From a bacterium (GTDB lineage: Bacteria > Patescibacteriota > Minisyncoccia > Phycocordibacterales > UBA9973): a stretch of DNA of 60,584 bases. Both the position numbers and the translations under genes were made by a program. Each line of letters begins with the position of its first letter. Positions within the stretch are counted from its first letter, which is position 1. The stretch lies in NCBI GenBank assembly GCA_021831595.1, contig JAKBMK010000015.1, forward strand, positions 1 through 60,584, read 5' to 3'. The notes under the pieces were generated by a model. That model made no database searches and was not told the origin of the DNA. It saw nothing but the letters and a program-made list of their open reading frames with translations. Positions 1 to 60,584 of the stretch are shown here, piece by piece.

Positions 1-1
1 A

Positions 2-85
2 GATGGCGGAGCCGGAACTGATTATTGGATGTATGAGGGAGAAACTTTAGATGAAAGAAGGAAAAGAATAGAAAATGAAGAGTAA
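2..85 (+). CDS. 3' end of a gene cut by the window edge
   Basis: An open frame enters from the left edge and ends with TAA at 83-85, giving 27 visible residues rich in Glu, Arg and Lys near the end (DERRKRIENEE). The stop is 3 bases before the next ATG, so the gene is probably co-transcribed with the HNH gene. Too little is visible to name it. Confidence 0.5.
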   Translation, partial: DGGAGTDYWMYEGETLDERRKRIENEE

Positions 86-88
86 TAT

Positions 89-496
89 ATGAATAATTTT
101 GAATATAAAGAAGACTATGATTTTTTCTTAAATAAACTTGCGAAAAATAATATTCCAATATTTAAAAAGGAATATTATAAGATGTTTGATTTTAGAGATT
201 CTAAAATCAAGAGAGAAGAGTTTGATAAAATCAGGAACGATATTTTTAAAAAACTAGTTTATAAATATGGCGAGAAATGTCAATTAAATATTCATAAAGA
301 TTGTAGTAAAGAAAAGATTTTTGATGTTGACCATTATATTCCACTTTCTACTAATGAATTAAATAAAATAATAAGAGGAATGAAACCAAAAAATGGGAAA
401 AAAGTTCCTGCGCAGAGTTTTGGTTCAAATGATATATCTAATTTAAGAATAGCTTGTAAAAGATGTAATGCTTTTAAAAAGCATAAAATAATATAA
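89..496 (+). CDS. small HNH endonuclease-like protein
   Basis: A 135-residue protein with an HNH (beta-beta-alpha metal) nuclease signature in its C-terminal half. DVDHYIPLS supplies the metal/catalytic His, SNDISNLRIAC the central Asn region, and CKRCNAFKKHK the terminal His helix. Two Cys pairs (CQLNIHKDC and CKRC) can form the usual structural zinc site. HNH proteins of this size act as nickases or nucleases in phages, mobile elements and defence loci. It starts 3 bases after an upstream frame and ends 8 bases before the next gene, so it sits in a tight operon. The cleavage target cannot be inferred. Confidence 0.7.
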   Translation: MNNFEYKEDYDFFLNKLAKNNIPIFKKEYYKMFDFRDSKIKREEFDKIRNDIFKKLVYKYGEKCQLNIHKDCSKEKIFDVDHYIPLSTNELNKIIRGMKPKNGKKVPAQSFGSNDISNLRIACKRCNAFKKHKII

Positions 497-504
497 TAAT
501 ATTT

Positions 505-1230
505 ATGAATAAATTTACTTGCAATCTTGAATCGATACCTCCATCTAAGATTATTGATAAATCAAATATAGATGACATAGATAATTTATTTTTATCCTTG
601 GGGTTAATCTTTAATGATTTGAAGGGAATTATATTATTTAATGACCTTATAAAAAAAGATTATGAGAAACCAATTCCAGGAGAAATAAATGCTCATAGTG
701 GAGAGTATGCTGGTATGCAGTTGCAAATAATGAAATTATCAGTGGCTCTAATAGATGAGTTCTTTATTGTACTAAGTAAAAATGAAGACATAATTAAAAG
801 TTTTAGATTCAAGTTGATAGAAAAAGGGTTAAATAAGGAATTAAAAAATAAATGGACCAATATTTTAGCAATAGCATTAAATCCAAACAATAATTCTAAC
901 AGTTATTTATCTAAAATTGCGAGAGTTAGAAGCAATATAACCTATCATTACGATCACTCGGGTACACAACTAAGAAATTCTTTTATAAAAAGATTTTTTG
1001 ATGCACCAAAAGATAAATCAAATGAAAAAGCTTATTATTCTATGGGAGGCACAATAGAAACAACTAGATATTTTTATTGTGATGCTGTAATTCACGAATA
1101 CATAAATGAACATCTAAAAATTGAGTCTCTGGATTATATCGACAAAACAAATAAACTCACACGAGATATGAGTATGGTAATAGTTAATTTAATGAAGAGT
1201 TATTATAAATATAAATTAAGCAAAAAATAA
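505..1230 (+). CDS. hypothetical protein with a HEPN-like R-x5-H motif
   Basis: A 241-residue soluble, mostly helical protein that I do not recognise. One stretch, VRSNITYHYDHSGTQLRN (about residues 141-158), contains Arg-Ser-Asn-x3-His, within the R-x4-6-H spacing of HEPN ribonuclease motifs, and resembles the R-N-x-x-x-H-Y stretches of HEPN-like families of unknown function. The motif alone is weak evidence. It lies 8 bases behind the HNH gene and 1 base before a small acidic ORF, so it probably belongs to the same transcript. An RNase or abortive-infection role is only a guess. Confidence 0.5.
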   Translation: MNKFTCNLESIPPSKIIDKSNIDDIDNLFLSLGLIFNDLKGIILFNDLIKKDYEKPIPGEINAHSGEYAGMQLQIMKLSVALIDEFFIVLSKNEDIIKSFRFKLIEKGLNKELKNKWTNILAIALNPNNNSNSYLSKIARVRSNITYHYDHSGTQLRNSFIKRFFDAPKDKSNEKAYYSMGGTIETTRYFYCDAVIHEYINEHLKIESLDYIDKTNKLTRDMSMVIVNLMKSYYKYKLSKK

Positions 1231-1231
1231 T

Positions 1232-1363
1232 ATGGACGAAGAAACTTTTCAAATAGCTAAAGAGAATGATTTAAGTTTAGATGAAGCAGAACAGCTACAG
1301 GAGGTTGTTGATGATACTGGGCTCGATGCAGATGACGCACTAGAAATTTGGCAGGACTTATAA
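1232..1363 (+). CDS. small acidic protein, 43 aa
   Basis: ATG at 1232, TAA at 1361-1363; it begins one base after the stop of the previous gene. The 43 residues are strongly acidic (repeated Asp/Glu, e.g. DDTGLDADDALEIWQDL) with a helix-loop-helix look. Translational coupling supports it as a gene. Function unknown; small acidic partners of nucleases are often inhibitors or DNA mimics, but nothing here proves that. Confidence 0.45.
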   Translation: MDEETFQIAKENDLSLDEAEQLQEVVDDTGLDADDALEIWQDL

Positions 1364-1382
1364 AATAGAATAGAATTAGTCT

Positions 1383-2210
1383 ATGTTATCTAAACTAAAG
1401 AAATTAAAGAAGCCTTACATAATTATCATTATCGTAGTAGTTATCGTATTATTGTTTTCAGTTGTTAATTGGTTCGAAGATGAAGATAATCACTCAAACG
1501 TAGCTGTAATTCCAATCACTGGTCAAATTGTATCTTCTCCTATATATAATAGCGATGGCTCTATTGATAAAAGTAACGCCGTTTCTATTAATATTGTAAA
1601 TGAAATAAGAAAAGCAGATAAGGACAAACGAGTAAAAGCCATCGCGTTTATCATAAACTCATCTGGCGGCGATACGGCAAGCGCGCAAGAAATAACTAGA
1701 GCAATAAAAGAGACTCACAAACCTACCGTTTCATTGATTCGTACTCTTGGAGATTCTTCTGCCTACTGGATTGCCTCAGCCACAGGGCGTATATTTGCAT
1801 TACCTGTGTCGGACGTTGGGAGTATCGGCGTAACGATTTCATATCTTGATAATACAGCAAAGAATAAGAATGACGGACTAACTTTCAATAAACTTTCATA
1901 TGGTAAATATAAGGATATGTTAAACCCAGATAAACCACTCACACCAGAAGAAGAGAAACTAGTTATGGTACAAGTAAATGAAGTAGCTCAGATTTTTATT
2001 AATGAAGTAGCGGAGAATAGACACCTACCTGTAGAGAAAGTCCAATCCATTGCAGATGGGTCCTCTATAATAGCCCAGGATGCTCTCAAATTGGGTCTGG
2101 TGGACGAGATAGGAAGCTTTGCAGATGTAGATAGATACTTATCTAAAATTCTTAAAAAGAACATTCATATTAATATACTAGGTTATGATAAAGAAGAACA
2201 AGAGAAGTAA
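1383..2210 (+). CDS. sppA: signal peptide peptidase SppA-like, family S49
   Basis: A 275-residue membrane-anchored serine protease of the SppA/S49 family, which degrades leftover signal peptides and membrane fragments. One hydrophobic helix (about residues 11-29) is the anchor. INSSGGDTASAQEI (91-104) matches the oxyanion-side motif. GDSSAYWIAS (123-132) aligns with the family's nucleophile motif, making Ser125 the likely nucleophile, and GKYK (174-177) supplies the expected Lys of the Ser/Lys dyad. The length fits short bacterial and archaeal SppA. A -10 box TAGAAT at 1371-1376 lies six bases before the ATG, so the mRNA may be leaderless. Confidence 0.85.
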   Translation: MLSKLKKLKKPYIIIIIVVVIVLLFSVVNWFEDEDNHSNVAVIPITGQIVSSPIYNSDGSIDKSNAVSINIVNEIRKADKDKRVKAIAFIINSSGGDTASAQEITRAIKETHKPTVSLIRTLGDSSAYWIASATGRIFALPVSDVGSIGVTISYLDNTAKNKNDGLTFNKLSYGKYKDMLNPDKPLTPEEEKLVMVQVNEVAQIFINEVAENRHLPVEKVQSIADGSSIIAQDALKLGLVDEIGSFADVDRYLSKILKKNIHINILGYDKEEQEK

Positions 2211-2337
2211 TATAAAAGAAGTCTCTACTGTCGATGTGGTTGTTAATAACCCCAATCCTGACCTTGTTATTGAAAAGCTAGCCCAAATAATGCCTTATAT
2301 TGTAAGTAGGGTTGTAGAAAGAGAGCTTAGAAAATAA
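2185..2337 (+). CDS. small basic-start ORF overlapping sppA, 50 aa
   Basis: An ATG at 2185 opens a 50-residue frame that overlaps the last 26 bases of sppA in another frame and ends with TAA at 2335-2337. It has a Lys/Arg-rich start, then VDVVVNNPNPDLVIEKLAQI and a helix ending in ERELRK. The overlap and continuous coding character suggest coupling to sppA, but there is no family match I can name and it could be spurious. Confidence 0.35.
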   Translation: MIKKNKRSNIKEVSTVDVVVNNPNPDLVIEKLAQIMPYIVSRVVERELRK

Positions 2338-2352
2338 GGGGCTAGGGTCGTA

Positions 2353-2381
2353 TTGACTTCACTTTTCAGTAATGATACACT
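2353..2381 (+). promoter_or_regulatory. promoter of the abiE pair
   Basis: TTGACT (2353-2358) and TACACT (2376-2381) are separated by 17 bases, and the abiEi ATG follows at 2394. This is a good vegetative sigma-factor promoter in the right place for the toxin-antitoxin operon. Confidence 0.6.
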
Positions 2382-2393
2382 ATTGTCATAGTT

Positions 2394-3014
2394 ATGAAAA
2401 GCAAGAAAAACCTAATTGAACAGCTCAAATCCCTACCTTATTTCAATAAGGCTACTTTTTGCCAGCTTGGTAATTCATATGGATTAGAGGATTCAACGAT
2501 GGATACTTACATTAGCCGTTATATCAAAAGTAAAGAAATAATTCAGCTTAAAAAAGGATTGTACATAACAACTGATTTTTATAATAATAACAAGAATGAT
2601 ATATCATATATTTTTTACTTGGCTAATGTTTTAAGAGGACCTTCTTATGTTAGTTCCTGGGCTGCTTTGCAGTATTACAATCTAACAACAGAAATAATAA
2701 ATACAATAACTTCTGTTTCAGAAAAAGTTACTAGAGACTATATTACTAAAATAAATACATTTTCTTATCACTCAATAAACAAAAAATTATTTAAAGACTA
2801 CTCTTTGGTAAAAGGAAAGTTTGAATTTTTTATTGCGACTCCATCAAAAGCTCTTTTTGATTTGATTTATTTTAGGACCAATCAGCTGAGAGGTATCAAA
2901 ATAGAAGAAATAGATAGTATTGTGGAAAGTTTAAGGATTGATATCGACGAAATGGATGGAAAAGAAAGAGATAATTTTTATAAATTAATAAGGGACTATA
3001 TAAGAAATGAATAA
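2394..3014 (+). CDS. abiEi: AbiEi-type antitoxin / transcriptional regulator
   Basis: A 206-residue protein resembling AbiEi, the antitoxin of type IV AbiE systems. The N-terminal 60 residues form a winged helix-turn-helix (FCQLGNSYGLEDSTMDTYIS, then LKKGLYITT as the wing). The rest has the AbiEi C-terminal pattern, including GPSYVSSWAALQYYNL and the late ATPSKALFDLIYF. AbiEi represses its own promoter and opposes the nucleotidyltransferase toxin. Its last 8 bases overlap abiEii, the usual coupled layout. The promoter at 2353-2381 is the probable autoregulated site. Confidence 0.82.
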   Translation: MKSKKNLIEQLKSLPYFNKATFCQLGNSYGLEDSTMDTYISRYIKSKEIIQLKKGLYITTDFYNNNKNDISYIFYLANVLRGPSYVSSWAALQYYNLTTEIINTITSVSEKVTRDYITKINTFSYHSINKKLFKDYSLVKGKFEFFIATPSKALFDLIYFRTNQLRGIKIEEIDSIVESLRIDIDEMDGKERDNFYKLIRDYIRNE

Positions 3015-4296
3015 TCAGATAATTTTACAACTGAAGACAAAGATAGATGAAGTAAATGCAAAAGGTATTTCAGATATTGAAACTAAGCGTAATACCCTAA
3101 AAGAAGAATTGCAGTATTATGTCCTTAATTTTATATACCAGCATAAAGAATTTAGTAATTGGACCATGTATGGAGGTTCCGCCCTTCGTATTTGTCATGA
3201 GTTAGATCGTATGTCTGTGGACTTAGACTTTGAAATAGATGAAAAAATTGATGAAGATTTTACAAAAAAGTTAAAGGGAGAAATAGAAGACTATTTTATA
3301 AAAACATATAACACAGATTCTAGCTTTCTTACTATAAAAGAAAATAATAATCGTGGAGTAAGACTTAACTTTAATATTGGTAAAGAATTAGAACTAGGAC
3401 ATACATCTGATGTGGTTCATATAAAAGTTGATTTAAATTGTTTTACTGCCCCTAAAATGGCAACAGAGAAAATACCAATAAATCATAATCAGTTCTCTTT
3501 TTTGATAAAGACATACAACATGTCTAATCTAATGGCTAGTAAAATCGCAGCTATTTTTCTAAGAGGTACGAGAGGAGTAGGAAGTGAAGTGTTTGAAGAA
3601 AAAGGAAGAGATATTTATGACCTCCTTTGGTATATGGATAGAAAGATTATTCCTGATATTGATTATTTGAAAGCTAAAGGTGTTGATATTGATGATATAC
3701 CAAGTTTGTTTAATAAATTGACCATACAGATGAATAAAGTCAGTGATGCCAATCTAGAGCAGGACTTGAAACCGCTATTTATTGACCAGTTTTTTATTGT
3801 AAATTGGTTAAAGAATTGGAGGGCAACTTATCTTAATCTTCTAGATAAATATAATATTAAAACTGTTACAGATTTAAAAGAGATTGTTATCTTTCAGGAC
3901 TTTCATACAGATATTTTTAGTTTTATTTACTATTACAAGACCATAGATGGTAAAATTGTTAGAGTCATTTATTCTCTCAGCGATTATTGGATTGAGTTTA
4001 AAGATGGAGATATTTCTTCTGTAATAAAAGAAAATGAATCGATAAATAAAATTATTAACTTTAATGCTAATGGTTCAAGTAGTAGGCCAGCTTCAGAAGA
4101 AAAACTAAAACAGTATGCTAGTTTATTTAATGATAAGAATGTAGCTTACTTCAAGAAAACAAAAGGAATCATATTTGGAGATGTTATTTCTACAAAAACT
4201 ATTCGTATGACTGCTGATAATCTAAATCAGAAAGAACAAATTTTACTTAATAAAAGTGCTTTATTGTCTTCTGAGTTGGAAGATTTACTTAAATAG
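3007..4296 (+). CDS. abiEii: AbiEii-type nucleotidyltransferase toxin
   Basis: A 429-residue protein of the AbiEii/MNT-like nucleotidyltransferase family, the toxin half of a type IV toxin-antitoxin system that also gives abortive phage resistance. The catalytic core is visible: GGSALR at 56-61 followed by RMSVDLDFEID (68-78), with Asp72 and Asp74 as metal ligands. The mid-region contains the conserved RGRDIYDLLWY-like stretch (here KGRDIYDLLWYM). The C-terminal third (from about residue 290) is an extension beyond a minimal AbiEii and may contact RNA or the antitoxin. It overlaps abiEi by 8 bases. Confidence 0.82.
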   Translation: MNNQIILQLKTKIDEVNAKGISDIETKRNTLKEELQYYVLNFIYQHKEFSNWTMYGGSALRICHELDRMSVDLDFEIDEKIDEDFTKKLKGEIEDYFIKTYNTDSSFLTIKENNNRGVRLNFNIGKELELGHTSDVVHIKVDLNCFTAPKMATEKIPINHNQFSFLIKTYNMSNLMASKIAAIFLRGTRGVGSEVFEEKGRDIYDLLWYMDRKIIPDIDYLKAKGVDIDDIPSLFNKLTIQMNKVSDANLEQDLKPLFIDQFFIVNWLKNWRATYLNLLDKYNIKTVTDLKEIVIFQDFHTDIFSFIYYYKTIDGKIVRVIYSLSDYWIEFKDGDISSVIKENESINKIINFNANGSSSRPASEEKLKQYASLFNDKNVAYFKKTKGIIFGDVISTKTIRMTADNLNQKEQILLNKSALLSSELEDLLK

Positions 4297-4312
4297 AAAT
4301 TGAGACACAAAG

Positions 4313-4341
4313 AAAGCGGAGTCGTGAGACTCCGCTTTTGT
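4313..4341. terminator. bidirectional terminator between abiEii and a minus-strand operon
   Basis: An 11-bp perfect stem (arms 4313-4323 and 4328-4338, loop GTGA) with A-rich and T-rich flanks sits between convergent genes and can end transcription from both sides. Confidence 0.8.
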
Positions 4342-4349
4342 TTGTTGTA

Positions 4350-4586
4350 TTAGGACCAAGTAGCAGATTCAAACTGAAATATGATATCTTCTGCCTCTGT
4401 AGAGGTTAGATTATCTAATTCAGCAATTCTGTCATAACGGTCATCGTCATTTTGGATGTTGTAATTATACAAACTAATGAGGCGTTCTCTTTGCCTATTT
4501 GTTATCATTATTCCATCACCTTCATAATCAAAATCAGACATATAATTTTGTCTAGATCTTCTTGAATTTCTTAATTTTGTTATCAT
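4350..4586 (-). CDS. hypothetical protein, 78 aa
   Basis: Last gene of a three-gene minus-strand operon, starting 3 bases after the previous stop. The N-terminus is Arg/Ser-rich and the C-terminal half looks helical and acidic (NDDDRYDRIAELDNLTSTEA). No recognised family. Its position behind an ArdC-like gene and a recombination-like gene suggests a mobile-element accessory function. Confidence 0.5.
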   Translation of the reverse strand: MITKLRNSRRSRQNYMSDFDYEGDGIMITNRQRERLISLYNYNIQNDDDRYDRIAELDNLTSTEAEDIIFQFESATWS

Positions 4587-4589
4587 GGT

Positions 4590-5168
4590 TTATTTGTTTA
4601 GTAGAGTGCTAATCTTGTCACTAGCCTCAAGTCTTGTTAATAAGCTATTATTAATTTCTCTCTGCCATCTTTCTTTTTCTGATGATGGTAATTTTTCTGC
4701 AAGAGTGAGTAGATATGACTTTTGTTTAGGTGTAGCCAAATCTGCCTCTTCATATTGCACTGGCTTATCTACTTGCTCTGATTCGTTCATCCTTAAAGCC
4801 TCAAATATCTTAATAGCGTTGTTGGAGGCGGATAGGAAAGCTCCGTTTATCGCACCTGAAATAGTTCTCTCCATATACCTATTCATTCGACTGAAGACAG
4901 CACAGCTTCTTCCGTAAGCTATTATTTGACCATCTGGGTTAGTAAACTTACAAAGAATAGATATAAGTCCAGGTATGTGACTGAACGAGCTTAAAGTAGC
5001 CGTATCTTCTTCAAAATTGACTTGAATACTATACTTAGCACTACAGAGCTTTCTTATTTCATCATGTACAGGGTGATTTCTGTCTCTTATATCAATTACA
5101 TTTGATGGCTGTTTCATTTGTGGCTGAAAAGGAGAAATGACATTTCTATTAAATGTTGTTGTGTTCAT
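4590..5168 (-). CDS. hypothetical mobile-element protein with C-terminal TPKQ helical domain
   Basis: A 192-residue protein I cannot place firmly. The central part (about residues 38-118) is a compact alpha/beta region ending in TISGAINGAFLSASNNAIKI. A short C-terminal helical unit begins ATPKQKSYLLTLAEKLPS and ends with SDKISTLL; similar ATPKQ...IS.LI tails are commonly appended to phage and plasmid DNA-binding or annealing proteins. It follows the ArdC-like gene with a 20-bp overlap. A role in single-strand DNA handling is plausible but inferred mainly from context. Confidence 0.5.
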   Translation of the reverse strand: MNTTTFNRNVISPFQPQMKQPSNVIDIRDRNHPVHDEIRKLCSAKYSIQVNFEEDTATLSSFSHIPGLISILCKFTNPDGQIIAYGRSCAVFSRMNRYMERTISGAINGAFLSASNNAIKIFEALRMNESEQVDKPVQYEEADLATPKQKSYLLTLAEKLPSSEKERWQREINNSLLTRLEASDKISTLLNK

Positions 5169-5493
5169 GTTGTGTATTCTTGAGCTCAGTCACTTGCCTA
5201 AAATAGAACAAGTAGATACTCTTAATCTTTTTTACGACCTTTGTTGGATCATTCTTGTCTTTAGACTCTGTCATTATGAAAGAACGAATTGCAGTTTCGC
5301 CTTTCTTGGGAGCATAACCAAGCTGGACCCATTTTCTAAATGTTAGGGCAGATCTCGTTGGGTCATAATTTTTGAGTTCGCTAGGTCCCCAGCGCTTAAC
5401 TATCTCTTGCTCTACTAGAGAACGAGTCTTCTCTGACCCCATATATCCAGATACTTCTGGACCTTCTAATATTTGTTTAATACTTTGAACCAT
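5149..5493 (-). CDS. ArdC-like N-terminal single-stranded-DNA-binding domain protein
   Basis: First gene of the minus-strand operon, 114 residues. The core TFRKWVQLGYAPKKGETAIR, followed by a lysine-rich strand and YLFYFRQVTEL, follows the pattern of the ArdC/DUF1738 N-terminal ssDNA-binding domain (FRQW..LG..V.KGEKG..., then a strand leading to a YVFDVSQT-like motif). Full ArdC proteins add a metalloprotease domain; here only the first domain is present, so this is a stand-alone or truncated form. ArdC proteins are carried by conjugative plasmids and protect incoming DNA, which fits an integrated mobile element. Confidence 0.55.
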   Translation of the reverse strand: MVQSIKQILEGPEVSGYMGSEKTRSLVEQEIVKRWGPSELKNYDPTRSALTFRKWVQLGYAPKKGETAIRSFIMTESKDKNDPTKVVKKIKSIYLFYFRQVTELKNTQHEHNNI

Positions 5494-5604
5494 ATATATT
5501 TATAAATTAGTAATAATCACGACGACCAACGTGTAGAAGTATTTTTGTTATTAATAATTACTTCCATCTACATAGTTTTTGATGTTTGGGTTGTTAATTT
5601 AAAA

Positions 5605-5621
5605 GGGGTACCCCGCGGGGT
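5605..5621. repeat. two overlapping GC-rich perfect palindromes
   Basis: A 10-bp palindrome (5605-5614) and a 12-bp palindrome (5610-5621) share an arm in an otherwise AT-rich 508-base gap between divergent operons. They may be a protein-binding or origin-type site. The rest of 5494-5750 shows only AT-rich sequence and a weak inverted repeat near 5715-5745. Confidence 0.4.
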
Positions 5622-5757
5622 GGTTCGATCTATAGCACCATAATGCGTGGCGCGTAGTGTGATACATTACCCTTTGTACGTTTTCAAAAAATTGTGGATT
5701 TTGAAAATTGAGCCCCTCAAAATTTTCGCAAAAAAATTTGAGTACTTTTTGGGTCTG

Positions 5758-5786
5758 TTGTTGCCTTTAATATGTAATGTTATAAT
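5758..5786 (+). promoter_or_regulatory. promoter upstream of structured RNA
   Basis: TTGTTG (5758-5763) and a perfect TATAAT (5781-5786) are 17 bases apart. Transcription would start near 5793, reading through the structured element at 5853-5958 toward the gene at 6002. Confidence 0.6.
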
Positions 5787-5852
5787 GGATTTGTTAGTAA
5801 AATTGAATCAGTAGCCTAAACATTTAGCAATAAATGCATGGTGAATTAATAA

Positions 5853-5958
5853 CAGTCCTGCAAAGACATAAAAACCCGATCATGGGGTTAGTCTTTGCAG
5901 GCCATACAGGAAACTGTATGAGGGACGAAAGTCTCTGCTCCGTGGTCGGATTTTTGTT
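5853..5958 (+). ncRNA. candidate structured leader or sRNA with pseudoknot potential
   Basis: The plus strand folds into three consecutive hairpins. An 11-bp stem has arms 5857-5867 and 5891-5901. A 7-bp stem capped by GAAA spans 5903-5920. A 5-bp stem, again capped by GAAA, spans 5922-5935. The loop of the first hairpin (5871-5882) can pair with 5943-5954, 11 of 12 positions including one G-U, just before a T-run; this would form a pseudoknot or a terminator-type alternative. GNRA caps and a loop-to-tail interaction are typical of functional RNAs. I cannot assign a known riboswitch class. Confidence 0.5.
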
Positions 5959-6001
5959 TGTCTGCCACTGAGATTTATTCATAAAAACAAAAGAATATCT
6001 C

Positions 6002-6715
6002 ATGAGAAATATAAAAAGTTATATAATGTTAGTTTTTGTACTTATGCCTATAACTTTTTCTCATGCATACTATGATCCTTCTTATCCTGGTTCTATAACT
6101 AATCCATTACAGGTAGAGATTGTGCCTACACCAAGTCAGATATATCAACAGTCATTAAGGGATCAAGCTGCGAGATTAGACCAAAAATATCAAGAAATTA
6201 ATCAAGCTAGTATTTTAGAACGACAAAGAAGAATAGAGCAGGAACTATTGGACTCAAAAAGAGAATTACAACAAAAGCAGAAACTAGATGAAATATTACA
6301 TCAGAGTCAAATTCCATATGTTACAAATTCCGTTCCAGTAAAATCAAATGATCAAATATGTAAGGATGAATATGGCTTAAATAGTATCTGGAATGGAACT
6401 CTTAACAATAAGGGTGGATTGGTTTGTGACTGTAATAAAGGATATCAATGGAATATGTTTAAAACACAATGTAATTTAATACCAGATAAAAAGATAATTC
6501 CTGTTGGTGGAGGTGGAGGATCAACTGTTAAAGTAATAACTCCACAGGCAGAGAAAACACTGGAAGTAAATATCACTAAAGGAGACACAAAAGAAATTAC
6601 TCCTAGTATTGCTAAAGTAGAAACAGTAATCACAGAGACTAATACTGCTCCGAGTGTTAGTGAAGTAAAACATAAGGGCCTATGGGCTAAGATTAAAGGA
6701 TGGTTAGGCTTTTAA
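6002..6715 (+). CDS. exported coiled-coil protein with a Cys-rich motif
   Basis: A 237-residue secreted protein of unknown function. A signal peptide (residues 1-22, ending SHA before YYDPS) is followed by a Gln/Glu-rich coiled coil (about 45-100). A Cys module follows: CKDEYGLNSIWNGT, then CDCNKGYQWN and a final Cys. The pattern C..EYG.NS.WNG....G...C.C..GYQWN recurs at the ends of exported Parcubacteria-type proteins. A Gly5 linker precedes a Thr/Val-rich tail. The gene has its own promoter and structured leader and is translationally coupled to the next ORF. Confidence 0.6.
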   Translation: MRNIKSYIMLVFVLMPITFSHAYYDPSYPGSITNPLQVEIVPTPSQIYQQSLRDQAARLDQKYQEINQASILERQRRIEQELLDSKRELQQKQKLDEILHQSQIPYVTNSVPVKSNDQICKDEYGLNSIWNGTLNNKGGLVCDCNKGYQWNMFKTQCNLIPDKKIIPVGGGGGSTVKVITPQAEKTLEVNITKGDTKEITPSIAKVETVITETNTAPSVSEVKHKGLWAKIKGWLGF

Positions 6716-7050
6716 TGAAAAGGAAGATGCTATACGCCTCTATACTTATTATCTTAATGGTACTAGGTATCATTTTCGTTGCGGCGAAACGCGGAACGAT
6801 AGCAACTCACCATAAGTGCCCTGATGATTATGATAAGACTACTGATGCTGGAATGGCTGAATATAAAATAGATATGGACAAATGGACCAATGACTTCTTT
6901 GATTCCCATCCAGGGGCTACGCTAGATGATTGGAGCAAAGCTCGATATCAATTCTGGGTAGATAATAAATGTGTAGCGGCGTTACGACGATACGCGGAGA
7001 GTAAAGATCCAGCTAAGATGGAACTAATAATAGATACTCTAAAAGAGTGA
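6715..7050 (+). CDS. single-pass membrane-anchored protein, 111 aa
   Basis: I chose the ATG at 6715 because it overlaps the upstream stop (TAATG), a coupling arrangement. An in-frame ATG lies at 6700. An N-terminal helix (residues 5-25) anchors a small outward-facing domain with two Cys, ending in DPAKMELIIDTLKE. It uses TGA as its stop, which speaks against the UGA-glycine code of some CPR phyla. No family recognised; it is probably a partner of the exported protein at 6002. Confidence 0.6.
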   Translation: MKRKMLYASILIILMVLGIIFVAAKRGTIATHHKCPDDYDKTTDAGMAEYKIDMDKWTNDFFDSHPGATLDDWSKARYQFWVDNKCVAALRRYAESKDPAKMELIIDTLKE

Positions 7051-7192
7051 TCCAGCTATGATATGTTCCATTATCTAGATTATGGATTATATTTATATTT
7101 ATAAGACTTTTCTTAAATTAACTTCTATTTTTCTTTTTCGTAGATCTACGAAAACACATCTTTAATTGTTTTCAGAGTTTATTTTTTGTAAA

Positions 7193-7221
7193 TTGCTTGC
7201 AAGAAATATATAGACTATGTT
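7193..7221 (+). promoter_or_regulatory. promoter of a candidate small RNA
   Basis: TTGCTT (7193-7198) and TATGTT (7216-7221) are separated by 17 bases. No ORF follows for over 900 bases, but a terminator hairpin does, near 7290-7337. Confidence 0.4.
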
Positions 7222-7227
7222 AGTATC

Positions 7228-7337
7228 AATCACGTGATTCGATAAAGAGTCACCAGGACAGCAGAGTAATTACGTTCAACGAAGAATCTTCTCACGACGT
7301 ATCTATACTCTAGATATGTCCTGAGAGGATTTTTTTG
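7228..7337 (+). ncRNA. candidate ~110-nt small RNA ending in an intrinsic terminator
   Basis: Starting just after the promoter, the sequence ends in a 10-bp stem (AATCTTCTCA with TGAGAGGATT, one G-U pair) followed by seven T. The inside of that stem holds a second hairpin. CAGGACA (about 7254-7260) can pair with TGTCCTG (7317-7323), an alternative that would disrupt the terminator. No gene lies immediately downstream, so a stand-alone sRNA fits better than a leader. Confidence 0.4.
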
Positions 7338-7379
7338 TTTATAAAGCAAGCTACAATGTTATTAATTTCTGCTCTTGAT

Positions 7380-7523
7380 AGCAAATAATAACTAAATAAA
7401 GTGCCGTATGGGCACATCAAGGGACTCCGTTGGCCAATTATGCAAGAGGCGGAGTCTAAAATAAAAGAGCTGAAATACTTAATCTAACTAGGGTTTTCTA
7501 GATTAATTCGCAAAGTATTTCGG
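7380..7523. other. further hairpins in a gene-poor stretch
   Basis: The 7051-8272 interval holds no convincing gene. Besides the candidate sRNA there is a short hairpin near 7402-7416 (GTGCC/GGCAC) and one closed by GACTCCG/CGGAGTC (about 7423-7456). A long hairpin has arms 7470-7480 and 7513-7523 (11 bp with two wobble pairs) enclosing AATCTA/TAGATT (7481-7486 and 7499-7504). Another, TTCTCCCA/TGGGAGAA, lies near 7737-7786. A 69-codon frame at 7735-7944 has no protein-like character. Confidence 0.4.
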
Positions 7524-8021
7524 TATAATGATATATCAGATGAAAGTTTGATATATAAGGCCACCAAGACTAGGACTAAAAACCTGCCATTACGTAGAAT
7601 GCGAATGAAATAATTCTATGGAACCATTTAAGTATCTTTTTTGAATTGATTTTTCTGGGAAATAGCTTACAAGAAAAACGATATCACGCCCATACGCAAG
7701 CCAGAGTTTAATCTGACCAATAATTTCATTATTAATGTTCTCCCAAACAAAGAATTATATAAACCATATTCTTATCTGGGAGAAAAAAATGAAACGGTCC
7801 GAACTCGGGCTCTTGCATTTTTGTTACCTAAAACATCCAAACATAATAAAAAACGTATTCGTGATTCGATGCTTGGAATTTCTAACATCAAATTACCGTA
7901 TGAGTAAAACGTTACTTGTTACTCGAAAAAACATAATACGTTAACGATAAATACATTATGAGTAATGAATAGGGGCCATTTCTGTCTGAGATTGGTCTTT
8001 TTTAATAGGGCTCCTACATAC

Positions 8022-8108
8022 CCCCTATAGGCCCCCTATATAGCCCCTATATAGCCTATATTGGTTGTCTTTTGGTTACCATTTGGTATACCTTTTGTCA
8101 TACCAAAT
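8022..8108. repeat. CCCCTATA direct repeats and a 9-bp inverted repeat
   Basis: Four degenerate direct copies of CCCCTATA or CCTATA lie at about 8022, 8033, 8043 and 8055, a helical-turn spacing. They are followed by TTGGT-containing repeats and a perfect inverted repeat, ATTTGGTAT (8081-8089) with ATACCAAAT (8100-8108). The block sits about 165 bases before the methyltransferase and could be an operator or an iteron-like site. Confidence 0.45.
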
Positions 8109-8272
8109 AAATTATATTAACGACATTAAATGAGCTATTTCTTTCTTGGTTGTTTCTAGATCACCTAAAGCTCCATGCCAATCAAATGTACGGAAGGACT
8201 CCTTCCACGCGAGCAGAGATTTCTGGTGCAAATGACCGAGCCCCAGTAAAAAGTCCCAGAACCTCTTTATTT

Positions 8273-9424
8273 ATGGGAACTGAAAAAAAGAAGAAGTCTT
8301 CAAACAAAAATCTACACAATGCCAATAAAGCAAAGAAAGATGAGTTCTACACTCAACTTATTGATATTGAAAAAGAATTAAAACATTACAAAGAACAATT
8401 TAAAAATAAAGTTGTTTATTGTAATTGTGATGACCCTTTTGAAAGTAATTTTTTCAAATATTTTGCTTCCAATTTTAAAGCATTAAAATTAAAAAGACTT
8501 ATTGCTACTAGTTATAAACCATCACCGATTGCAAATACACAGTTGGGTTTATTTGGCGATGATAAAACACTAGAGTCAATAAAAGGGAGACCAAAAACAA
8601 ATGCTAATAAACTTATTATCAATGAAGTTGATGATTTGGATGGAGATGGGGCTTTTGATATAAGGGATATTGCAGAGCAATTAAAAAAGAATAAAAATAA
8701 TGAATGGTCACCACTTGAAGGAGATGGAGACTTTAGGAGTCCAGAAAGTATAGAACTTTTGAAGCAGGCTGATATTGTTGTGACAAATCCACCATTTTCA
8801 CTTTTTAGGGAATATATTGCACAACTTATTGAACACAACAAAAAGTTTTTGATTTTAGGTAATATGAATGCAATTACATATAAAGAAGTTTTTAAATTAA
8901 TTAAAGAAAATAAATTATGGTCTGGTTATGGTTTTAATATGTCAATGGTATATAAGACTCCCTATAATAACGACCTTGAGGCCAACAAACAATTTGTTAA
9001 AGGGAAAGGATATAATCCAAATGATGGATACGTCAAAGTTCCAGCAGTCAATTGGTATACAAATCTTGATACAGGTAAGCGACACGAAAACCTGGTTTTT
9101 TATAAAAAATATTCATCAAAAGAATATCCAAAATATGATAATTATGAGGCTATAAATGTTGATAAAGTATCAGATATCCCAATGGATTATGAGGGCGTTA
9201 TTGGTGTACCAATTACTTTTCTTGATAAATATAATCCCGACCAATTTGAAATAATTTGGATAGCAGACAGACAAAATTCTGAAGGATTAAGAATAAAAAC
9301 TTATACAATAGAAGATGCTAAAAATTATAATGACCTTAATAGAGGTCCAGTTGTTAGTATAAATGGTGAATTAAAGGTTGTTTATATGAGAATTTTAATT
9401 AAAAATAAGAAACCACAAAAATAA
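8273..9424 (+). CDS. adenine-specific DNA methyltransferase, M.EcoRI family
   Basis: A type II-like N6-adenine methyltransferase that would protect host DNA at its recognition site. NANKAKKDEFYTQ and KVVYCNCDDPFESNFFKYF near the N-terminus are M.EcoRI-family signatures. TNPPFSLFREY in the middle is the catalytic N-P-P-F motif. Length (383 aa) fits the family. I use the ATG at 8273; the frame opens at 8150, but residues upstream (STRAEISGANDRAPVK) look non-coding and more GC-rich. It heads a tightly spaced four-gene cassette (gaps of 3, 4 and 5 bases) ending in a DUF262-HNH nuclease. No classical EcoRI-type endonuclease is present. Confidence 0.85.
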   Translation: MGTEKKKKSSNKNLHNANKAKKDEFYTQLIDIEKELKHYKEQFKNKVVYCNCDDPFESNFFKYFASNFKALKLKRLIATSYKPSPIANTQLGLFGDDKTLESIKGRPKTNANKLIINEVDDLDGDGAFDIRDIAEQLKKNKNNEWSPLEGDGDFRSPESIELLKQADIVVTNPPFSLFREYIAQLIEHNKKFLILGNMNAITYKEVFKLIKENKLWSGYGFNMSMVYKTPYNNDLEANKQFVKGKGYNPNDGYVKVPAVNWYTNLDTGKRHENLVFYKKYSSKEYPKYDNYEAINVDKVSDIPMDYEGVIGVPITFLDKYNPDQFEIIWIADRQNSEGLRIKTYTIEDAKNYNDLNRGPVVSINGELKVVYMRILIKNKKPQK

Positions 9425-9427
9425 TCT

Positions 9428-9685
9428 ATGGATAATCAAAAAAATTTTTCAGAACATAAAGATGAAATTTTAAAGGCATTAAATGAAAAAATGTCTAAAG
9501 GAGAAATTAAAATACAAGAAAAAGTTACTATTGTAGAGGGCTTTTTTATGCAAAGTTTTCAAGATACATTACAAGGTATTCAACTTGGTGGTCGTACTGT
9601 ACCTTCTATAATGCTTGTAGGCGAAGAAAGTGGACAAATATATTTTTTCGCATTAAAAGCAATTTTACCTAATATTCAAATATAA
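9428..9685 (+). CDS. hypothetical protein in the methyltransferase cassette, 85 aa
   Basis: Begins 3 bases after the methyltransferase stop. It has a charged helical N-terminus, then a compact predicted beta region (KVTIVEGFFMQSF, PSIMLVGEESGQIYFFALK). No family recognised. Placed between a methyltransferase and a membrane protein, it may be a regulator or specificity partner; this is inference from position. Confidence 0.5.
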   Translation: MDNQKNFSEHKDEILKALNEKMSKGEIKIQEKVTIVEGFFMQSFQDTLQGIQLGGRTVPSIMLVGEESGQIYFFALKAILPNIQI

Positions 9686-9689
9686 AATT

Positions 9690-10163
9690 ATGGATGAAGA
9701 AAGTAAAAAATTAGGTCATGTTATAGTTGAAGGAATTAAAACAATTTCTAATCAACAAGTTGAAATAGCCAAAAGCGAAATCTATAAAAAACAAGATGTT
9801 ATTTTTCAGCAGGCAATTATTACCACTGAGAAAAAGGCCGAAGAAATTGCTAAAAATACGATTAAAGAAGAAGTAGCTTCTCTAAAAAAAGATATGTTCG
9901 CTACTTTTGGGGTATTTACTTCTTTTATTGCTTTTATTGTTGGTGAAATAAATATTTTAAAAACAATCGATAGTATTTATGACAAAATTGGTTTTAGTTT
10001 TCTTTTTGTATCTTTTATATTAGGCTTTTTATTTGGGGTAATGTTTTTATTAGACTCAGAAGTTATTAAAGATAAATATAAAAAAATAGGTTGGGTTTTT
10101 TCACTGTTTTTCTTTATTGGCTTAGCTTTTATAATAATCCCTCATTTATTAAATAAAATTTAA
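9690..10163 (+). CDS. coiled-coil membrane protein in the methyltransferase cassette
   Basis: A 157-residue protein. The first ~70 residues are a Lys/Glu-rich coiled coil (IYKKQDVIFQ to KEEVASLKKD). Three hydrophobic helices follow (about 73-90, 101-123 and 133-154), with a short acidic loop. Coiled-coil plus membrane proteins are found as effector or sensor subunits in defence operons, but also in ordinary operons. It is spaced 4 and 5 bases from its neighbours. Confidence 0.55.
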   Translation: MDEESKKLGHVIVEGIKTISNQQVEIAKSEIYKKQDVIFQQAIITTEKKAEEIAKNTIKEEVASLKKDMFATFGVFTSFIAFIVGEINILKTIDSIYDKIGFSFLFVSFILGFLFGVMFLLDSEVIKDKYKKIGWVFSLFFFIGLAFIIIPHLLNKI

Positions 10164-10168
10164 ATAAT

Positions 10169-11287
10169 ATGAAAATAGATTTGCATAAAATAAGAATAAG
10201 AGATGTTGTAAAAGACTACAGAGACAGCGCTGAAGAAGGGGTCTCTGCTTTTAGTGGTAAGTTAGATATTCGTCCTAAATATCAACGAGAATTTGTGTAT
10301 AGTGGAAAACAAAGAGATGAGGTAATTAAAACTGTAAAGAATGGTTTTCCACTCAATGTGATGTATTGGGTTAAAAAAGAAGATGGAAATTTTGAAGTAT
10401 TAGATGGACAACAAAGAACAATCAGTATTGCTCAATTTGTAAATGGAGATTTTTCGATTGAATTTAATGGGAGGATAGCGATGTTTCATAATCTAACTAA
10501 AGAAGAACAAGAGCAAATTCTGAATTATGATCTTATGATTTATCACTGCGAAGGAAATGACAAGGAAAAACTCGATTGGTTTAAAATAATTAATATTGCC
10601 GGTGAAAAACTAACAGATCAAGAATTGAGAAATGCTGTATATACTGGTCCCTGGCTTTCTGATGCAAAATTAAAGTTTAGCAAATCAAATTGTGCAGCTT
10701 ATTTACTTGCAAATGATGGGGGTCAATTAATTACAGGATCACCTATTAGGCAGGAATATTTAGAAACTGCTTTATCTTGGATAAACAACGAAAAAATAGA
10801 AGAGTACATGGCAAAACATCAACATGATAAAAGTGCCGATGAATTATGGAAATATTTTCAAGATGTAATTCACTGGGTACGAAAAACTTTTCCAAATTAT
10901 AGAAAAGAAATGGTGGGTGTAAATTGGGGTGAACTTTATAATGAATTTAAGAATAAAAAGCTTAATTCTGAAAAATTAGAAGAAGAAATTAAAAAATTAA
11001 TGCAAGATGAAGATGTTACAAAAAAATCAGGAATTTATCCTTATGTACTAACTTGTAAAGAAAGATATCTATCTATTCGTGCATTTACACCAAATATGAA
11101 AAGAGAAGCATATGAACGACAAGATGGTATTTGTCCTAACTGCAAAGGTGAAAATAAAAAAAAGAAATGGGAGATTGGAGAAATGGAAGCTGATCACATT
11201 ACTCCATGGCATGAAGGAGGAAAAACTATTGCTGAAAATTGCCAAATGCTTTGCAAAGATTGCAATAGGAGAAAATCAGGGAAATAG
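10169..11287 (+). CDS. DUF262 (ParB/GmrSD-N-like) plus HNH endonuclease
   Basis: A 372-residue two-domain nuclease. The N-terminal DUF262 region contains RPKYQREFVYSGKQRDEVI and the diagnostic LDGQQRT (78-84), the ParB-like nucleotide-handling motif of GmrS-type proteins. The C-terminus (about 324-372) is a zinc-bound HNH domain: CPNC, then EADHITPWHEGG with the catalytic His, a central Asn in IAENCQML, and CKDCNRRK. Proteins of this architecture act as phage restriction nucleases, usually type IV. Here it is the last gene of an operon with an adenine methyltransferase, so a modification-dependent or modification-blocked restriction role is likely but unproven. Confidence 0.8.
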   Translation: MKIDLHKIRIRDVVKDYRDSAEEGVSAFSGKLDIRPKYQREFVYSGKQRDEVIKTVKNGFPLNVMYWVKKEDGNFEVLDGQQRTISIAQFVNGDFSIEFNGRIAMFHNLTKEEQEQILNYDLMIYHCEGNDKEKLDWFKIINIAGEKLTDQELRNAVYTGPWLSDAKLKFSKSNCAAYLLANDGGQLITGSPIRQEYLETALSWINNEKIEEYMAKHQHDKSADELWKYFQDVIHWVRKTFPNYRKEMVGVNWGELYNEFKNKKLNSEKLEEEIKKLMQDEDVTKKSGIYPYVLTCKERYLSIRAFTPNMKREAYERQDGICPNCKGENKKKKWEIGEMEADHITPWHEGGKTIAENCQMLCKDCNRRKSGK

Positions 11288-11389
11288 GATAAACTCAAAC
11301 CGACCGACCCGCGTCCCGATCCCACTTCAAAAGTAACTCAAAAACCCTTACAAGATTTGAGAGGTCAAGGTTCTGAACCTGTATCGGTA

Positions 11390-11431
11390 GCCAAAATAAA
11401 ACCCCCAGAAATGGGGTATTTTGTTTTGGCT
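11390..11431 (+). terminator. terminator after the DUF262-HNH gene
   Basis: A hairpin with outer arms AGCCAAAA/TTTTGGCT and inner CCCC/GGGG arms, the T-rich 3' arm following the G-run. It closes the methyltransferase cassette. Between the HNH stop and this hairpin lies a GC-richer stretch (11288-11380) unlike its surroundings, possibly an insertion boundary. Confidence 0.6.
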
Positions 11432-11461
11432 GGATATTAAAAAAGTAATATAATTAAATTT

Positions 11462-11896
11462 ATGAATCTAATTAATAAATGGCATTCATATCTCGATATG
11501 CCCAAACATGATATAAATTGGCATATTCAAGATGTAAAAGATGAGCTGGAAGAATTAGAAGAAGCTCAAGGTTTTATTCATAAATGGAGTGAGATATCGG
11601 ACGTAGTGTATACGTACACTAGAGCTAAATGGTCTGGGCATCATGAGCTTGATTTTCCATTGAAGAAATCACATTTTTATATTGGTCTCGTTTATATGTT
11701 TCCTAAATATACACTGAGGTGGAGATTCTTTAGAAAAATAGGGAAAAGCTTTGATAGGAATATAAAAATAACAGAAGTTAGAAATCCAAAGAAAATTCAT
11801 AAATTAGAAGATATAGCGGATAAATATAATTTAGATAGAGATATTTTTAAAAAGAGATCAGAAAAATTATTGAAAAGATGGATACTTCTAAAATGA
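11462..11896 (+). CDS. hypothetical protein with a MazG-like motif
   Basis: A 144-residue helical protein. Near the N-terminus DELEELEEA (27-35) and SEISDVV (43-49) reproduce the E-x-x-E...E-x-x-D metal-binding arrangement of MazG-type all-alpha NTP pyrophosphohydrolases (Glu28/Glu31 and Glu44/Asp47). The rest is basic and Trp-rich and does not resemble a standard MazG, so this could be a divergent member or coincidence. TATAAT at 11449-11454 is seven bases before the ATG, suggesting a leaderless mRNA. Confidence 0.5.
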   Translation: MNLINKWHSYLDMPKHDINWHIQDVKDELEELEEAQGFIHKWSEISDVVYTYTRAKWSGHHELDFPLKKSHFYIGLVYMFPKYTLRWRFFRKIGKSFDRNIKITEVRNPKKIHKLEDIADKYNLDRDIFKKRSEKLLKRWILLK

Positions 11897-11922
11897 GGTA
11901 GATCTCGTTCACGGAGCAGATA

Positions 11923-11951
11923 TTGACAAATATGTTATATTATGCTATACT
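11923..11951 (+). promoter_or_regulatory. consensus promoter of twin-stem leader 1
   Basis: TTGACA (11923-11928), 17-base spacer ending in TATGC, and TATACT (11946-11951). Two other genes in this window (15589, 19627) have the same TTGACA-N17 layout with ATGC before the -10. Confidence 0.85.
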
Positions 11952-11983
11952 ACTAAGGTTAGTATAGTTCTTTGATACTTTGA

Positions 11984-12033
11984 TTTTATTGGTCCCCAAA
12001 GGAGATTTAGGTCTTTTTTGGAAACCAATAAAA
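11984..12033 (+). promoter_or_regulatory. 5' leader hairpin 1
   Basis: TTTTATTGGT (11984-11993) and ACCAATAAAA (12024-12033) form a perfect 10-bp stem extended inward by CCAAA/TTTGG. The loop carries AAAGGAGA, a Shine-Dalgarno-like string far from the start codon. The ATG follows at 12042 without a nearby ribosome-binding site. Confidence 0.6.
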
Positions 12034-12041
12034 CCAATAAA

Positions 12042-12557
12042 ATGAAAAAAAGTTTGAGAGCTCTTGAAGCTACAGCTTCAACCTCACTTATGTTATCCAA
12101 GTATTTTCTGGCATTAGGAAGTGTATGGGGTTGGTGGTTATCTATTTTAGGATACACCCTAACTTCATTTTTTAATGTAGCAATAAAGTTAAGAGCGGTA
12201 GCTGGGATAGTTGCTGGTCTTGCAGTTTTATCTGCTTACGGATTATACAAATGGACTTACCACATTTCCGGGTTACAACTTTTTGATTGGATAGTGATAA
12301 TCACAAGTTTTGCATTATCAATTATCTTAATTGTAAGAGAAGTAAAAACGAAAAGGCCATATTGGATATTTCAAACAGTAGCAACAATTGCTTTTGCATT
12401 TGCTTTTATTGCATTAGGGATGAAGATGGAGATTGGTTGGTATGCTTTACTTATAGGGCATATCAATAATACTTATCTTTATTACAAAAAAGAAGCCTAT
12501 ATTATTAGCTTCATGCAAATAGTAAGTATTGTAATTGTCTTAGTAAAGATTTTTTAA
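12042..12557 (+). CDS. multi-pass membrane protein, 171 aa
   Basis: I choose the ATG at 12042 just downstream of the leader stem; the frame is open from 12018. After a short cytosolic segment there are about five hydrophobic helices, with aromatic pairs such as VWGWWLS and IGWYALL. The size and Trp-rich first helix recall small vitamin transporters such as PnuC, but the diagnostic residues are not evident, so I leave it unnamed. It is a single-gene unit with a strong promoter and a terminator. Confidence 0.6.
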   Translation: MKKSLRALEATASTSLMLSKYFLALGSVWGWWLSILGYTLTSFFNVAIKLRAVAGIVAGLAVLSAYGLYKWTYHISGLQLFDWIVIITSFALSIILIVREVKTKRPYWIFQTVATIAFAFAFIALGMKMEIGWYALLIGHINNTYLYYKKEAYIISFMQIVSIVIVLVKIF

Positions 12558-12590
12558 CCCGTAAAGAGAAAACTCTTACGGGTTTTCTCT
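12556..12590 (+). terminator. terminator of the 12042 gene
   Basis: A 12-bp stem (AACCCGTAAGAG-type arms with one bulged base, 12556-12568 and 12573-12584) with an AAAA loop and a T-rich tail, beginning at the stop codon. Confidence 0.85.
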
Positions 12591-12593
12591 TTC

Positions 12594-12622
12594 TTGACTT
12601 TACAAGCAGTAAAATGTAATGT
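12594..12622 (+). promoter_or_regulatory. duplicated promoter, copy 1
   Basis: TTGACT (12594-12599), 17 bases, TAATGT (12617-12622). The stretch from TTGACT through GTGA recurs at 13711-13742 with two mismatches, in front of a different gene. Confidence 0.7.
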
Positions 12623-12659
12623 GATATAAAATTGTTACAAATCTTTTAAAATTTTGGTT

Positions 12660-13046
12660 ATGAAAATTATGATCGTTCAGTCGATTCCGGATGCTCTTTC
12701 TGTTATCGAGAAAAGAATCAAAGAAGTGTTCCCCCTATTAGACAATGTCATTTATGAGGGGAATTTCGAAAAAGCCCTTCAGATTGTCCCAAAGGATGAG
12801 GATGTAGTTGTTATCACAAGCGACATGTTCCACGACGAGAAGGACGAGCTTTTCACAAGGCAGGAAAAAGATGGAAGTAAACTTGCTGAGGAGATTAAAA
12901 AAATAAACCCAAAAGCGAAGGTTTATGTCTTCTCCACCTACTCACCCAGGCCCCATTTTGTAGACGGCTTTTTCCCTAAAACCCAGATGGGGAACAATAC
13001 GGGGGCAGAAATCATTAAAATTTTTCTGGATCTAAATTTGCAGTAA
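12660..13046 (+). CDS. degenerate receiver-domain-like protein
   Basis: A 128-residue alpha/beta protein with the rhythm of a response-regulator receiver: MKIMIVQS as strand 1, VVVITSDM with Asp55 at the phosphoacceptor position, and VDGFFPKTQ with Lys107 at the conserved lysine position. The acidic pair normally found after strand 1 is missing (VQSIPDA), so phosphorylation is doubtful. The ATG at 12660 is preferred over the upstream TTG. Three orphan histidine kinases lie downstream, but no link is shown. Confidence 0.55.
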   Translation: MKIMIVQSIPDALSVIEKRIKEVFPLLDNVIYEGNFEKALQIVPKDEDVVVITSDMFHDEKDELFTRQEKDGSKLAEEIKKINPKAKVYVFSTYSPRPHFVDGFFPKTQMGNNTGAEIIKIFLDLNLQ

Positions 13047-13062
13047 TTATTCAACGGACATT

Positions 13063-13093
13063 ATTCGTGAGGCAACCCCTCACGAATTTTTGT
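13063..13093 (+). terminator. terminator of the 12660 gene
   Basis: A 10-bp stem (ATTCGTGAGG with CCTCACGAAT) followed by TTTTTG. Confidence 0.88.
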
Positions 13094-13127
13094 TTGCGGA
13101 CGTTATTTAGAGTGCTATACTTAATTT

Positions 13128-13664
13128 ATGCAAAAAATAGCAACAAAAGTTTTTATTTGCCTAATCACTGGTCCGGCAGGGTCTGGAAAGTCTTCTGTAT
13201 CAAAAGCATTAGCTAGTAAATTTGAAAGAAGTGCTGTAATAGAAGTGGATACACTTCGTCATATGATAAAGGGCGGTTATGCAAGACCTTGGCCTCATAG
13301 TGAGGAAGTGGATTTACAAGTTTCTCTGAGTGTCAAGAATGCCTGTGATATGGCAAATAATCTACTAGAAAAAGGTTTCAGTGTGTTTATTGACGATGTA
13401 GTTGGGAGAAAGTTACTAGCACAATATTCAGATTCTTTCAAAGACAAAAACTTCAAAGCATTTTTACTTATGCCATCACTGGAAGCCCTGCTTGCACGTT
13501 TTGATAATAGGGGTGATGATAAAGATCTTCGTGTGAGAACCATTGAACTTCATAAAAATTTTTCAGAAAAGAAGAATGAATTAAATTGTCAGATTATTAA
13601 TTCTAGTGATCAAACTCTAGAAGAAACCGTAGATGAGATTTATAAATCGATAGTCTCATCGTAA
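13128..13664 (+). CDS. P-loop kinase-like protein
   Basis: A 178-residue P-loop NTPase of the small-molecule kinase type. GPAGSGKS (15-22) is a clear Walker A; VIEVDTLRHMI follows at the expected distance, and FIDDVV occupies the place of the second strand. The size resembles the AAA_33 or chloramphenicol-phosphotransferase-like group; the substrate is unknown. TATACT (13116-13121) lies six bases before the ATG, so the transcript is probably leaderless. The first nine residues (MQKIATKVF) are repeated exactly at the start of the unrelated gene at 14464. Confidence 0.7.
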   Translation: MQKIATKVFICLITGPAGSGKSSVSKALASKFERSAVIEVDTLRHMIKGGYARPWPHSEEVDLQVSLSVKNACDMANNLLEKGFSVFIDDVVGRKLLAQYSDSFKDKNFKAFLLMPSLEALLARFDNRGDDKDLRVRTIELHKNFSEKKNELNCQIINSSDQTLEETVDEIYKSIVSS

Positions 13665-13676
13665 GCAATATTGAAT

Positions 13677-13708
13677 AAAAACCCCCTCGAAAGAGGGTGT
13701 TTTCTTTT
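13677..13708 (+). terminator. terminator of the kinase-like gene
   Basis: AAAAACCCCCTC and GAGGGTGTTTTC arms around GAAA, with a T-rich tail. Confidence 0.8.
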
Positions 13709-13710
13709 GC

Positions 13711-13739
13711 TTGACTTTACAAGTAGGAAAATGTAATGT
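13711..13739 (+). promoter_or_regulatory. duplicated promoter, copy 2
   Basis: TTGACT (13711-13716), 17 bases, TAATGT (13734-13739); near-identical to the promoter at 12594-12622. Confidence 0.7.
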
Positions 13740-13777
13740 GAAAGAAAATTCATTCACTTAATATAGGAGATTTGAAA

Positions 13778-14356
13778 ATGGAAATAAAACAACCCGTAAC
13801 AGAAACTGACTATTGGGAAGCTATTGAAGGATTAGGTGGCTTTATATGGAGCACTAACCACGGATTATCCCATGGTCGCATCGAAGACCCTGACGGAGAG
13901 ATTTCAAAAGCAATCAAAGAAGCAGGGGAATTATCGGTCCGCTTTCTGAAAGAAATTTCTGAAAAATTCGGAATTATTCCTCCGAATGATTACCCAAAAG
14001 TTGAACAAGGGCAAACTCTTCCTCCTGCCCCAGAGGGTAAAACCTATTACTGGGATTGGTACAAAAAAATGAAGCATGATTGCTATCAGAGGGATTACGA
14101 CGGCATTATATGTTCTGCTTGTCCCTTTAGTGAAGGCGTCGAAAGGATGATAGACCTAGGTGGGGTAATTCCTTGCAGTGTATTCAGAGGCATGATTTAT
14201 CACCTTCGTGCTCCTTATGAATGTGGTATGTTAACCAACTGGAAAAGAGAAGAGCTTTATCAGAAAATTCTGAACAAGTCAGACAATGAGGTTCTTCTGA
14301 AGTTCCAAAACAAAGAAAAAGAGCTCAAAGAAAAGCTCACAAAAGTTCCACAATAA
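13778..14356 (+). CDS. hypothetical protein, 192 aa
   Basis: Soluble protein of unknown function. The ATG at 13778 has AGGAG at 13765-13769, eight bases upstream, the best canonical ribosome-binding site in this part of the window; this is why I prefer it to the TTG at 13772. Notable features are a Cys cluster (CYQRDYDGIICSACPFSEG and a later Cys) that could bind metal, and Trp/Tyr-rich segments (YYWDWYKKM). It is a single-gene unit between the duplicated promoter and its own terminator. Confidence 0.6.
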   Translation: MEIKQPVTETDYWEAIEGLGGFIWSTNHGLSHGRIEDPDGEISKAIKEAGELSVRFLKEISEKFGIIPPNDYPKVEQGQTLPPAPEGKTYYWDWYKKMKHDCYQRDYDGIICSACPFSEGVERMIDLGGVIPCSVFRGMIYHLRAPYECGMLTNWKREELYQKILNKSDNEVLLKFQNKEKELKEKLTKVPQ

Positions 14357-14365
14357 ATGGAATGA

Positions 14366-14403
14366 AAACAGCCCAACGACAGAAATGTTTGTGGGCTGTT
14401 TTT
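14366..14403 (+). terminator. terminator of the 13778 gene
   Basis: AAACAGCCCA and TGGGCTGTTT form a 10-bp stem with a 16-base loop and a T-run. Confidence 0.85.
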
Positions 14404-14463
14404 GCTTATTGGTACTTAATTGGGAGTTTTTTATTGGAAGTGTATTTGTGTTATACTTAACCT

Positions 14464-14673
14464 ATGCAAAAAATAGCAACAAAAGTTTTCATCTATTCAT
14501 CCATACTCTTTGGTCTCATTGGTATTTCAATGATTTTGGTTGGAGGACCAGATGGAAATAGTCATGTATTTCTAATACAAAAATTACGCCAATTTTTATT
14601 GGCAACTGTCTGTGTAATTCTTCCTTCGTTTGCTCTAAGTATTGCTGGTAAGTATCTAAATGACAAATCTTAA
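14464..14673 (+). CDS. small two-helix membrane protein, 69 aa
   Basis: Begins with MQKIATKVF, identical to the start of the P-loop kinase at 13128, then diverges into two hydrophobic helices (about 10-27 and 41-62) joined by a polar loop. TATACT at 14452-14457 is six bases before the ATG, as in the kinase, so promoter and start were copied together. Function unknown. Confidence 0.55.
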   Translation: MQKIATKVFIYSSILFGLIGISMILVGGPDGNSHVFLIQKLRQFLLATVCVILPSFALSIAGKYLNDKS

Positions 14674-14691
14674 CCATGTTACAATAGTAGT

Positions 14692-15405
14692 ATGAATAAA
14701 ACTATTAAAATAATTTTTGCATTGATATTTATTATTGTCGCGGGTCTTGGTATTTTCTTCTATTATCAGAAATCTAATAATGGGCAATCGGATACTAAAG
14801 AAACAGTTCCAGAAGAATCTATCGTTGGTACTTATATAGGGCATTTGGCAAATGATGTATACATCCTTACTATCTCATCCGAGCAGAGCGAGTCTGTATC
14901 TGGAACACTTGATATTAAAAATTTTGAGAAGGATAGCTCGACCGGTAATTTGAAGGGGACTTACAAGAATGGAATAATACTAGCCGACTACACGTTTCAA
15001 TCAGAGGGGATGGAGTCTACTAGCTGGGTAGCATTCAAGAAAACTACTGATGGATTCATACGAGGATTTGGTGATGTTGGACCAGAGACGAAAGCAGAGT
15101 CTATAGATATAAATAAATTAACTTTTGACTCATCTGTAGTTTATAAATTTTCAAATACGATTGTGAATAAAGTTGTCTTCAGTTGCAAAGAGGGGAAGAA
15201 TATCAAAGCCGACTTCTATAAAGATCGAGTATATGTTTCCCTGTCTGATGGTAGAAATATGTCTTTGCCTCAAGTACTTTCCGGCTCTGGTGCTCGCTAT
15301 GTGAACTTTAACGAATCTATCGTATTTTGGAACAAAGGAGATACGGCTTTTGTAGACGAGAAGGGGACTATAACATACAAAGATTGTGTAGTAAAAAATA
15401 TTTAA
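14692..15405 (+). CDS. membrane-anchored protein with a C-terminal MliC-like domain
   Basis: A 237-residue protein anchored by one N-terminal helix (residues 5-25), with a Ser/Thr-rich linker and a beta-rich middle region. The C-terminal ~75 residues (from VVFSCKEGKNIKADFY) fit the MliC/PliC lysozyme-inhibitor domain: a first Cys, a strand with VSLSDGRNMSLPQ, the signature SGARYVN, then VFWNKGDTAFV and a closing Cys. MliC proteins protect the cell wall from host lysozyme. TACAAT (14680-14685) is six bases from the ATG, so a leaderless mRNA is likely. The middle region could be a separate domain I do not recognise. Confidence 0.65.
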   Translation: MNKTIKIIFALIFIIVAGLGIFFYYQKSNNGQSDTKETVPEESIVGTYIGHLANDVYILTISSEQSESVSGTLDIKNFEKDSSTGNLKGTYKNGIILADYTFQSEGMESTSWVAFKKTTDGFIRGFGDVGPETKAESIDINKLTFDSSVVYKFSNTIVNKVVFSCKEGKNIKADFYKDRVYVSLSDGRNMSLPQVLSGSGARYVNFNESIVFWNKGDTAFVDEKGTITYKDCVVKNI

Positions 15406-15438
15406 GTCATATTTGACAAAAGTTTCTATAGGATGATA

Positions 15439-15467
15439 TTGACATAATGTTACAAATATGCTATTAT
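15439..15467 (+). promoter_or_regulatory. consensus promoter of twin-stem leader 2
   Basis: TTGACA (15439-15444), a 17-base spacer ending ATATGC, TATTAT (15462-15467). The -10 neighbourhood is the same as at 19500. Confidence 0.85.
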
Positions 15468-15492
15468 ATAAGAGTAATTGCTCCTTGATATA

Positions 15493-15582
15493 TGATTTAT
15501 ATTCAAGGATTTATTTGAATTGCTTTGAAGTTCTATATGGAATTTAAAGTAATTCAAATAAGTCTAACAAATTAATAAATCA
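15493..15582 (+). promoter_or_regulatory. 5' leader with nested stems 2
   Basis: The outer stem is TGATTTAT (15493-15500) with ATAAATCA (15575-15582). The inner stem is 16 bp with one G-U pair (15511-15526 with 15546-15561). The ATG at 15589 follows the outer 3' arm by six bases and has only an A-run before it. Confidence 0.6.
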
Positions 15583-15588
15583 AAAAAA

Positions 15589-16713
15589 ATGAAAAAAACG
15601 ATTGTTTTAATTTTTTTGTTTATCTTCAATTGTCAAACTGATATGTTTGCCAAAGTTGGGGGTGGTATTAGTAGTGGCGCTAGAAGTAGCAGTTTCAGAT
15701 CTAGCAGCTATCGTAGTAGCAGTAGTAGTAGCAAAATTCGATCAAGCAGTTCTTCTTCGAGTTCAAAAACTACTAGGGTTAGTAGCAAAAACTATTCCAA
15801 GGTTGGATCTGGTGGATCAAGAGGGATAAGAAGTTTCAAAAAGACTTCAACATCTACAAAATCGATCAGTAAGTACACAAGCAGTAAACCATTTGCAAAG
15901 CCAAAGACGATTACTACTTCAAAGTATGCACATCATCAGGTTTCTTTTGTCTACACGCGGCCGGTAATATTTTACAACCCGTACTATTATCACTCTTCTT
16001 ACCATTCTTATCGTCCTGATAGTGCAAAGGTGGATACCACTGCATTTCCAGGTTTTGGAAAGGGTAAATCAGGCGGTGCTGGTGCCTCAGCTTCTTTTGC
16101 AGATTCTCTGCAAAAGCATACAAGCAAAGACACTCTCGAAATCACCGATCTCCAGCCGATAAATTATTTGTCGGATTATGCCAGTATTATTCCGGATAAA
16201 GATGAAGCAAAGATTAATTCCATCATCCGTCATTACAAAAAGAAGACTGGTGTTGAAATAGCTGTGCTAACAATTCCGACCCTAGGAGACGAAATTGATA
16301 TGGAGGATTATATCCAAGTCATATTCGATAAGTGGGGTGTAGGAGAATCTGGAGTGAACAATGGAGTTTTGATGATTATCTCGTCCGAAGATGAAATCTT
16401 GAGAATTCAGCCTGGTTATGGGATGGAAGAGTTTCTTCCAGACATTACTTGCCGTCAGATTGAAGACGAGATCACTATCCCATTATGTGAAAAAGAACAG
16501 TGGGAGGAAGCCGTTACAAGTTCGGTGAATGATATTATCAAAAGACTTGGTGATAAACCAGTTGAGATAATGAAGCAAGAACTTGCGGCTAGAAAGAAAA
16601 AACAGCACGAAGAGATGATGAATGTAATGTATATTACATTCGAAGTCTTGGGTGTATTTGCCCTAGCTATCATTGCTTTTTTTATTTTTAAGAAGAAAAC
16701 TCGCGACTATTAA
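15589..16713 (+). CDS. exported TPM-domain (TLP18.3/Psb32-like) protein
   Basis: A 374-residue exported protein. The signal peptide (1-21, ending MFA) is followed by a long Ser/Lys/Arg-rich low-complexity region (25-110) and a linker. The TPM domain (about 190-330) starts LSDYASIIPDKDEAKINSI and contains GVEIAVLTIPTLG, KWGVGESGVNNGVLMII and the acidic late motif of the family. A transmembrane helix near 348-368 anchors the C-terminus. TPM domains occur as phosphatase-like or membrane-quality-control modules. The gene has its own promoter, twin-stem leader and terminator. Confidence 0.78.
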   Translation: MKKTIVLIFLFIFNCQTDMFAKVGGGISSGARSSSFRSSSYRSSSSSSKIRSSSSSSSSKTTRVSSKNYSKVGSGGSRGIRSFKKTSTSTKSISKYTSSKPFAKPKTITTSKYAHHQVSFVYTRPVIFYNPYYYHSSYHSYRPDSAKVDTTAFPGFGKGKSGGAGASASFADSLQKHTSKDTLEITDLQPINYLSDYASIIPDKDEAKINSIIRHYKKKTGVEIAVLTIPTLGDEIDMEDYIQVIFDKWGVGESGVNNGVLMIISSEDEILRIQPGYGMEEFLPDITCRQIEDEITIPLCEKEQWEEAVTSSVNDIIKRLGDKPVEIMKQELAARKKKQHEEMMNVMYITFEVLGVFALAIIAFFIFKKKTRDY

Positions 16714-16750
16714 TCGCCTTTCATAGAAAATCGTTGAAAGGCGATTTTCT
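16712..16750. terminator. terminator of the TPM gene
   Basis: AATCGCCTTTCA and TGAAAGGCGATT form a 12-bp stem followed by TTCTTTTG; it overlaps the stop codon. Confidence 0.85.
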
Positions 16751-16826
16751 TTTGCTTGGAGATAATCTGAAATTCCCAACGACGACAACGGGTATCGTTG
16801 AGAATTTAGTTTTATTTTAAAATTAT

Positions 16827-17126
16827 TTATTGATTAGATGGGTTTATTGGTTCCTTTTTAGTCATCAGGTTTTTGAATCCCCATGCTACGAGGAAGAATC
16901 CAACAGTAAGGATTGAACGATGTATAAGGTGTACGTCGAATACATTGTTATCAAAAAACATAAGCCCTGCAGTTTCAACCATCTGAGAAAACCCAATAAT
17001 AACAATTCCGTAACCAACTTGTGATAAAGATCTTCCTATCTCACCTCCGTAACCTATTAATTTGAAGAGAACCCAAATTGATAATAAAGCTATTAATACA
17101 TCGAACAATATAGTCATATTTTCCAT
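16827..17126 (-). CDS. small membrane protein, 99 aa
   Basis: Three hydrophobic helices separated by short loops (IAL/WVLFKLIGYGGE, IVIIGFSQMV, ILTVGFFLVAWGF), with a short basic tail. I choose the internal ATG at 17126 because TATAAT (17133-17138 on the minus strand) lies exactly six bases before it, the leaderless layout seen elsewhere here; an in-frame ATG at 17132 would fall too close. No family recognised. Confidence 0.55.
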   Translation of the reverse strand: MENMTILFDVLIALLSIWVLFKLIGYGGEIGRSLSQVGYGIVIIGFSQMVETAGLMFFDNNVFDVHLIHRSILTVGFFLVAWGFKNLMTKKEPINPSNQ

Positions 17127-17218
17127 GCTCATATTATACTACAGTTTCTTTTAATAATAAAAGTTTTTGTTATATATGGTGTTTTAAACAAGCCATTATT
17201 TTATGATATAATAAACAC

Positions 17219-17599
17219 ATGGGAGAAATTATACGATTTGATTTTAATAAAAATAAAAAGGTTGATAACAGTGAAGAAGATTCAAAAATACCTAAGGCTG
17301 TTGGAGTTGATACTGGGGTCAGTCTTAGTGAAGAAAACAAGATCAAAGAAAATGATATCTTGTTTAAAAAGTTTGTCCACTTTGTCATTTCTGATGCACA
17401 TAAAAGATTTAAAAATTTAGAAATCAAACAGCTGCCATACAATGAAGCCAAGAATCTTGTAAAGGACTATACCAATGAACAACTTGTAAACTGGATTGTA
17501 AATAGTAATGAAAGCGATTGGGTCGCAAAGCCGTCTTTTTATAAGGCTGTTTATTTTGAAATAAAGAGTAGATTACCAGATCGTTATAATAAAGAATAA
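17219..17599 (+). CDS. hypothetical soluble protein, 126 aa
   Basis: A charged protein with an acidic, disordered-looking start and a helical C-terminal half (EAKNLVKDYTNEQLVNWI, YFEIKSRLPDRY). No family recognised. TATAAT (17207-17212) is six bases from the ATG, so the mRNA is probably leaderless. It ends four bases before the DUF1003 gene, implying one transcript. Confidence 0.55.
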   Translation: MGEIIRFDFNKNKKVDNSEEDSKIPKAVGVDTGVSLSEENKIKENDILFKKFVHFVISDAHKRFKNLEIKQLPYNEAKNLVKDYTNEQLVNWIVNSNESDWVAKPSFYKAVYFEIKSRLPDRYNKE

Positions 17600-17603
17600 T
17601 TAT

Positions 17604-18047
17604 ATGAAAGATAATAAAAAAGAGGCGACACAAGAAGAAGCAAAGACATGGCATGAAAAGCATAAACGAGCTATGACAATAGGGGATCGCATTGCAGATA
17701 GTGTAGCAAACAATATGGGATCTTGGAGATTCATTATCCTCCAAACTATATTTGTTGTTTTATGGATGACTCTAAATATTATTGCTCTCATAAGTCATTG
17801 GGATCCATATCCCTTTATCTTGTTGAACTTAATTTTTTCAACTCAGGCTGCTTATGCCGCTCCTATAATTATGATGGCTCAGAATCGCCAGAATGAGCGT
17901 GATCGTCACCAAGCTCAGAGTGATTATGAGACAAATCTCAAGGCAAAAGTAGAGATAGAAAATCTTCAGAAAGAAATTTATAGTATGGATAATGAAAAGC
18001 TGGAAAAAATCATTGAACTTCTTACAGAGATTAAAAATTCTAAATAA
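17604..18047 (+). CDS. DUF1003 membrane protein
   Basis: A 147-residue protein with the DUF1003 signature: RIADSVANNMGSWRFI, then two membrane helices with WMTLNI and WDPYPFILLNLIFSTQAAYA, then the conserved MMAQNRQNERDRHQAQSDYE and a coiled-coil tail. The family is widespread and of unknown function, possibly associated with the inner face of the membrane. Length is normal for the family. Confidence 0.88.
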   Translation: MKDNKKEATQEEAKTWHEKHKRAMTIGDRIADSVANNMGSWRFIILQTIFVVLWMTLNIIALISHWDPYPFILLNLIFSTQAAYAAPIIMMAQNRQNERDRHQAQSDYETNLKAKVEIENLQKEIYSMDNEKLEKIIELLTEIKNSK

Positions 18048-18066
18048 ATATTAATTAATTCCTAAT

Positions 18067-18100
18067 AAATACCACATTCTTGACAGAATGTGGTATTTAT
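18067..18100 (+). terminator. terminator of the DUF1003 gene
   Basis: AAATACCACATTCT and AGAATGTGGTATTT form a 14-bp stem around TGAC. Confidence 0.85.
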
Positions 18101-18149
18101 GCTAATTTGAGCAAGATATATAATTGTTCAATTTTAAATAAGAATCAAA

Positions 18150-18479
18150 ATGAGAAACACAGATTTGACCGTAGACGCGATTCTCAAACAACTGAAGAGT
18201 AAAAAGCGGGATTATCCATCATGTATGTTGATCAACGAAATCGGTATCATGTGTACAGAGGAGAAAAATAAAGATGCAGAAAAGGCCCTTCTTTCTTTCC
18301 TCGATGACGTAGAGGCTGCGTTCCGAGCAATTTCGTTTTGTTTCCTTTATACAGACGAAGAGATGCAAAAGAAGCATCATGAAGTGTTGGCAGAATTCCG
18401 GACGAGACCAGAGAACCAAACCGTCAATTTAGACATCGACGTCATGCTTCTCAACTTCAAGCACAGAGCTGTCTTGTAG
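18150..18479 (+). CDS. hypothetical protein, 109 aa
   Basis: A small soluble protein with an N-terminal helix rich in Lys, a conserved-looking CMLINEIGIMCTEE stretch and a charged helical middle. I do not recognise it. It is flanked by a terminator on the left and a weak hairpin on the right (CAGCCGTTGG region near 18508), so it is another single-gene unit. Confidence 0.5.
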   Translation: MRNTDLTVDAILKQLKSKKRDYPSCMLINEIGIMCTEEKNKDAEKALLSFLDDVEAAFRAISFCFLYTDEEMQKKHHEVLAEFRTRPENQTVNLDIDVMLLNFKHRAVL

Positions 18480-18613
18480 TGTCATCTCAAAAAAGAAGAA
18501 AATGCACAGCCGTTGGAAATTCCAGCGGCTTTGTTGTTTTTGACTAATAAATAGGTATATGGTACGTTGAAAATAAGAGAAATTTTATTGTTTAATTTAA
18601 TAAATATACAATT

Positions 18614-19423
18614 ATGGCAATGCCAAAAAATTTGTTCCTTGTCCGTCATGGGCAATCAGAAGGGAACCTAGTTCGCAAGCAATTTGAAGAATCTAAAGAT
18701 GAATCCTTGTACTCGAAAGAGTTCTTGGGTTTGCATGAGTCTGAGTATTTGCTTACAGAGCTCGGTATCAGTCAGGCGAAGAAAGCAGGAGAGTGGTTTG
18801 TTCAAAACAACTTCACTTCTTTTTTTAGAATGCTTGTCTCAAACAACGTGAGAGCAATGCAAACTGCTGTTTATCTTGGCCTTCCAAATGCTTCGTGGAT
18901 GATGGATTATAATCTTCGTGAAAGAGATGGAGGTTTGTTCAATGCTATTACTCCAAGCGAGAGAGATTCAGAGTATGCTAATGAACAAAAGTTCTATGAC
19001 AGTCAGCCATTTTTATTCCGTCCACCTCAAGGAGAAAGTATCGCTGATGTGTGCATGCGGGTCAAAATTGTCCTAGATACACTCGCTCGAGAATGTGATG
19101 GGAAGAATGTGATCATTGTAAATCATGGTCACGTGATGAGAACTTTTAAGATTGTGCTTGAGAGGTATTCTCTCAATACTGCAAATGATTATCTTTCCAC
19201 AGAAGAAGAATGGGGGAGAGTTCCAAACTGTGCCATCATTCAATTCACAAGAGAGAATCCATTCGATAAAAGTCAGGGGCTCTCTGATAGTTTCGGATGG
19301 GTACGTATGATTCGTCCTGCCGGAGGTGGTCCACTCGAAGATCCATTTGTTCCCATTGAAAGAAAGAAGTATTCCAATGAAGAACTGTTGGAAGAAGCTC
19401 TAAAAAACAGAAATGTTTTGTAA
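18614..19423 (+). CDS. histidine phosphatase family protein (phosphoglycerate mutase-like)
   Basis: A 269-residue member of the RHG phosphatase superfamily. FLVRHGQSEGN places the catalytic His at residue 12. VNHGHVMRT carries the second catalytic His, and an acidic residue in LRERDGG completes the site. The family transfers or removes phosphate on sugars, nucleotides or proteins, and the substrate cannot be told from sequence. The protein is longer than a minimal PhoE/GpmB-type enzyme, with an insertion around residues 25-50 and an extended C-terminus. Confidence 0.83.
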   Translation: MAMPKNLFLVRHGQSEGNLVRKQFEESKDESLYSKEFLGLHESEYLLTELGISQAKKAGEWFVQNNFTSFFRMLVSNNVRAMQTAVYLGLPNASWMMDYNLRERDGGLFNAITPSERDSEYANEQKFYDSQPFLFRPPQGESIADVCMRVKIVLDTLARECDGKNVIIVNHGHVMRTFKIVLERYSLNTANDYLSTEEEWGRVPNCAIIQFTRENPFDKSQGLSDSFGWVRMIRPAGGGPLEDPFVPIERKKYSNEELLEEALKNRNVL

Positions 19424-19428
19424 TTAGG

Positions 19429-19462
19429 TAAAGGCAGTATGGTCAAAAATACTGCCTTTATT
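19429..19462 (+). terminator. terminator of the phosphatase gene
   Basis: TAAAGGCAGTAT and ATACTGCCTTTA form a 12-bp stem. Confidence 0.85.
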
Positions 19463-19476
19463 AATTTTATGCATCA

Positions 19477-19505
19477 TTGACAAAACACTATAAATATGCT
19501 ATTAT
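19477..19505 (+). promoter_or_regulatory. consensus promoter of twin-stem leader 3
   Basis: TTGACA (19477-19482), 17-base spacer ending ATATGC, TATTAT (19500-19505); same arrangement as at 15439. Confidence 0.85.
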
Positions 19506-19529
19506 ACCGGGGTATTTAGTTCTTTAACA

Positions 19530-19622
19530 TTGGATTTAAGTCTTAGTTTATTTGAATAATTTTGGGCTTCTGAGGAGGAGTTTGGAATTATTCAAATAAA
19601 CTATTTATTAACTTAAATCCAA
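19530..19622 (+). promoter_or_regulatory. 5' leader with nested stems 3
   Basis: The outer stem is TTGGATTTAAG (19530-19540) with CTTAAATCCAA (19612-19622). The inner stem is a perfect 17 bp (19545-19561 with 19586-19602), and its loop contains GAGGAGGAG, a strong Shine-Dalgarno-like string 46 or more bases from the ATG. The ATG at 19627 lies four bases after the outer arm. Confidence 0.7.
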
Positions 19623-19626
19623 AAAA

Positions 19627-20904
19627 ATGAAAATTATTAAAGTACAAGTGTTAGATGCAATGTTGCGTATTTGGGAAGATGCCAACGTCTATGGAGAGTT
19701 TTGTTTTCAGAACTACCACAGGATGAATGGAACCGGTCAGCCACTGAACAATCTGAAGGTTCAACCTGGCTCTGAAATGAGTATGAATGGAGTATTTCTG
19801 TTCCGAGCTATCAACAACTACAAGAGTCTTCGGACTTTGTTAGAAATCAACAAAGAGCCAGTGAATTATTATGCTTTTCTTCCAAGAGTTCCAAAACTAT
19901 TGAGAGAAGATATTGGTGATGATCGGGAGCTTTTTGCTGAAATGATAGAGATGGGAGGAGTTCTTCTTTTTCCAATGTTTATTTCAAAGTGGATGTTTGG
20001 AAAGAAAGTTTTTTCGGTGGATGAAGAAGCCGAGATACCTTTTCTCCCCGTTCAGAAAGGAAACTACTTGAATGCTTTGCCTTACGATAATTTTATCATT
20101 AAAACAGAGAATTCATTCTTTGAACACTCTTCAGATAATGGTGAAATATCATTAACGTTTAAAACGATGATGGTAAGTCGGAAGGAAAAAGAAATTCAAA
20201 TCCTGATGATCCCGGACGAAATCGAAAGGTTTTGTAATAGCGACGAAGAGAGAAAGGAATTCGAAAAACTGACAATTCTCTCAAAGGGCAAAAATGATCA
20301 TGCTTATCAAAAAGAAAAAATGCATGCCATAAGACTCTTTGCAAAGGATGGTAATCTTGATTTTTTCGGAAACTTTTCTCCAGAGTCCATCTTTATACCT
20401 CGAGTGATTCGAGTAAATATGGAAACAGGGGAATATCCTTCTACTAACGATGGTGAAGCTGAGGGAATCGACAACTACAGCGAGTTCAATATTCGCTGGG
20501 CAGCAACTGTGTCATTCTTCAATGGCTTCTGTAAAATCATCTCGGAATTTAAAAACGCAAAAGGAATTCATCTCGAAACAGGCAGTGACCCGTACTTTGG
20601 TCCAAGACAAAATGGAGATTTTGACCTAGGTGTCCATCTGGATACTGAAGGCAATAAACTTAATTGGGACGAAGTTACCGAAGGACAGGTGATGCATTTG
20701 GTAAAAGAAGAGAGCAACGGCAAGACCTCTTTTGTTATTAGGAGAAGCTCAGAGAAATGCTTTCATCTTCGCAGGAGGCACGAACGCCATTATGTTCAAC
20801 CGGATAATTCTGTCAAAACGATTTTGGTCAAAGCTTGTCCGGTTAGACCAGACAAATTCCAAAGCAGTGGACAGCAAAGCGGAGCTTCTAATGTGAGAGA
20901 CTAA
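19627..20904 (+). CDS. hypothetical protein, 425 aa
   Basis: A large soluble protein that I do not recognise. No membrane helix or signal peptide is evident. Visible features are a Glu-rich central part, a Trp/Phe-containing segment NIRWAATVSFFNGFC, and a basic His-rich stretch CFHLRRRHERHYVQPD close to a low-complexity tail (SSGQQSGAS). It is expressed from a consensus promoter through the best-paired of the three twin-stem leaders, so its translation is probably controlled. Confidence 0.6.
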   Translation: MKIIKVQVLDAMLRIWEDANVYGEFCFQNYHRMNGTGQPLNNLKVQPGSEMSMNGVFLFRAINNYKSLRTLLEINKEPVNYYAFLPRVPKLLREDIGDDRELFAEMIEMGGVLLFPMFISKWMFGKKVFSVDEEAEIPFLPVQKGNYLNALPYDNFIIKTENSFFEHSSDNGEISLTFKTMMVSRKEKEIQILMIPDEIERFCNSDEERKEFEKLTILSKGKNDHAYQKEKMHAIRLFAKDGNLDFFGNFSPESIFIPRVIRVNMETGEYPSTNDGEAEGIDNYSEFNIRWAATVSFFNGFCKIISEFKNAKGIHLETGSDPYFGPRQNGDFDLGVHLDTEGNKLNWDEVTEGQVMHLVKEESNGKTSFVIRRSSEKCFHLRRRHERHYVQPDNSVKTILVKACPVRPDKFQSSGQQSGASNVRD

Positions 20905-20942
20905 AAATTCTCTCTATATTTTCATTTTAATTGTTTAACAGG

Positions 20943-20975
20943 GGGCGCTCATAAAAGAAATGGAGCGCTCTTTTT
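20943..20975 (+). terminator. terminator of the 19627 gene
   Basis: GGGCGCTC and GAGCGCTC (8 bp, one wobble) followed by TTTTT. Confidence 0.8.
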
Positions 20976-20991
20976 GTGTTTTACTAAATAA

Positions 20992-21024
20992 AAAATGCGC
21001 ATCCTGATTAACAGGTGCGCATTT
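20992..21024. terminator. second terminator, also serves the minus-strand gene at 21050
   Basis: AAATGCGCA and TGCGCATTT arms with a 15-base loop, between convergent genes. Confidence 0.75.
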
Positions 21025-21049
21025 TCTGATGTTTGAAGAACTTTTGTTT

Positions 21050-21739
21050 TTAGACTAAGTTCTCGGGATTACCTACTTTCCAGGGTTTCCTGATTTTTTG
21101 AGCTGGAGTAACTTTAAGCCCTGATTTTTTTACTTTCTTTTTGTATCTGGCTGTATAAGCTCTCCTGACTTTTACAAACGCAGTAGCCTTGAGTGGTAAA
21201 CCAAAATCCCAAGGAAGGAAGACAGGCTTGTCTTCTGTGTGCCGGATATTGTTTCGGCAAATCCAGTAATACTGGCGTTTGTCATCCTTCTTTGCGATAT
21301 GCATCAAAGCTTGGCATTCCGGGCACAGTGGGCGATGCTCCACCTTCCATCGGCTAACCCAGGCATAACGCAGAAATTTCAAAATGAATCCTTTTGTTCT
21401 GCTGAATGGTTTAGCAAAATATTTTGCCTTATCTCCTTCAGTTATTAGATTCCATCCTGCGTCAGTTTCTTTATCCCTCCACTTTTTTGAAGCTTTGAGA
21501 TATGTAGTATGAAGAATAACAGTATAATTGTTACCCTTTTCTCTAGCCTTGTAGCTAAAGCTCACTTCTCTCCCGACTATTGGTCTTGGGGGAGATAAGT
21601 TCAAACGGAGAAACTCTTTCTTTGAGTCCCCAGTTGTGAATTCTCTGTAACCCATATCGAGGAGCATCCTTTCTATAAACAAGAAATCATCCTCGGTTAA
21701 AACCAATTCTTTTTCAGCCTTTTTTACTTTTGTGTCCAC
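21050..21739 (-). CDS. hypothetical protein with a zinc-ribbon-like motif
   Basis: A 229-residue basic protein. CPECQALMHIAKK followed about 19 residues after the first pair by YYWICRNNIRH gives a C-x2-C...C...H ribbon resembling the topoisomerase-type finger. The C-terminus is strongly basic (ARYKKKVKKSGLKV), consistent with nucleic-acid binding. I do not recognise the N-terminal ~100 residues. It stands alone on the minus strand. Confidence 0.55.
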   Translation of the reverse strand: MDTKVKKAEKELVLTEDDFLFIERMLLDMGYREFTTGDSKKEFLRLNLSPPRPIVGREVSFSYKAREKGNNYTVILHTTYLKASKKWRDKETDAGWNLITEGDKAKYFAKPFSRTKGFILKFLRYAWVSRWKVEHRPLCPECQALMHIAKKDDKRQYYWICRNNIRHTEDKPVFLPWDFGLPLKATAFVKVRRAYTARYKKKVKKSGLKVTPAQKIRKPWKVGNPENLV

Positions 21740-21925
21740 TGTGTACCTCCTTTGTTAAAGATTTATTTGTATTTTTTCTGATTATTCATTAATTTTATCG
21801 ATTTGTCAATTTTATGTTTATCTAGAATTCGTGGTCTCATGCTGTATTTTATTGATAAGAAAAAGTATATATGTTATTTTTAATAAACACACAATAAATT
21901 GAAACATTAATAAATAAAAAATAAA

Positions 21926-22720
21926 ATGGATAAAAAAGAAAATAATAAATCACAATCTTTAAATCAATCACAAGATATAAAATCACAAATTAAAAGCACG
22001 ACTGAAAACCTCGATGTTGCAACACTAGAGAAGCGTTTAGAGACCCTTGAGAATTATATAAACATATTGAATCATGATCTCAGAAGTCCACTGGCAACAA
22101 TCATTGGTTATTCGAGTTTTCTCATAGAAGATGAACTAACTAGAGAGGAGATAAAAAAATATTCTACAGTAATAAATAAAAGTGGAAAGAAAATGCTTCA
22201 AATGATGGAGAGTCATCTTTCTTTGGCCAAAATAGAGAGAGGTCATGAAGTCCAGGGCAAAAAGATGATAAAAACAGGAAGATTGATAGACAAGATAAAC
22301 AAAAACTTTCTAGAATTAATGAATCAGAAAAAGATAAATCTCATATTAAGAAATTTAGAGAATAGAGAAGTAGACATAAATCTTTTAGAAAAAAATATTT
22401 TAGTAGATGAGACTCTCATTTATTCTGTTGTAAATAATCTTATACGTAACGCTATTGATGCTTCGCTAAATAAAGAAGATGAGATAGATGTGAACATCTA
22501 CGAGTCGGACAATGTCTTACATTTGAATTTTTTCAATAAAGGAGAGATATCAAAAGAATTCCAAAAAAAGTTATTTAAAAAGTTTAGTAGTACGAAAAAG
22601 CATGGTACAGGGATAGGATTATACAGTGCTAGACTCATAGCCAGAGCACACCAAGGGGATGTCTTGTATGAACATGTCGAAGGGGGCACACGATTCATCT
22701 TGCAAATTCCTTTTGTCTAA
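21926..22720 (+). CDS. soluble histidine kinase (HisKA + HATPase)
   Basis: A 264-residue kinase without membrane helices or sensor domain. HDLRSPLATIIGY puts the phosphorylated His at residue 50. NNLIRNAIDAS is the N box and GTGIGLYSARLIARAH the G box. The first 30 residues are polar and Gln/Ser-rich, and a short coiled coil leads into HisKA. No response regulator is adjacent, so it is an orphan; the similar kinase at 26922 suggests a lineage-specific pair. Confidence 0.85.
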   Translation: MDKKENNKSQSLNQSQDIKSQIKSTTENLDVATLEKRLETLENYINILNHDLRSPLATIIGYSSFLIEDELTREEIKKYSTVINKSGKKMLQMMESHLSLAKIERGHEVQGKKMIKTGRLIDKINKNFLELMNQKKINLILRNLENREVDINLLEKNILVDETLIYSVVNNLIRNAIDASLNKEDEIDVNIYESDNVLHLNFFNKGEISKEFQKKLFKKFSSTKKHGTGIGLYSARLIARAHQGDVLYEHVEGGTRFILQIPFV

Positions 22721-22797
22721 ATTGACAATATCTGTATTTAGGAATATGGTTAGTAAAAATGATTTTAAAATATATTTAGATAATTAAAATAACCATT

Positions 22798-23373
22798 ATG
22801 GAAAAAGAAGAAAAGATTATCAAAATTGGGGCTTATAGTTTTAAGGAAATATTGAGTCCAGAGTTACTTGAGTCAGAGATTCAAAAAATAGCAAAGAGGA
22901 TCTCTCAAGATTATGTTTCTTCAGAAAATCTTGTGTTGCTTTTTGTCACGAACGGAGGTATGTACTTCGGTACAGCTTTGTCTATGGCGCTTCAAGATCT
23001 TGGAGTTTCTCATTATGTAGATACAGTTCGTATTAAGAGATATGTTGGTGATGGAGAAGCTACGACCGAAGTAAAAATTAGTAGCAAACCCTCACTTAAA
23101 CTCTCTGGCAAAGATGTAATTGTTGTGGAAGATCTGATCGATGAAGGTCTCACCATGAATTATCTCGATAACTATCTCAAAACCACAGAAGGAATGATTC
23201 CGAAGTCTGTGGAGTATTGTGTACTAGTCGAGAAGAAAGAACATGTAAAGCTTTCTTTTGATATTAAGTACTCGATTCTTGATAAGGCAGGACCACAGTG
23301 GCTTGTTGGTTTCGGTATGGATTCAAATTTTGGTTACAGAGGCCTGCGTGGCATTTATGCCAAGATAGACTAA
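22798..23373 (+). CDS. hpt: hypoxanthine-guanine phosphoribosyltransferase-like
   Basis: A 191-residue type I phosphoribosyltransferase. VIVVEDLIDEGLTMNYL (about 104-120) is the PRPP-binding motif with the paired acidic residues, and LLFVTNGGMYFGTALSMAL is the N-terminal loop region. The overall layout fits the HGPRT family of purine salvage (hypoxanthine or guanine plus PRPP to IMP or GMP). Convergent with GMP reductase just downstream, so two purine-interconversion genes adjoin. TAAAAT at 22785-22790 precedes the ATG by seven bases. Confidence 0.75.
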   Translation: MEKEEKIIKIGAYSFKEILSPELLESEIQKIAKRISQDYVSSENLVLLFVTNGGMYFGTALSMALQDLGVSHYVDTVRIKRYVGDGEATTEVKISSKPSLKLSGKDVIVVEDLIDEGLTMNYLDNYLKTTEGMIPKSVEYCVLVEKKEHVKLSFDIKYSILDKAGPQWLVGFGMDSNFGYRGLRGIYAKID

Positions 23374-23380
23374 TATCTAA

Positions 23381-23412
23381 AAACTCGTAAGGGCAATCCT
23401 TGCGAGTTTTTT
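23381..23412. terminator. bidirectional terminator between hpt and guaC
   Basis: AAACTCGTAAGG and CCTTGCGAGTTT form a 12-bp stem with one wobble; A-rich and T-rich flanks on both sides fit two convergent genes. Confidence 0.82.
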
Positions 23413-23428
23413 GATATTTAGATTGAAT

Positions 23429-24499
23429 TTATTCTCCTGTATCGTATTTTTCTAAATAGGAAGTTAGTTGTCTATTTACTTTTACGAAAGTTGCTCTTTT
23501 AGGAAACTCTTTCAGTTGTCTGGCTCCTATGTATGTAGCTGTACTTCTAAGAGATCCAAAAAGATCTTGCAGGAATTCATGAATGTCTCCTTTGTATGGA
23601 ATCAAAGTATACCGTCCTTCACTAGCGCGATGTTTCTCCTTCTTGCCATAGAATTCTTCCATAGCTTTATTCGAAGATGAACCGAAATATTCTTTGTACT
23701 TCTTTCCCTCTTTTTCTATTGTCTCCCCATTGCTTTGTTCAAAGCCAGAGAAGAGCGAACCGCACATATTGAAATCAGCTCCACCACAGAATGCCTTGGC
23801 AATGTCTGAAGTATACTGTTGACCTCCGTCTGCAATAATTCTACCAACACCTCTCTCATTCGATAATCCATGAGCAGAGTCTGCACACTCGATGACAGCT
23901 GAAAGTTGTGGATAGCCGACGCCAGTCATCTTCCTGGTAGTGCAAGCTGCACCTGGGCCGATACCAATCTTTACAATATCTGCGCCTGCTAAAATGATTT
24001 CTTCGGTAATTTCATTAGTGACGACATTTCCAGCAATGATGATATGTTTTGGACACATTTTGCGAACGATCTTGATATCATCTAGGAATGTTTGTAGATA
24101 TCCATTTGGAACATCAATACAAATGAATGAGAATTTGTCGAGTAGCCCTTTATTTTTCATTAATTTTAATTGTTTTATATCTTGTTCTCTTATCCCTGTT
24201 GTGTAGCAGATATAATCTGGATTATTGAAAGTTTTAAAGAATCTTACATAATCATCGATAGAATAATATTTATGGAAAGTTGTTATCATCTTGTATTTAG
24301 AAAAGATGTGAGCCATCTCGAAAGTTCCACAAGTTGCCATATTGGCAGTCATGATAGGGACACCTGTCCATTTCTTTGGAGAGTGATAGAAAGTAAATGA
24401 TCTTTCGATTAAAACATCTTTTCTTGAGGAAAGGGTACTTCTCTTGGGTCTTAATAATACGTCCTGATAATCTAGTTTAACATCATCTAATATTCTCAT
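23429..24499 (-). CDS. guaC: GMP reductase
   Basis: A 356-residue enzyme of the IMPDH/GMPR family that reduces GMP to IMP with NADPH. LDYQDVLLRPKRS is the N-terminal signature. VKIGIGPGAACTTRKMTGVG holds the catalytic Cys loop, and IIADGGQQYTSDIAKAFCGG the phosphate site. GRYTLIPYKGDIHEFLQDL and GSLRSTATYIGA favour GMPR over IMPDH, and no CBS domains are present. I start at 24499 rather than the GTG at 24514 because TATACT (24506-24511, minus strand) is six bases from this ATG. Confidence 0.9.
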   Translation of the reverse strand: MRILDDVKLDYQDVLLRPKRSTLSSRKDVLIERSFTFYHSPKKWTGVPIMTANMATCGTFEMAHIFSKYKMITTFHKYYSIDDYVRFFKTFNNPDYICYTTGIREQDIKQLKLMKNKGLLDKFSFICIDVPNGYLQTFLDDIKIVRKMCPKHIIIAGNVVTNEITEEIILAGADIVKIGIGPGAACTTRKMTGVGYPQLSAVIECADSAHGLSNERGVGRIIADGGQQYTSDIAKAFCGGADFNMCGSLFSGFEQSNGETIEKEGKKYKEYFGSSSNKAMEEFYGKKEKHRASEGRYTLIPYKGDIHEFLQDLFGSLRSTATYIGARQLKEFPKRATFVKVNRQLTSYLEKYDTGE

Positions 24500-24575
24500 A
24501 CTTAGAGTATACACCCAAAAATATAAAGAGGGAAAGTATTAATATATTTATCTTTATCAAAATAAATATTTAACC

Positions 24576-24605
24576 AAAAACCCTCTGTCTAGACAGAGGG
24601 TTTTT
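24576..24605. terminator. perfect bidirectional terminator
   Basis: AAAAACCCTCTGTCT and its exact complement form a 15-bp loopless palindrome; it ends the minus-strand gene at 24640. Confidence 0.88.
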
Positions 24606-24639
24606 AAAAAGAACAAATTTTATTGAAATGTGAGTTAAA

Positions 24640-25095
24640 TTATTTAACTGGGCAAGCTTTTAGGGCAGCTGTATAATCTGCCTTGGCCTTCTTTAATGAA
24701 GTTGCAAGTGCATCATTTGCTGCTTTTACAGCTTTCTTGTAAGTATTGTTCGCTTCTTTTAGTCCATCAGCGACAACCTTCTTGTCTGTATTTGCACGAG
24801 CTGTCTTAACAGCTACGTCTTTTGCGGTTTTAGCATCAGCTTTTGCTTGTTTAGCTGTATCATTCGCAGCTTTTATGGCTGCTGTTCTTGCTGCCTTAGC
24901 CGTTGTGATACAAGTAGTTCTCGCAGAAGGAGTTGTTGTTGCTTTAACCTCTTTTGGCGTAGTGGTTTTAATAGTATCAGTTTCTGGCGCTTTAGATGTA
25001 GCAGGAGCTGTAGTTTCTACAGCAAATGCTGGGCTCGCTATTACCATTAGACCAAGAGCTAAAACTGGGAATATCAATTTAATTTTATTTGTCAT
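24640..25095 (-). CDS. exported Ala/Lys/Thr-rich helical protein
   Basis: A 151-residue protein with a signal peptide (MTNKIKLIFPVLALGLMVIA, cleavage after AFA) chosen with the ATG at 25095. A Thr/Pro-rich linker leads to a long Ala/Lys helix of near-repeats such as AAIKAANDTAKQAKADAK, bounded by two Cys (CITTAK and ACPVK) that could join ends. Low-complexity exported helices of this kind occur in CPR genomes. Function unknown; surface or envelope spacer is possible. Confidence 0.6.
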   Translation of the reverse strand: MTNKIKLIFPVLALGLMVIASPAFAVETTAPATSKAPETDTIKTTTPKEVKATTTPSARTTCITTAKAARTAAIKAANDTAKQAKADAKTAKDVAVKTARANTDKKVVADGLKEANNTYKKAVKAANDALATSLKKAKADYTAALKACPVK

Positions 25096-25168
25096 ATAAT
25101 TTGAAAATTTAAATTTTAATCGACCTACAATCCTACTACGCATGAGATATTTAATTTATCTCAAATTT

Positions 25169-26533
25169 TTATTCTTTACATTTTTCACACTGGGCTCGTA
25201 CTGCTTCTGGGACAAAACTACAAGAGGGAACAGAGCTAAAGTTACCACAATCTATTTGTGGAGGAGTGCCACTTGGTCCGCCCATTTGAATTCCACCAGG
25301 GATACCATCTGGTATCATTTTTTTTAAATCTTCTTCATCTGGAGCACCTCTTTGCATATTCTCTATATCTTCTTTGCTTGGTCCCATGCCTTCCGGTGCT
25401 CCGAAGCCTTCTCCTTCACCCTGGCTACCGGCCTTCTTCATCATAAGGGCTTTCATCTTGGCCTCTATACCGGCAAAGCAACTTTGTATACTTTCTCCTT
25501 GGTTTTTAGTAGGACTTACTTCTTTGTTTAAAATCTTTTGGAATTTATCTCTACCAATTTTACTATTCAAACATTCTTCTACAACACTACGAACTTCTGC
25601 TGGCATGCCGTCTAGTGACTGCTTCATTTGGTCTATACCATTTTTCATTAAGCCTTTTGTTTTGTCATCTACTAATCCTTTCTCTACTGCAAAGTTTGCA
25701 CATTCATCTGCATGGTTTTCATCTTCACAATATTTCTCACATTCATCTTTACCTTTACATCCACCAGGTCCGGCTCCTCCGACCTTTCTAGCAATTTCTG
25801 CTTCCTCTTTAGATATGAATCCAGCCTTTTCTGCAAAGTTTAGACATTCATCTCCATGATCTTCTTCTTTACAATAATTATCACATTCTTTTTTACTTTT
25901 GCATTTGCCTGGAGTCTCTCCATTTTTTAAAAATGCGGCAACTTTCTTGGTTTCTTTTAATTCATCAGCGGGCAATATATTTGCGGCTTCTGCGAATACA
26001 AGACACTCATCGATATGATTGCCATCTTCACAATAGTTTTCGCATTCATCTTTTGATTTGCAAGATCCTGGTAACTTTGCACCTTCTTTCATTGCCTTAG
26101 CTACATTTTTGGCTTGTGCAAGTTCACTTGCTGGAAGGATATTTAATTCTTCAGCAAAAGCAATACAAGCATCGATGTTCTCGACTTTACCTTTACAAAA
26201 TTTCTCACAACTATCTTGATCCTTGCATTGGCCCGGAGTTTGACCTTTGGAAATTTTTTCGGCGACTATTTTAGAAATTCTCAAATCTTCTCCTTTAAGT
26301 AGCCCTTGTTTCTCAGCAAAATTCATACAAGCGACCATATTCTCGCTCTTAGAGCAGAAGTTTGCACAGTCGGCTTTGTCCTTACAGCTACCGAGTTCAC
26401 CGATAGGGTAGGAGATATTTGAATCATCGACAGATTTTACTCCTGCGGTGGTGGCATAAACATTTGTACTAGCCAGAAAAACTAGAAGGAAAGAAAATAC
26501 AATAGCAATATAAACATTTAGATATTTTTTCAT
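25169..26533 (-). CDS. exported protein with five Cys-rich repeats
   Basis: A 454-residue exported protein. After a signal peptide (1-27) it carries five tandem units of 48-55 residues. Each has four Cys in the order C-x5-C-x3-C-x8/9-C followed by a helix like NFAEKQG; first Cys at residues 50, 103, 158, 211 and 259. A helical region with two Cys (about 285-350) and a Gly/Pro/Met-rich segment follow, then a last Cys-rich tail (CGNFSSVPSC...CEKCKE). Even Cys counts suggest disulfides or metal binding outside the cell. The next minus-strand ORF upstream ends 5 bases before its start. Confidence 0.65.
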   Translation of the reverse strand: MKKYLNVYIAIVFSFLLVFLASTNVYATTAGVKSVDDSNISYPIGELGSCKDKADCANFCSKSENMVACMNFAEKQGLLKGEDLRISKIVAEKISKGQTPGQCKDQDSCEKFCKGKVENIDACIAFAEELNILPASELAQAKNVAKAMKEGAKLPGSCKSKDECENYCEDGNHIDECLVFAEAANILPADELKETKKVAAFLKNGETPGKCKSKKECDNYCKEEDHGDECLNFAEKAGFISKEEAEIARKVGGAGPGGCKGKDECEKYCEDENHADECANFAVEKGLVDDKTKGLMKNGIDQMKQSLDGMPAEVRSVVEECLNSKIGRDKFQKILNKEVSPTKNQGESIQSCFAGIEAKMKALMMKKAGSQGEGEGFGAPEGMGPSKEDIENMQRGAPDEEDLKKMIPDGIPGGIQMGGPSGTPPQIDCGNFSSVPSCSFVPEAVRAQCEKCKE

Positions 26534-26538
26534 AAATT

Positions 26539-26751
26539 TTATTTGAATGGATTCTTATATCCTTGATAAGGGTTCACATCGACATTGAACGGATTTGTTT
26601 TCTCTATCCCTCCAGACACAGCCGTACTTGCTTGCACTGGTGGAGTAACTGGTGTCTCTGTAGCTTTCTTTTTATTTACTTTTATTAGAAAGTAAGATCC
26701 GACAGCTACCAAAATAACAATAATAATTGCTATATATGTATATTTTTTCAT
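26539..26751 (-). CDS. single-helix membrane protein, 70 aa
   Basis: One N-terminal transmembrane helix (residues 5-24) and a short Pro/Asn-rich external tail ending PYQGYKNPFK. It lies 5 bases upstream of the Cys-repeat gene on the same strand, so the two are likely co-expressed and may work together at the envelope. Confidence 0.5.
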   Translation of the reverse strand: MKKYTYIAIIIVILVAVGSYFLIKVNKKKATETPVTPPVQASTAVSGGIEKTNPFNVDVNPYQGYKNPFK

Positions 26752-26835
26752 ATGAGAATATTTAAATTAATAATAACTATATTTTATAAATAATAGATTG
26801 ATTTTACAAGGCAAAATAGGGGATAATTGAGGTAC

Positions 26836-26864
26836 TTGATAAAAAGATAAAAGTATGTTATAAT
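26836..26864 (+). promoter_or_regulatory. promoter of the histidine kinase at 26922
   Basis: TTGATA (26836-26841), 17 bases, perfect TATAAT (26859-26864). AAGGAG at 26908-26913 is a good ribosome-binding site for the ATG at 26922, so this gene is not leaderless. Confidence 0.85.
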
Positions 26865-26921
26865 ACAGGACAAAATTTGTAATTCATTCATAATAAAATA
26901 ATTTAAAAAGGAGATTAAAAA

Positions 26922-27689
26922 ATGGAAGAAAAAAGTAAAGAAGAGCTAGAAATAGCTCGTCTGGAATCACTTGTTCAGCAACTAAATGATGAAAAAGAAG
27001 TTTTGAAAGACGAAAAACGTGCTATAGAAAATTACATGCACACACTTATTCACGATTTCAAAACTCCTATTTGTAGCATTAGCAATTTTTCTGAATTCAT
27101 TTTGGATGATTCATGTTCCAAAGATGAAAAAGATGAATTTGCCAAGATCATCATGGATGTTTCTGGCCGAATGCTTAGAATGGTAGAAAGTTATCTTCTC
27201 TTAAGCAAACTTGGTCATTTGGGTGGAAAATTGGACAAAAAGACGAAGACCGTTATGGAAATAATCAGCGGGGTAAAGCAAGTATTTTCAAAAACTTATG
27301 ATGACAACAGTCTTCATATAAGTGTTAAAAATCCCGAAGATTTCACTGTCGCTAGCCTTGATTTTTTGAAAAAAGAGGTTGAACTTGATCCAGATCTGTT
27401 CTTTAGTGCCATGACCAATTTAGTAAACAATGCTATTGAAGCTTCTGGTTATGCAAATGTTAATATTTTCAGTGAGAACAATTTTTTCTGTGTTAATGTC
27501 TCTAATAATGGAACAATTGCTAAAGATATAGAAAAGAAGCTGTTTCAGGAGTACAACACAAATAAAATTAATGGCACTGGATTGGGGCTATTTGGCTCAA
27601 AACGTATTATGGAAGCGCACGGTGGCAGCTTGGTCTATAAACCAACTCCCAATGTTGTAAATTTTGTCATTTCTATCCCTTTTAAGTAA
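26922..27689 (+). CDS. soluble histidine kinase (HisKA + HATPase)
   Basis: A 255-residue kinase with an N-terminal coiled coil (4-40) instead of a sensor domain. IHDFKTPICSISNF puts the phosphorylated His at residue 44. VNNAIEAS is the N box and GTGLGLFGSKRIMEAHGG the G box. It is a clear paralogue of the kinase at 21926, and again no response regulator is adjacent. An F replaces the usual L/E of HELRTP-type H boxes. Confidence 0.85.
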   Translation: MEEKSKEELEIARLESLVQQLNDEKEVLKDEKRAIENYMHTLIHDFKTPICSISNFSEFILDDSCSKDEKDEFAKIIMDVSGRMLRMVESYLLLSKLGHLGGKLDKKTKTVMEIISGVKQVFSKTYDDNSLHISVKNPEDFTVASLDFLKKEVELDPDLFFSAMTNLVNNAIEASGYANVNIFSENNFFCVNVSNNGTIAKDIEKKLFQEYNTNKINGTGLGLFGSKRIMEAHGGSLVYKPTPNVVNFVISIPFK

Positions 27690-27701
27690 TGAAAAGAATT
27701 G

Positions 27702-27738
27702 AACCACTTTTGGTAAATATCAAAAGTGGTTTTTTTTT
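27702..27738 (+). terminator. terminator of the 26922 kinase
   Basis: AACCACTTTTG and CAAAAGTGGTT form an 11-bp stem followed by eight T. Confidence 0.88.
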
Positions 27739-27803
27739 ATGGCATTTTTATAAAATTAATGTATAATGTGGGTATCTTATTAATAATATAATCAATATAG
27801 TAT

Positions 27804-27947
27804 ATGGCAAAAAGAGCTACAGGTTTAAAGCCTCACAAAAAGTCACCAAGATCACACAAGACAGCAAAGCGTTTAGCAGCTAAGAAAGTAATGCTTGCTA
27901 ACAAACCAGACAAAAAGAAGTCTCTCCACAAGAGAAGTTCAAAATAA
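27804..27947 (+). CDS. very basic 47-aa protein
   Basis: ATG at 27804, TAA at 27945-27947, own terminator downstream. About 45 percent of its residues are Lys, Arg or His (MAKRATGLKPHKKSPRSHKT start). It looks like a small ribosomal or nucleoid protein, but I cannot match it to a named ribosomal protein. A clean start, strong composition and dedicated terminator make it a believable gene. Confidence 0.6.
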   Translation: MAKRATGLKPHKKSPRSHKTAKRLAAKKVMLANKPDKKKSLHKRSSK

Positions 27948-27959
27948 TAAAGAATTAAT

Positions 27960-27986
27960 AAAACAGGGCTAAAGTTAGTCCTGTTT
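27960..27986 (+). terminator. terminator of the small basic protein gene
   Basis: AAAACAGG and CCTGTTTT arms around an 11-base loop. Confidence 0.75.
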
Positions 27987-28043
27987 TGTATTTTTATGGC
28001 TTATATTTGTATCTTTTTTCTTATTAAATGATATAATGTAAGT

Positions 28044-29429
28044 ATGTTTAGTTTTCTGAATTTGAATTTCAAAAAGGGAATTAAAAAGGTATCTAGCAGC
28101 ACACAGCTTATATATACGATTATTGTCGCTCTTCTTATTGTAGGCTCTTTTATTTTTATGGCCGAACGATTTGTCGGAATTGCCAATGATGCCCAAGAAA
28201 GGCTTATCAATGTGCGTATTGGTTCGCTCCAAGATGCTTTTGTCTCTTTTGCGGCGGACAAAATAGAAGACCCTATCTATCTAAATAAAAAAATTGATGA
28301 AATAATAAGTACCAATGAGACTATCAAGAATTTCAAAGTGATAGTTAAGGGTACGAATATTGATCATCAAACAAACACAAATACCATCGTTTACAATGTC
28401 ATTGCTTCAAATAATAAAGATGAGATTGGCACTGTTGATACAGAAGTGTCTTTTCTTTTTAATTTGGCCTCTGGTGACCCAACACATTCTGTGACTGTTG
28501 CTCTTAATGATGGGAGTGAAAGGTTGTTTAAGACAACTAGAGCTATCACTGATGTGAACGGGAATGTTTTAGGTGCTGTTGTTACAACTCAGACACTTTC
28601 TCTGGCCGATATTGCTATAAAGAGCAGTATCACAAATAGTAGAATTCTTCTTTTTGTAATTTTAGCTCTTATCATGCTTCTATTCTTTAGACTTTCAAAG
28701 ATTATCGATTATATGGATTTATACAAGAAACTCAAAGAAGTTGATCAACTGAAAGATGACTTTGTTTCGATGGCTTCACACGAATTACGTACTCCGCTTT
28801 CTATAATACGAGGCTATGCGGATTTTATGAAAGATGCACCTGAGTTATCTCCTGAATCAAAGGATTATGTTTCTAAAATTAATTTTTCTACAAAAGAGCT
28901 CGATTCTCTTGTGACAGATATGCTGGATGTTTCAAGAATTCAACAAGGAAGAATGTCTTTTGAGTTTGTTAAAACAAACCCTAATTCATTAATAGAAGAA
29001 GTAACCAATTCTCTAGTTCTACCTGCTAAAGAAAAAGGTTTGAATATTTCTTTTGATAAATCTGGAGTAAAAGATACCCAGTATATAAATGTAGATGTAA
29101 GCAGATTGAAACAAGCATTGATAAATATTATTGGTAATGCTGTTAAATATACTAAAAAAGGTGAAGTTACAGTCAGAACTTATGAAGAGAAGGGTCGCTT
29201 ATTCATTAGATGTAGTGATACGGGAATAGGCATGAGCGAAGAAGAAAGAACAAAACTCTTCGAGAAGTTTTATCGTATTAAGAATGATGAGACTGTGGGT
29301 ATAAGAGGCACGGGTCTTGGTCTCTGGATCACAGCCCAAATTATTAAACAAATGAATGGTAATTTATCGGTAGAGTCTATAAAAGGGGTCGGTTCGCATT
29401 TTATAGTATCTTTCCCATTAGTTAATTAA
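28044..29429 (+). CDS. membrane sensor histidine kinase
   Basis: A 461-residue kinase with two transmembrane helices (about 24-44 and 194-212) bounding an extracytoplasmic sensor region of ~150 residues. SHELRTPLSIIRGYADF is the H box, IGNAVKYTKKG the N box, CSDTGIGMSEEE G1 and GTGLGLWITAQI G2. No cognate regulator adjoins. TATAAT (28032-28037) is six bases before the ATG, predicting a leaderless mRNA. Confidence 0.88.
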   Translation: MFSFLNLNFKKGIKKVSSSTQLIYTIIVALLIVGSFIFMAERFVGIANDAQERLINVRIGSLQDAFVSFAADKIEDPIYLNKKIDEIISTNETIKNFKVIVKGTNIDHQTNTNTIVYNVIASNNKDEIGTVDTEVSFLFNLASGDPTHSVTVALNDGSERLFKTTRAITDVNGNVLGAVVTTQTLSLADIAIKSSITNSRILLFVILALIMLLFFRLSKIIDYMDLYKKLKEVDQLKDDFVSMASHELRTPLSIIRGYADFMKDAPELSPESKDYVSKINFSTKELDSLVTDMLDVSRIQQGRMSFEFVKTNPNSLIEEVTNSLVLPAKEKGLNISFDKSGVKDTQYINVDVSRLKQALINIIGNAVKYTKKGEVTVRTYEEKGRLFIRCSDTGIGMSEEERTKLFEKFYRIKNDETVGIRGTGLGLWITAQIIKQMNGNLSVESIKGVGSHFIVSFPLVN

Positions 29430-29468
29430 GTTAATTTAATTATAAATTTTAATAATATAAGTAGTATT

Positions 29469-32336
29469 ATGGACAAAATTAAATCAAAGATGCATAAGGG
29501 GAATAAGCATTTTGTTTTAGGGCTTAGTTTTGTAGTTTTCTCTTTAATTTTATCAATATATTGGGGGTTCACATATGCAGATGACACGACAAACCCGCCA
29601 ACAATTCCGTCGCCAGTTACTAATCTAGTTGGCGCTGTTAATGGTAATTCTATTGTTCTAACTTGGACAAATAATTCCACAAATCAAGACAAGTTCAATA
29701 TTTCAAGAAGAGTAAGTGGTTCTACTTCTTTGATTTCACTAGCTTTGGTTCCTGGACCAGATGCAACTTCTTATACGGATAGTTCTGTGACAGCAGGCAA
29801 TACTTATGATTATCAAGTTGAGGCTTGTCTGTCTGGAGTAGGATGTTCTTATATGACAGAAGTCGTAGGTATTGTTGTTCCTTCTCCTTCTACAGGGAAT
29901 TCTTCTGGAACAACAAATGGAAATCAATCACCTCAAGCTCCTCCAGCTCCTTCAAACCTAAGAGTGGATGCATTTTCTACTACTACCTATACAACCAACG
30001 TAGTTCCTTTGTCTTGGACTAATAATTCTACAGCACAAGATAAATTTAATCTCGAAAGAAAATTATCTACAGCTACGACGTGGACGACCTTACCCCAGAT
30101 TATGAGTGGGACAGCATCTTATTATATGGATTCTTCTGCTCCTATAGGAAATTATTATGACTATCGTTTGCAAGCTTGTCTTTCTGGATCAGGATGTTCT
30201 CCTTATGTTACTCTTGAAAAAGTTTATGTTCCTATGAACGGTACACCAAATACTACGACCAATACAACAAATACAACAACAAATACAACCGGAACTACCA
30301 ATACCATCACCGACACTACCAAACCAGCAGCTCCTACAAATCTTACTGCGACAGTAGATGGGAATAAAGTAACATTGAATTGGATAGATAATTCAAATAA
30401 TGAAGCTGGATTTAAGATATATAGAGGTCCTTTGTGGACTGATATTGGGGATGTTGGTCAAAATGTTACTACTATTACTTATTCGGGTCTTGCAGCAGGA
30501 ACTTATACGTATCACTTAAATGCTTTTAATACAAATCGTTTATACTCTACAATAACAAATGATGTATCAGTCACAGTTGGAGGGACTACGGCAAATACGA
30601 TGGCTCCATCTGCACCATCAAGCTTTAGAAAAGTAGTTTCAACTCTATCTAATGCTATATCTCTTGCTTGGACAAATAGTTCTACAACTCAAGATCAGAT
30701 AAGTATTGAGAAGAAATTATCAACAGCTACTACTTGGCTAGTTTTGACCAAACTCACAGGATCAACAATTTCTTACTTTATGGATAATCTAGTAGCAGCT
30801 GGAGTTTCTTATGATTATAGAATTCAAGCTTGTTTAGCGGGTATTTGTTCAAGTTATGTTACTCTAGAAAAAGTTACTACTGATACTGCATCAACATTAA
30901 ATACTCTAAACACAACAACAAACACAACAGTAAATACTACAACAAATACTACAGGAGCAATCACAACTACCACCGACATTACCAAACCAGCAGCTCCTAC
31001 AAATCTTACTGCAACAGTAGATGGAAACAAAGTAATATTAAAATGGATTGATAATTCAAATAATGAACTTGGATTTAAAATATACAGAAATTCTACTGAT
31101 ATTGGCAATGTTGATTCAAACGTTACAGTCTTTGTCGATCAAAATCGCCCTGCTGGAAATTATACTTATCGTCTTAATGCTTTTAACAAAAATAATTTAG
31201 TTTATCAATATTCTCCAATATCAAACGACGTGTCTGTGGCAATTGCGATAACAGCAGTGAAAACAGATACGACAACTCCTGTTTTAGTTCCAGTTGCAAC
31301 TCCTAAAATAACAACAGTTACCACCAACACTCCAACTACAACCCCCACTCCAGTATCTACTACTCCAACACCAACAAAGATTACAACTGAAAATACAAGT
31401 ACAGCAATTTCTATTTATCCTCCAACGACAACTATTACACCAGTCGTGAATCCTGTTGCAGTATCCATAGATAATAAAGAAGCTTTCCGTGTAGAGACAC
31501 CGACTGAAATAATTAATAATGTTACGGCAATATTGAATATAATTCCTAAACTTCCAGAGACAAGTACAGAAGTTGCACAGACTGAAATCACCCCTAAGGA
31601 AGAGCCAGTAAAAACACAAGAGGAAATAAAGAAAGAAGAAGTAGTAAAACAAGAGGTTGTTAAGTTGGTATACCAAGATACAAACAAAGATGGAATTTCA
31701 GACTACGACTCGAAATATATTTATAATATGGATCCTGTGAAGCCATCACCTGTATCTAGTTATGGAGGCAAAAGTATAAATGCTGGAGAAAAGGTTTTGC
31801 TTGGTTTCGATCCTTCGCAAAAAGAATTAGCTAAAGTTGTAACCGAAGATCCTGTTCAAGCTAAAGAAGCAGCAATAGTAACTTCTTATAAAGTTCAAGA
31901 AATTAAGTTAACAGAGAAAAAAGAAATTGCACTCAAGGGACAAGCACTACCAAACAGTTTCGTCACATTATATATTTACAGTACTCCTATAATGGTCACA
32001 GTGAAGACGGATAGTAATGGTGAGTGGAAATATGTTTTGGATAAGGAGTTAGAAAATGGTAATCACACGGTTTATACTGCCACCGTCAATAATACAGGTA
32101 AGATTGTGGCGAAAAGTGCTCCATATAGTTTCGTAAAGACAGCAGAAGCTGTGGCATTACAAGACGTAGCTCCTAGTGTAGGAGGTGTGCCAACCACAGT
32201 AGTAGAAAAGCCAGGATTTTTGCAGTCGAAAAATATTTTTATCATCACAGTGTCAGTATTATTGATGATAGGAATTACATTAATATTAATAGGTTTATTC
32301 AGTAAGAAAATAACTATTCCAAATGAAAATAATTAA
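29469..32336 (+). CDS. large surface protein with fibronectin type III repeats
   Basis: A 955-residue exported protein. A signal helix (residues 14-37) precedes five FN3-like domains with Thr/Asn-rich linkers. Domains 3 and 5 both begin KPAAPTNLTATVDGNKV and are near copies; 2 and 4 also resemble each other, pointing to internal duplication. Then come a long Thr/Pro region, a Lys/Glu stalk, a calcium-type loop (DTNKDGISDYD), an Ig-like domain (from KGQALPNSFVTLYIY) and a C-terminal membrane helix with a basic tail. Such stalked proteins serve adhesion to host cells or matrix. No LPXTG motif. Confidence 0.78.
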   Translation: MDKIKSKMHKGNKHFVLGLSFVVFSLILSIYWGFTYADDTTNPPTIPSPVTNLVGAVNGNSIVLTWTNNSTNQDKFNISRRVSGSTSLISLALVPGPDATSYTDSSVTAGNTYDYQVEACLSGVGCSYMTEVVGIVVPSPSTGNSSGTTNGNQSPQAPPAPSNLRVDAFSTTTYTTNVVPLSWTNNSTAQDKFNLERKLSTATTWTTLPQIMSGTASYYMDSSAPIGNYYDYRLQACLSGSGCSPYVTLEKVYVPMNGTPNTTTNTTNTTTNTTGTTNTITDTTKPAAPTNLTATVDGNKVTLNWIDNSNNEAGFKIYRGPLWTDIGDVGQNVTTITYSGLAAGTYTYHLNAFNTNRLYSTITNDVSVTVGGTTANTMAPSAPSSFRKVVSTLSNAISLAWTNSSTTQDQISIEKKLSTATTWLVLTKLTGSTISYFMDNLVAAGVSYDYRIQACLAGICSSYVTLEKVTTDTASTLNTLNTTTNTTVNTTTNTTGAITTTTDITKPAAPTNLTATVDGNKVILKWIDNSNNELGFKIYRNSTDIGNVDSNVTVFVDQNRPAGNYTYRLNAFNKNNLVYQYSPISNDVSVAIAITAVKTDTTTPVLVPVATPKITTVTTNTPTTTPTPVSTTPTPTKITTENTSTAISIYPPTTTITPVVNPVAVSIDNKEAFRVETPTEIINNVTAILNIIPKLPETSTEVAQTEITPKEEPVKTQEEIKKEEVVKQEVVKLVYQDTNKDGISDYDSKYIYNMDPVKPSPVSSYGGKSINAGEKVLLGFDPSQKELAKVVTEDPVQAKEAAIVTSYKVQEIKLTEKKEIALKGQALPNSFVTLYIYSTPIMVTVKTDSNGEWKYVLDKELENGNHTVYTATVNNTGKIVAKSAPYSFVKTAEAVALQDVAPSVGGVPTTVVEKPGFLQSKNIFIITVSVLLMIGITLILIGLFSKKITIPNENN

Positions 32337-32691
32337 AAAAATATATAAGTTTATCCATCACAAAGGAACAAAATTTAGACAAGAATTAAGTAGACGCCCG
32401 ATAATATATGCTTTTGTAGGAAGCATTGGGGTTGTCTTAATCTGGAGAGGGGTTTGGATGATAGCCGATGATTTAAATATGTCAGGGTTTTGGTCTGTAG
32501 TTTTGGGTGTTTTTATATCAGTTGCGTCTGGATTGTTCGTCTCATTTTTTGTTGGAGATCAAATTATCATTGCTGGTATTAAACACGAGAAAAGAATAGA
32601 TGAAAAAACAGAAGAAGAAATCAAACAAGAAGAAGTTGATCTCAATGAAATAAAAGAAGAATTAAAAGAAATAAAAGAAGAATTATCATAA
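32323..32691 (+). CDS. two-helix membrane protein with coiled-coil tail
   Basis: A 122-residue protein whose start overlaps the end of the surface protein by 14 bases. Two membrane helices (about 26-45 and 58-78) are followed by an acidic coiled coil of repeated KEEL/EIKEE units. The overlap implies coupling, so it may be an accessory of the surface protein. No family assigned. Confidence 0.6.
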   Translation: MKIIKKIYKFIHHKGTKFRQELSRRPIIYAFVGSIGVVLIWRGVWMIADDLNMSGFWSVVLGVFISVASGLFVSFFVGDQIIIAGIKHEKRIDEKTEEEIKQEEVDLNEIKEELKEIKEELS

Positions 32692-32698
32692 AAACAAA

Positions 32699-34192
32699 AT
32701 GAACAACCTACCTATAATTTTAGCATTAATACCATTTGTTTTTTTTGTATTTTTTCTTTTAATTTATAAAACTTCTTTATTAAAAGCATCTCTCATCACC
32801 TTTATACTATATACGCTACTCGCTGTATTTTATTGGGGGATATTACCTAATTTTATCTTCGTCTCTTTTGGTAAGGGGTTCTTTTTAGCTTTTGATATTT
32901 TGATTATCATTTTTGGAGCTATTTTTTTCTTAGAAATTCTAAAAGATTTAAAAGTAATAAACAATATTTCTTATTACTTGGAGCATTTGTCACACGATTA
33001 TCGAGTTCAGATTATTGTCATTGCTTGGCTTTTTGAAGCCTTTTTGGAGGGGACAGCCGGTTTCGGGACTCCAGCAGCTATTGCTGTGCCTCTTTTGATA
33101 GGCTTGGGTCTGTCTCCTATCAGAGCTTTAATAATTGGACTTTTAGGGAATAGTACTGCCGGAGTTTTTGGTGCAGCAGGTACTCCTATCAAAGTTGGAT
33201 ATGCAGGACTAAACGTAGCATCAGTTCCATTTGTTGCTTCTATTCTTAACTGTGTGGGTATAATAGTCCCTATATTTATGCTTTGGGCTATAACTCTTGG
33301 TAGAGAGAATAGGAAAAAAGAATTTTTTGAAGCATTACCTTTTGCTATTTGGTCAGGAGTAGTGTTTATTTTGCCTTCGATTTTCTTTGCCAAGTTTTGG
33401 CCTGAATTTCCAACAATATTTGGATCAATAATTGGAATAATCTTAATTTTAATTACTACCAAGTTACATATTTTTGTTCCCAAAGAAAATTTAAGTCTTA
33501 AGAATGAAAAAGATCTAGTCAGAACAATGTCACCATTTCGATCATTCTTGCCATACATTATTCTTGTTGCATTTTTGATTCTAGGTAAAGTATTTTTAGG
33601 GAAAATAGGACTACCTATAAATGTTGGCTTTAAATATGTTTTTAATTTGTTTAATCCAGGTTTTGCTTTTATTCTGGCAGGTTTTGTTGTAGCTCTAATA
33701 TGGAAGAGTAAAAAAGAAATTTTAAAAGATTCTCTTAAAGAAGGTGTTAAAGAAGCGATACCACCATTCTTAGTTATAGTATCTATGCTTGCTATGGTTC
33801 AGATAATGATAAACTCTGGGCAAAACACGACAGGTTTACCATCAGCTATTGCTATCATTGCTCACTTTTTCGAAACTTCATTCTTGCCTTTCTTTGCTCC
33901 TTTCATTGGAGCTTTTGGAGGATTTATAACTGGAAGTGTTACTGTTTCAAATGTTTTATTTGGACATTTATTTTACGCAGCATCTACGCCTCTCGGCTTA
34001 AATTCAGAAACAATTCTTTCTTTGGGCGTCGTTGGTGCTGCTGCAGGAAACATGATAGCACTTGCTGATATCCTTACAGCTGAAGCTGTAGTTCGAGTGA
34101 AGAATCAAGAGATAGATATTCTAAAAGGGGTATTTATCCCATGTATGACTTACTTAGTACTTGTAGGAATAATTGGAATGATATTCTTTTAA
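32699..34192 (+). CDS. L-lactate permease family transporter
   Basis: A 497-residue transporter of the LctP family, with about 12-13 membrane helices. The family signature is clear: WLFEAFLEGTAGFGTPAAIA followed by VPLLIGLGLSPIRAL and GNSTAGVFGAAGTPIKVG. A late region (GAFGGFITGSVTVSNVLFG) is also typical. LctP proteins import lactate or glycolate with protons. For a fermentative CPR cell it could equally export lactate. Confidence 0.88.
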   Translation: MNNLPIILALIPFVFFVFFLLIYKTSLLKASLITFILYTLLAVFYWGILPNFIFVSFGKGFFLAFDILIIIFGAIFFLEILKDLKVINNISYYLEHLSHDYRVQIIVIAWLFEAFLEGTAGFGTPAAIAVPLLIGLGLSPIRALIIGLLGNSTAGVFGAAGTPIKVGYAGLNVASVPFVASILNCVGIIVPIFMLWAITLGRENRKKEFFEALPFAIWSGVVFILPSIFFAKFWPEFPTIFGSIIGIILILITTKLHIFVPKENLSLKNEKDLVRTMSPFRSFLPYIILVAFLILGKVFLGKIGLPINVGFKYVFNLFNPGFAFILAGFVVALIWKSKKEILKDSLKEGVKEAIPPFLVIVSMLAMVQIMINSGQNTTGLPSAIAIIAHFFETSFLPFFAPFIGAFGGFITGSVTVSNVLFGHLFYAASTPLGLNSETILSLGVVGAAAGNMIALADILTAEAVVRVKNQEIDILKGVFIPCMTYLVLVGIIGMIFF

Positions 34193-34199
34193 TTATGTT

Positions 34200-34278
34200 T
34201 CCCGTACGAAATTGCGGGATTTAGATTGTAAATTAAATAGTTCTTTCTGAAAAAATATTGAAAGAATTTCGTACGGGA
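34200..34278. repeat. 14-bp perfect inverted repeat ending in a start codon
   Basis: TCCCGTACGAAATT (34200-34213) and AATTTCGTACGGGA (34265-34278) flank a 51-base AT-rich loop containing a smaller hairpin. The last base of the right arm is the A of the next gene's ATG. It lies between the permease stop and the DUF167 gene and may terminate, attenuate or hide the start. Confidence 0.65.
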
Positions 34279-34505
34279 TGTTCATAAAAGTTAAAGTTAT
34301 TGCCGGAGCTAAAAAGGAAAAGATAGAAAGAAAGAAGGAAAATTCCTTTGTCATCTCTGTGAAGGAACCGGCGGAAAGGAATCTGGCTAATACTCGCATA
34401 AAAGAGATAATAGCTGATATTTATGCGATAAATTCGAAATCTGTGCGTATTATAAGTGGGCATCAAAGCCCTAGCAAAATACTCTCGATACAGGGTATAA
34501 TGTAA
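34278..34505 (+). CDS. DUF167 / YggU family protein
   Basis: A 75-residue protein matching the YggU fold family: KVKVIAGAKKEKIERK, FVISVKEPAERNLANTRIKE and KSVRIISGHQSPSKILSI follow the conserved strand-helix-strand pattern with the late SG..S..K motif. Function unknown; the family is often found near translation or cell-division genes. The start codon overlaps the inverted repeat just upstream. Confidence 0.82.
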   Translation: MFIKVKVIAGAKKEKIERKKENSFVISVKEPAERNLANTRIKEIIADIYAINSKSVRIISGHQSPSKILSIQGIM

Positions 34506-34535
34506 GTATTATTAATAACTTAAGTATAAAATCAT

Positions 34536-34919
34536 ATGACAACAAAAATAAAAGCAACAAATATGGAATTAACAGATGCTATAAGTGACTATGTTAATAA
34601 AAAGATTGAATCGATTAATAAGTTTGTTTCATTTGGTGAGGAAGTTATTATTTATGTAGAAGTGGGGAAGACGACAAACCATCACAAGCAGGGAGATTAT
34701 TATAAAGCAGAGTTTGAAGTTATATTAGATGGAGAAAAATTCTTTACTGATTCCGAGAAAAGTGATTTATACAAAGCAATAGATGATGCCAAGGATGAAA
34801 TAATTAAAAGAATAAAGAACAGCAAAAGTAAGAAAAATACTCTTTATAAAAGAGGAGCCACAAGTGTTAAAAAAATGATAAAGGGTATTTCCAAAAGAAA
34901 TCCATTTACATCCAAATAA
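34536..34919 (+). CDS. ribosome hibernation promoting factor / RaiA family
   Basis: A 127-residue member of the HPF/RaiA family, which binds the 30S subunit and silences ribosomes in stress. MTTKIKATNMELTDAISDYV is the typical N-terminus, EVGKTTNHHKQGDYYKAEF the central strand, and FTDSEKSDLYKAIDDAKDEI the second helix. It has a basic tail instead of the long-HPF dimerisation domain, so it is the short type. TATAAA at 34525-34530 is only five bases from the ATG, another possible leaderless start. Confidence 0.83.
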   Translation: MTTKIKATNMELTDAISDYVNKKIESINKFVSFGEEVIIYVEVGKTTNHHKQGDYYKAEFEVILDGEKFFTDSEKSDLYKAIDDAKDEIIKRIKNSKSKKNTLYKRGATSVKKMIKGISKRNPFTSK

Positions 34920-34925
34920 ATCTCA

Positions 34926-34962
34926 TAAAACAAAACCCACCTTCTAAAGTGGGTTTTGTTTT
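34926..34962. terminator. bidirectional terminator between hpf and fmt
   Basis: AAAACAAAACCCAC and GTGGGTTTTGTTTT form a 14-bp stem; the fmt stop codon lies inside the loop. Confidence 0.86.
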
Positions 34963-35798
34963 ATGAAATCTTTATAATCTATCTCCTTTTTTCCTTCAGG
35001 GACAACTCTATTTATAATAAAAATATTATTTAAATATGAGGCATGTTTTATTTTGACTCGTATCTTTTTGTCATTTCTGTAAACAAAGAAAAATGTTCCG
35101 GGCCAGTCCTGATAAGCTCTATATTTATTCCAGTTTTCTCTGGCGTCTCCATTAATATCTATTTCACCATCTTCTTTATTTATTTTTTTACAAAATGTTG
35201 CCATATTCTCATCTTGTTTCTTCGGTGTAATTTCTTTATTTTGTATTTTAGGCAAAATATCTGAGAGGACATTTGCGCCCAAGTCTATGAGAGTGTCACG
35301 TAATTCTTTTTTTGTATCATTTATTCCTATTTCTATTTTTTCTTCTCGGAGGATTGGTCCACTATCAAGCTTATATTCCATTTGTTGAATAGAGACTCCT
35401 GTTTCTTCATCTCCATTTAAAAGACATGCTTCAAGAGGAGAAGCTCCACGATATTTAGGTAGTAAAGAATAGTGAATATTTATAGTTCCAAGCTCTGGTT
35501 TATTTATAAGGATTTCTGGAATTATTTTGCCATAAGCAACCACAATATTGAGATCTGTTTTTTCTAGGCTTTCTATAAATTCAGCTGTTAATTTTTCTGG
35601 CTTTAAGCATTTAATATTATTTTCTTTGGCCCATATTGCTACAGGTGTTTCGTGCATTTCTAAACCACGTCCAGATGGTTTGTCTGGTGAAGTAACTATT
35701 AATTTTGGTATATATTCTTTTTCTTTAAGTATCTGAAGTGTCCTACTTGCCACAATTGGTGTTCCAAAGAATATAAAATTTAAATTTTGGCTTTGCAT
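34944..35798 (-). CDS. fmt: methionyl-tRNA formyltransferase
   Basis: A 284-residue enzyme that formylates initiator Met-tRNA with 10-formyl-THF. FFGTPIVASRTLQIL is the N-terminal motif, SPDKPSGRGLEMHETPVAIWA the substrate loop. INIHYSLLPKYRGASPLEACLLNGDEETGVSI contains the catalytic Asn-His and the SLLPKYRG signature. It is somewhat shorter than E. coli Fmt (315 aa) because the C-terminal tRNA-binding domain is trimmed. It follows def on the same strand with a 14-base gap, the classic def-fmt pairing. Confidence 0.92.
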   Translation of the reverse strand: MQSQNLNFIFFGTPIVASRTLQILKEKEYIPKLIVTSPDKPSGRGLEMHETPVAIWAKENNIKCLKPEKLTAEFIESLEKTDLNIVVAYGKIIPEILINKPELGTINIHYSLLPKYRGASPLEACLLNGDEETGVSIQQMEYKLDSGPILREEKIEIGINDTKKELRDTLIDLGANVLSDILPKIQNKEITPKKQDENMATFCKKINKEDGEIDINGDARENWNKYRAYQDWPGTFFFVYRNDKKIRVKIKHASYLNNIFIINRVVPEGKKEIDYKDFIKQNPL

Positions 35799-35812
35799 TT
35801 TTGATTTGCTAT

Positions 35813-36364
35813 TTATTTCTTAAATTCTTCTTCTGGTGGTGCATCGTGTAAATCACGAGCTTTATCTATGAAAAGAACACCGTCTAAATGATCAGTCTCA
35901 TGTTGGAATATATGGGCGAGGAGACCAACTCCGTCTTTGGTAAATTTTTTACCATTTTCATCATAAGCTTCTACTGTCGCACGGGTTGCGCGACGAACCT
36001 TGCCGTAGGTAGGTCTGACAGAGAGGCACCCTTCAGATAGAAGTTTTTTATCTTTAGATAATTTTTTAATAATAGGATTGATGAATACTAAATCTTTGTG
36101 ACGAGCCTTTTTATAAAGATCGCCCTCAATTGAGCCTTGTCCTCTGATGAAATCTTCATCAAAAATTTTACCAGAAACGACAAAGATACGGAGCGAAACT
36201 CCTATCTGAGGTGCAGCAATGGCTACTCCATCACTTTCGCCATTTAAAGCTACGACCATATCAGCAATTATTTTTTTAAGTTTTGGTTTACCTATTTGCG
36301 ATAGGGGAACTTCCTTTGCAATTTCTCGCAAAACAGGATCTTCGCTTTGAACTATTGTAACCAT
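35813..36364 (-). CDS. def: peptide deformylase
   Basis: A 183-residue metallo-hydrolase removing the formyl group from new proteins. The three family motifs are GVAIAAPQIGVS, EGCLSVRP with the metal-binding Cys, and QHETDHLDG with the HExxH metal site. It lies between hisS and fmt on the minus strand, with gaps of 5 and 14 bases. Confidence 0.93.
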   Translation of the reverse strand: MVTIVQSEDPVLREIAKEVPLSQIGKPKLKKIIADMVVALNGESDGVAIAAPQIGVSLRIFVVSGKIFDEDFIRGQGSIEGDLYKKARHKDLVFINPIIKKLSKDKKLLSEGCLSVRPTYGKVRRATRATVEAYDENGKKFTKDGVGLLAHIFQHETDHLDGVLFIDKARDLHDAPPEEEFKK

Positions 36365-36369
36365 ATATA

Positions 36370-37668
36370 TTATTTAAGATTTTTAATGTATTCAAGTAGA
36401 TTTTCAAGCTTCACAGTATCTTGTGATCTGTTTGTCATGTCTCTGAAAATTACGGAATTTTCCATAGCTTCCTTTTGACCAAAGATAATAGCATAATGCA
36501 TTCCAAGCTTCTCAGCGACGGCGAGTTGTGCCCCTAGATTATCTTTTGAAATAGATTGTGCTATTGGCACTTTGCCCTTTCGGAGTATTTCGATGACATT
36601 TAGTGACTTTAATTTTGCATCAAATCCAAGTTGTATGAAATATATCTTTGGCTTTTTGATTATACGAGGGGAGAGCTTTGCGAACCAAGGAGCTTCGACG
36701 ACTCTGTCGACTCCGATAGCAATACCGACAGATGGTATGTCTTTTTTTGCACCTAATTGTCTGCCTAGATAATCATATCTACCTCCGCCAGCAATAGTGA
36801 TCTTTTTGCCTGTTTCCTCATCTTCTATCATTATTTCAACGACAGTTCTTGTGTAATAAGAAAGACCTCGAACCAAACATTTGTTGATTGTATAAGGTAT
36901 TTCCATTTTCTCTAAGTATTCCAAAACTTCTTTGAAGTGTTTTTTACATTCAGGACAAAGATGAGAAATACTTTCTGGAGCATTTTGGTTCAATTCGATT
37001 GTTCTCTCTTCTTTAGAATCCAAAATTCGAAGGGGATTGGTCTTTAATCTTTCCTTGTCGATAGCTGGTAAGAAATTAATATTCTTTTTATAGAAAGAAA
37101 CAAGCTCTCGGATATATCCATTACGACATTCCTTGTCTCCGATTGAATTTATATCGACAGACAAATTTTTTGCTCCAGCTTCTTCAAGAATTGTCCAAGC
37201 TGTTTTGATTACTAGTGCATCTAGTATACTTTTTTCACTTCCAAGTACATCCACGTCAAATTGGTAGAATTGGCGATATCGTCCTTTCTGAGGGTTATCG
37301 TGTCTAAATGTTGGTCCATAACTATAAAAGAGTAGTGGCTGTGGAAGAGATTGCATTCCGTGTTCAATATAACTACGCATAAGCCCCGCTGTGTGCTCTG
37401 GACGCATCGCTAAATGATCACCTCCTTTTGTCTTCAGTGTGTACATTTCTTTGTCTACGATATCAGTACCTTCACCTATAGAAGAAGTAAATACAGCCTC
37501 GTGTTCGAGGATAGGCGTGTCGATAGGTTTAAACCCATAATAGACGGCTATTTCTTGGGCTTTTTCAAAAAAACCTTGAAACTGATAGTATTGATCATCA
37601 ACGATGTCTCGCATTCCTTTTAATGATGCTAATGCTTCTTTGCTAGTTTTTTTATTTGGAGTTGTCAT
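36370..37668 (-). CDS. hisS: histidyl-tRNA synthetase
   Basis: A 432-residue class II aminoacyl-tRNA synthetase. I start at 37668, four bases after the lepB stop; an in-frame upstream start would overlap lepB. Motif 1 is near KAQEIAVYYGFKPIDTPILE, motif 2 is FRHDNPQKGRYRQFYQFDVDVLG, and motif 3 is GGGRYDYLGRQLG with GVDR. The His-binding loop reads RGLSYYTRTVVEI, with Ser where most HisRS have Asp (GLDYYT), a substitution worth noting. The C-terminal anticodon domain is present. Confidence 0.92.
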   Translation of the reverse strand: MTTPNKKTSKEALASLKGMRDIVDDQYYQFQGFFEKAQEIAVYYGFKPIDTPILEHEAVFTSSIGEGTDIVDKEMYTLKTKGGDHLAMRPEHTAGLMRSYIEHGMQSLPQPLLFYSYGPTFRHDNPQKGRYRQFYQFDVDVLGSEKSILDALVIKTAWTILEEAGAKNLSVDINSIGDKECRNGYIRELVSFYKKNINFLPAIDKERLKTNPLRILDSKEERTIELNQNAPESISHLCPECKKHFKEVLEYLEKMEIPYTINKCLVRGLSYYTRTVVEIMIEDEETGKKITIAGGGRYDYLGRQLGAKKDIPSVGIAIGVDRVVEAPWFAKLSPRIIKKPKIYFIQLGFDAKLKSLNVIEILRKGKVPIAQSISKDNLGAQLAVAEKLGMHYAIIFGQKEAMENSVIFRDMTNRSQDTVKLENLLEYIKNLK

Positions 37669-37672
37669 TTTA

Positions 37673-38260
37673 TTATTGTTTATAAGCCCCTGGTAAATAT
37701 GATACTTCACTTACAGGAAGTAATCGCAAAAATGCTTTTCCTATTAATAATTTTTTGGGTAGAACTCCCCAATATCTTGAATCTGAACTTCTATTTCTAT
37801 TATCTCCCATAACAAAGTATTCACCATTTTTTGTCTTGTATTCACTGCCTTCGAAATTCTTTTCATTGATGTATGGTTCATTTAGTTTGAATCCTTCAGG
37901 ATGTTCTTTGTTTATTATTGTGACTTCATTATTTTTTACTGAAATTGTTTCGTTTGGTAATCCTATGATTCTTTTTATAAAAAATCTTTTCGTATCTCCT
38001 GGGTATCGGAAGACGACGACATCGCCTCTATGGGGTGTTCCTAAAATGTAAGATATTTCATCAACTATCAAATATTGACCATTATCAAAAGTAGGGAACA
38101 TGGACTCGCCCGAGACGACGAATGGCTGAGCTATCCATAGGCGGATAGGTATAACTATGGCCAAAGCAATAACGGCAAACTTTAATAAATCCCAACCATC
38201 TTTTAAAAATTTCTGAAATTTTGTCTGTGTAGGAACTTGTTCATTTAAATTATTTTCCAT
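37673..38260 (-). CDS. lepB: signal peptidase I
   Basis: A 195-residue membrane protease that removes signal peptides. One N-terminal helix (about 27-44) precedes VVSGESMFPTF with the catalytic Ser, RGDVVVFRYPGDTKRFFIKR with the catalytic Lys, and the closing GDNRNRSSDSRYWG box. It is the first gene of the lepB-hisS-def-fmt operon. TAAAAT lies nine bases upstream of the ATG. Confidence 0.92.
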   Translation of the reverse strand: MENNLNEQVPTQTKFQKFLKDGWDLLKFAVIALAIVIPIRLWIAQPFVVSGESMFPTFDNGQYLIVDEISYILGTPHRGDVVVFRYPGDTKRFFIKRIIGLPNETISVKNNEVTIINKEHPEGFKLNEPYINEKNFEGSEYKTKNGEYFVMGDNRNRSSDSRYWGVLPKKLLIGKAFLRLLPVSEVSYLPGAYKQ

Positions 38261-38358
38261 ATTGTGCTCATTTTATCATACAATTTCTATTGACAGAATA
38301 GGAATTAGTGTGGTCTGTTGATTTCGTAATTATAATAAGTTTGTGTTATTATAAATTC

Positions 38359-38946
38359 ATGATGTTAATAGTAGGACTTGGGAATCCAGGCAAAGAATAT
38401 GAAAACACTCGTCACAATAGTGGGCGAATTATTTTAGAGAAAATTGCGAAAGCTAATGATTTTTCAGATTGGAGAGATGATATGAAATTAAAATCTTTTA
38501 GAAGTAAAGGAGAACTTGATGGAGAGAAAGTAGAATTTCTTTTGCCGAATACTTTTATGAATAATTCGGGTAATGCTGTTTGTCAGATTATTGATGACAA
38601 AAAGAAATTAAAAAATTTAGTGGTGATTTATGATGATATGGATCTGCCTATTGGAAGCTTGAAAATTTCTTACAACCGCTCCTCGGGTGGACACAATGGC
38701 CTCGAGTCGATAATCAAGCGTGTGAAGTCGCAAGAGTTTGTTCGTATCCGTATTGGTGTTTGCCCTCTCACTCCTACAGGTAAATTCAAGAAGCCAAAAG
38801 GGGAGGAAGCCGTACTTAAATTCCTATTAGGAGTTTTCAAAGAAGACGAGTTAAAAATCCTTAAAAATCAAGCTAAAAAAGTCTCTGAAATTATAACCAT
38901 GCTCGCATCTGAAGGCAAAGACAAGACAATGACATTGTTCAACTAA
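38359..38946 (+). CDS. pth: peptidyl-tRNA hydrolase
   Basis: A 195-residue enzyme recycling peptidyl-tRNA. MMLIVGLGNPGKEYENTRHN holds the essential Asn and His, FMNNSGNAV the second motif, and DDMDLPIGSLKISYNRSSGG with HNGLESI the rest of the active site. I use the ATG at 38359 because TATTAT (38347-38352) is six bases before it; the frame is open upstream. Confidence 0.93.
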   Translation: MMLIVGLGNPGKEYENTRHNSGRIILEKIAKANDFSDWRDDMKLKSFRSKGELDGEKVEFLLPNTFMNNSGNAVCQIIDDKKKLKNLVVIYDDMDLPIGSLKISYNRSSGGHNGLESIIKRVKSQEFVRIRIGVCPLTPTGKFKKPKGEEAVLKFLLGVFKEDELKILKNQAKKVSEIITMLASEGKDKTMTLFN

Positions 38947-38952
38947 TAAAAT

Positions 38953-38982
38953 AAAAAATCCCGATTACTCGGGATTTTTTAT
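38953..38982. terminator. bidirectional terminator between pth and the S1 gene
   Basis: AAAAAATCCCGA and TCGGGATTTTTT around TTAC. Confidence 0.9.
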
Positions 38983-38986
38983 TTTA

Positions 38987-40114
38987 TTATTCAGCTTTCT
39001 TTTCACTATCTAAGTGAACTAAAGTCATTCTCTGATCTTTTGGTTCAAAGAGAGTTACTTGGAAGTTATAAGTCTTACCAAGTTCCAAAGTTTTCTTGAG
39101 TTTCTCTTCAGATCCAAAGCTTGAGTTGTGAACGAGTCCGGCAACACCTTGCTTGATAGATACGAGAGCTCCGTGTTTGTTGAACTTGATGACTACTCCT
39201 GAGACGATATCTCCTTTCTTGAGTGTGCCGTCGAATTCTTTCCATGGATTTTCTTTCAAAGCTTTGATTGATAGAGAAATCTTTCCATCTTTGATATCAA
39301 TAATTTTAGCTTTTACTTTTTCTCCAATCTTAAACATTGAGCGAGGATCTTCTACAAGGCCCCAGTCGATTTCAGATATGTGTACAAGTCCTTCAAGTCC
39401 TTCTTCAACCTTTAGGAATACTCCGAAGTCTACGATTCCAGCGACAGTACATTCTATCTCATCTCCAACTCCGTATTTACCGATAATTTCCTTGCGTTCT
39501 TCTGGATTATTATCTTTTTCAGAGAAGATTAGCTTGCCTTCTTTTGGAAGAGCTGAGATCATAACGACACTAATTCTTTTGCCAACAAGAGTTTTCAAGG
39601 CTTTAAGGATTTTATCTTTATCAGAGTCTTCTACGCGAGGGTAGTGCTCACTCTTAAGCTGTGAAGCAGGAAGGAATCCTGAGATGCCTTGCCAGTCGAG
39701 GATAAGTCCACCTTTGTTTGCTTCTTTAACTGTAAGTTCAAGAGCAACTTTTGATTTGATGGCTTTATCAGCTTCACTCCAGATAAGAGCTTGTTTAGCT
39801 TCTTTCAAAGATAATTCTATATAACCTTCATCATTGTCTGTACCGACGACTTTTGCTTTCACAACGTCACCGATATTTATTTTTTTGATTATATCTTTTG
39901 CATTAATGAATTCACGTCCGTATATGATACCTGTTCCAAAAGGAGCGAGGTCGATATATACAGATGATTTCTGAATAGAAATCACTGGTCCTTCTACTAA
40001 TGCATCCACTTGTGGTGGAAGTTCTGCTTTATCAAGCATTTTACCAACACTTGAAAGTTCAATTTTTGCATGTTCTGCGATGCTTGAAACTACATCATCT
40101 TTTTCTTTTGTCAT
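38987..40114 (-). CDS. rpsA: ribosomal protein S1-like, four S1 domains
   Basis: A 375-residue RNA-binding protein with four S1/OB repeats, at about 34-104, 118-195, 215-282 and 295-370. The third is the best conserved (VGDEIECTVAGIVDFGVFLK, then GLEGLVHISEIDW). E. coli S1 has six domains; the four-domain form is common in Gram-positives and small genomes. It helps recruit mRNA to the 30S subunit. The gene is preceded by a ~108-nt leader with a small hairpin and a U-run just before the start codon. Confidence 0.88.
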   Translation of the reverse strand: MTKEKDDVVSSIAEHAKIELSSVGKMLDKAELPPQVDALVEGPVISIQKSSVYIDLAPFGTGIIYGREFINAKDIIKKINIGDVVKAKVVGTDNDEGYIELSLKEAKQALIWSEADKAIKSKVALELTVKEANKGGLILDWQGISGFLPASQLKSEHYPRVEDSDKDKILKALKTLVGKRISVVMISALPKEGKLIFSEKDNNPEERKEIIGKYGVGDEIECTVAGIVDFGVFLKVEEGLEGLVHISEIDWGLVEDPRSMFKIGEKVKAKIIDIKDGKISLSIKALKENPWKEFDGTLKKGDIVSGVVIKFNKHGALVSIKQGVAGLVHNSSFGSEEKLKKTLELGKTYNFQVTLFEPKDQRMTLVHLDSEKKAE

Positions 40115-40254
40115 AATTTCCCACTAAAAAAACCGCATTTGCGGCGCAGTCTGAATTGCTTTCTCCTGCTTGGCCTCCAAGTCAAAATAAAGGGTTAAAT
40201 TCAGTCTGAACTGTTAATGCTCCAACTATACTACAAAAGGGAACATTCCGCAAC
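40115..40254 (-). promoter_or_regulatory. rpsA promoter and leader
   Basis: On the minus strand TTGCGG and TATAGT with a 17-base spacer lie near 40226-40254. The leader has a CTTGG/CCAAG hairpin, two copies of TTCAGACTG and, at 40133-40144, a CCGC/GCGG hairpin followed by seven U (40126-40132) just before the ATG. This may be an attenuator or autoregulatory site. Confidence 0.45.
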
Positions 40255-40266
40255 CTTATTTCCTCA

Positions 40267-40291
40267 CAGATAGAGGTTTAACCTCTATCTG
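40267..40291. repeat. REP-type palindrome, copy 1
   Basis: A 25-base palindrome with 12-bp arms (CAGATAGAGGTT...) followed by GGGGAG, 30 bases upstream of the transposase start. Confidence 0.8.
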
Positions 40292-40320
40292 GGGAGAGTT
40301 TAATATAGTATAATAAGAGT

Positions 40321-41037
40321 ATGAGTATAAGAAGACAACCATTAATAACAGGTCAGTACTATCATGTTTATAATCGGGGGGTAGATAAACGGGATATTTT
40401 TACCGACAAGCACGACATATATCGCTTCATAGAAAGTATTAAAGAATTTAATAGGGAAGAAAAAATCATCAGTCTTGCCAATCTTCGTAAATCAAAGCAA
40501 AATTCCCAGATAGAGGTTAAGCCTCTATCTGGGGAAGATTCTAAAAATGAATTGGTTGAAATTATAGGATATTGTATAAACCCTAATCATTTCCATTTTA
40601 TATTAAAGCAGGTTTCAGATAATGGTATTTCATTATTTATGCAAAAACTATTGGGAGGATATACATATTATTTTAATGTAAAAAATACTAGATCAGGTTC
40701 TTTGTTTCAAGGAACATTTAAATCTCAGATTATAACTGGTCAAAATTATTTTAATAAACTTATAGGTTATGTTAATAAAAATTATTTAATACACAGTATT
40801 CCAGAAAATAAAAGCGAGTTAGTTTTTTCTGGAGATTTTGAATATGAAAATAAAAAATTCAATATTATTTCTAAAAAAGAAGGTGGGAATATTTTAGAGG
40901 TTTTTGGTGGTGTAAATAAATTTAAAAAATATTGTGATGAGATAGTTTCAATAATTAGAGAAGAAAGAGGGGAGAAATCCCTACTCGAAGATGAAGAAAT
41001 TAGTGCTGTTATAAAAAGTCTCCCAGATAGAGGTTAA
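40321..41037 (+). CDS. REP-associated tyrosine transposase (Y1 family)
   Basis: A 238-residue single-strand transposase-like protein of the RAYT / Y1_Tnp family. The N-terminus (GQYYHVYNRGVDKRDIF) is typical. GYCINPNHFHFILKQ carries the His-x-His metal motif, and FQGTFKSQIITGQNYFNKLIGYVNKN spans the region of the catalytic Tyr. RAYTs mobilise or process short REP palindromes. Copies of one such palindrome lie before the gene, inside it (codons for IEVKPL) and across its stop. TATAAT (40309-40314) is six bases from the ATG. Confidence 0.88.
   Translation: MSIRRQPLITGQYYHVYNRGVDKRDIFTDKHDIYRFIESIKEFNREEKIISLANLRKSKQNSQIEVKPLSGEDSKNELVEIIGYCINPNHFHFILKQVSDNGISLFMQKLLGGYTYYFNVKNTRSGSLFQGTFKSQIITGQNYFNKLIGYVNKNYLIHSIPENKSELVFSGDFEYENKKFNIISKKEGGNILEVFGGVNKFKKYCDEIVSIIREERGEKSLLEDEEISAVIKSLPDRG
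40505..40533. repeat. REP-type palindrome, copy 2, inside the transposase gene
   Basis: CCCAGATAGAGG and CCTCTATCTGGG arms with a 5-base centre, then GGAAG. It lies in a variable loop between the two halves of the transposase and keeps the frame open. Confidence 0.8.
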
Positions 41038-41049
41038 GCCTCTATCTGG
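41023..41049. repeat. REP-type palindrome, copy 3, across the transposase stop
   Basis: CCAGATAGAGG and CCTCTATCTGG arms with a 5-base centre. The TAA stop of the transposase is formed by the centre of this palindrome. Confidence 0.8.
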
Positions 41050-41155
41050 AGAGTGAGGGGAGTTTGAGGTGTTATATGCTGTTTGGGGTGTGATTTTGGG
41101 TAAAATTTAAAGAATTTTGCTTTCTTTTTTGGTTTGTGTTTGATATAATATACGT

Positions 41156-41782
41156 ATGATTATCACATATCTAGGCAAGCAGTTTTTTAAGATACAACAA
41201 GGAGATTTAACGATAGCATTAAATCCAATTAGTAAAGATTCTAAATTAGACATTAAAGGAGCTCGATTCGGTTCAGACATAGCACTTTCTACGACAAACC
41301 ATCCAGATTACAATGGTTTTGACATGGTGTCTCATGGGGACACTGTACCTTTTGCTGTTAAAGGCCCTGGAGATTATGAAATACGAGGTAATTTTATTAA
41401 GGGGGTTATGACAGAAACAACTCTTAGTAACAAAAAATATATCAATACAATATATTTCCTAAATATTGAAAATATTTCGATATGTTTCCTTGGTTGTATG
41501 TCTGATTCAAAAATAACTGCTGAGGTGAGAGGTCAAATAGGAAATCCTGATATTTTGTTTGTACCTATTGGAAACAATGATTTACTCAATTCTGGAGAAG
41601 CTTATAAGTTGGCTGTTTCTTTGGAACCGAAAGTTATTATCCCAATGGATTATGATGATAAATCTCTAAAAGCATTTCTAAAAGAAGGAGGACAAGACAA
41701 AATAAACCCTATTGATAAGTTAACAATCAAAGCCAAAGAATTAATTGGTCGTGAAGGAGAGATAATAGTATTATCAAGTTAA
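41156..41782 (+). CDS. metallo-beta-lactamase fold hydrolase-like, degenerate
   Basis: A 208-residue protein with the outline of UlaG-like metallo-beta-lactamase-fold hydrolases (MIITYLGKQFFKIQQGDLTI, then VKGPGDYEIRGNFIKGV). The metal motif HxHxDH is missing; the corresponding stretch reads STTNHPDYNG. It is therefore probably a non-catalytic or altered member. It leads a run toward gyrA. TATAAT (41144-41149) is six bases from the ATG. Confidence 0.68.
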   Translation: MIITYLGKQFFKIQQGDLTIALNPISKDSKLDIKGARFGSDIALSTTNHPDYNGFDMVSHGDTVPFAVKGPGDYEIRGNFIKGVMTETTLSNKKYINTIYFLNIENISICFLGCMSDSKITAEVRGQIGNPDILFVPIGNNDLLNSGEAYKLAVSLEPKVIIPMDYDDKSLKAFLKEGGQDKINPIDKLTIKAKELIGREGEIIVLSS

Positions 41783-41796
41783 TATTTAAATATTAT

Positions 41797-42123
41797 ATGC
41801 GCCAGTATATAAAAAAAATACAATCAAAAAGCGAAGATACGCGTAAGCTTATCTTTGTAGGGGTTCTCATTCTTTCGATGTCCTTTGTCTCGTTTGTTTG
41901 GATATATAGCTTGGGTCAACGTTTCGGGAATCCAGAAATTAAAGAACAAGCAAGAGAAGACATCAAACCTTTTAAATTATTTTCTAACTCTCTCTCAAAT
42001 ACATACAAAAGTTTAGGCGCTAGTGTCGAGAAAGCTTCAATTGTAAATGAAATTAAAAAAGAGACAGAAGTAAAAACACAAAAACAAGTAGATTTAATAC
42101 CAGTAGAATACACAAACCAATAA
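41797..42123 (+). CDS. single-pass membrane protein, 108 aa
   Basis: A basic N-terminus, one membrane helix (about 25-43) and a charged C-terminal tail rich in Lys and Glu. It ends one base before gyrA begins, so it is translationally close to it. No family assigned. Confidence 0.6.
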
Positions 42124-42124
42124 T

Positions 42125-44578
42125 ATGCCTAAAGAAAAACCTGAAGAAATTACAAAAGAACATATAAATGTAGTAGGAGTAGATATAAGTCGAGAAATGA
42201 AAGATTCGTTTATTGACTATGCGATGTCGGTCATTACTGATCGTGCTCTTCCGGATGTACGTGACGGATTAAAACCAGTTCATCGTCGTATTTTGTATGC
42301 AATGAATGAAATGGGTCTTACCTCGTCTTCGAGATTTCGTAAAAGTGCTGCCGTAGTCGGAGATGTACTCGGAAAATATCATCCACATGGAGATGTGGCT
42401 GTTTATGATTCCATGGTAGGTATGGCTCAAGATTTTTCTTACAGATATCCACTTATTCATGGACAGGGTAACTTTGGTTCTATTGATGGAGATGGCGCAG
42501 CGGCTATGCGTTATACAGAAGCCAAGATGTCAAAGCTTTCGTCTCTTCTGCTTCTTGATTTAGACAAAGAAACTGTTGATTTTCATCCGAACTATGATCA
42601 GACTCGTAAGGAACCGGTAGTTCTACCTACTGCTGTTCCTAGTCTTTTACTTAATGGAACACTTGGTATCGCTGTCGGTATGGCAACAAATATTCCTCCA
42701 CATAATTTGAGTGAGGTTATTGATGCAACGATTCATCTTATAGACAACAAAGATGCCTCAACAGAAGATTTGATGGAATTCGTTAAGGGTCCTGATTTCC
42801 CGACTGGAGGTATTGCTTATAACAAGACAGATTTGCTCCACGCATATTCTACAGGACGCGGAGGAGTTGTAACTCGTGGTGAAGCTGAAATAGTGGAACA
42901 GAAATCTGGAACATTTCAGATAGTAATAACTTCTATCCCTTACAGAGTAAATAAATCAAATTTGATAGAGTCGATCGCTCTTCTTATTCAAGAAAAGAAA
43001 CTCGAAGGAATAAAAGGTCTTCGTGATGAATCTACGAAAGATATACGTATTGTTATTGATCTAAAGAGTGGAGTAATACCAGAAAAAGTTCTAAATTATA
43101 TTTACAAACATACTCAACTCGAGCAATCTTTCAACTACAACATCGTGGCTCTCGTCGATGGTGTACCTCAAACTCTTTCTCTAAAAAGTTTGCTAGGAGA
43201 ATTTATCGGCCACAGAGTCGAGATTGTTCGTCGTCGCACAGAATTTGATCTTAGAAAAGCTAAAGAACGCGAGCATATTCTCCTTGGTCTCAAGAAAGCC
43301 CTTGATCACATCGATCGTGTCATTTCTGTTATTCGTGCTTCTAAAGATACAGCTACAGCTAAGCTAAACTTAATGAAAGAGTTTAAATTCTCTGACCTAC
43401 AAGCCACAGCCATTCTTGAAATGAAGCTTCAAAAGCTTGCCGGTCTTGAGAGGAAGAACGTAGAGCTTGAACTCAAAGAGAAACAAGAGCTTATCAAAAC
43501 TCTTGAAGCCCTACTTGCAAGTCCAAAGAAGATGCTCAAAGTAATCAGTGATGAACTTGCAGAAATAAAAGAAAAGTATAGTGACGAGAGAAGAACTCGT
43601 ATTGTTAAGGGTGGAGTAAAGTCTATTAATGAAGAAGATCTTATCCCAGAGAAAGAGTCTGTTCTTGTATTCACTAAAGGTGGATATGTGAAGCGTACTG
43701 ATCCAGGAGAATACAGAACTCAAAAGCGTGGAGGTGTAGGAGTTATAGATATTGAAACAAAGGATGAAGACTTTGTGACAATGCTTGTCTCTGCTAATAC
43801 ACATAGCGACTTACTATTCTTTACCAATAAAGGAAAGGCCTATCAGATCAAGATGTATGATATTCCTGAGGGGAAAAGAGCAACAAAAGGTAAGTCCATT
43901 ATGAACTTTATGGCTCTTGAGGGAGACGAGAAGGTTACTTCGATATTGCCAATAGACAAAGAGACTAAGAAAACAGTAGAACACCTGATGATGGTTACCA
44001 AAATGGGTGTGACAAAGAAAGTTGCGGCTGAGAGTTTCAAAGATGTACGCAGAAGTGGGCTTATAGCTATCAAACTTGATAAAGATGATGAATTACAAGC
44101 AGTTCTTGCTGTATTGAAGGGAGATGACATAATGCTTGCTACAACGAATGGTCAGTCTATAAGGTTCAAAGAAAGTGATGTACGTGAGATGGGTCGTGGA
44201 GCAGGAGGTGTCCGTGCTATGAAGCTTGGCAAAGGTGATTTCATCATTGGAGTTGATCGTATTGCGAAAGGTGAGACCGCTAAAGCATTCCTAACTCTTT
44301 CTTCAAACGGCTTGGGTAAAAAGACAAATATTAAAGAATATAAAACCCAAAAGAGAAGTGGATCAGGAATTAAAACCGCCAAGGTAACACCAAAGACTGG
44401 CAAACTAATCGTGGCTAAAATAGTCGGTGAAGAAAATGAAATTATTGCCGTATCACAGAAAGGACAGGTCATCAGAGTTGATTTGAAATCTATCCCTACA
44501 TCTGGACGTCAAACTCAAGGAGTGACAATTATGAAACTTCATGCAGGAGACTCTATCGCCTCTATTACATGTTTATAG
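42125..44578 (+). CDS. gyrA: DNA gyrase subunit A
   Basis: An 817-residue type IIA topoisomerase subunit. The breakage-reunion domain starts with [36 protein letters not shown] is the quinolone-resistance region, and [11 protein letters not shown] contains the catalytic Tyr. The C-terminal beta-pinwheel has repeated strands, including RGGVGVIDI, the GyrA box-like element that separates gyrase from topoisomerase IV. Length is normal. It negatively supercoils DNA with GyrB, which is not in the window. Confidence 0.94.
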
Positions 44579-44614
44579 GTTTTAAAATTAATTTCATAGT
44601 GTTATAATATAACT

Positions 44615-45142
44615 ATGTTTTCAAATCCAGAACAAAATATTCTCAAGTTGGGTTTAAGAGAAGGAATGCGTGTCGCAGACCTTGGAGCTGGTACTGGCGC
44701 TTATTCTATTGCTGCTTCAAAGCGCGTAGGTCATACTGGTCACGTTTATGCTATTGAAGTTCAAAAAGAGTTAGTAAAAAAGCTTGAAAGTGAAATAAAA
44801 GATTTAAAAATTTCAAATATTGAGTGTATTTGGGGTGATATAGAGAGAAAACATGGTACTAAAATAGCGGATGGGTCCATGGATGTAGTTATAATTTCAA
44901 ATGTATTATTCCAAGCTGAGGATAAACTCGGTCTCATAGATGAAGCAAGACGAATCTTAAAAAAAGGAGGTAGAGTTTTGCTTGTGGATTGGGTAGAATC
45001 TTTTGGTGGATTTGGTCCATCTAGGATGGATGTTGTCAGCGAGGATGTTGCTTCCGATTTATTTACGAAAAGAGGGTTTAAATTATTAGAAAAAATTACC
45101 ACAAGTGAACATCATTATGGTATAATTTTTATACATGAATAA
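44615..45142 (+). CDS. class I SAM-dependent methyltransferase
   Basis: A 175-residue methyltransferase with a Rossmann fold. Motif I is VADLGAGTGAYSIAAS, motif II the acidic VYAIEVQ strand, and VVIISNVLFQAED with LKKGGRVLLVDWVE follow as post I motifs. It resembles UbiE/Methyltransf_11-type enzymes; the substrate is unknown. TATAAT (44603-44608) is six bases from the ATG. The end overlaps the solute-binding protein gene by 8 bases. Confidence 0.83.
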   Translation: MFSNPEQNILKLGLREGMRVADLGAGTGAYSIAASKRVGHTGHVYAIEVQKELVKKLESEIKDLKISNIECIWGDIERKHGTKIADGSMDVVIISNVLFQAEDKLGLIDEARRILKKGGRVLLVDWVESFGGFGPSRMDVVSEDVASDLFTKRGFKLLEKITTSEHHYGIIFIHE

Positions 45143-46454
45143 TTTTCAAACAATATTAGTTGCAATTTTTTTAGCTTTTTTTGTTTTTGGAGTTTTGATA
45201 TTTTCTGGCGCTCTTAAGATAGGTACAAGTAAGTCTGGAGTAGAGGCCATAACAGGCAAAATAACAATTTGGGGAGATTTACCAGCGAAAGATGTAGCTG
45301 GAGTATTTCAGGGCACCTTACCAAGCAATGGTGGGAGTTTTTCTGTTACTTATGTTGAACAGAGCAAGAATGAATATCAGCAGAATCTTATAGAAGCATT
45401 TGCAAAAGATGAAGGTCCTGACTTGTTTATAATAAGTCCAGATATGATTCTAAAGAATAGTAACTTTATTTATAAAATCCCATATGCAAGTTTCCCTGAA
45501 AAATCTTTCAAATCGGCATATATAGATGGAGCAGATGTTTTACTTTCCAATGATGGCGTTGTTGGTTTTCCTCTAGTTGTTGATCCTCTTGTTCTTTATT
45601 ACAACAAGGATATGTTGTCTAACGAAGGTATATTATATCCACCAACTACTTGGGATGAATTATTTGGTCTAGCAACTAAACTTACAAAAAAGAAAACTGA
45701 TGGTTCTATCAATCAAAGTATGATTGCTTTAGGTCAGTATGAAAACGTGAATCATGCCAAGGACATCCTCTCCATGCTTTTGCTTCAAAGTAATAATCCT
45801 ATAATCTCTCGTACAGAAACAGGTTATGCTTTAAATATTAAAGATACTACTCCAAGTGGTACAGAACCTTTTGCTCAAATTGTTAACTTCTTTTTAGAAT
45901 TTTCTAATCCTTCAAATGAGTCATATTCTTGGAATCGTTCTTTGCCTAGCTCTTTTGATATGTTTACTAGTGGCAAGCTTGCTTTCTATATTGGATCGGC
46001 CAGTGAATTATTCAAGATTCAAGCGGTTAATCCAAACTTAAGTTTTGATGTTACAAACATCCCACAGACAAAAGGTACAAACATAAAGAGAACGTTTGGG
46101 AATATGCATACTCTTGTAATTAATAAAAAGTCTAAAAATTTGGCTTCCGTTGTTGGTGTTGCAGGACTTACTAATAAGCCAGAATTTTTGAAGGAATTAG
46201 CTGTTGCCACTTCATTACCTACGATGAATAGGTCATTGTTAAATGATAAACCAACAGACCCATATTTAGTAACATTCTTTAATTCGGCTGTTATTTCTAG
46301 GTCTTGGCTTGATCCAGACAGAGATGCAACAAATGGAATGTTTAAGGAATTGATTGATAATTCATTATCAAATAAGTTATCTGTGGTTGACGCTATAGAT
46401 AAGCTCTATAATCAAATGGATCTCTTGGTGAGATCATATGAAGTAAAGAAATAA
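45135..46454 (+). CDS. extracellular solute-binding protein (family 1)
   Basis: A 439-residue ABC-type binding protein with one N-terminal helix (about 7-27) and no lipobox Cys. GKITIWGDLPAKD opens the mature domain. FPLVVDPLVLYYNKDMLSNE, PPTTWDELFGLATKLTKKK and FTSGKLAFYIGSASE are the standard sugar-binding-protein motifs. No transporter genes are adjacent; instead the pilin-like cluster follows, 2 bases later, so it may function at the surface in uptake with that system or be used as an adhesin. Confidence 0.83.
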   Translation: MNNFQTILVAIFLAFFVFGVLIFSGALKIGTSKSGVEAITGKITIWGDLPAKDVAGVFQGTLPSNGGSFSVTYVEQSKNEYQQNLIEAFAKDEGPDLFIISPDMILKNSNFIYKIPYASFPEKSFKSAYIDGADVLLSNDGVVGFPLVVDPLVLYYNKDMLSNEGILYPPTTWDELFGLATKLTKKKTDGSINQSMIALGQYENVNHAKDILSMLLLQSNNPIISRTETGYALNIKDTTPSGTEPFAQIVNFFLEFSNPSNESYSWNRSLPSSFDMFTSGKLAFYIGSASELFKIQAVNPNLSFDVTNIPQTKGTNIKRTFGNMHTLVINKKSKNLASVVGVAGLTNKPEFLKELAVATSLPTMNRSLLNDKPTDPYLVTFFNSAVISRSWLDPDRDATNGMFKELIDNSLSNKLSVVDAIDKLYNQMDLLVRSYEVKK

Positions 46455-46456
46455 TT

Positions 46457-47503
46457 ATGAATAAAAAATTTTTTGGATTTATTTCAGTTTTAGCCTTTTC
46501 TTTAATATTTATTTTTTCTTTTGTAAATATCAGTAATGCTTTGTCTGATGTTAATATAAGTGCAGATTCATCAAATATTACAACAGATTCAGTTGTTCTG
46601 GAAGCTTTTGGTAGTATAACTCCCGGTACTTATAACTTTAGTGTTTATGAAGAAAGTGGTTATCCAGAAAATAGGAATAAGCGTGAGTTTGCTTCTGGTC
46701 CTGAAAGTTATACAGCCAATGCTTTTCTTTCTAGAATTGCAGTTACTTTAGTAGGACTAAAGCCAAGCACGCGATATGTTGCTGTCGTCTACAAAGATAA
46801 TTATAATGATGTGTCAGAGGTTCGATTTGCCACAATAGATGATCCAAATTCTGGAACGGAGACAATAACACTTGGGGCTGTTACCACTACTTCTGTTGAA
46901 ATAACAGTAAGTGGTTTAAGTGCTACAGACACTTACCAACTGTATGTGTCAGGGGATACAGGGAAAACTCCTAGTGTATCTTATGAACAAAACAAGAACG
47001 TTTCTTCTTCGAGTGGAAAAGTTACTTTTAATGGTTTAACTGCCAATAATAATTATGTTGCTTATCTTGTTAAAAATGGGAATAATAATTATAAGCTAGG
47101 TAGACAGTATTTTGTAGCGAAAGTAACATCAGCAAGCAATAATCCTAGTGTTTCAAATACACCGTTTTCAGGAATTGTTCCTACTTGTAATGTTGGGACA
47201 GTTGATCCAAAAACGGGCAAATTCCCAGTACCTTGTGATTTTAATTTCTTTATGAAACTTTTGAATAGTATAATCAAATTCTTGCTCTTTACTATTGCTA
47301 CACCTCTCATTGCTCTTATCATTATGTATACAGGTTATTTATACTTAACAGCTGGGGGAAATACTGGCCAAGTAGAGAAAGTAAAACACGTATTATTCAG
47401 TGCTGTTATTGGATATGTTGTAGCTCTCGCAGCCTGGCTCATAGTAAACACAATATTGTCTTCGTTTGGTGTTGATTCATCTGTCACAACTTTCTTGAAA
47501 TAA
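46457..47503 (+). CDS. exported protein with C-terminal pilin-like two-helix domain
   Basis: A 348-residue protein. After a signal peptide (1-28) come two beta-rich, FN3-like segments (30-120 and 125-220). A Cys-containing linker leads to a C-terminal domain with two membrane helices (about 270-295 and 312-335): SIIKFLLFTIATPLIALIIMYTGYLYLTAG, then a short basic turn and the second helix. This two-helix unit is shared by the next four genes and resembles the TrbC/VirB2-type conjugative pilin-like proteins abundant in Parcubacteria. Confidence 0.7.
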   Translation: MNKKFFGFISVLAFSLIFIFSFVNISNALSDVNISADSSNITTDSVVLEAFGSITPGTYNFSVYEESGYPENRNKREFASGPESYTANAFLSRIAVTLVGLKPSTRYVAVVYKDNYNDVSEVRFATIDDPNSGTETITLGAVTTTSVEITVSGLSATDTYQLYVSGDTGKTPSVSYEQNKNVSSSSGKVTFNGLTANNNYVAYLVKNGNNNYKLGRQYFVAKVTSASNNPSVSNTPFSGIVPTCNVGTVDPKTGKFPVPCDFNFFMKLLNSIIKFLLFTIATPLIALIIMYTGYLYLTAGGNTGQVEKVKHVLFSAVIGYVVALAAWLIVNTILSSFGVDSSVTTFLK

Positions 47504-47530
47504 ATTATTATTAACATTATTAAATCTTGT

Positions 47531-47950
47531 ATGAAAATTTTTAACGAAAAAAAATATAGTATTCTAAGAAATATTTTAAAATATAGTTTTGTGTTAGTTT
47601 TTGCAGCTTCTCTATTAGCCCCATTTATATTTGTCGGTGCAGCTGATGCACCTGGAGTGACAATAGATGCTAAAATTGAGAATCCTTTGGGTAAGAATGG
47701 TCCACAAAATCTACAAGATTTCATAAAGAAAATGATTGAGATAGTCCTTGTTGTTGGAGTTCCTGTTTTAGCTTTAGCTATTATATATGCTGGTTTCCTA
47801 TTTGTTAAAGCGCAAGGGAACAGTGAAGAACTTACTAAGGCCAAGCATGCATTACTCTATACAGTCATAGGTGGAGTCTTGCTTTTAGGAGCATTTGTCA
47901 TTGCTAACGCTATACAAGGCACAGTCAAAGATATACAGAGTGGTGTTTAA
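47531..47950 (+). CDS. TrbC/VirB2-like pilin protein 1
   Basis: A 139-residue protein. A signal peptide (cleavage near GAADAPG) precedes DAKIENPLGK and two helices: FIKKMIEIVLVVGVPVLALA and ALLYTVIGGVLLLGAFVI, with KAQGNSEELTKAK between. The hydrophobic pair around a short cytosolic turn is the VirB2/TrbC layout. It is the closest to a canonical pilin in the cluster. Confidence 0.72.
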   Translation: MKIFNEKKYSILRNILKYSFVLVFAASLLAPFIFVGAADAPGVTIDAKIENPLGKNGPQNLQDFIKKMIEIVLVVGVPVLALAIIYAGFLFVKAQGNSEELTKAKHALLYTVIGGVLLLGAFVIANAIQGTVKDIQSGV

Positions 47951-48002
47951 TTTATTTATAAAACGGTCGAAAATATTTAATTAATTTTTTAAATCAATAG
48001 AT

Positions 48003-48353
48003 ATGAATATTATTAATGTAGCAGAAGCAGCAAAAGTTTTAGGAACAGATCTAAATTGTGGAGCAGGGATAACTAATCTGACAAATTTGATTAATTTTTT
48101 CACTTGTACGATTATTGATTCTGTAATACCTTTGTTGTTTGTTCTATCAATCGCTGGGTTTGTATATGGAATTATGCAGTATTTCTTGAATCCAGAAAAT
48201 GAAGAGAAAAGAAAACAAGGGAAAACTTTTATGCTTTGGGGTATAATTGCTTTGTTTGTGATAGTAAGTATTTGGGGATTGGTGGGTATATTATCTAATA
48301 CCTTCTTAGATGCTAAACCAGCAGTAATGCCTGGTTTGAACATTAATCCATAG
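48003..48353 (+). CDS. TrbC/VirB2-like pilin protein 2
   Basis: A 116-residue relative of its neighbours, with two helices (IIDSVIPLLFVLSIAGFVYG and TFMLWGIIALFVIVSIWGLV) around NPENEEKRKQGK. The N-terminal signal is weak: NCGAGITNLTNLINFFTC has two Cys that might pair. The 52 bases upstream are non-coding. Confidence 0.68.
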   Translation: MNIINVAEAAKVLGTDLNCGAGITNLTNLINFFTCTIIDSVIPLLFVLSIAGFVYGIMQYFLNPENEEKRKQGKTFMLWGIIALFVIVSIWGLVGILSNTFLDAKPAVMPGLNINP

Positions 48354-48481
48354 GATAAATATATTGTATATATCATATCTTATTGATATAATATAGATAG
48401 TCTTGTACGTTTAGTTTATTCCTACAGTCGGTGGGAAAAGATAAAATTATTATAAGTTTATTTTAAAAATTAAGTTTTTAT

Positions 48482-48829
48482 ATGAAAAAATTAATTGCGT
48501 TTGGTTTGGTTCTAGGTGCACCAGCTTTGGCTTTAGCAGCAACAGGAAATATTGGAGGTATCCTTGCTCAATTGTTGAGTTATGTCAAAATGATCGTTCC
48601 TGTATTAATTACAGTTGCTATTGGTTACTTTATTTGGGGAGTTATCCAGTTTATATCAGCTTCAGATGAAGAAGCAAAGAAGTTGGGCCGCACAAGAATC
48701 ATCAATGGTCTTATTGGTCTATTCGTTATAGTTGCTTTCTGGGGAATTATCGCAGTTGTTCAAAATACTTTTGGAATTGAATCACAGGGTAAAGTAGGAA
48801 GTGACGCTATTATCCCAGGTAACTACTAA
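48482..48829 (+). CDS. TrbC/VirB2-like pilin protein 3
   Basis: A 115-residue protein with a signal peptide (MKKLIAFGLVLGAPALALAA) and the same two-helix unit, IVPVLITVAIGYFIWGVI and IINGLIGLFVIVAFWGII, around SDEEAKKLGRT. The 128-base gap upstream holds no gene; it contains TATAAT-like AT runs that may be a promoter. Confidence 0.68.
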   Translation: MKKLIAFGLVLGAPALALAATGNIGGILAQLLSYVKMIVPVLITVAIGYFIWGVIQFISASDEEAKKLGRTRIINGLIGLFVIVAFWGIIAVVQNTFGIESQGKVGSDAIIPGNY

Positions 48830-48837
48830 TATTCACT

Positions 48838-49158
48838 ATGACTTTTCAGTTTATCCCAACAGCAGAGGCAAGTATCGTTACCCTTATGGGTAGTATAAAT
48901 AGGGTTATAATTAATCCTCTTATATACTTGCTATTTGCTCTAGCGCTTGCTTACTTCTTGTATGGTTTAGCAAAATATTTGTTATCACCTGATAATGAAG
49001 AATTGCGTTCAAGTAGCAAGAGTCATATGCTTTGGGGAATATTTGGAATGTTTATAATGATAGCCGTTTTTGGAATAATGAATCTCATACTGAAAACAGT
49101 AGGGGAGGATAGAATACAAATAAACAATGGAGATATAAAGATAGGAGAATTACAGTAA
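48838..49158 (+). CDS. TrbC/VirB2-like pilin protein 4
   Basis: A 106-residue protein, 8 bases after the previous gene. Two helices (INPLIYLLFALALAYFLYGL and HMLWGIFGMFIMIAVFGIM) flank SPDNEELRSSSKS. The signal peptide is unclear. It ends the pilin-like cluster before a strong terminator. Confidence 0.68.
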   Translation: MTFQFIPTAEASIVTLMGSINRVIINPLIYLLFALALAYFLYGLAKYLLSPDNEELRSSSKSHMLWGIFGMFIMIAVFGIMNLILKTVGEDRIQINNGDIKIGELQ

Positions 49159-49171
49159 AAATTATCTCAAT

Positions 49172-49206
49172 AAAAAATACCACTCTAAAAGAGTGGTATT
49201 TTTTAT
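49172..49206 (+). terminator. terminator of the pilin-like cluster
   Basis: AAAAAATACCACTC and GAGTGGTATTTTTT form a 14-bp stem. Confidence 0.9.
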
Positions 49207-49326
49207 GTTGTGACCCTAGGGGGTTGGAATTGGAACCAGATTTGAGGAAGTATAAGGGGATTTTGATTGGACAAAATTAGAGATTTGAGGTAATGTGAAG
49301 AAAAATTCACTTTTAAATATATTAAT

Positions 49327-50421
49327 ATGAAACTAAAAGAAGGAATGACTTATTCGGGGACGGGTGTTAATTATGAAAACATGGATCCTTTCAAAATTGC
49401 ATGTCAAAAAAGAGCAGGCCTAACTGCTAAGAACGCAGAAAGACTGAGTGTAAAATCAGCAGAATGGACACGCGGCGAAAGTGTATTTATCGTAAACAGA
49501 TTTGGAGAACTCTATTCACATGTTGAAGAGGGATTGGGTACAAAAAATCTTGTTGCCGATGCAATGGCCAAGATTACTGGCAAATCATATTATGATCAAA
49601 TTGCACAAGATACTGTTGCGATGATTGTGAATGATATGATTACATTGGGACAACTTCCAATAACTCTGGCGATGCATTTAGCTGTTGGGGATTCAGATTG
49701 GTTCAATAACACACAGCGCACTGCCGATCTTATTAAAGGTTGGGGTGATGCTTGTGATTTGGCCGGATGCATTTGGTCCGGAGGAGAAACTCCAACGCTT
49801 AAAGGTATTATTTACCCTGAAGCATCATTACTTTCTGGTTCTGCTGTTGGAGTCGAAAAATGTAACATTCATCCATCTAAAATTAAAAGTAATGATGCTA
49901 TCATAATGTTAGAATCATCTGGTATTCATGCTAATGGATTAACGTTGGCAAGAAAGATTGCAGATAAACTTCCAAATGGTTACGAGACATTACTTTCAGA
50001 TGGTCGTATGTACGGAGAAGCGCTACTTGATCCAACTCACATTTATTGTGATTTTATTGAAGAATGTGCCAATTCTGGAGTAAACATTCATTACGCCGTA
50101 AATATTACCGGACATGGATGGCGTAAACTGATGCGCGCACAACAATCTTTTGCTTATGTTATTTATGATTTGCCAACTCAATTACCGATCTTTGATTTTA
50201 TCCAAGAGCATGGACCGGTTACAGATGAAGAGGCATACGGAAATTTAAACATGGGAGCTGGTTTTGCTATTTTCATTAATTCAAATGATTTTATGAAGCT
50301 TCCAGAAAACAGCCGTTTTAAGTTTCGTATTGCCGGTTATGTTGAAAATTCACCGGTTAAAAAAGTTGTAATTCAGCCTAAAAATCTGGAATACAAAGCA
50401 GAGACACTGGCAGTTAGATGA
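49327..50421 (+). CDS. purM: phosphoribosylformylglycinamidine cyclo-ligase (AIR synthase)-like
   Basis: A 364-residue PurM-family protein that in purine synthesis closes FGAM to AIR with ATP. EEGLGTKNLVADAMA, DTVAMIVNDMITLGQLP, IWSGGETPTLKG, LESSGIHANGLTLA, HIYCDFIEECANSGVNIHYA and LNMGAGFAIF are the family's motifs, several altered (EGLGTK for DGVGTK, GGETP for GGETAEM). The rest of the purine pathway is not in the window. Base usage looks a little richer in GC than its neighbours and it borders the mobile block, so transfer is possible. Confidence 0.8.
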   Translation: MKLKEGMTYSGTGVNYENMDPFKIACQKRAGLTAKNAERLSVKSAEWTRGESVFIVNRFGELYSHVEEGLGTKNLVADAMAKITGKSYYDQIAQDTVAMIVNDMITLGQLPITLAMHLAVGDSDWFNNTQRTADLIKGWGDACDLAGCIWSGGETPTLKGIIYPEASLLSGSAVGVEKCNIHPSKIKSNDAIIMLESSGIHANGLTLARKIADKLPNGYETLLSDGRMYGEALLDPTHIYCDFIEECANSGVNIHYAVNITGHGWRKLMRAQQSFAYVIYDLPTQLPIFDFIQEHGPVTDEEAYGNLNMGAGFAIFINSNDFMKLPENSRFKFRIAGYVENSPVKKVVIQPKNLEYKAETLAVR

Positions 50422-50442
50422 TCTAACCGCTCAAATAATATT

Positions 50443-50482
50443 AAAGAATCTTGGTTATTAATTTAACTAGGATTCTTTTTTT
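50443..50482 (+). terminator. terminator of purM
   Basis: AAAGAATC and GATTCTTT arms with a 23-base loop and eight T. Confidence 0.75.
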
Positions 50483-50536
50483 TGTTTATAAATTTGATTT
50501 TTTCATCAAAAATGTTATACTGTGTAAGTTATTTTT

Positions 50537-50608
50537 GGCCTTATCGTCTAACGGTTAGGACATCGGCTTTTCAAGCCGGTAATCCGGGTTCGATTCCCGG
50601 TAGGGTCA
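50537..50608 (+). tRNA. tRNA-Glu (UUC)
   Basis: A 72-base cloverleaf: acceptor 5' arm GGCCTTA pairs with TAGGGTC (two wobbles). The D arm contains AACGGTTAGGAC. The anticodon arm TCGGC-TTTTCAA-GCCGG has anticodon TTC. The T arm is CCGGG-TTCGATT-CCCGG. CCA is not encoded; discriminator A at 50608. A promoter (TTGATT 50494-50499, TATACT 50516-50521) precedes it. The recombinase gene at 50548-52134 overlaps 61 bases on the opposite strand. Confidence 0.95.
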
Positions 50609-52134
50609 CAAAGTGAAACTCGTTTCGAAAAATCGTCCGCGCGCTCACGCGCGATAGTCTGGCGGGGTTCGGCGGGGGTTGAAATCGTCTTTGAATTAAA
50701 TGCGAATTCTGTGGGTGGGCAAAATGAGACAGAGATAGACTTGTCCCGCAATTGTGAGTTCGTTCCAATTTTTTTGAAATAGTCACGAATTTCAAAAAAA
50801 TTGTCGCTAGATTGCAATTGCGCGGCTTTTTTCATATCCAAAATCCATTCCCGCAAGGGTTCGACCCAATTCTTTCTTTCTGCTCGAGCAGATTCTTTTT
50901 TCTGAGTGAGAGACACTTTCAGTTTCAAAAGCTCGTTCTTTTTTGATAAATAGTTTTCTTTCGGAATATCGCCGTCTAGATATAAAGTGACGAGTTCGTC
51001 GAGCTTTTGTTCTGTCTCTCGCTCATCTGTTTTAATCTGCTCGAGCAGACTTCCCGACGATACTTTTTCTTCGTTATTCCATTCGTCAGTTTTTCGTAAC
51101 ATATAGTCAGTCCAATCGTCGGGAAGCGAAATTTTTTGAAGCTGTTCTTTTAATTGAAGAACGACTAAATCCTCTCGCAAATATTTTTGTTTACATTTTC
51201 CTTTTTTCTTTGTGCAACGATAATAGCGATACTTTACGCCCATTTTCCCTATACACCATTGAGCAGTTATCATACTTCCACATTCTGCACAATGAAAAAG
51301 TCCTGTAAAAGGAAAATTATGACCCTTCTTTGTTTTGCGAGGATGAGATCGTTCTTTAAATCTTTTCTGCACAGCTTCAAATAATTCAGATGAAAGAATT
51401 GGCGCAAAGCTTCCGGGAAAATACTCATCACGATGTTTCGTTAAACCAAGATATGCTTTATTCGTTAAAATACGAGACACGGAAGCTTTGCCAAGTGGCG
51501 TTCCGGACTTTTGTGTTACTCCATGCAAAGCCAAAAACTCAGACATTGATTCTAGTCCGTGGTGTCCTTTAGCATATTCCTCAAAAGCACGAATGATAAT
51601 TTTTGATTTCACAGGGTCAGGTTCAATATTTCTCAACTTTTGATTATTCAAATAACCGAATGGTGCTTTTGTAAGCCACTCACCACGGCGGAGTTTTTGG
51701 CGGATACCTCGCTCAACATTTTGTTTTAAATTATCAGAATAATATTTAGATTGTCCGAACGCCACTTGAAGCATAAATAGACCTTGCGGGGTAGGTTCAA
51801 ACCAAAATGTCGGAAAGCGTAAAGAAACTATTTTGGTCGTGTCCACAGCGTAGATGATGCGACCTCCGTCGATACTATTTCTCGCTAGTCTGTCGGGGTG
51901 CCATGCGAGAATACCAACACCATTTAAACTTTCAACCTTAGCCATCATCTCGCCGAATTTCTCACGACCTGGTTTCTTTGCACTTTTCGACTCTGTAAAT
52001 TCCTCAAGAATTTGCAGATTTTCTTTATGTGCATATTCGCGTAATTCGAAAAGCTGAGCCTCGATAGACATTACTTGTTTGTCGTCGTCCTCGGTGGATT
52101 TTCGAGCATAAAGAAAATATTTTGGTTTTATCAT
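50548..52134 (-). CDS. large serine recombinase (site-specific)
   Basis: A 528-residue recombinase. The resolvase domain (5-150) has the catalytic Ser13 in YARKSTEDDDKQ and Arg in WHPDRLARNS. The recombinase domain (about 160-270) contains APFGYLNN and GKASVSRILTNKAYLG. A zinc ribbon follows (CAECGSMI...YRCTKKKGKC), then a coiled coil (about 380-445). The last 18 residues (PTGNRTRITGLKSRCPNR) and the stop are read from the antisense of tRNA-Glu. The native element end probably lies near SLCD. It likely mediates integration at the tRNA. Confidence 0.88.
   Translation of the reverse strand: MIKPKYFLYARKSTEDDDKQVMSIEAQLFELREYAHKENLQILEEFTESKSAKKPGREKFGEMMAKVESLNGVGILAWHPDRLARNSIDGGRIIYAVDTTKIVSLRFPTFWFEPTPQGLFMLQVAFGQSKYYSDNLKQNVERGIRQKLRRGEWLTKAPFGYLNNQKLRNIEPDPVKSKIIIRAFEEYAKGHHGLESMSEFLALHGVTQKSGTPLGKASVSRILTNKAYLGLTKHRDEYFPGSFAPILSSELFEAVQKRFKERSHPRKTKKGHNFPFTGLFHCAECGSMITAQWCIGKMGVKYRYYRCTKKKGKCKQKYLREDLVVLQLKEQLQKISLPDDWTDYMLRKTDEWNNEEKVSSGSLLEQIKTDERETEQKLDELVTLYLDGDIPKENYLSKKNELLKLKVSLTQKKESARAERKNWVEPLREWILDMKKAAQLQSSDNFFEIRDYFKKIGTNSQLRDKSISVSFCPPTEFAFNSKTISTPAEPRQTIARERADDFSKRVSLCDPTGNRTRITGLKSRCPNR
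50606..50722. repeat. 117-bp inverted repeat, left copy
   Basis: Perfect reverse complement of 52192-52308. It begins with the last three bases of tRNA-Glu (TCA) and codes on the minus strand for the recombinase tail (EFAFNSKTISTPAEPRQT and onward). Confidence 0.93.
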
Positions 52135-52191
52135 ATATGTTTTTGGATTATGAAAAAAGAAAGTCTATGTCTCGTCTCATTTATGTACCCA

Positions 52192-52308
52192 TTGCCCACC
52201 CACAGAATTCGCATTTAATTCAAAGACGATTTCAACCCCCGCCGAACCCCGCCAGACTATCGCGCGTGAGCGCGCGGACGATTTTTCGAAACGAGTTTCA
52301 CTTTGTGA
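52192..52308. repeat. 117-bp inverted repeat, right copy
   Basis: Perfect reverse complement of 50606-50722, upstream of the recombinase start. Reading toward the right it could encode the same recombinase tail, preceded by CTHC in place of the normal sequence. The next ~100 bases (52309-52409) contain nothing I can identify. Confidence 0.93.
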
Positions 52309-52409
52309 TGTATTACTATCCTTTGCACGAACTTATTTTGAACAAAATGAAAGCTAATCTTACGCTCGACTTTTGTTATTAATTTGAATCTCTCTACACC
52401 GCTCTACTA

Positions 52410-52526
52410 ATGTATTAATTCGCTAAAAGAATGCGGACTCGGTTTTGCGAAACTAATTTGCGGGAAAGGATTCGCAAAACCTCGACTTATTTCTATTTTG
52501 CCTTGATTTCTCTTTTTGCCGTGCAG
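52410..52526. repeat. second long inverted repeat, left copy
   Basis: Perfect reverse complement of 60468-60584 over 117 bases; the match may continue beyond the window end. It contains an internal 11-bp inverted repeat, GGTTTTGCGAA with TTCGCAAAACC. A short ORF here has no protein character. Confidence 0.9.
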
Positions 52527-52600
52527 AAGGAATTCGGAATGCAGAACTAAATGGAAAGCCTCGATAATTATAGCATATTTATTTCCGTGATTATCTATCG

Positions 52601-52990
52601 TTCTGGGTGGCACACCTCGGCATCCGCCTCGGGCATTACCGCTATGGCTACTCGCGCCTACATGCCTAGGTATGGTAACGGCTCAAATACCGGGGGAATG
52701 AGCCGTTACCATTCTTCTCGGGGAGAGGAAGTTTCCTCTCCCCGGGTCGGGTGCTTCTGGATCACCAGAAGTCCACCCTCGCCACCCCCACTCTACGCTA
52801 TTTATTCCTTTGTTTAGTGTGTCGCTTTCGCTACTAACCTTTAGATACTTCGATTAACCTCGGCGCTCATCCTTTAAGCCACTGGACGCCATAGCGGTAA
52901 TGCCCGAGGCTCCTTTATACTCGTGCTTGCCCCAGCTCCGTGTGATTACACACGGAGCTATCCCTCCCGTGCGTGCACGAACTCACTCCC
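52601..52990 (-). ncRNA. large, GC-rich, heavily folded candidate ncRNA
   Basis: No credible ORF; GC content is far above the surroundings. A 23-bp perfect stem (52626-52648 with 52888-52910) closes a multi-branched domain. Inside are a 14-bp hairpin (52672-52685 / 52699-52712), a 12-bp hairpin (52719-52730 / 52733-52744), a 7-bp hairpin on a 5-bp base stem (52749-52778) and a GAAA-capped hairpin near 52821-52843. Outside it an 11-bp hairpin (52934-52959) is framed by TCGTGC/GCACGA. The GAAA loop reads as GNRA only on the minus strand, so I favour that strand. I cannot match it to rRNA, tmRNA, RNase P or a known large RNA. Confidence 0.6.
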
Positions 52991-52993
52991 TTA

Positions 52994-53158
52994 TTAAATT
53001 TTAGAATAGGACACAAACTTTCCTGTTTTTCCAGATTGTTTGATTTTATTTTCCTTTTCCAAAGTATTTAGATATCTCGTAGCTGTTGCATCTGATACAT
53101 GCATGAATTTCTCAACTTCGTCATTAGTTATCTTTGTTTGCTTCGCAAACAAAGTCAT
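52994..53158 (-). CDS. winged-helix DNA-binding fragment, 54 aa
   Basis: From an ATG at 53158 the frame encodes a recognisable winged-helix end: ITNDEVEKFMHVSDATATRY is the helix-turn-helix (helix 3 in SDATATRYLNTLE) and SGKTGKFVSYSKI the wing. The frame stays open upstream with a plausible first helix (SESKLIYKIMTLFAKQ) but no ATG, so it is either initiated from a rare codon or a 5'-truncated relic. It is 40 bases after the DUF347 gene and ends next to the large candidate RNA. Confidence 0.45.
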   Translation of the reverse strand: MTLFAKQTKITNDEVEKFMHVSDATATRYLNTLEKENKIKQSGKTGKFVSYSKI

Positions 53159-53198
53159 GATTTTATAGATTAGTTTTGATTCACTAATTTTTAGAAAA

Positions 53199-54443
53199 CT
53201 ACTTAAGTGTGTTAAGTAAAATATCTAATGCAGATTTACTTCCAGCTTGAGTTGGGTTTACCGCCCGCAATTCCCTTAATGTTCTATCTGTCGCATTATC
53301 AATCTCTGTCCACTTTACTTTGTTCATTGGCTTAAGTTTTGATTGTGAGTTATCCCACTCATACTCAAAATCAGCTATACGTGTTTTAGCCCCAGCTAAA
53401 TTATTAGCAATAACTAGATTTCGTGTATCCTCCGTAATTTTAATAAAAGTAGATAAATCACCAAGTGGTGATAACAGTAATACTGGAGAGTTTTGATTGG
53501 GCGTAGAAGTTGTAACAGCTAGCTTAGCTTCTGCTTGAAGGGCATTATGTCTAAAATAATAAGCTCCACCACCTACAACCACAAATATAGCTACTGTAAT
53601 CACTGTCTGCCATATTAGCCCTGTCCCTTGCATATCTTCTTTTGCTTCAACTAAAGCGTTTTTGATAACGTCTTTTTTAGAAAAAGTAAAATACAAAACT
53701 ACTGCTAAAATTCCAGTCAAGAATATGACACTAGTGACAGTTGCTCCTAGTCCTAAACCTCCAAACTTAGTTGGCTGTGATAATAAGTCTCCAATTGAAG
53801 CTCCTAACGGACGAGTCATTATGTAAATAATCCAAAATGAAAGCACTGAATTAAGTTTAAGTCTTTGAGCAACAACAATAGAAGCGATTACTACGGCAAC
53901 AATAATACCAGTCACAAGATAGCCGAGCCCTAAACTTTCTGCCATTAAATCACCTGATGCCGTACCGAGAGCAAAAGTGAAAAGAATAGTCAGCCAATAA
54001 AAAACCTCTCTTCTTTTAGTAAAAATTGAATGAATGGATAGTGTTTTTTCTTTCCAATACCATATGACAAAAGTTAACATCAACATAACAGAAAAGAATA
54101 TTGTGGTGGTCTCAAGCGGGACACCTATGCTGTCAGTGAGAATATCTGTAACTAGTGTCCCAAAGACACTTATAAAAACTACTGTAATCCAGTAAACGCT
54201 TGGTATATATTTCTTTGATCTAAATTGAAAAATAAGTGCAATTATTAATAAAATACCCATAACAACAGAGGTTCCTGTTAGACCAAAATTTAAATTAACA
54301 TTTAAAAAATCGGCGAAGGTTTCTCCGACCGTTGTACACAAAACTTTTATTATCCAGAATAAAAGCGTAATCTCTGGAACTTTATTAAAAATCTGACGAC
54401 CAATAGAAATATCACCCTGAGACTTATTTTTTAATATCTTCAT
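53199..54443 (-). CDS. DUF347-repeat membrane protein (COG4705-like)
   Basis: A 414-residue protein. Its N-terminal ~270 residues hold about eight membrane helices organised as repeated DUF347 units; KVPEITLLFWIIKVLCTTVGETFADFL is the first, and GDL-type motifs recur (TLVTDILTDS, TASGDLMAESLGLG, ASIGDLLSQP). A C-terminal extension has another helix (about 285-305) and a soluble helical part of ~100 residues. Function unknown; the family is often near PepSY or two-component genes. Confidence 0.72.
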   Translation of the reverse strand: MKILKNKSQGDISIGRQIFNKVPEITLLFWIIKVLCTTVGETFADFLNVNLNFGLTGTSVVMGILLIIALIFQFRSKKYIPSVYWITVVFISVFGTLVTDILTDSIGVPLETTTIFFSVMLMLTFVIWYWKEKTLSIHSIFTKRREVFYWLTILFTFALGTASGDLMAESLGLGYLVTGIIVAVVIASIVVAQRLKLNSVLSFWIIYIMTRPLGASIGDLLSQPTKFGGLGLGATVTSVIFLTGILAVVLYFTFSKKDVIKNALVEAKEDMQGTGLIWQTVITVAIFVVVGGGAYYFRHNALQAEAKLAVTTSTPNQNSPVLLLSPLGDLSTFIKITEDTRNLVIANNLAGAKTRIADFEYEWDNSQSKLKPMNKVKWTEIDNATDRTLRELRAVNPTQAGSKSALDILLNTLK

Positions 54444-54490
54444 ATCAGTCTATTCTATTATTTAATAATGAAAAAATAATGAAGATTCAC

Positions 54491-54534
54491 ATATCAAAAA
54501 CGCCACTTTATCTAAGAGGTGGCGTTTTTGATAT
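54491..54534 (-). terminator. strong terminator after the PepSY gene
   Basis: ATATCAAAAACGCCAC and its complement form a 16-bp stem around a 12-base loop. Confidence 0.88.
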
Positions 54535-54560
54535 AAAGAACAAGTTGTATTATTTAATTT

Positions 54561-55049
54561 TTATTCCCCGAATTCTCCCTGCCCAGAATCTTTTTCATTC
54601 TGTTCGTTTTGTGCGTCAGAATCATTATCACCTTGGTCGTTCTTTAATATTATGCCATTTACTGCATCAATTTTAACTTCTGATTTATTGGATAGTTTAA
54701 CCTCATAAATTGCTTTTCCATTTTCATCTCCAACAACAATGTTTTTAATAGTTGTATTTGGATTTGCATCTAGTGCTATTTTAGTAGCATCTGCCTCAGA
54801 AATTTTAACTTGAGCAAGAACATCAGCGGAAACAACATCCTTACTATCATTTTCCTCTGTATCATTTCCTTGTGCATCCTTTTGATCAATATTTTGATTT
54901 TCTTGATTAGGAGTTGTGGTAGATACAGTTACTTGTGATAGAGCTGGTGTCGTGCTTGGTGTTTGAGCAAACGATTGATAAGCGATAGAGCCAACTGCTC
55001 CAATAGCGAGCATTCCAAGTGCTAATAATGGTATTTTTTTATTCTTCAT
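54561..55049 (-). CDS. exported PepSY-domain protein
   Basis: A 162-residue exported protein. I start at 55049 to give a clean signal peptide (MKNKKIPLLALGMLAIGAVG, ending SFAQ). A polar linker of Asn/Asp/Gln leads to a PepSY domain: KISEADATKIALDANPNTTI, then VVGDENGKAIYEVKLSN and KIDAVNGIIL. PepSY domains modulate proteases or sense ligands at the envelope. An acidic Gln-rich tail follows. Confidence 0.8.
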   Translation of the reverse strand: MKNKKIPLLALGMLAIGAVGSIAYQSFAQTPSTTPALSQVTVSTTTPNQENQNIDQKDAQGNDTEENDSKDVVSADVLAQVKISEADATKIALDANPNTTIKNIVVGDENGKAIYEVKLSNKSEVKIDAVNGIILKNDQGDNDSDAQNEQNEKDSGQGEFGE

Positions 55050-55142
55050 ATTTTTATAAATTATTAATAAATGATTATTCATATGACTAGTATGAATTAC
55101 ACTTATTATATAAAGTTAAAATGAGAAAAAAATGAAGATGGA

Positions 55143-55730
55143 TTAGTCTTTTTGCTCAGCTCCACCCGCGTCTTTAGCTATCTGGATAGTGGCAATTTTA
55201 AACTCTGGTGTACTAATTTCTACATTAAATTGCATTTTGTTCTGACCAGTAAAATACATGCCATTCTTGTTTAATCCAAAATGATTTTCTCCTACACCAT
55301 TATCAAAATGAATTGTCTTTGTTTCTCCTGCTTTAAGTGTAAATCCTGTTAGTTTTTTGTAATACCCTTCCTTCTTTAGTGTTGTTAAATCTGTAATTGT
55401 ATAATATGCCTCAAAATTACTCATATCTTTTACTGAACTATTTTTTAAAACTAATTCTAAATGGTCATCAGCGGTTTTACCATTTTGATCAACATTATTT
55501 TCTACTAAACCAGATTCTATTCTGAGACCAGAAACAGTTGAAGTATTCTTAATAAGATTGGTGTAAAGACCAGGGACTATGTCTTGTGGGTCACTAGAAA
55601 CATTTTGCGTCGTACCAACAGCTTGATTTGTAGTATTTACTTTTTGTTTAGAAGAATGCGATACACTTATAATTACACCGACGATAACCATTAAAACGAT
55701 AATTCCTATTATATATTTATTTTTATTCAT
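55143..55730 (-). CDS. exported DUF4352-like immunoglobulin-fold protein
   Basis: A 195-residue protein with one N-terminal helix (residues 5-25), a Thr/Asn linker and a beta-sandwich domain. HLELVLKNSSVKDMSNFEAYY, the Gly-rich FTLKAGETKTIHFDNG and a final strand are in the style of DUF4352 or CARDB-like domains. Its role outside the cell is unknown. It lies between the PepSY gene and the ABC-2 operon on the same strand. Confidence 0.58.
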   Translation of the reverse strand: MNKNKYIIGIIVLMVIVGVIISVSHSSKQKVNTTNQAVGTTQNVSSDPQDIVPGLYTNLIKNTSTVSGLRIESGLVENNVDQNGKTADDHLELVLKNSSVKDMSNFEAYYTITDLTTLKKEGYYKKLTGFTLKAGETKTIHFDNGVGENHFGLNKNGMYFTGQNKMQFNVEISTPEFKIATIQIAKDAGGAEQKD

Positions 55731-55770
55731 AATTTATTCTTATAATTTACTAATAATGATTAGTGACGAG

Positions 55771-56748
55771 CTATTCATTTTGTTGCCATAGATTTTTACT
55801 TCTATTAAATGCATATACAGGTGTTATCCCAAATACTAAAAGAAATATTACAATTAAATCGAGGTCTTGTAATTTATCTTTAAAGATAAAACCCAAAAAC
55901 TTATTATTATACATATCTTTTATTCCCAAAAATGCAAAAACTAGTCTTTCGTAATGCTTAGTAATAGAAATTTCTTCAGTACCATTTCTTAGTTTTTCGT
56001 AAGTAGAGAAATCTTTGAGAATAATATTAGATTGTTCTTTGTTTACATGGATTGCATTAAAGAATCCTCCAGGAACTTGATTATCTGTATCCATTGTATC
56101 TCCAATCTGAGGAACAATAAGCACAAAGAATAACCATATTACAAACGAAAAGATTAGTGCATTTGATGGATGTTTTACTATGATTGTAAACAATGCCGAT
56201 AGTGAGAAAAATATAAATAAGTATAATATCGTTGCTCCAGTTGTTAATAATATTTTTGTGATTTCTAAACTGTTCAAATTAACCCCACCGACGAATCTAA
56301 TTAGCAAGAACGTAAATAAAAATAATATAACCGATATAGAAACAATCAAGGCTATATTGCCTAGCATTTTACCGATATAATACTTCTTTCTGGAAATAGG
56401 TCTAGTGAAAATAAGTGGCAATGTCCCATTTCCTTTTTCTTTTGCAATGCTTAAATATCCAAGCGAAATAGCAAGGATAGCCCCAATAATTTCCAAATAT
56501 TCAATTGTCGCTCTTAGGAGTTGTAGTGGAAAAAATTCTGGTTTTACCAAAGTATCCGAAGGTTGTCCATTAACGATAAGTTGTGCATAAGTCTTCTCAA
56601 AAAGTGAAACCTTGGCTTGATAATTCACTGAACCTACATAAATAGAGATAGCTGTTAACCCCAAAAGAAAAATCAAGAAAGTAAGAAATACTTTGTTTCT
56701 AATGGCATCTTTAAATTCTTTTTTTGCAATAGTTACTATTTGATTCAT
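55771..56748 (-). CDS. ABC-2 type permease B
   Basis: A 325-residue permease; the ATG at 56748 is 4 bases after the previous stop. It has about six helices. IAKKEFKDAIRNKVFL is the usual N-terminal amphipathic start, and EKGNGTLPLIFTRPISRKKYYIGK is the cytoplasmic motif of NosY/ABC-2 subunits. A large external loop (about 220-290) separates helices. It partners the next permease and the ATPase. Confidence 0.8.
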   Translation of the reverse strand: MNQIVTIAKKEFKDAIRNKVFLTFLIFLLGLTAISIYVGSVNYQAKVSLFEKTYAQLIVNGQPSDTLVKPEFFPLQLLRATIEYLEIIGAILAISLGYLSIAKEKGNGTLPLIFTRPISRKKYYIGKMLGNIALIVSISVILFLFTFLLIRFVGGVNLNSLEITKILLTTGATILYLFIFFSLSALFTIIVKHPSNALIFSFVIWLFFVLIVPQIGDTMDTDNQVPGGFFNAIHVNKEQSNIILKDFSTYEKLRNGTEEISITKHYERLVFAFLGIKDMYNNKFLGFIFKDKLQDLDLIVIFLLVFGITPVYAFNRSKNLWQQNE

Positions 56749-56752
56749 ATAT

Positions 56753-57703
56753 TTATTCGTTGACGACATCTCCTTTAGAGTCAAATCTCTCTAATGATTT
56801 GATTGATAAAAATAAAAAAATAAAAGTACCTCCAAGTAGTGTAAGTATTTGAAGGATATTCTTCATTAAGACTTTTAAGATTGGGAGACTTGCAGTGAAT
56901 GAACTTCCGAGCAGCTCACCACTGATTGTGTAATAATGCCACGCTAAAGAAAATGGGGCTAAAAGTTTTTGTGAGACTTGGAAAAATGTATCGAGTATGG
57001 GTAATTGTAAAAGTGTTACAGGGTTAAGTAATGCGGTAGGAGTTAAGCCAGTTCCTAGCTCTGGCAATATAAAGGTTATACCTACCCAAATACAAACAGG
57101 GAGAAATAAAGCTAAAGATTGACTCTTTGCATTTATTGCAAAATATAATCCTATAACCGCAAAAAATAACATATATAAAAATGAAATAAAGAAAAATACC
57201 AACAAATGAGATATATCTGAAAAATTTAAAGGTGTAAGAGGTAAAAAGTAAGAAGACAAGATACTTATTAAAGCAGTAATACCAACGATTGAAAAAATTG
57301 TAATACTTAAACCTAGAACTTTACCAAATATTACCGATTTTTTCGTTACTGGTCTGGTAAATAAAACTTGTAATATACCAGACTTTCTTTCATGCATCAT
57401 ACTATGATGGCCTACGATAATTGCAAGAAGAGCACCAATTAGAGATATATAAATAATTAAATTATCAAAAGAAGTCAAAGTTGAAATTTTAAGAAGTGGA
57501 TTACTGGCAATATTAGTTATTCCTTGCCCTTGTAAAAATACTACAGAAGATTTATATACAGCATTTGCAGTTGTAAAAGTAGACCATCCTATAAAAGATG
57601 AAGCCATAGACATTAAAATAAAAACAAGAGTTATTGAATATACTATCCTTTCCCTAAATAGTGATTTTATTTCAGCAAATGTAATGGTGAGAGTATTCTT
57701 CAT
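56753..57703 (-). CDS. ABC-2 type permease A
   Basis: A 316-residue permease with about six helices. TFAEIKSLFRERIVYS is the amphipathic start, and ERKSGILQVLFTRPVTKKSVIFGK matches the cytoplasmic ABC-2 motif also found in permease B. The stop is 4 bases before permease B. With two unlike permeases and one ATPase, the transporter is heterodimeric in its membrane part. Export of a peptide, lipid or drug is likely, as for NatAB or Nos-type systems. Confidence 0.8.
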   Translation of the reverse strand: MKNTLTITFAEIKSLFRERIVYSITLVFILMSMASSFIGWSTFTTANAVYKSSVVFLQGQGITNIASNPLLKISTLTSFDNLIIYISLIGALLAIIVGHHSMMHERKSGILQVLFTRPVTKKSVIFGKVLGLSITIFSIVGITALISILSSYFLPLTPLNFSDISHLLVFFFISFLYMLFFAVIGLYFAINAKSQSLALFLPVCIWVGITFILPELGTGLTPTALLNPVTLLQLPILDTFFQVSQKLLAPFSLAWHYYTISGELLGSSFTASLPILKVLMKNILQILTLLGGTFIFLFLSIKSLERFDSKGDVVNE

Positions 57704-57704
57704 A

Positions 57705-58430
57705 TTATTTATTCTCCATAGAGAAATATATCTCTTCTAGCGAAGACTCATCTTTAAATTTCTTCATAGTATTCTCAAGTGAATCAAGATATATTAAATT
57801 TCCATGATTAAGAACTCCAATAGTGGTACAAGTTTTTGCAACCTCAGAAAGTAAGTGAGTATTCATAAAAATAGTCATTCCCTTTTCTTTATTTAATTTA
57901 ATTATTATTTCTCTTAGTTTCTTTATTCCCATTGGATCAAGTCCACTTGTCGGCTCATCTAAAAACAATACCTCTGGGTCGTGTAATATAGCTTGAGCAA
58001 TACCGATACGTTGTCGCATTCCTTTTGAGAATTCTCCTAATTTTTTATTCTCATATCCAGTAAAATCAATAAACTTTAATGCCTCGTCAATCTTACCCTT
58101 GGGATTATCTGTCCCTGAAAGTTTTGCTAAATATTCAAGATTTTCATATACGGTCAAATTATCATAGAATTTTACATTCTCAGGTAAATAACCAATTCTT
58201 TTTTGGACTTCTAGGCCTTCCGTTTGTGTATCATATCCACAAATAGAAGCAGCCCCAGATGTAGGAGCGATAAGTGTTGTCAAAATACTTACAGTTGTTG
58301 TTTTACCTGCTCCATTATGTCCCAGGAATCCAAAAATTTCACCCTTGTTTATTTCTAAATTTAAATGATTAAGAGCAATATCATCTTTATATTTTTTTGT
58401 TAAATTATTAGTTGAAATTATTGGTTTCAT
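57705..58430 (-). CDS. ABC transporter ATP-binding protein
   Basis: A 241-residue ATPase. Walker A is GHNGAGKTT, the signature is FSKGMRQRIGIAQAIL and Walker B is EVLFLDEPTSGLDP; the Q-loop and H-loop (MNTHLLSE) are present. It is one base from permease A, in an operon reading from the two-component genes toward the permeases. Confidence 0.92.
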   Translation of the reverse strand: MKPIISTNNLTKKYKDDIALNHLNLEINKGEIFGFLGHNGAGKTTTVSILTTLIAPTSGAASICGYDTQTEGLEVQKRIGYLPENVKFYDNLTVYENLEYLAKLSGTDNPKGKIDEALKFIDFTGYENKKLGEFSKGMRQRIGIAQAILHDPEVLFLDEPTSGLDPMGIKKLREIIIKLNKEKGMTIFMNTHLLSEVAKTCTTIGVLNHGNLIYLDSLENTMKKFKDESSLEEIYFSMENK

Positions 58431-58442
58431 ATATTTTTTTAA

Positions 58443-59408
58443 TTAGATTCTTGGAATAGTTATTGTAACTATTGTACCGACGTTTATTGTACTATTAATT
58501 TTAATATCTCCTTCATGTTGTTCTACTATTTGTTTCGAAATACAAAGTCCAAGCCCAGATCCAGATAGGTCATTTCTTGAATGTTCCGCCTTGTAAAATC
58601 TATCAAATACATAAGGCAAGTCCTGCTCATTTATTCCAACACCTGTATCTTTAATTAAAATTAATGCTTTTTTAGACTCTTCTTTTAAACTAATTTTAAT
58701 ATTGCCATCTTTTGTATAGTGAATTGCATTTTGTAATACATTTGAGATGGCTCTTTCAAAACTATTTAGGTCAATCTTTACTAACATTTTTTCATATTCA
58801 TCCATTTCTAATTTCAAACCTTTATTCTCTGCTTGAGATTTCATTTTAAATACTATTTTCTCTATAAAATTATGTAGGTCACTAACAACAAAATTATTGG
58901 TTGTATTTTCATTTTCACTTCTAGAGATAGCAAGTAAATCATCCACTAGAACGGACATTTTTTTAGCTTCTTCTAAATTACTTTTTACTATATCCTTAAA
59001 ATCATTTTGCTTATTATTACCCTGTAGAGAAACTTCTGATTCTGTAATAATAATAGCAAGTGGAGTACGTAATTCATGAGAAGCATCAGCAGAGAATTTT
59101 TTCTGAGCATCGAGACTATTTTGAATCGGTTTTAATGTTCTCCCAGCTAAAAAATAACTTGAAAAGGCAATGATTAAGAGCAAGATTCCATCAATTGAAT
59201 AAACAATAGTTTCTATGGTGTTATTTGCATGCTCTATAGGGTCTTCTTCTGTCTCAACCATTATAATCCTCCCACTTAGAGTTTCTCTCAATTTTAATTC
59301 AACTGTATAAATCAAAACACTGCTAAAAATAGCTAAAATAATAAGCATTATTCCGACATAATAAGCAGTGAGTTTAATTCTAGCATTTTGAAATATGTTA
59401 TTTTTCAT
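58443..59408 (-). CDS. OmpR-partner membrane histidine kinase
   Basis: A 321-residue kinase with ATG at 59408, one base after the regulator's stop. Two helices (about 13-35 and 75-95) frame a short external loop. The H box is SADASHELRTPLAIIITES, the N box VLQNAIHYTKDG, and G boxes are DTGVGINEQD and GSGLGLCISKQIVEQHEG. The short sensor loop suggests sensing in or near the membrane, often the substrate of the adjacent ABC exporter. Confidence 0.88.
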   Translation of the reverse strand: MKNNIFQNARIKLTAYYVGIMLIILAIFSSVLIYTVELKLRETLSGRIIMVETEEDPIEHANNTIETIVYSIDGILLLIIAFSSYFLAGRTLKPIQNSLDAQKKFSADASHELRTPLAIIITESEVSLQGNNKQNDFKDIVKSNLEEAKKMSVLVDDLLAISRSENENTTNNFVVSDLHNFIEKIVFKMKSQAENKGLKLEMDEYEKMLVKIDLNSFERAISNVLQNAIHYTKDGNIKISLKEESKKALILIKDTGVGINEQDLPYVFDRFYKAEHSRNDLSGSGLGLCISKQIVEQHEGDIKINSTINVGTIVTITIPRI

Positions 59409-59409
59409 A

Positions 59410-60081
59410 TTAGGCATTAAATTTGTAACCAATTCCATGAATAGATTCAAATATGTTTTCGTTCTTACCTTGTAATTTTTTTCTAATATTTCTAACATTT
59501 ACATCCACAATATTACTAAATGTGTCATAGCTAAAATCCCAAACATGAGCGATAATCTTGTCTCTACTTAATACCTGATTTTTATTTCTTAAAAACAATT
59601 CAAGAATAGAAAATTCTTTAATCGTTAATTTTATATTTTTACCATTCTTTTCTACTGTATGTTTTATTGTATTTAGTTTTATTCCCGCACCAGTAAGTTC
59701 AGTTTCTAGTGCTTCTTTGGGTCGACGAAGTAATGCTCTTATTCTTGCAGTTAATTCCGTAAATTCAAATGGCTTTACTAGATAGTCATCAGCACCAACA
59801 TCAAGACCTTCTATTTTGTTTTCTAGAGTATCTCTGGCGGTGAGCATCAAAACTGGAGTTGTTATATTTTGACTTCTTATTTTTTTACATAAATTTATGC
59901 CATCTAGCTCTGGAAGCATTATATCTAAAACAATTAAATCAAAATTTTCTGGACTTGCTTCTATTCGTCTTAAGCCTTTTAATCCATCATAAAGCACATC
60001 AACAGCATAGCCTATATTCTCTAGGCCTTTTTTGATTGAGTTTGCTAGCTTTATTTGATCTTCAATAACTAAAATTCTCAT
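59410..60081 (-). CDS. OmpR-family response regulator
   Basis: A 223-residue regulator. The receiver has the acidic pair in VIEDQI, the phosphoacceptor Asp in LIVLDIMLPELDG, the Thr in LMLTARD and the Lys in YLVKPFEFTEL. The C-terminal winged helix ends SIHGIGYKFNA and contains YDTFSNIVDVNVRNIRKKL. I start at 60081, though an in-frame ATG exists at 60087. It leads the regulator-kinase-ABC operon and probably controls it. Confidence 0.92.
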   Translation of the reverse strand: MRILVIEDQIKLANSIKKGLENIGYAVDVLYDGLKGLRRIEASPENFDLIVLDIMLPELDGINLCKKIRSQNITTPVLMLTARDTLENKIEGLDVGADDYLVKPFEFTELTARIRALLRRPKEALETELTGAGIKLNTIKHTVEKNGKNIKLTIKEFSILELFLRNKNQVLSRDKIIAHVWDFSYDTFSNIVDVNVRNIRKKLQGKNENIFESIHGIGYKFNA

Positions 60082-60153
60082 GTACATACATTATATCAAA
60101 GAAATGAAGAAATAATGAAGAAATATTTTAGAACAAAAATATTAAATTAATTA

Positions 60154-60360
60154 TTATTTTAATAATTCACTGTTCGAAATCCCAAGAGCTTTAGCAATCT
60201 TTTCAATATTTTGAAGAGATAAATTTCTAGCACCTCTTTCAATATCACTAATATAAGTTCTGTGTAATCCAGATTTAAAAGCTAGCTTCTCTTGCGATAA
60301 GCCCTTTTGAATTCGTGTTTCTTTAAGTTTTTCTCCAAATTTTTTCTGTATGTTTATCAT
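60154..60360 (-). CDS. XRE-family Cro/CI-type regulator
   Basis: A 68-residue protein that is essentially one helix-turn-helix domain: FGEKLKETRIQKGLSQEKLA, then FKSGLHRTYISDIERGARNL and the last helix. It is the size of phage Cro or conjugative-element repressors. AGTGACA half-sites in opposite orientation flank the intergenic promoter region (60364-60431), which would let it control itself and transcripts toward the right end. Confidence 0.87.
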   Translation of the reverse strand: MINIQKKFGEKLKETRIQKGLSQEKLAFKSGLHRTYISDIERGARNLSLQNIEKIAKALGISNSELLK

Positions 60361-60363
60361 GAT

Positions 60364-60431
60364 ATATTGTCACTCATTGACTACATAATAACTTTTTGTG
60401 TATAATATGACCATAGACTATAAGTGACATA
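60364..60431 (+). promoter_or_regulatory. rightward promoter between two candidate operator half-sites
   Basis: TTGACT (60377-60382), 18 bases, TATAAT (60401-60406). ATATTGTCACT (60364-60374) and AAGTGACATAT (60422-60432) are inverted copies (TGTCACT / AGTGACA) on either side. The XRE gene starts at 60360 on the minus strand. Downstream the sequence runs into the second long inverted repeat. Confidence 0.5.
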
Positions 60432-60467
60432 TAAATTAGCTCGGCCGTGCATTCCTCCCGCACCCTC

Positions 60468-60584
60468 CTGCACGGCAAAAAGAGAAATCAAGGCAAAATA
60501 GAAATAAGTCGAGGTTTTGCGAATCCTTTCCCGCAAATTAGTTTCGCAAAACCGAGTCCGCATTCTTTTAGCGAATTAATACAT
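60468..60584. repeat. second long inverted repeat, right copy, at the window end
   Basis: Perfect reverse complement of 52410-52526. Immediately before it GCCGTGCA and TGCACGGC form an 8-bp hairpin (60444-60475). The window stops inside the repeat, as expected if assembly broke at a repeated sequence. Confidence 0.88.

Follow-up and report, generated by a model that had tools for sequence, protein, structure and literature searches.

Inverted attachment half-sites frame a large serine recombinase and its cargo in widespread tRNA-targeted gene islands of Patescibacteria

The perfect 117-bp inverted repeat around a serine recombinase gene next to tRNA-Glu, in the 60,584-nt stretch of patescibacterial DNA that was analysed as a whole (the window), is one visible part of a mobile gene island whose type is widespread among ultra-small bacteria and apparently undescribed. 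The layout, tRNA [P' recombinase P'inv] [P cargo Pinv] chromosome, is well supported, and the repeat arms are copies of one attachment-site half, not transposon termini. We regard it as likely that such islands are run by one large serine recombinase, in the order B-core-[P' recombinase P'inv]-core'-[P cargo Pinv]-core-B', and that a swap of the enzyme's C-terminal tail locks them in. This reading draws on the observed anatomy, the within-locus homogenisation of the arms, the core repeats, an empty site, the spacing of the half-sites and a tail that is in frame. The features of the window are as follows.

50537-50609, plus strand: tRNA-Glu(TTC), the integration target (ARAGORN/Rfam; relatives have empty tRNA-Glu sites); the T-arm of this tRNA, GTTCGATTC, forms the B half of attL.
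50548-52134, minus strand: large serine recombinase of 528 codons in its integrated form; Resolvase, Recombinase and Zn-ribbon domains.
50606-50609, plus strand: attL core TCAC, common to the middle site and the far end in the related genome G047.
50606-50722, plus strand: left arm, the P' half of attP, overlapping the 3' coding end of the recombinase; recurs in 49 of 55 loci.
52192-52308, minus strand: right arm, an inverted P' copy; partial match continues to 52161.
52305-52308, minus strand: inverted core (GTGA on the plus strand) of the middle attP, probably intact.
52309-52357, plus strand: P half-site adjoining the core, with CGAAC (T-arm mimic).
52410-52530, plus strand: part of the P arm (probably 52309-52530) that is repeated inverted at the other cargo end, with a 99% match to 60464-60584.
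52545-53000, no strand assigned: structured, probably RNA-coding module at one cargo end.
53199-60087, minus strand: cargo genes for a DUF347 membrane protein, a PepSY protein, an unknown protein, two ABC-2 permeases, an ABC ATPase, a histidine kinase and a response regulator.
60154-60360, minus strand: small HTH regulator of the XRE type at the opposite end of the cargo; its transcription runs away from P.
60464-60584, minus strand: second, inverted P arm; the contig ends within it, about 100 bp before the predicted attR (far ends were read in relatives).

The two arms, 50606-50722 and 52192-52308, are 117 nt long, 100% complementary and separated by 1469 nt, while chance inverted repeats in 60 kb reach about 16 nt. 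The left arm starts with the last 3-4 bases of tRNA-Glu (50537-50609), the right arm repeats the 3' end of the recombinase gene in inverted orientation, and beyond the perfect part the similarity continues at 92% (50606-50742 versus 52161-52308). These results agree with the first-pass annotation, which had described perfect 117-bp repeats framing the recombinase, a left copy beginning within the end of the tRNA and decayed similarity past the perfect part; its view that long perfect inverted repeats with a serine recombinase at a tRNA are unlike known serine-integrase elements likewise held. Both arms recur in an independent assembly, G047, with a 95%-identical recombinase that is also located at tRNA-Glu. 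At tRNA-Gly of the window's own genome, a 44%-identical recombinase has an unrelated repeat of 147-150 bp in the equivalent position. The inverted repeat is therefore not an assembly artefact.

The recombinase belongs to the large serine recombinase family; the Resolvase catalytic domain, the Recombinase domain and the zinc ribbon are all present, and phmmer finds a match to SPbeta YokA. Its conserved part stops near codon 470, at the start of the arm, and the frame then runs through the left arm into the tRNA antisense strand, which makes up the last ~20 codons. Another recombinase of the same genome, 78% identical, ends at the 3' end of tmRNA.

Outside the right arm conserved sequence resumes (TGTATTACTATCCTTTGCACGAACTTATTTTGAACAAAAT in the window, similar in relatives), and was named P, the arm being P'. 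The P motif is present in nearly all loci with sequence at this place. In relatives the cargo comes next, followed by an inverted P of about 100-320 bp and usually by 3-5 bp of the tRNA end. About fifteen loci contain this complete element, with an inverted P at the far cargo end (L072, L102, L108, L116, L118, L122, L127, L129, L161, L164, L165, L169, L178, L085 and G047). The far-end cores are GCAC (L072, L122), CCAC (L102, L108), TCAC (L116), CCGC (L127, L129, L169), GGCAC (L161), CAGC (L164), CTC (L165) and CGCAC (L178). The inverted P detected in L072 has only 35 bp, in L118 an inverted P is present but this reading gave no clear match to the core, and L085 is nearly devoid of cargo. For the tRNA-Gly island of the window's own genome, the matching far P is the end of contig 33 (C33). 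In the window the second P comprises the last 121 bases of the contig, so the island is taken to extend from 50606 to roughly 60,690, with attR beyond the contig; a search of the other contigs of the same genome did not find this far end.

The comparison with empty tRNA-Glu sites that the first-pass annotation had proposed was possible for G047. When its attL and attR flanks are joined, they give an intact tRNA-Glu and terminator, as in the empty sites of three relatives (G052, G065 and G045). An intact tRNA, a far core repeat and an empty site, the marks of a tRNA/tmRNA genomic island, were found for G047 and about a dozen relatives. At the right end of L162 (G143 C2:178507), the inverted P of the cargo runs into P', i.e. 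an attP junction, as in a tandem island or an excised circle.

We estimated how general the layout is from 80 loci of GTDB species genomes together with the loci of the window's own genome; 55 could be evaluated for the arm repeat. The first-pass annotation had rightly advised a search of Patescibacteria, and 49 of the 55 loci have the repeat, with lengths of 71-152 bp (median 131 bp) and a median identity of 99.2%. Homologues with standard attL/attR but no repeats, which the first-pass annotation had named as contrary evidence, were not found; many of the repeat-bearing loci have attL and attR as well. In six of the 55 the test used detected no arm repeat; L112, L124 and L134, at least, nevertheless keep an attP-like site upstream, and the upstream P' differs from attL where both are readable. 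In a comparison with the nearest relatives, the two arms of a locus have a median identity of 99.3%, versus 72.7% to the nearest relative (recombinases sharing at least 70%), with two exceptions in 47, suggesting that the arms are kept alike by exchange and diverge in old copies. In half of the 80 loci the contig breaks no more than 450 nt upstream of the recombinase, a pattern expected for a long repeat or a variable junction. One Patescibacteria-type recombinase at tRNA-Ser (L132, JAUYJH010000095.1) lies in a MAG labelled Deltaproteobacteria, on a contig that is probably mis-binned.

The target genes comprise tRNA-Glu, Ala, Ser, Arg, Gly, Val, Leu, Lys, Pro, Ile, Tyr, Gln, Thr, Phe and Asn as well as tmRNA. 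The distance from GTTCG to the core is 18-19 nt in the tRNA T-arm and 23-25 nt in P (41 loci). In 37 of 38 loci P is thus shifted by 5-6 bp relative to the tRNA, which matches the published difference between attB and attP of serine integrases, in which the motif for the zinc domain is located 5 bp further out in attP (PMC3783163). The shift is typical of attP versus attB, and the site upstream of the recombinase is therefore probably an intact attP. Judged from these spacings, P'-core-P upstream of the gene is probably attP, the tRNA junction attL and the far junction attR. The enzyme seems to read the T-arm that is common to all tRNAs and tmRNA. Repeated target switches on the recombinase tree fit such a mode of recognition: the target tRNA changes 27 times, versus a minimum of 13 and a value of 54 for shuffles.

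Joining of the left arm to P has a further consequence, because the reading frame then runs on into a conserved tail with the consensus DILTFARTYFEQN (...ILxFARTYFEQN and a stop). This native tail is in frame in 67 of 76 loci, and in 65 of the 67 the stop is located 7-17 residues past the arginine. One-base codon differences are synonymous in 48% of cases in the tail frame, versus 18% and 12% in the other two (pairwise, non-independent comparisons). In the window, 52309-52357 joined to the P' arm encodes the native tail VLLSFARTYFEQNES, with the stop codon at 52355-52357. The integrated recombinase ends in the tRNA antisense sequence ...SLCDPTGNRTRITGLKSRCPNR, and on an excised circle its tail would be ...SLCDVLLSFARTYFEQNES. 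Assembled genes with the native tail occur in L038, L067, L086, L136 and L170; L086 resembles a tandem in which a remnant persists at tRNA-Glu, with 23 bp of P' left.

The cargo is variable and of host type across the candidate phyla, e.g. transporters, kinases, a histidine ammonia-lyase and a glycosyltransferase. No transfer or replication genes were visible in the cargo sets examined, and neither the window cargo nor the relatives' cargo examined has a second small serine recombinase as a partner. IMG/VR, PLSDB and INPHARED yielded no close phage, plasmid or viral relative. The G047 island combines a nearly identical recombinase unit at the same tRNA with different cargo genes. Its cargo ends share two modules with the window, the HTH gene and the structured RNA-like module, in the opposite order. 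The HTH regulator has an equivalent place in G047, and HTH proteins beside P also occur in the cargo of L115 and L127.

Copies of the structured module were located at 52545-53000 of the window, 1096-1491 of L013 and 9541-10412 of L145. Very strong folding is predicted for both strands (z -7.4 and -10.0), and homologues occur in 37 of 297 genomes of the order. Rfam gave no match for the module, and the consensus fold of 27 distant copies was weak because the alignment was poor; the module is possibly an undescribed structured RNA. Next to it, 53004-53166 of the window is a remnant of an HTH protein gene, of which a longer version of 185 codons is intact in G047 (L145 10240-10794). Just upstream of the island (46457-49158), small open reading frames with repeated hydrophobic stretches look like related small membrane proteins. 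Inverted copies of tRNA 3' halves with a hairpin interruption occur downstream of several tRNAs (G000 C29:690-771 and C21:18878-20349; L145 9391-9504; L058); they then carry a conserved GGACCGCGAGTACGC...AACCTTACAGGTTC motif and look like another repeated tRNA-linked element.

The likely mechanism can be outlined as follows. In the excised circle, attP (P-core-P') would span the 3' end of the recombinase gene, and two copies would be present in opposite orientation; no free circle was seen. The circle would make the complete recombinase, which would recognise attB through the T-arm motif GTTCG, universal in tRNA and tmRNA genes, and integrate the circle via the attP at its own 3' end. Integration would use up this attP, creating attL between P' and the tRNA and attR between the far P and the chromosome. 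The second copy would stay intact upstream of the recombinase and keep a spare inverted 3' end, which would explain the inverted P' arms on either side of the recombinase and the inverted P arms around the cargo. Integration would also replace the conserved C-terminal tail with an arbitrary tRNA-antisense tail, a change that probably lowers the activity of the recombinase and locks the island in. Homologous exchange between the arms would be the simplest homogeniser; a route other than the integrase is needed because attP x attP is not known for serine integrases. We infer from the sequences a bacterial serine integrase that is self-locking ("suicidal"-like) and keeps an inverted 3' end in reserve. 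A further step is tentative, and we would not favour it at present: the lock may have a key. In this view the tail swap disables the enzyme, and homologous recombination involving the spare inverted 3' end would turn the gene round, give it back its native tail and so permit excision.

In more than 80 loci the tRNA is located at the 3' end of the recombinase. A search for tRNAs at its 5' side yielded only L088 and L098 (20 nt visible), both ambiguous. The L088 contig is flipped relative to the 99.9%-identical L082, and it is probably mis-assembled through a mis-traversed repeat, because its distal arm again ends in GTGAC like the tRNA. In L098 (positions 1-173), different tRNA-Glu ends flank the recombinase unit, as though recombination had taken place between the middle attP and a second tRNA, and the contig stops 20 nt into the latter. 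A short-pattern search for P copies in the L088 and L098 genomes gave chance-level results. Integration via the other attP, or a flip of the unit, would leave a complete enzyme beside an intact attP; the near absence of the other orientation (more than 80 to one ambiguous case) suggests that such states are short-lived.

The same distribution bears on the idea, raised in the first-pass annotation, of an invertible switch that carries its own recombinase. In a self-contained switch of this kind, flipping of the recombinase unit between the P' arms, toggling between tRNA tail and native tail, would be the main job. The geometry is exactly right, a flip would restore the native tail, the arms are homogenised, the end modules of the cargo are oppositely ordered in the window and G047, and L088 is flipped relative to L082. 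However, the single orientation in more than 80 loci and the probable mis-assembly of L088, the lone exception, speak against it, and we consider the switch unlikely. Slightly less credit is due to two further proposals. One is that the second inverted attP amplifies or isomerises the excised circle, like the inverted FRT repeats of the yeast 2-micron plasmid. The circle would indeed hold two identical inverted sites, and the cargo orientation varies between elements, but the cargo sets examined contain no replication gene and no attP x attP reaction of serine integrases is known (PMC3783163), making this improbable. The other, about equally improbable, regards the inverted copy as regulatory (e.g. 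antisense or terminator control of the recombinase) or as a relic, in either case playing no part in recombination; a GC-rich hairpin with a T-run in the arm is compatible with it, but arm plus P has the full attP spacing and P is retained alongside.

The first-pass annotation had also proposed a one-gene transposon-like element that ends with its terminal 117-bp inverted repeat at 52308. The perfect repeat does enclose the recombinase, but in relatives the P half-site, cargo, inverted P and attR core come next, outside the repeat pair, and the empty-site boundary in G047 does not coincide with the end of the recombinase alone; this proposal is very improbable. Integrons have a tyrosine integron integrase and an attC array; the island has a serine recombinase and a single cargo block between two P arms, and is not one of them. 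The caution of the first-pass annotation about a k-mer-length assembly artefact, to which the end of the contig at another ~121-bp repeat might lend weight, can be set aside for the class as having practically no probability, as independent assemblies carry repeats of differing length and sequence.

The preferred reading, a tRNA-targeted island with a tail-swap lock, is of interest for several reasons. Gene exchange in Patescibacteria, whose genomes are tiny, is poorly understood, and the islands carry host-type cargo across candidate phyla. A T-arm-targeting recombinase with attP in its own tail and two inverted sites allows integration locking to be tested directly, and the recombinase could be a broad tRNA-targeting integration tool. 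A full-text search of open-access papers found no description that combines Patescibacteria, a serine recombinase, a tRNA and an inverted repeat.

Among known systems, the large serine integrases of phages (LI/A118, phiC31, Bxb1, SPbeta YokA) share the Resolvase, Recombinase and zinc-ribbon architecture and the attP/attB spacing shift with the enzyme described here; they have a single attP and short att sites and belong to phage genomes. The yeast 2-micron plasmid, a replicating plasmid that does not integrate, has inverted FRT repeats and the tyrosine recombinase Flp, and the island circle would resemble it in having two identical inverted recombination sites. In the ssrA islands of Dehalococcoides, the gene of the serine recombinase DsiB adjoins attL at the 3' end of tmRNA, and the authors suggest that the gene is perhaps complete only in the circular form (PMC3146451). 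The ssrA islands are similar in the overlap of gene and target and in their diverse cargo, but differ in having 20-bp direct repeats and a six-gene integration module with DsiA, and no inverted second attachment site is reported there (PMC3146451). The ssrA-GI/SCC type has a second, small serine recombinase as partner and a syntenic integration module; no such partner was seen in the cargo of the window or in the relatives' cargo examined. The inverted second attP is in none of the descriptions of the systems compared. Suicidal integrases have been described as exclusively archaeal (PMC8371274). As in SSV1, pTN3 and pT26-2, attP lies inside the integrase gene, the enzyme is altered by integration and tRNAs are the targets, but the archaeal enzymes are tyrosine recombinases whose gene is split in two and which have no spare inverted 3' end (PMC8371274), whereas in the serine recombinase only the C-terminal tail changes. 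If true, the tentative lock-and-key reading would be a bacterial answer to the question of how suicidal integrases escape.
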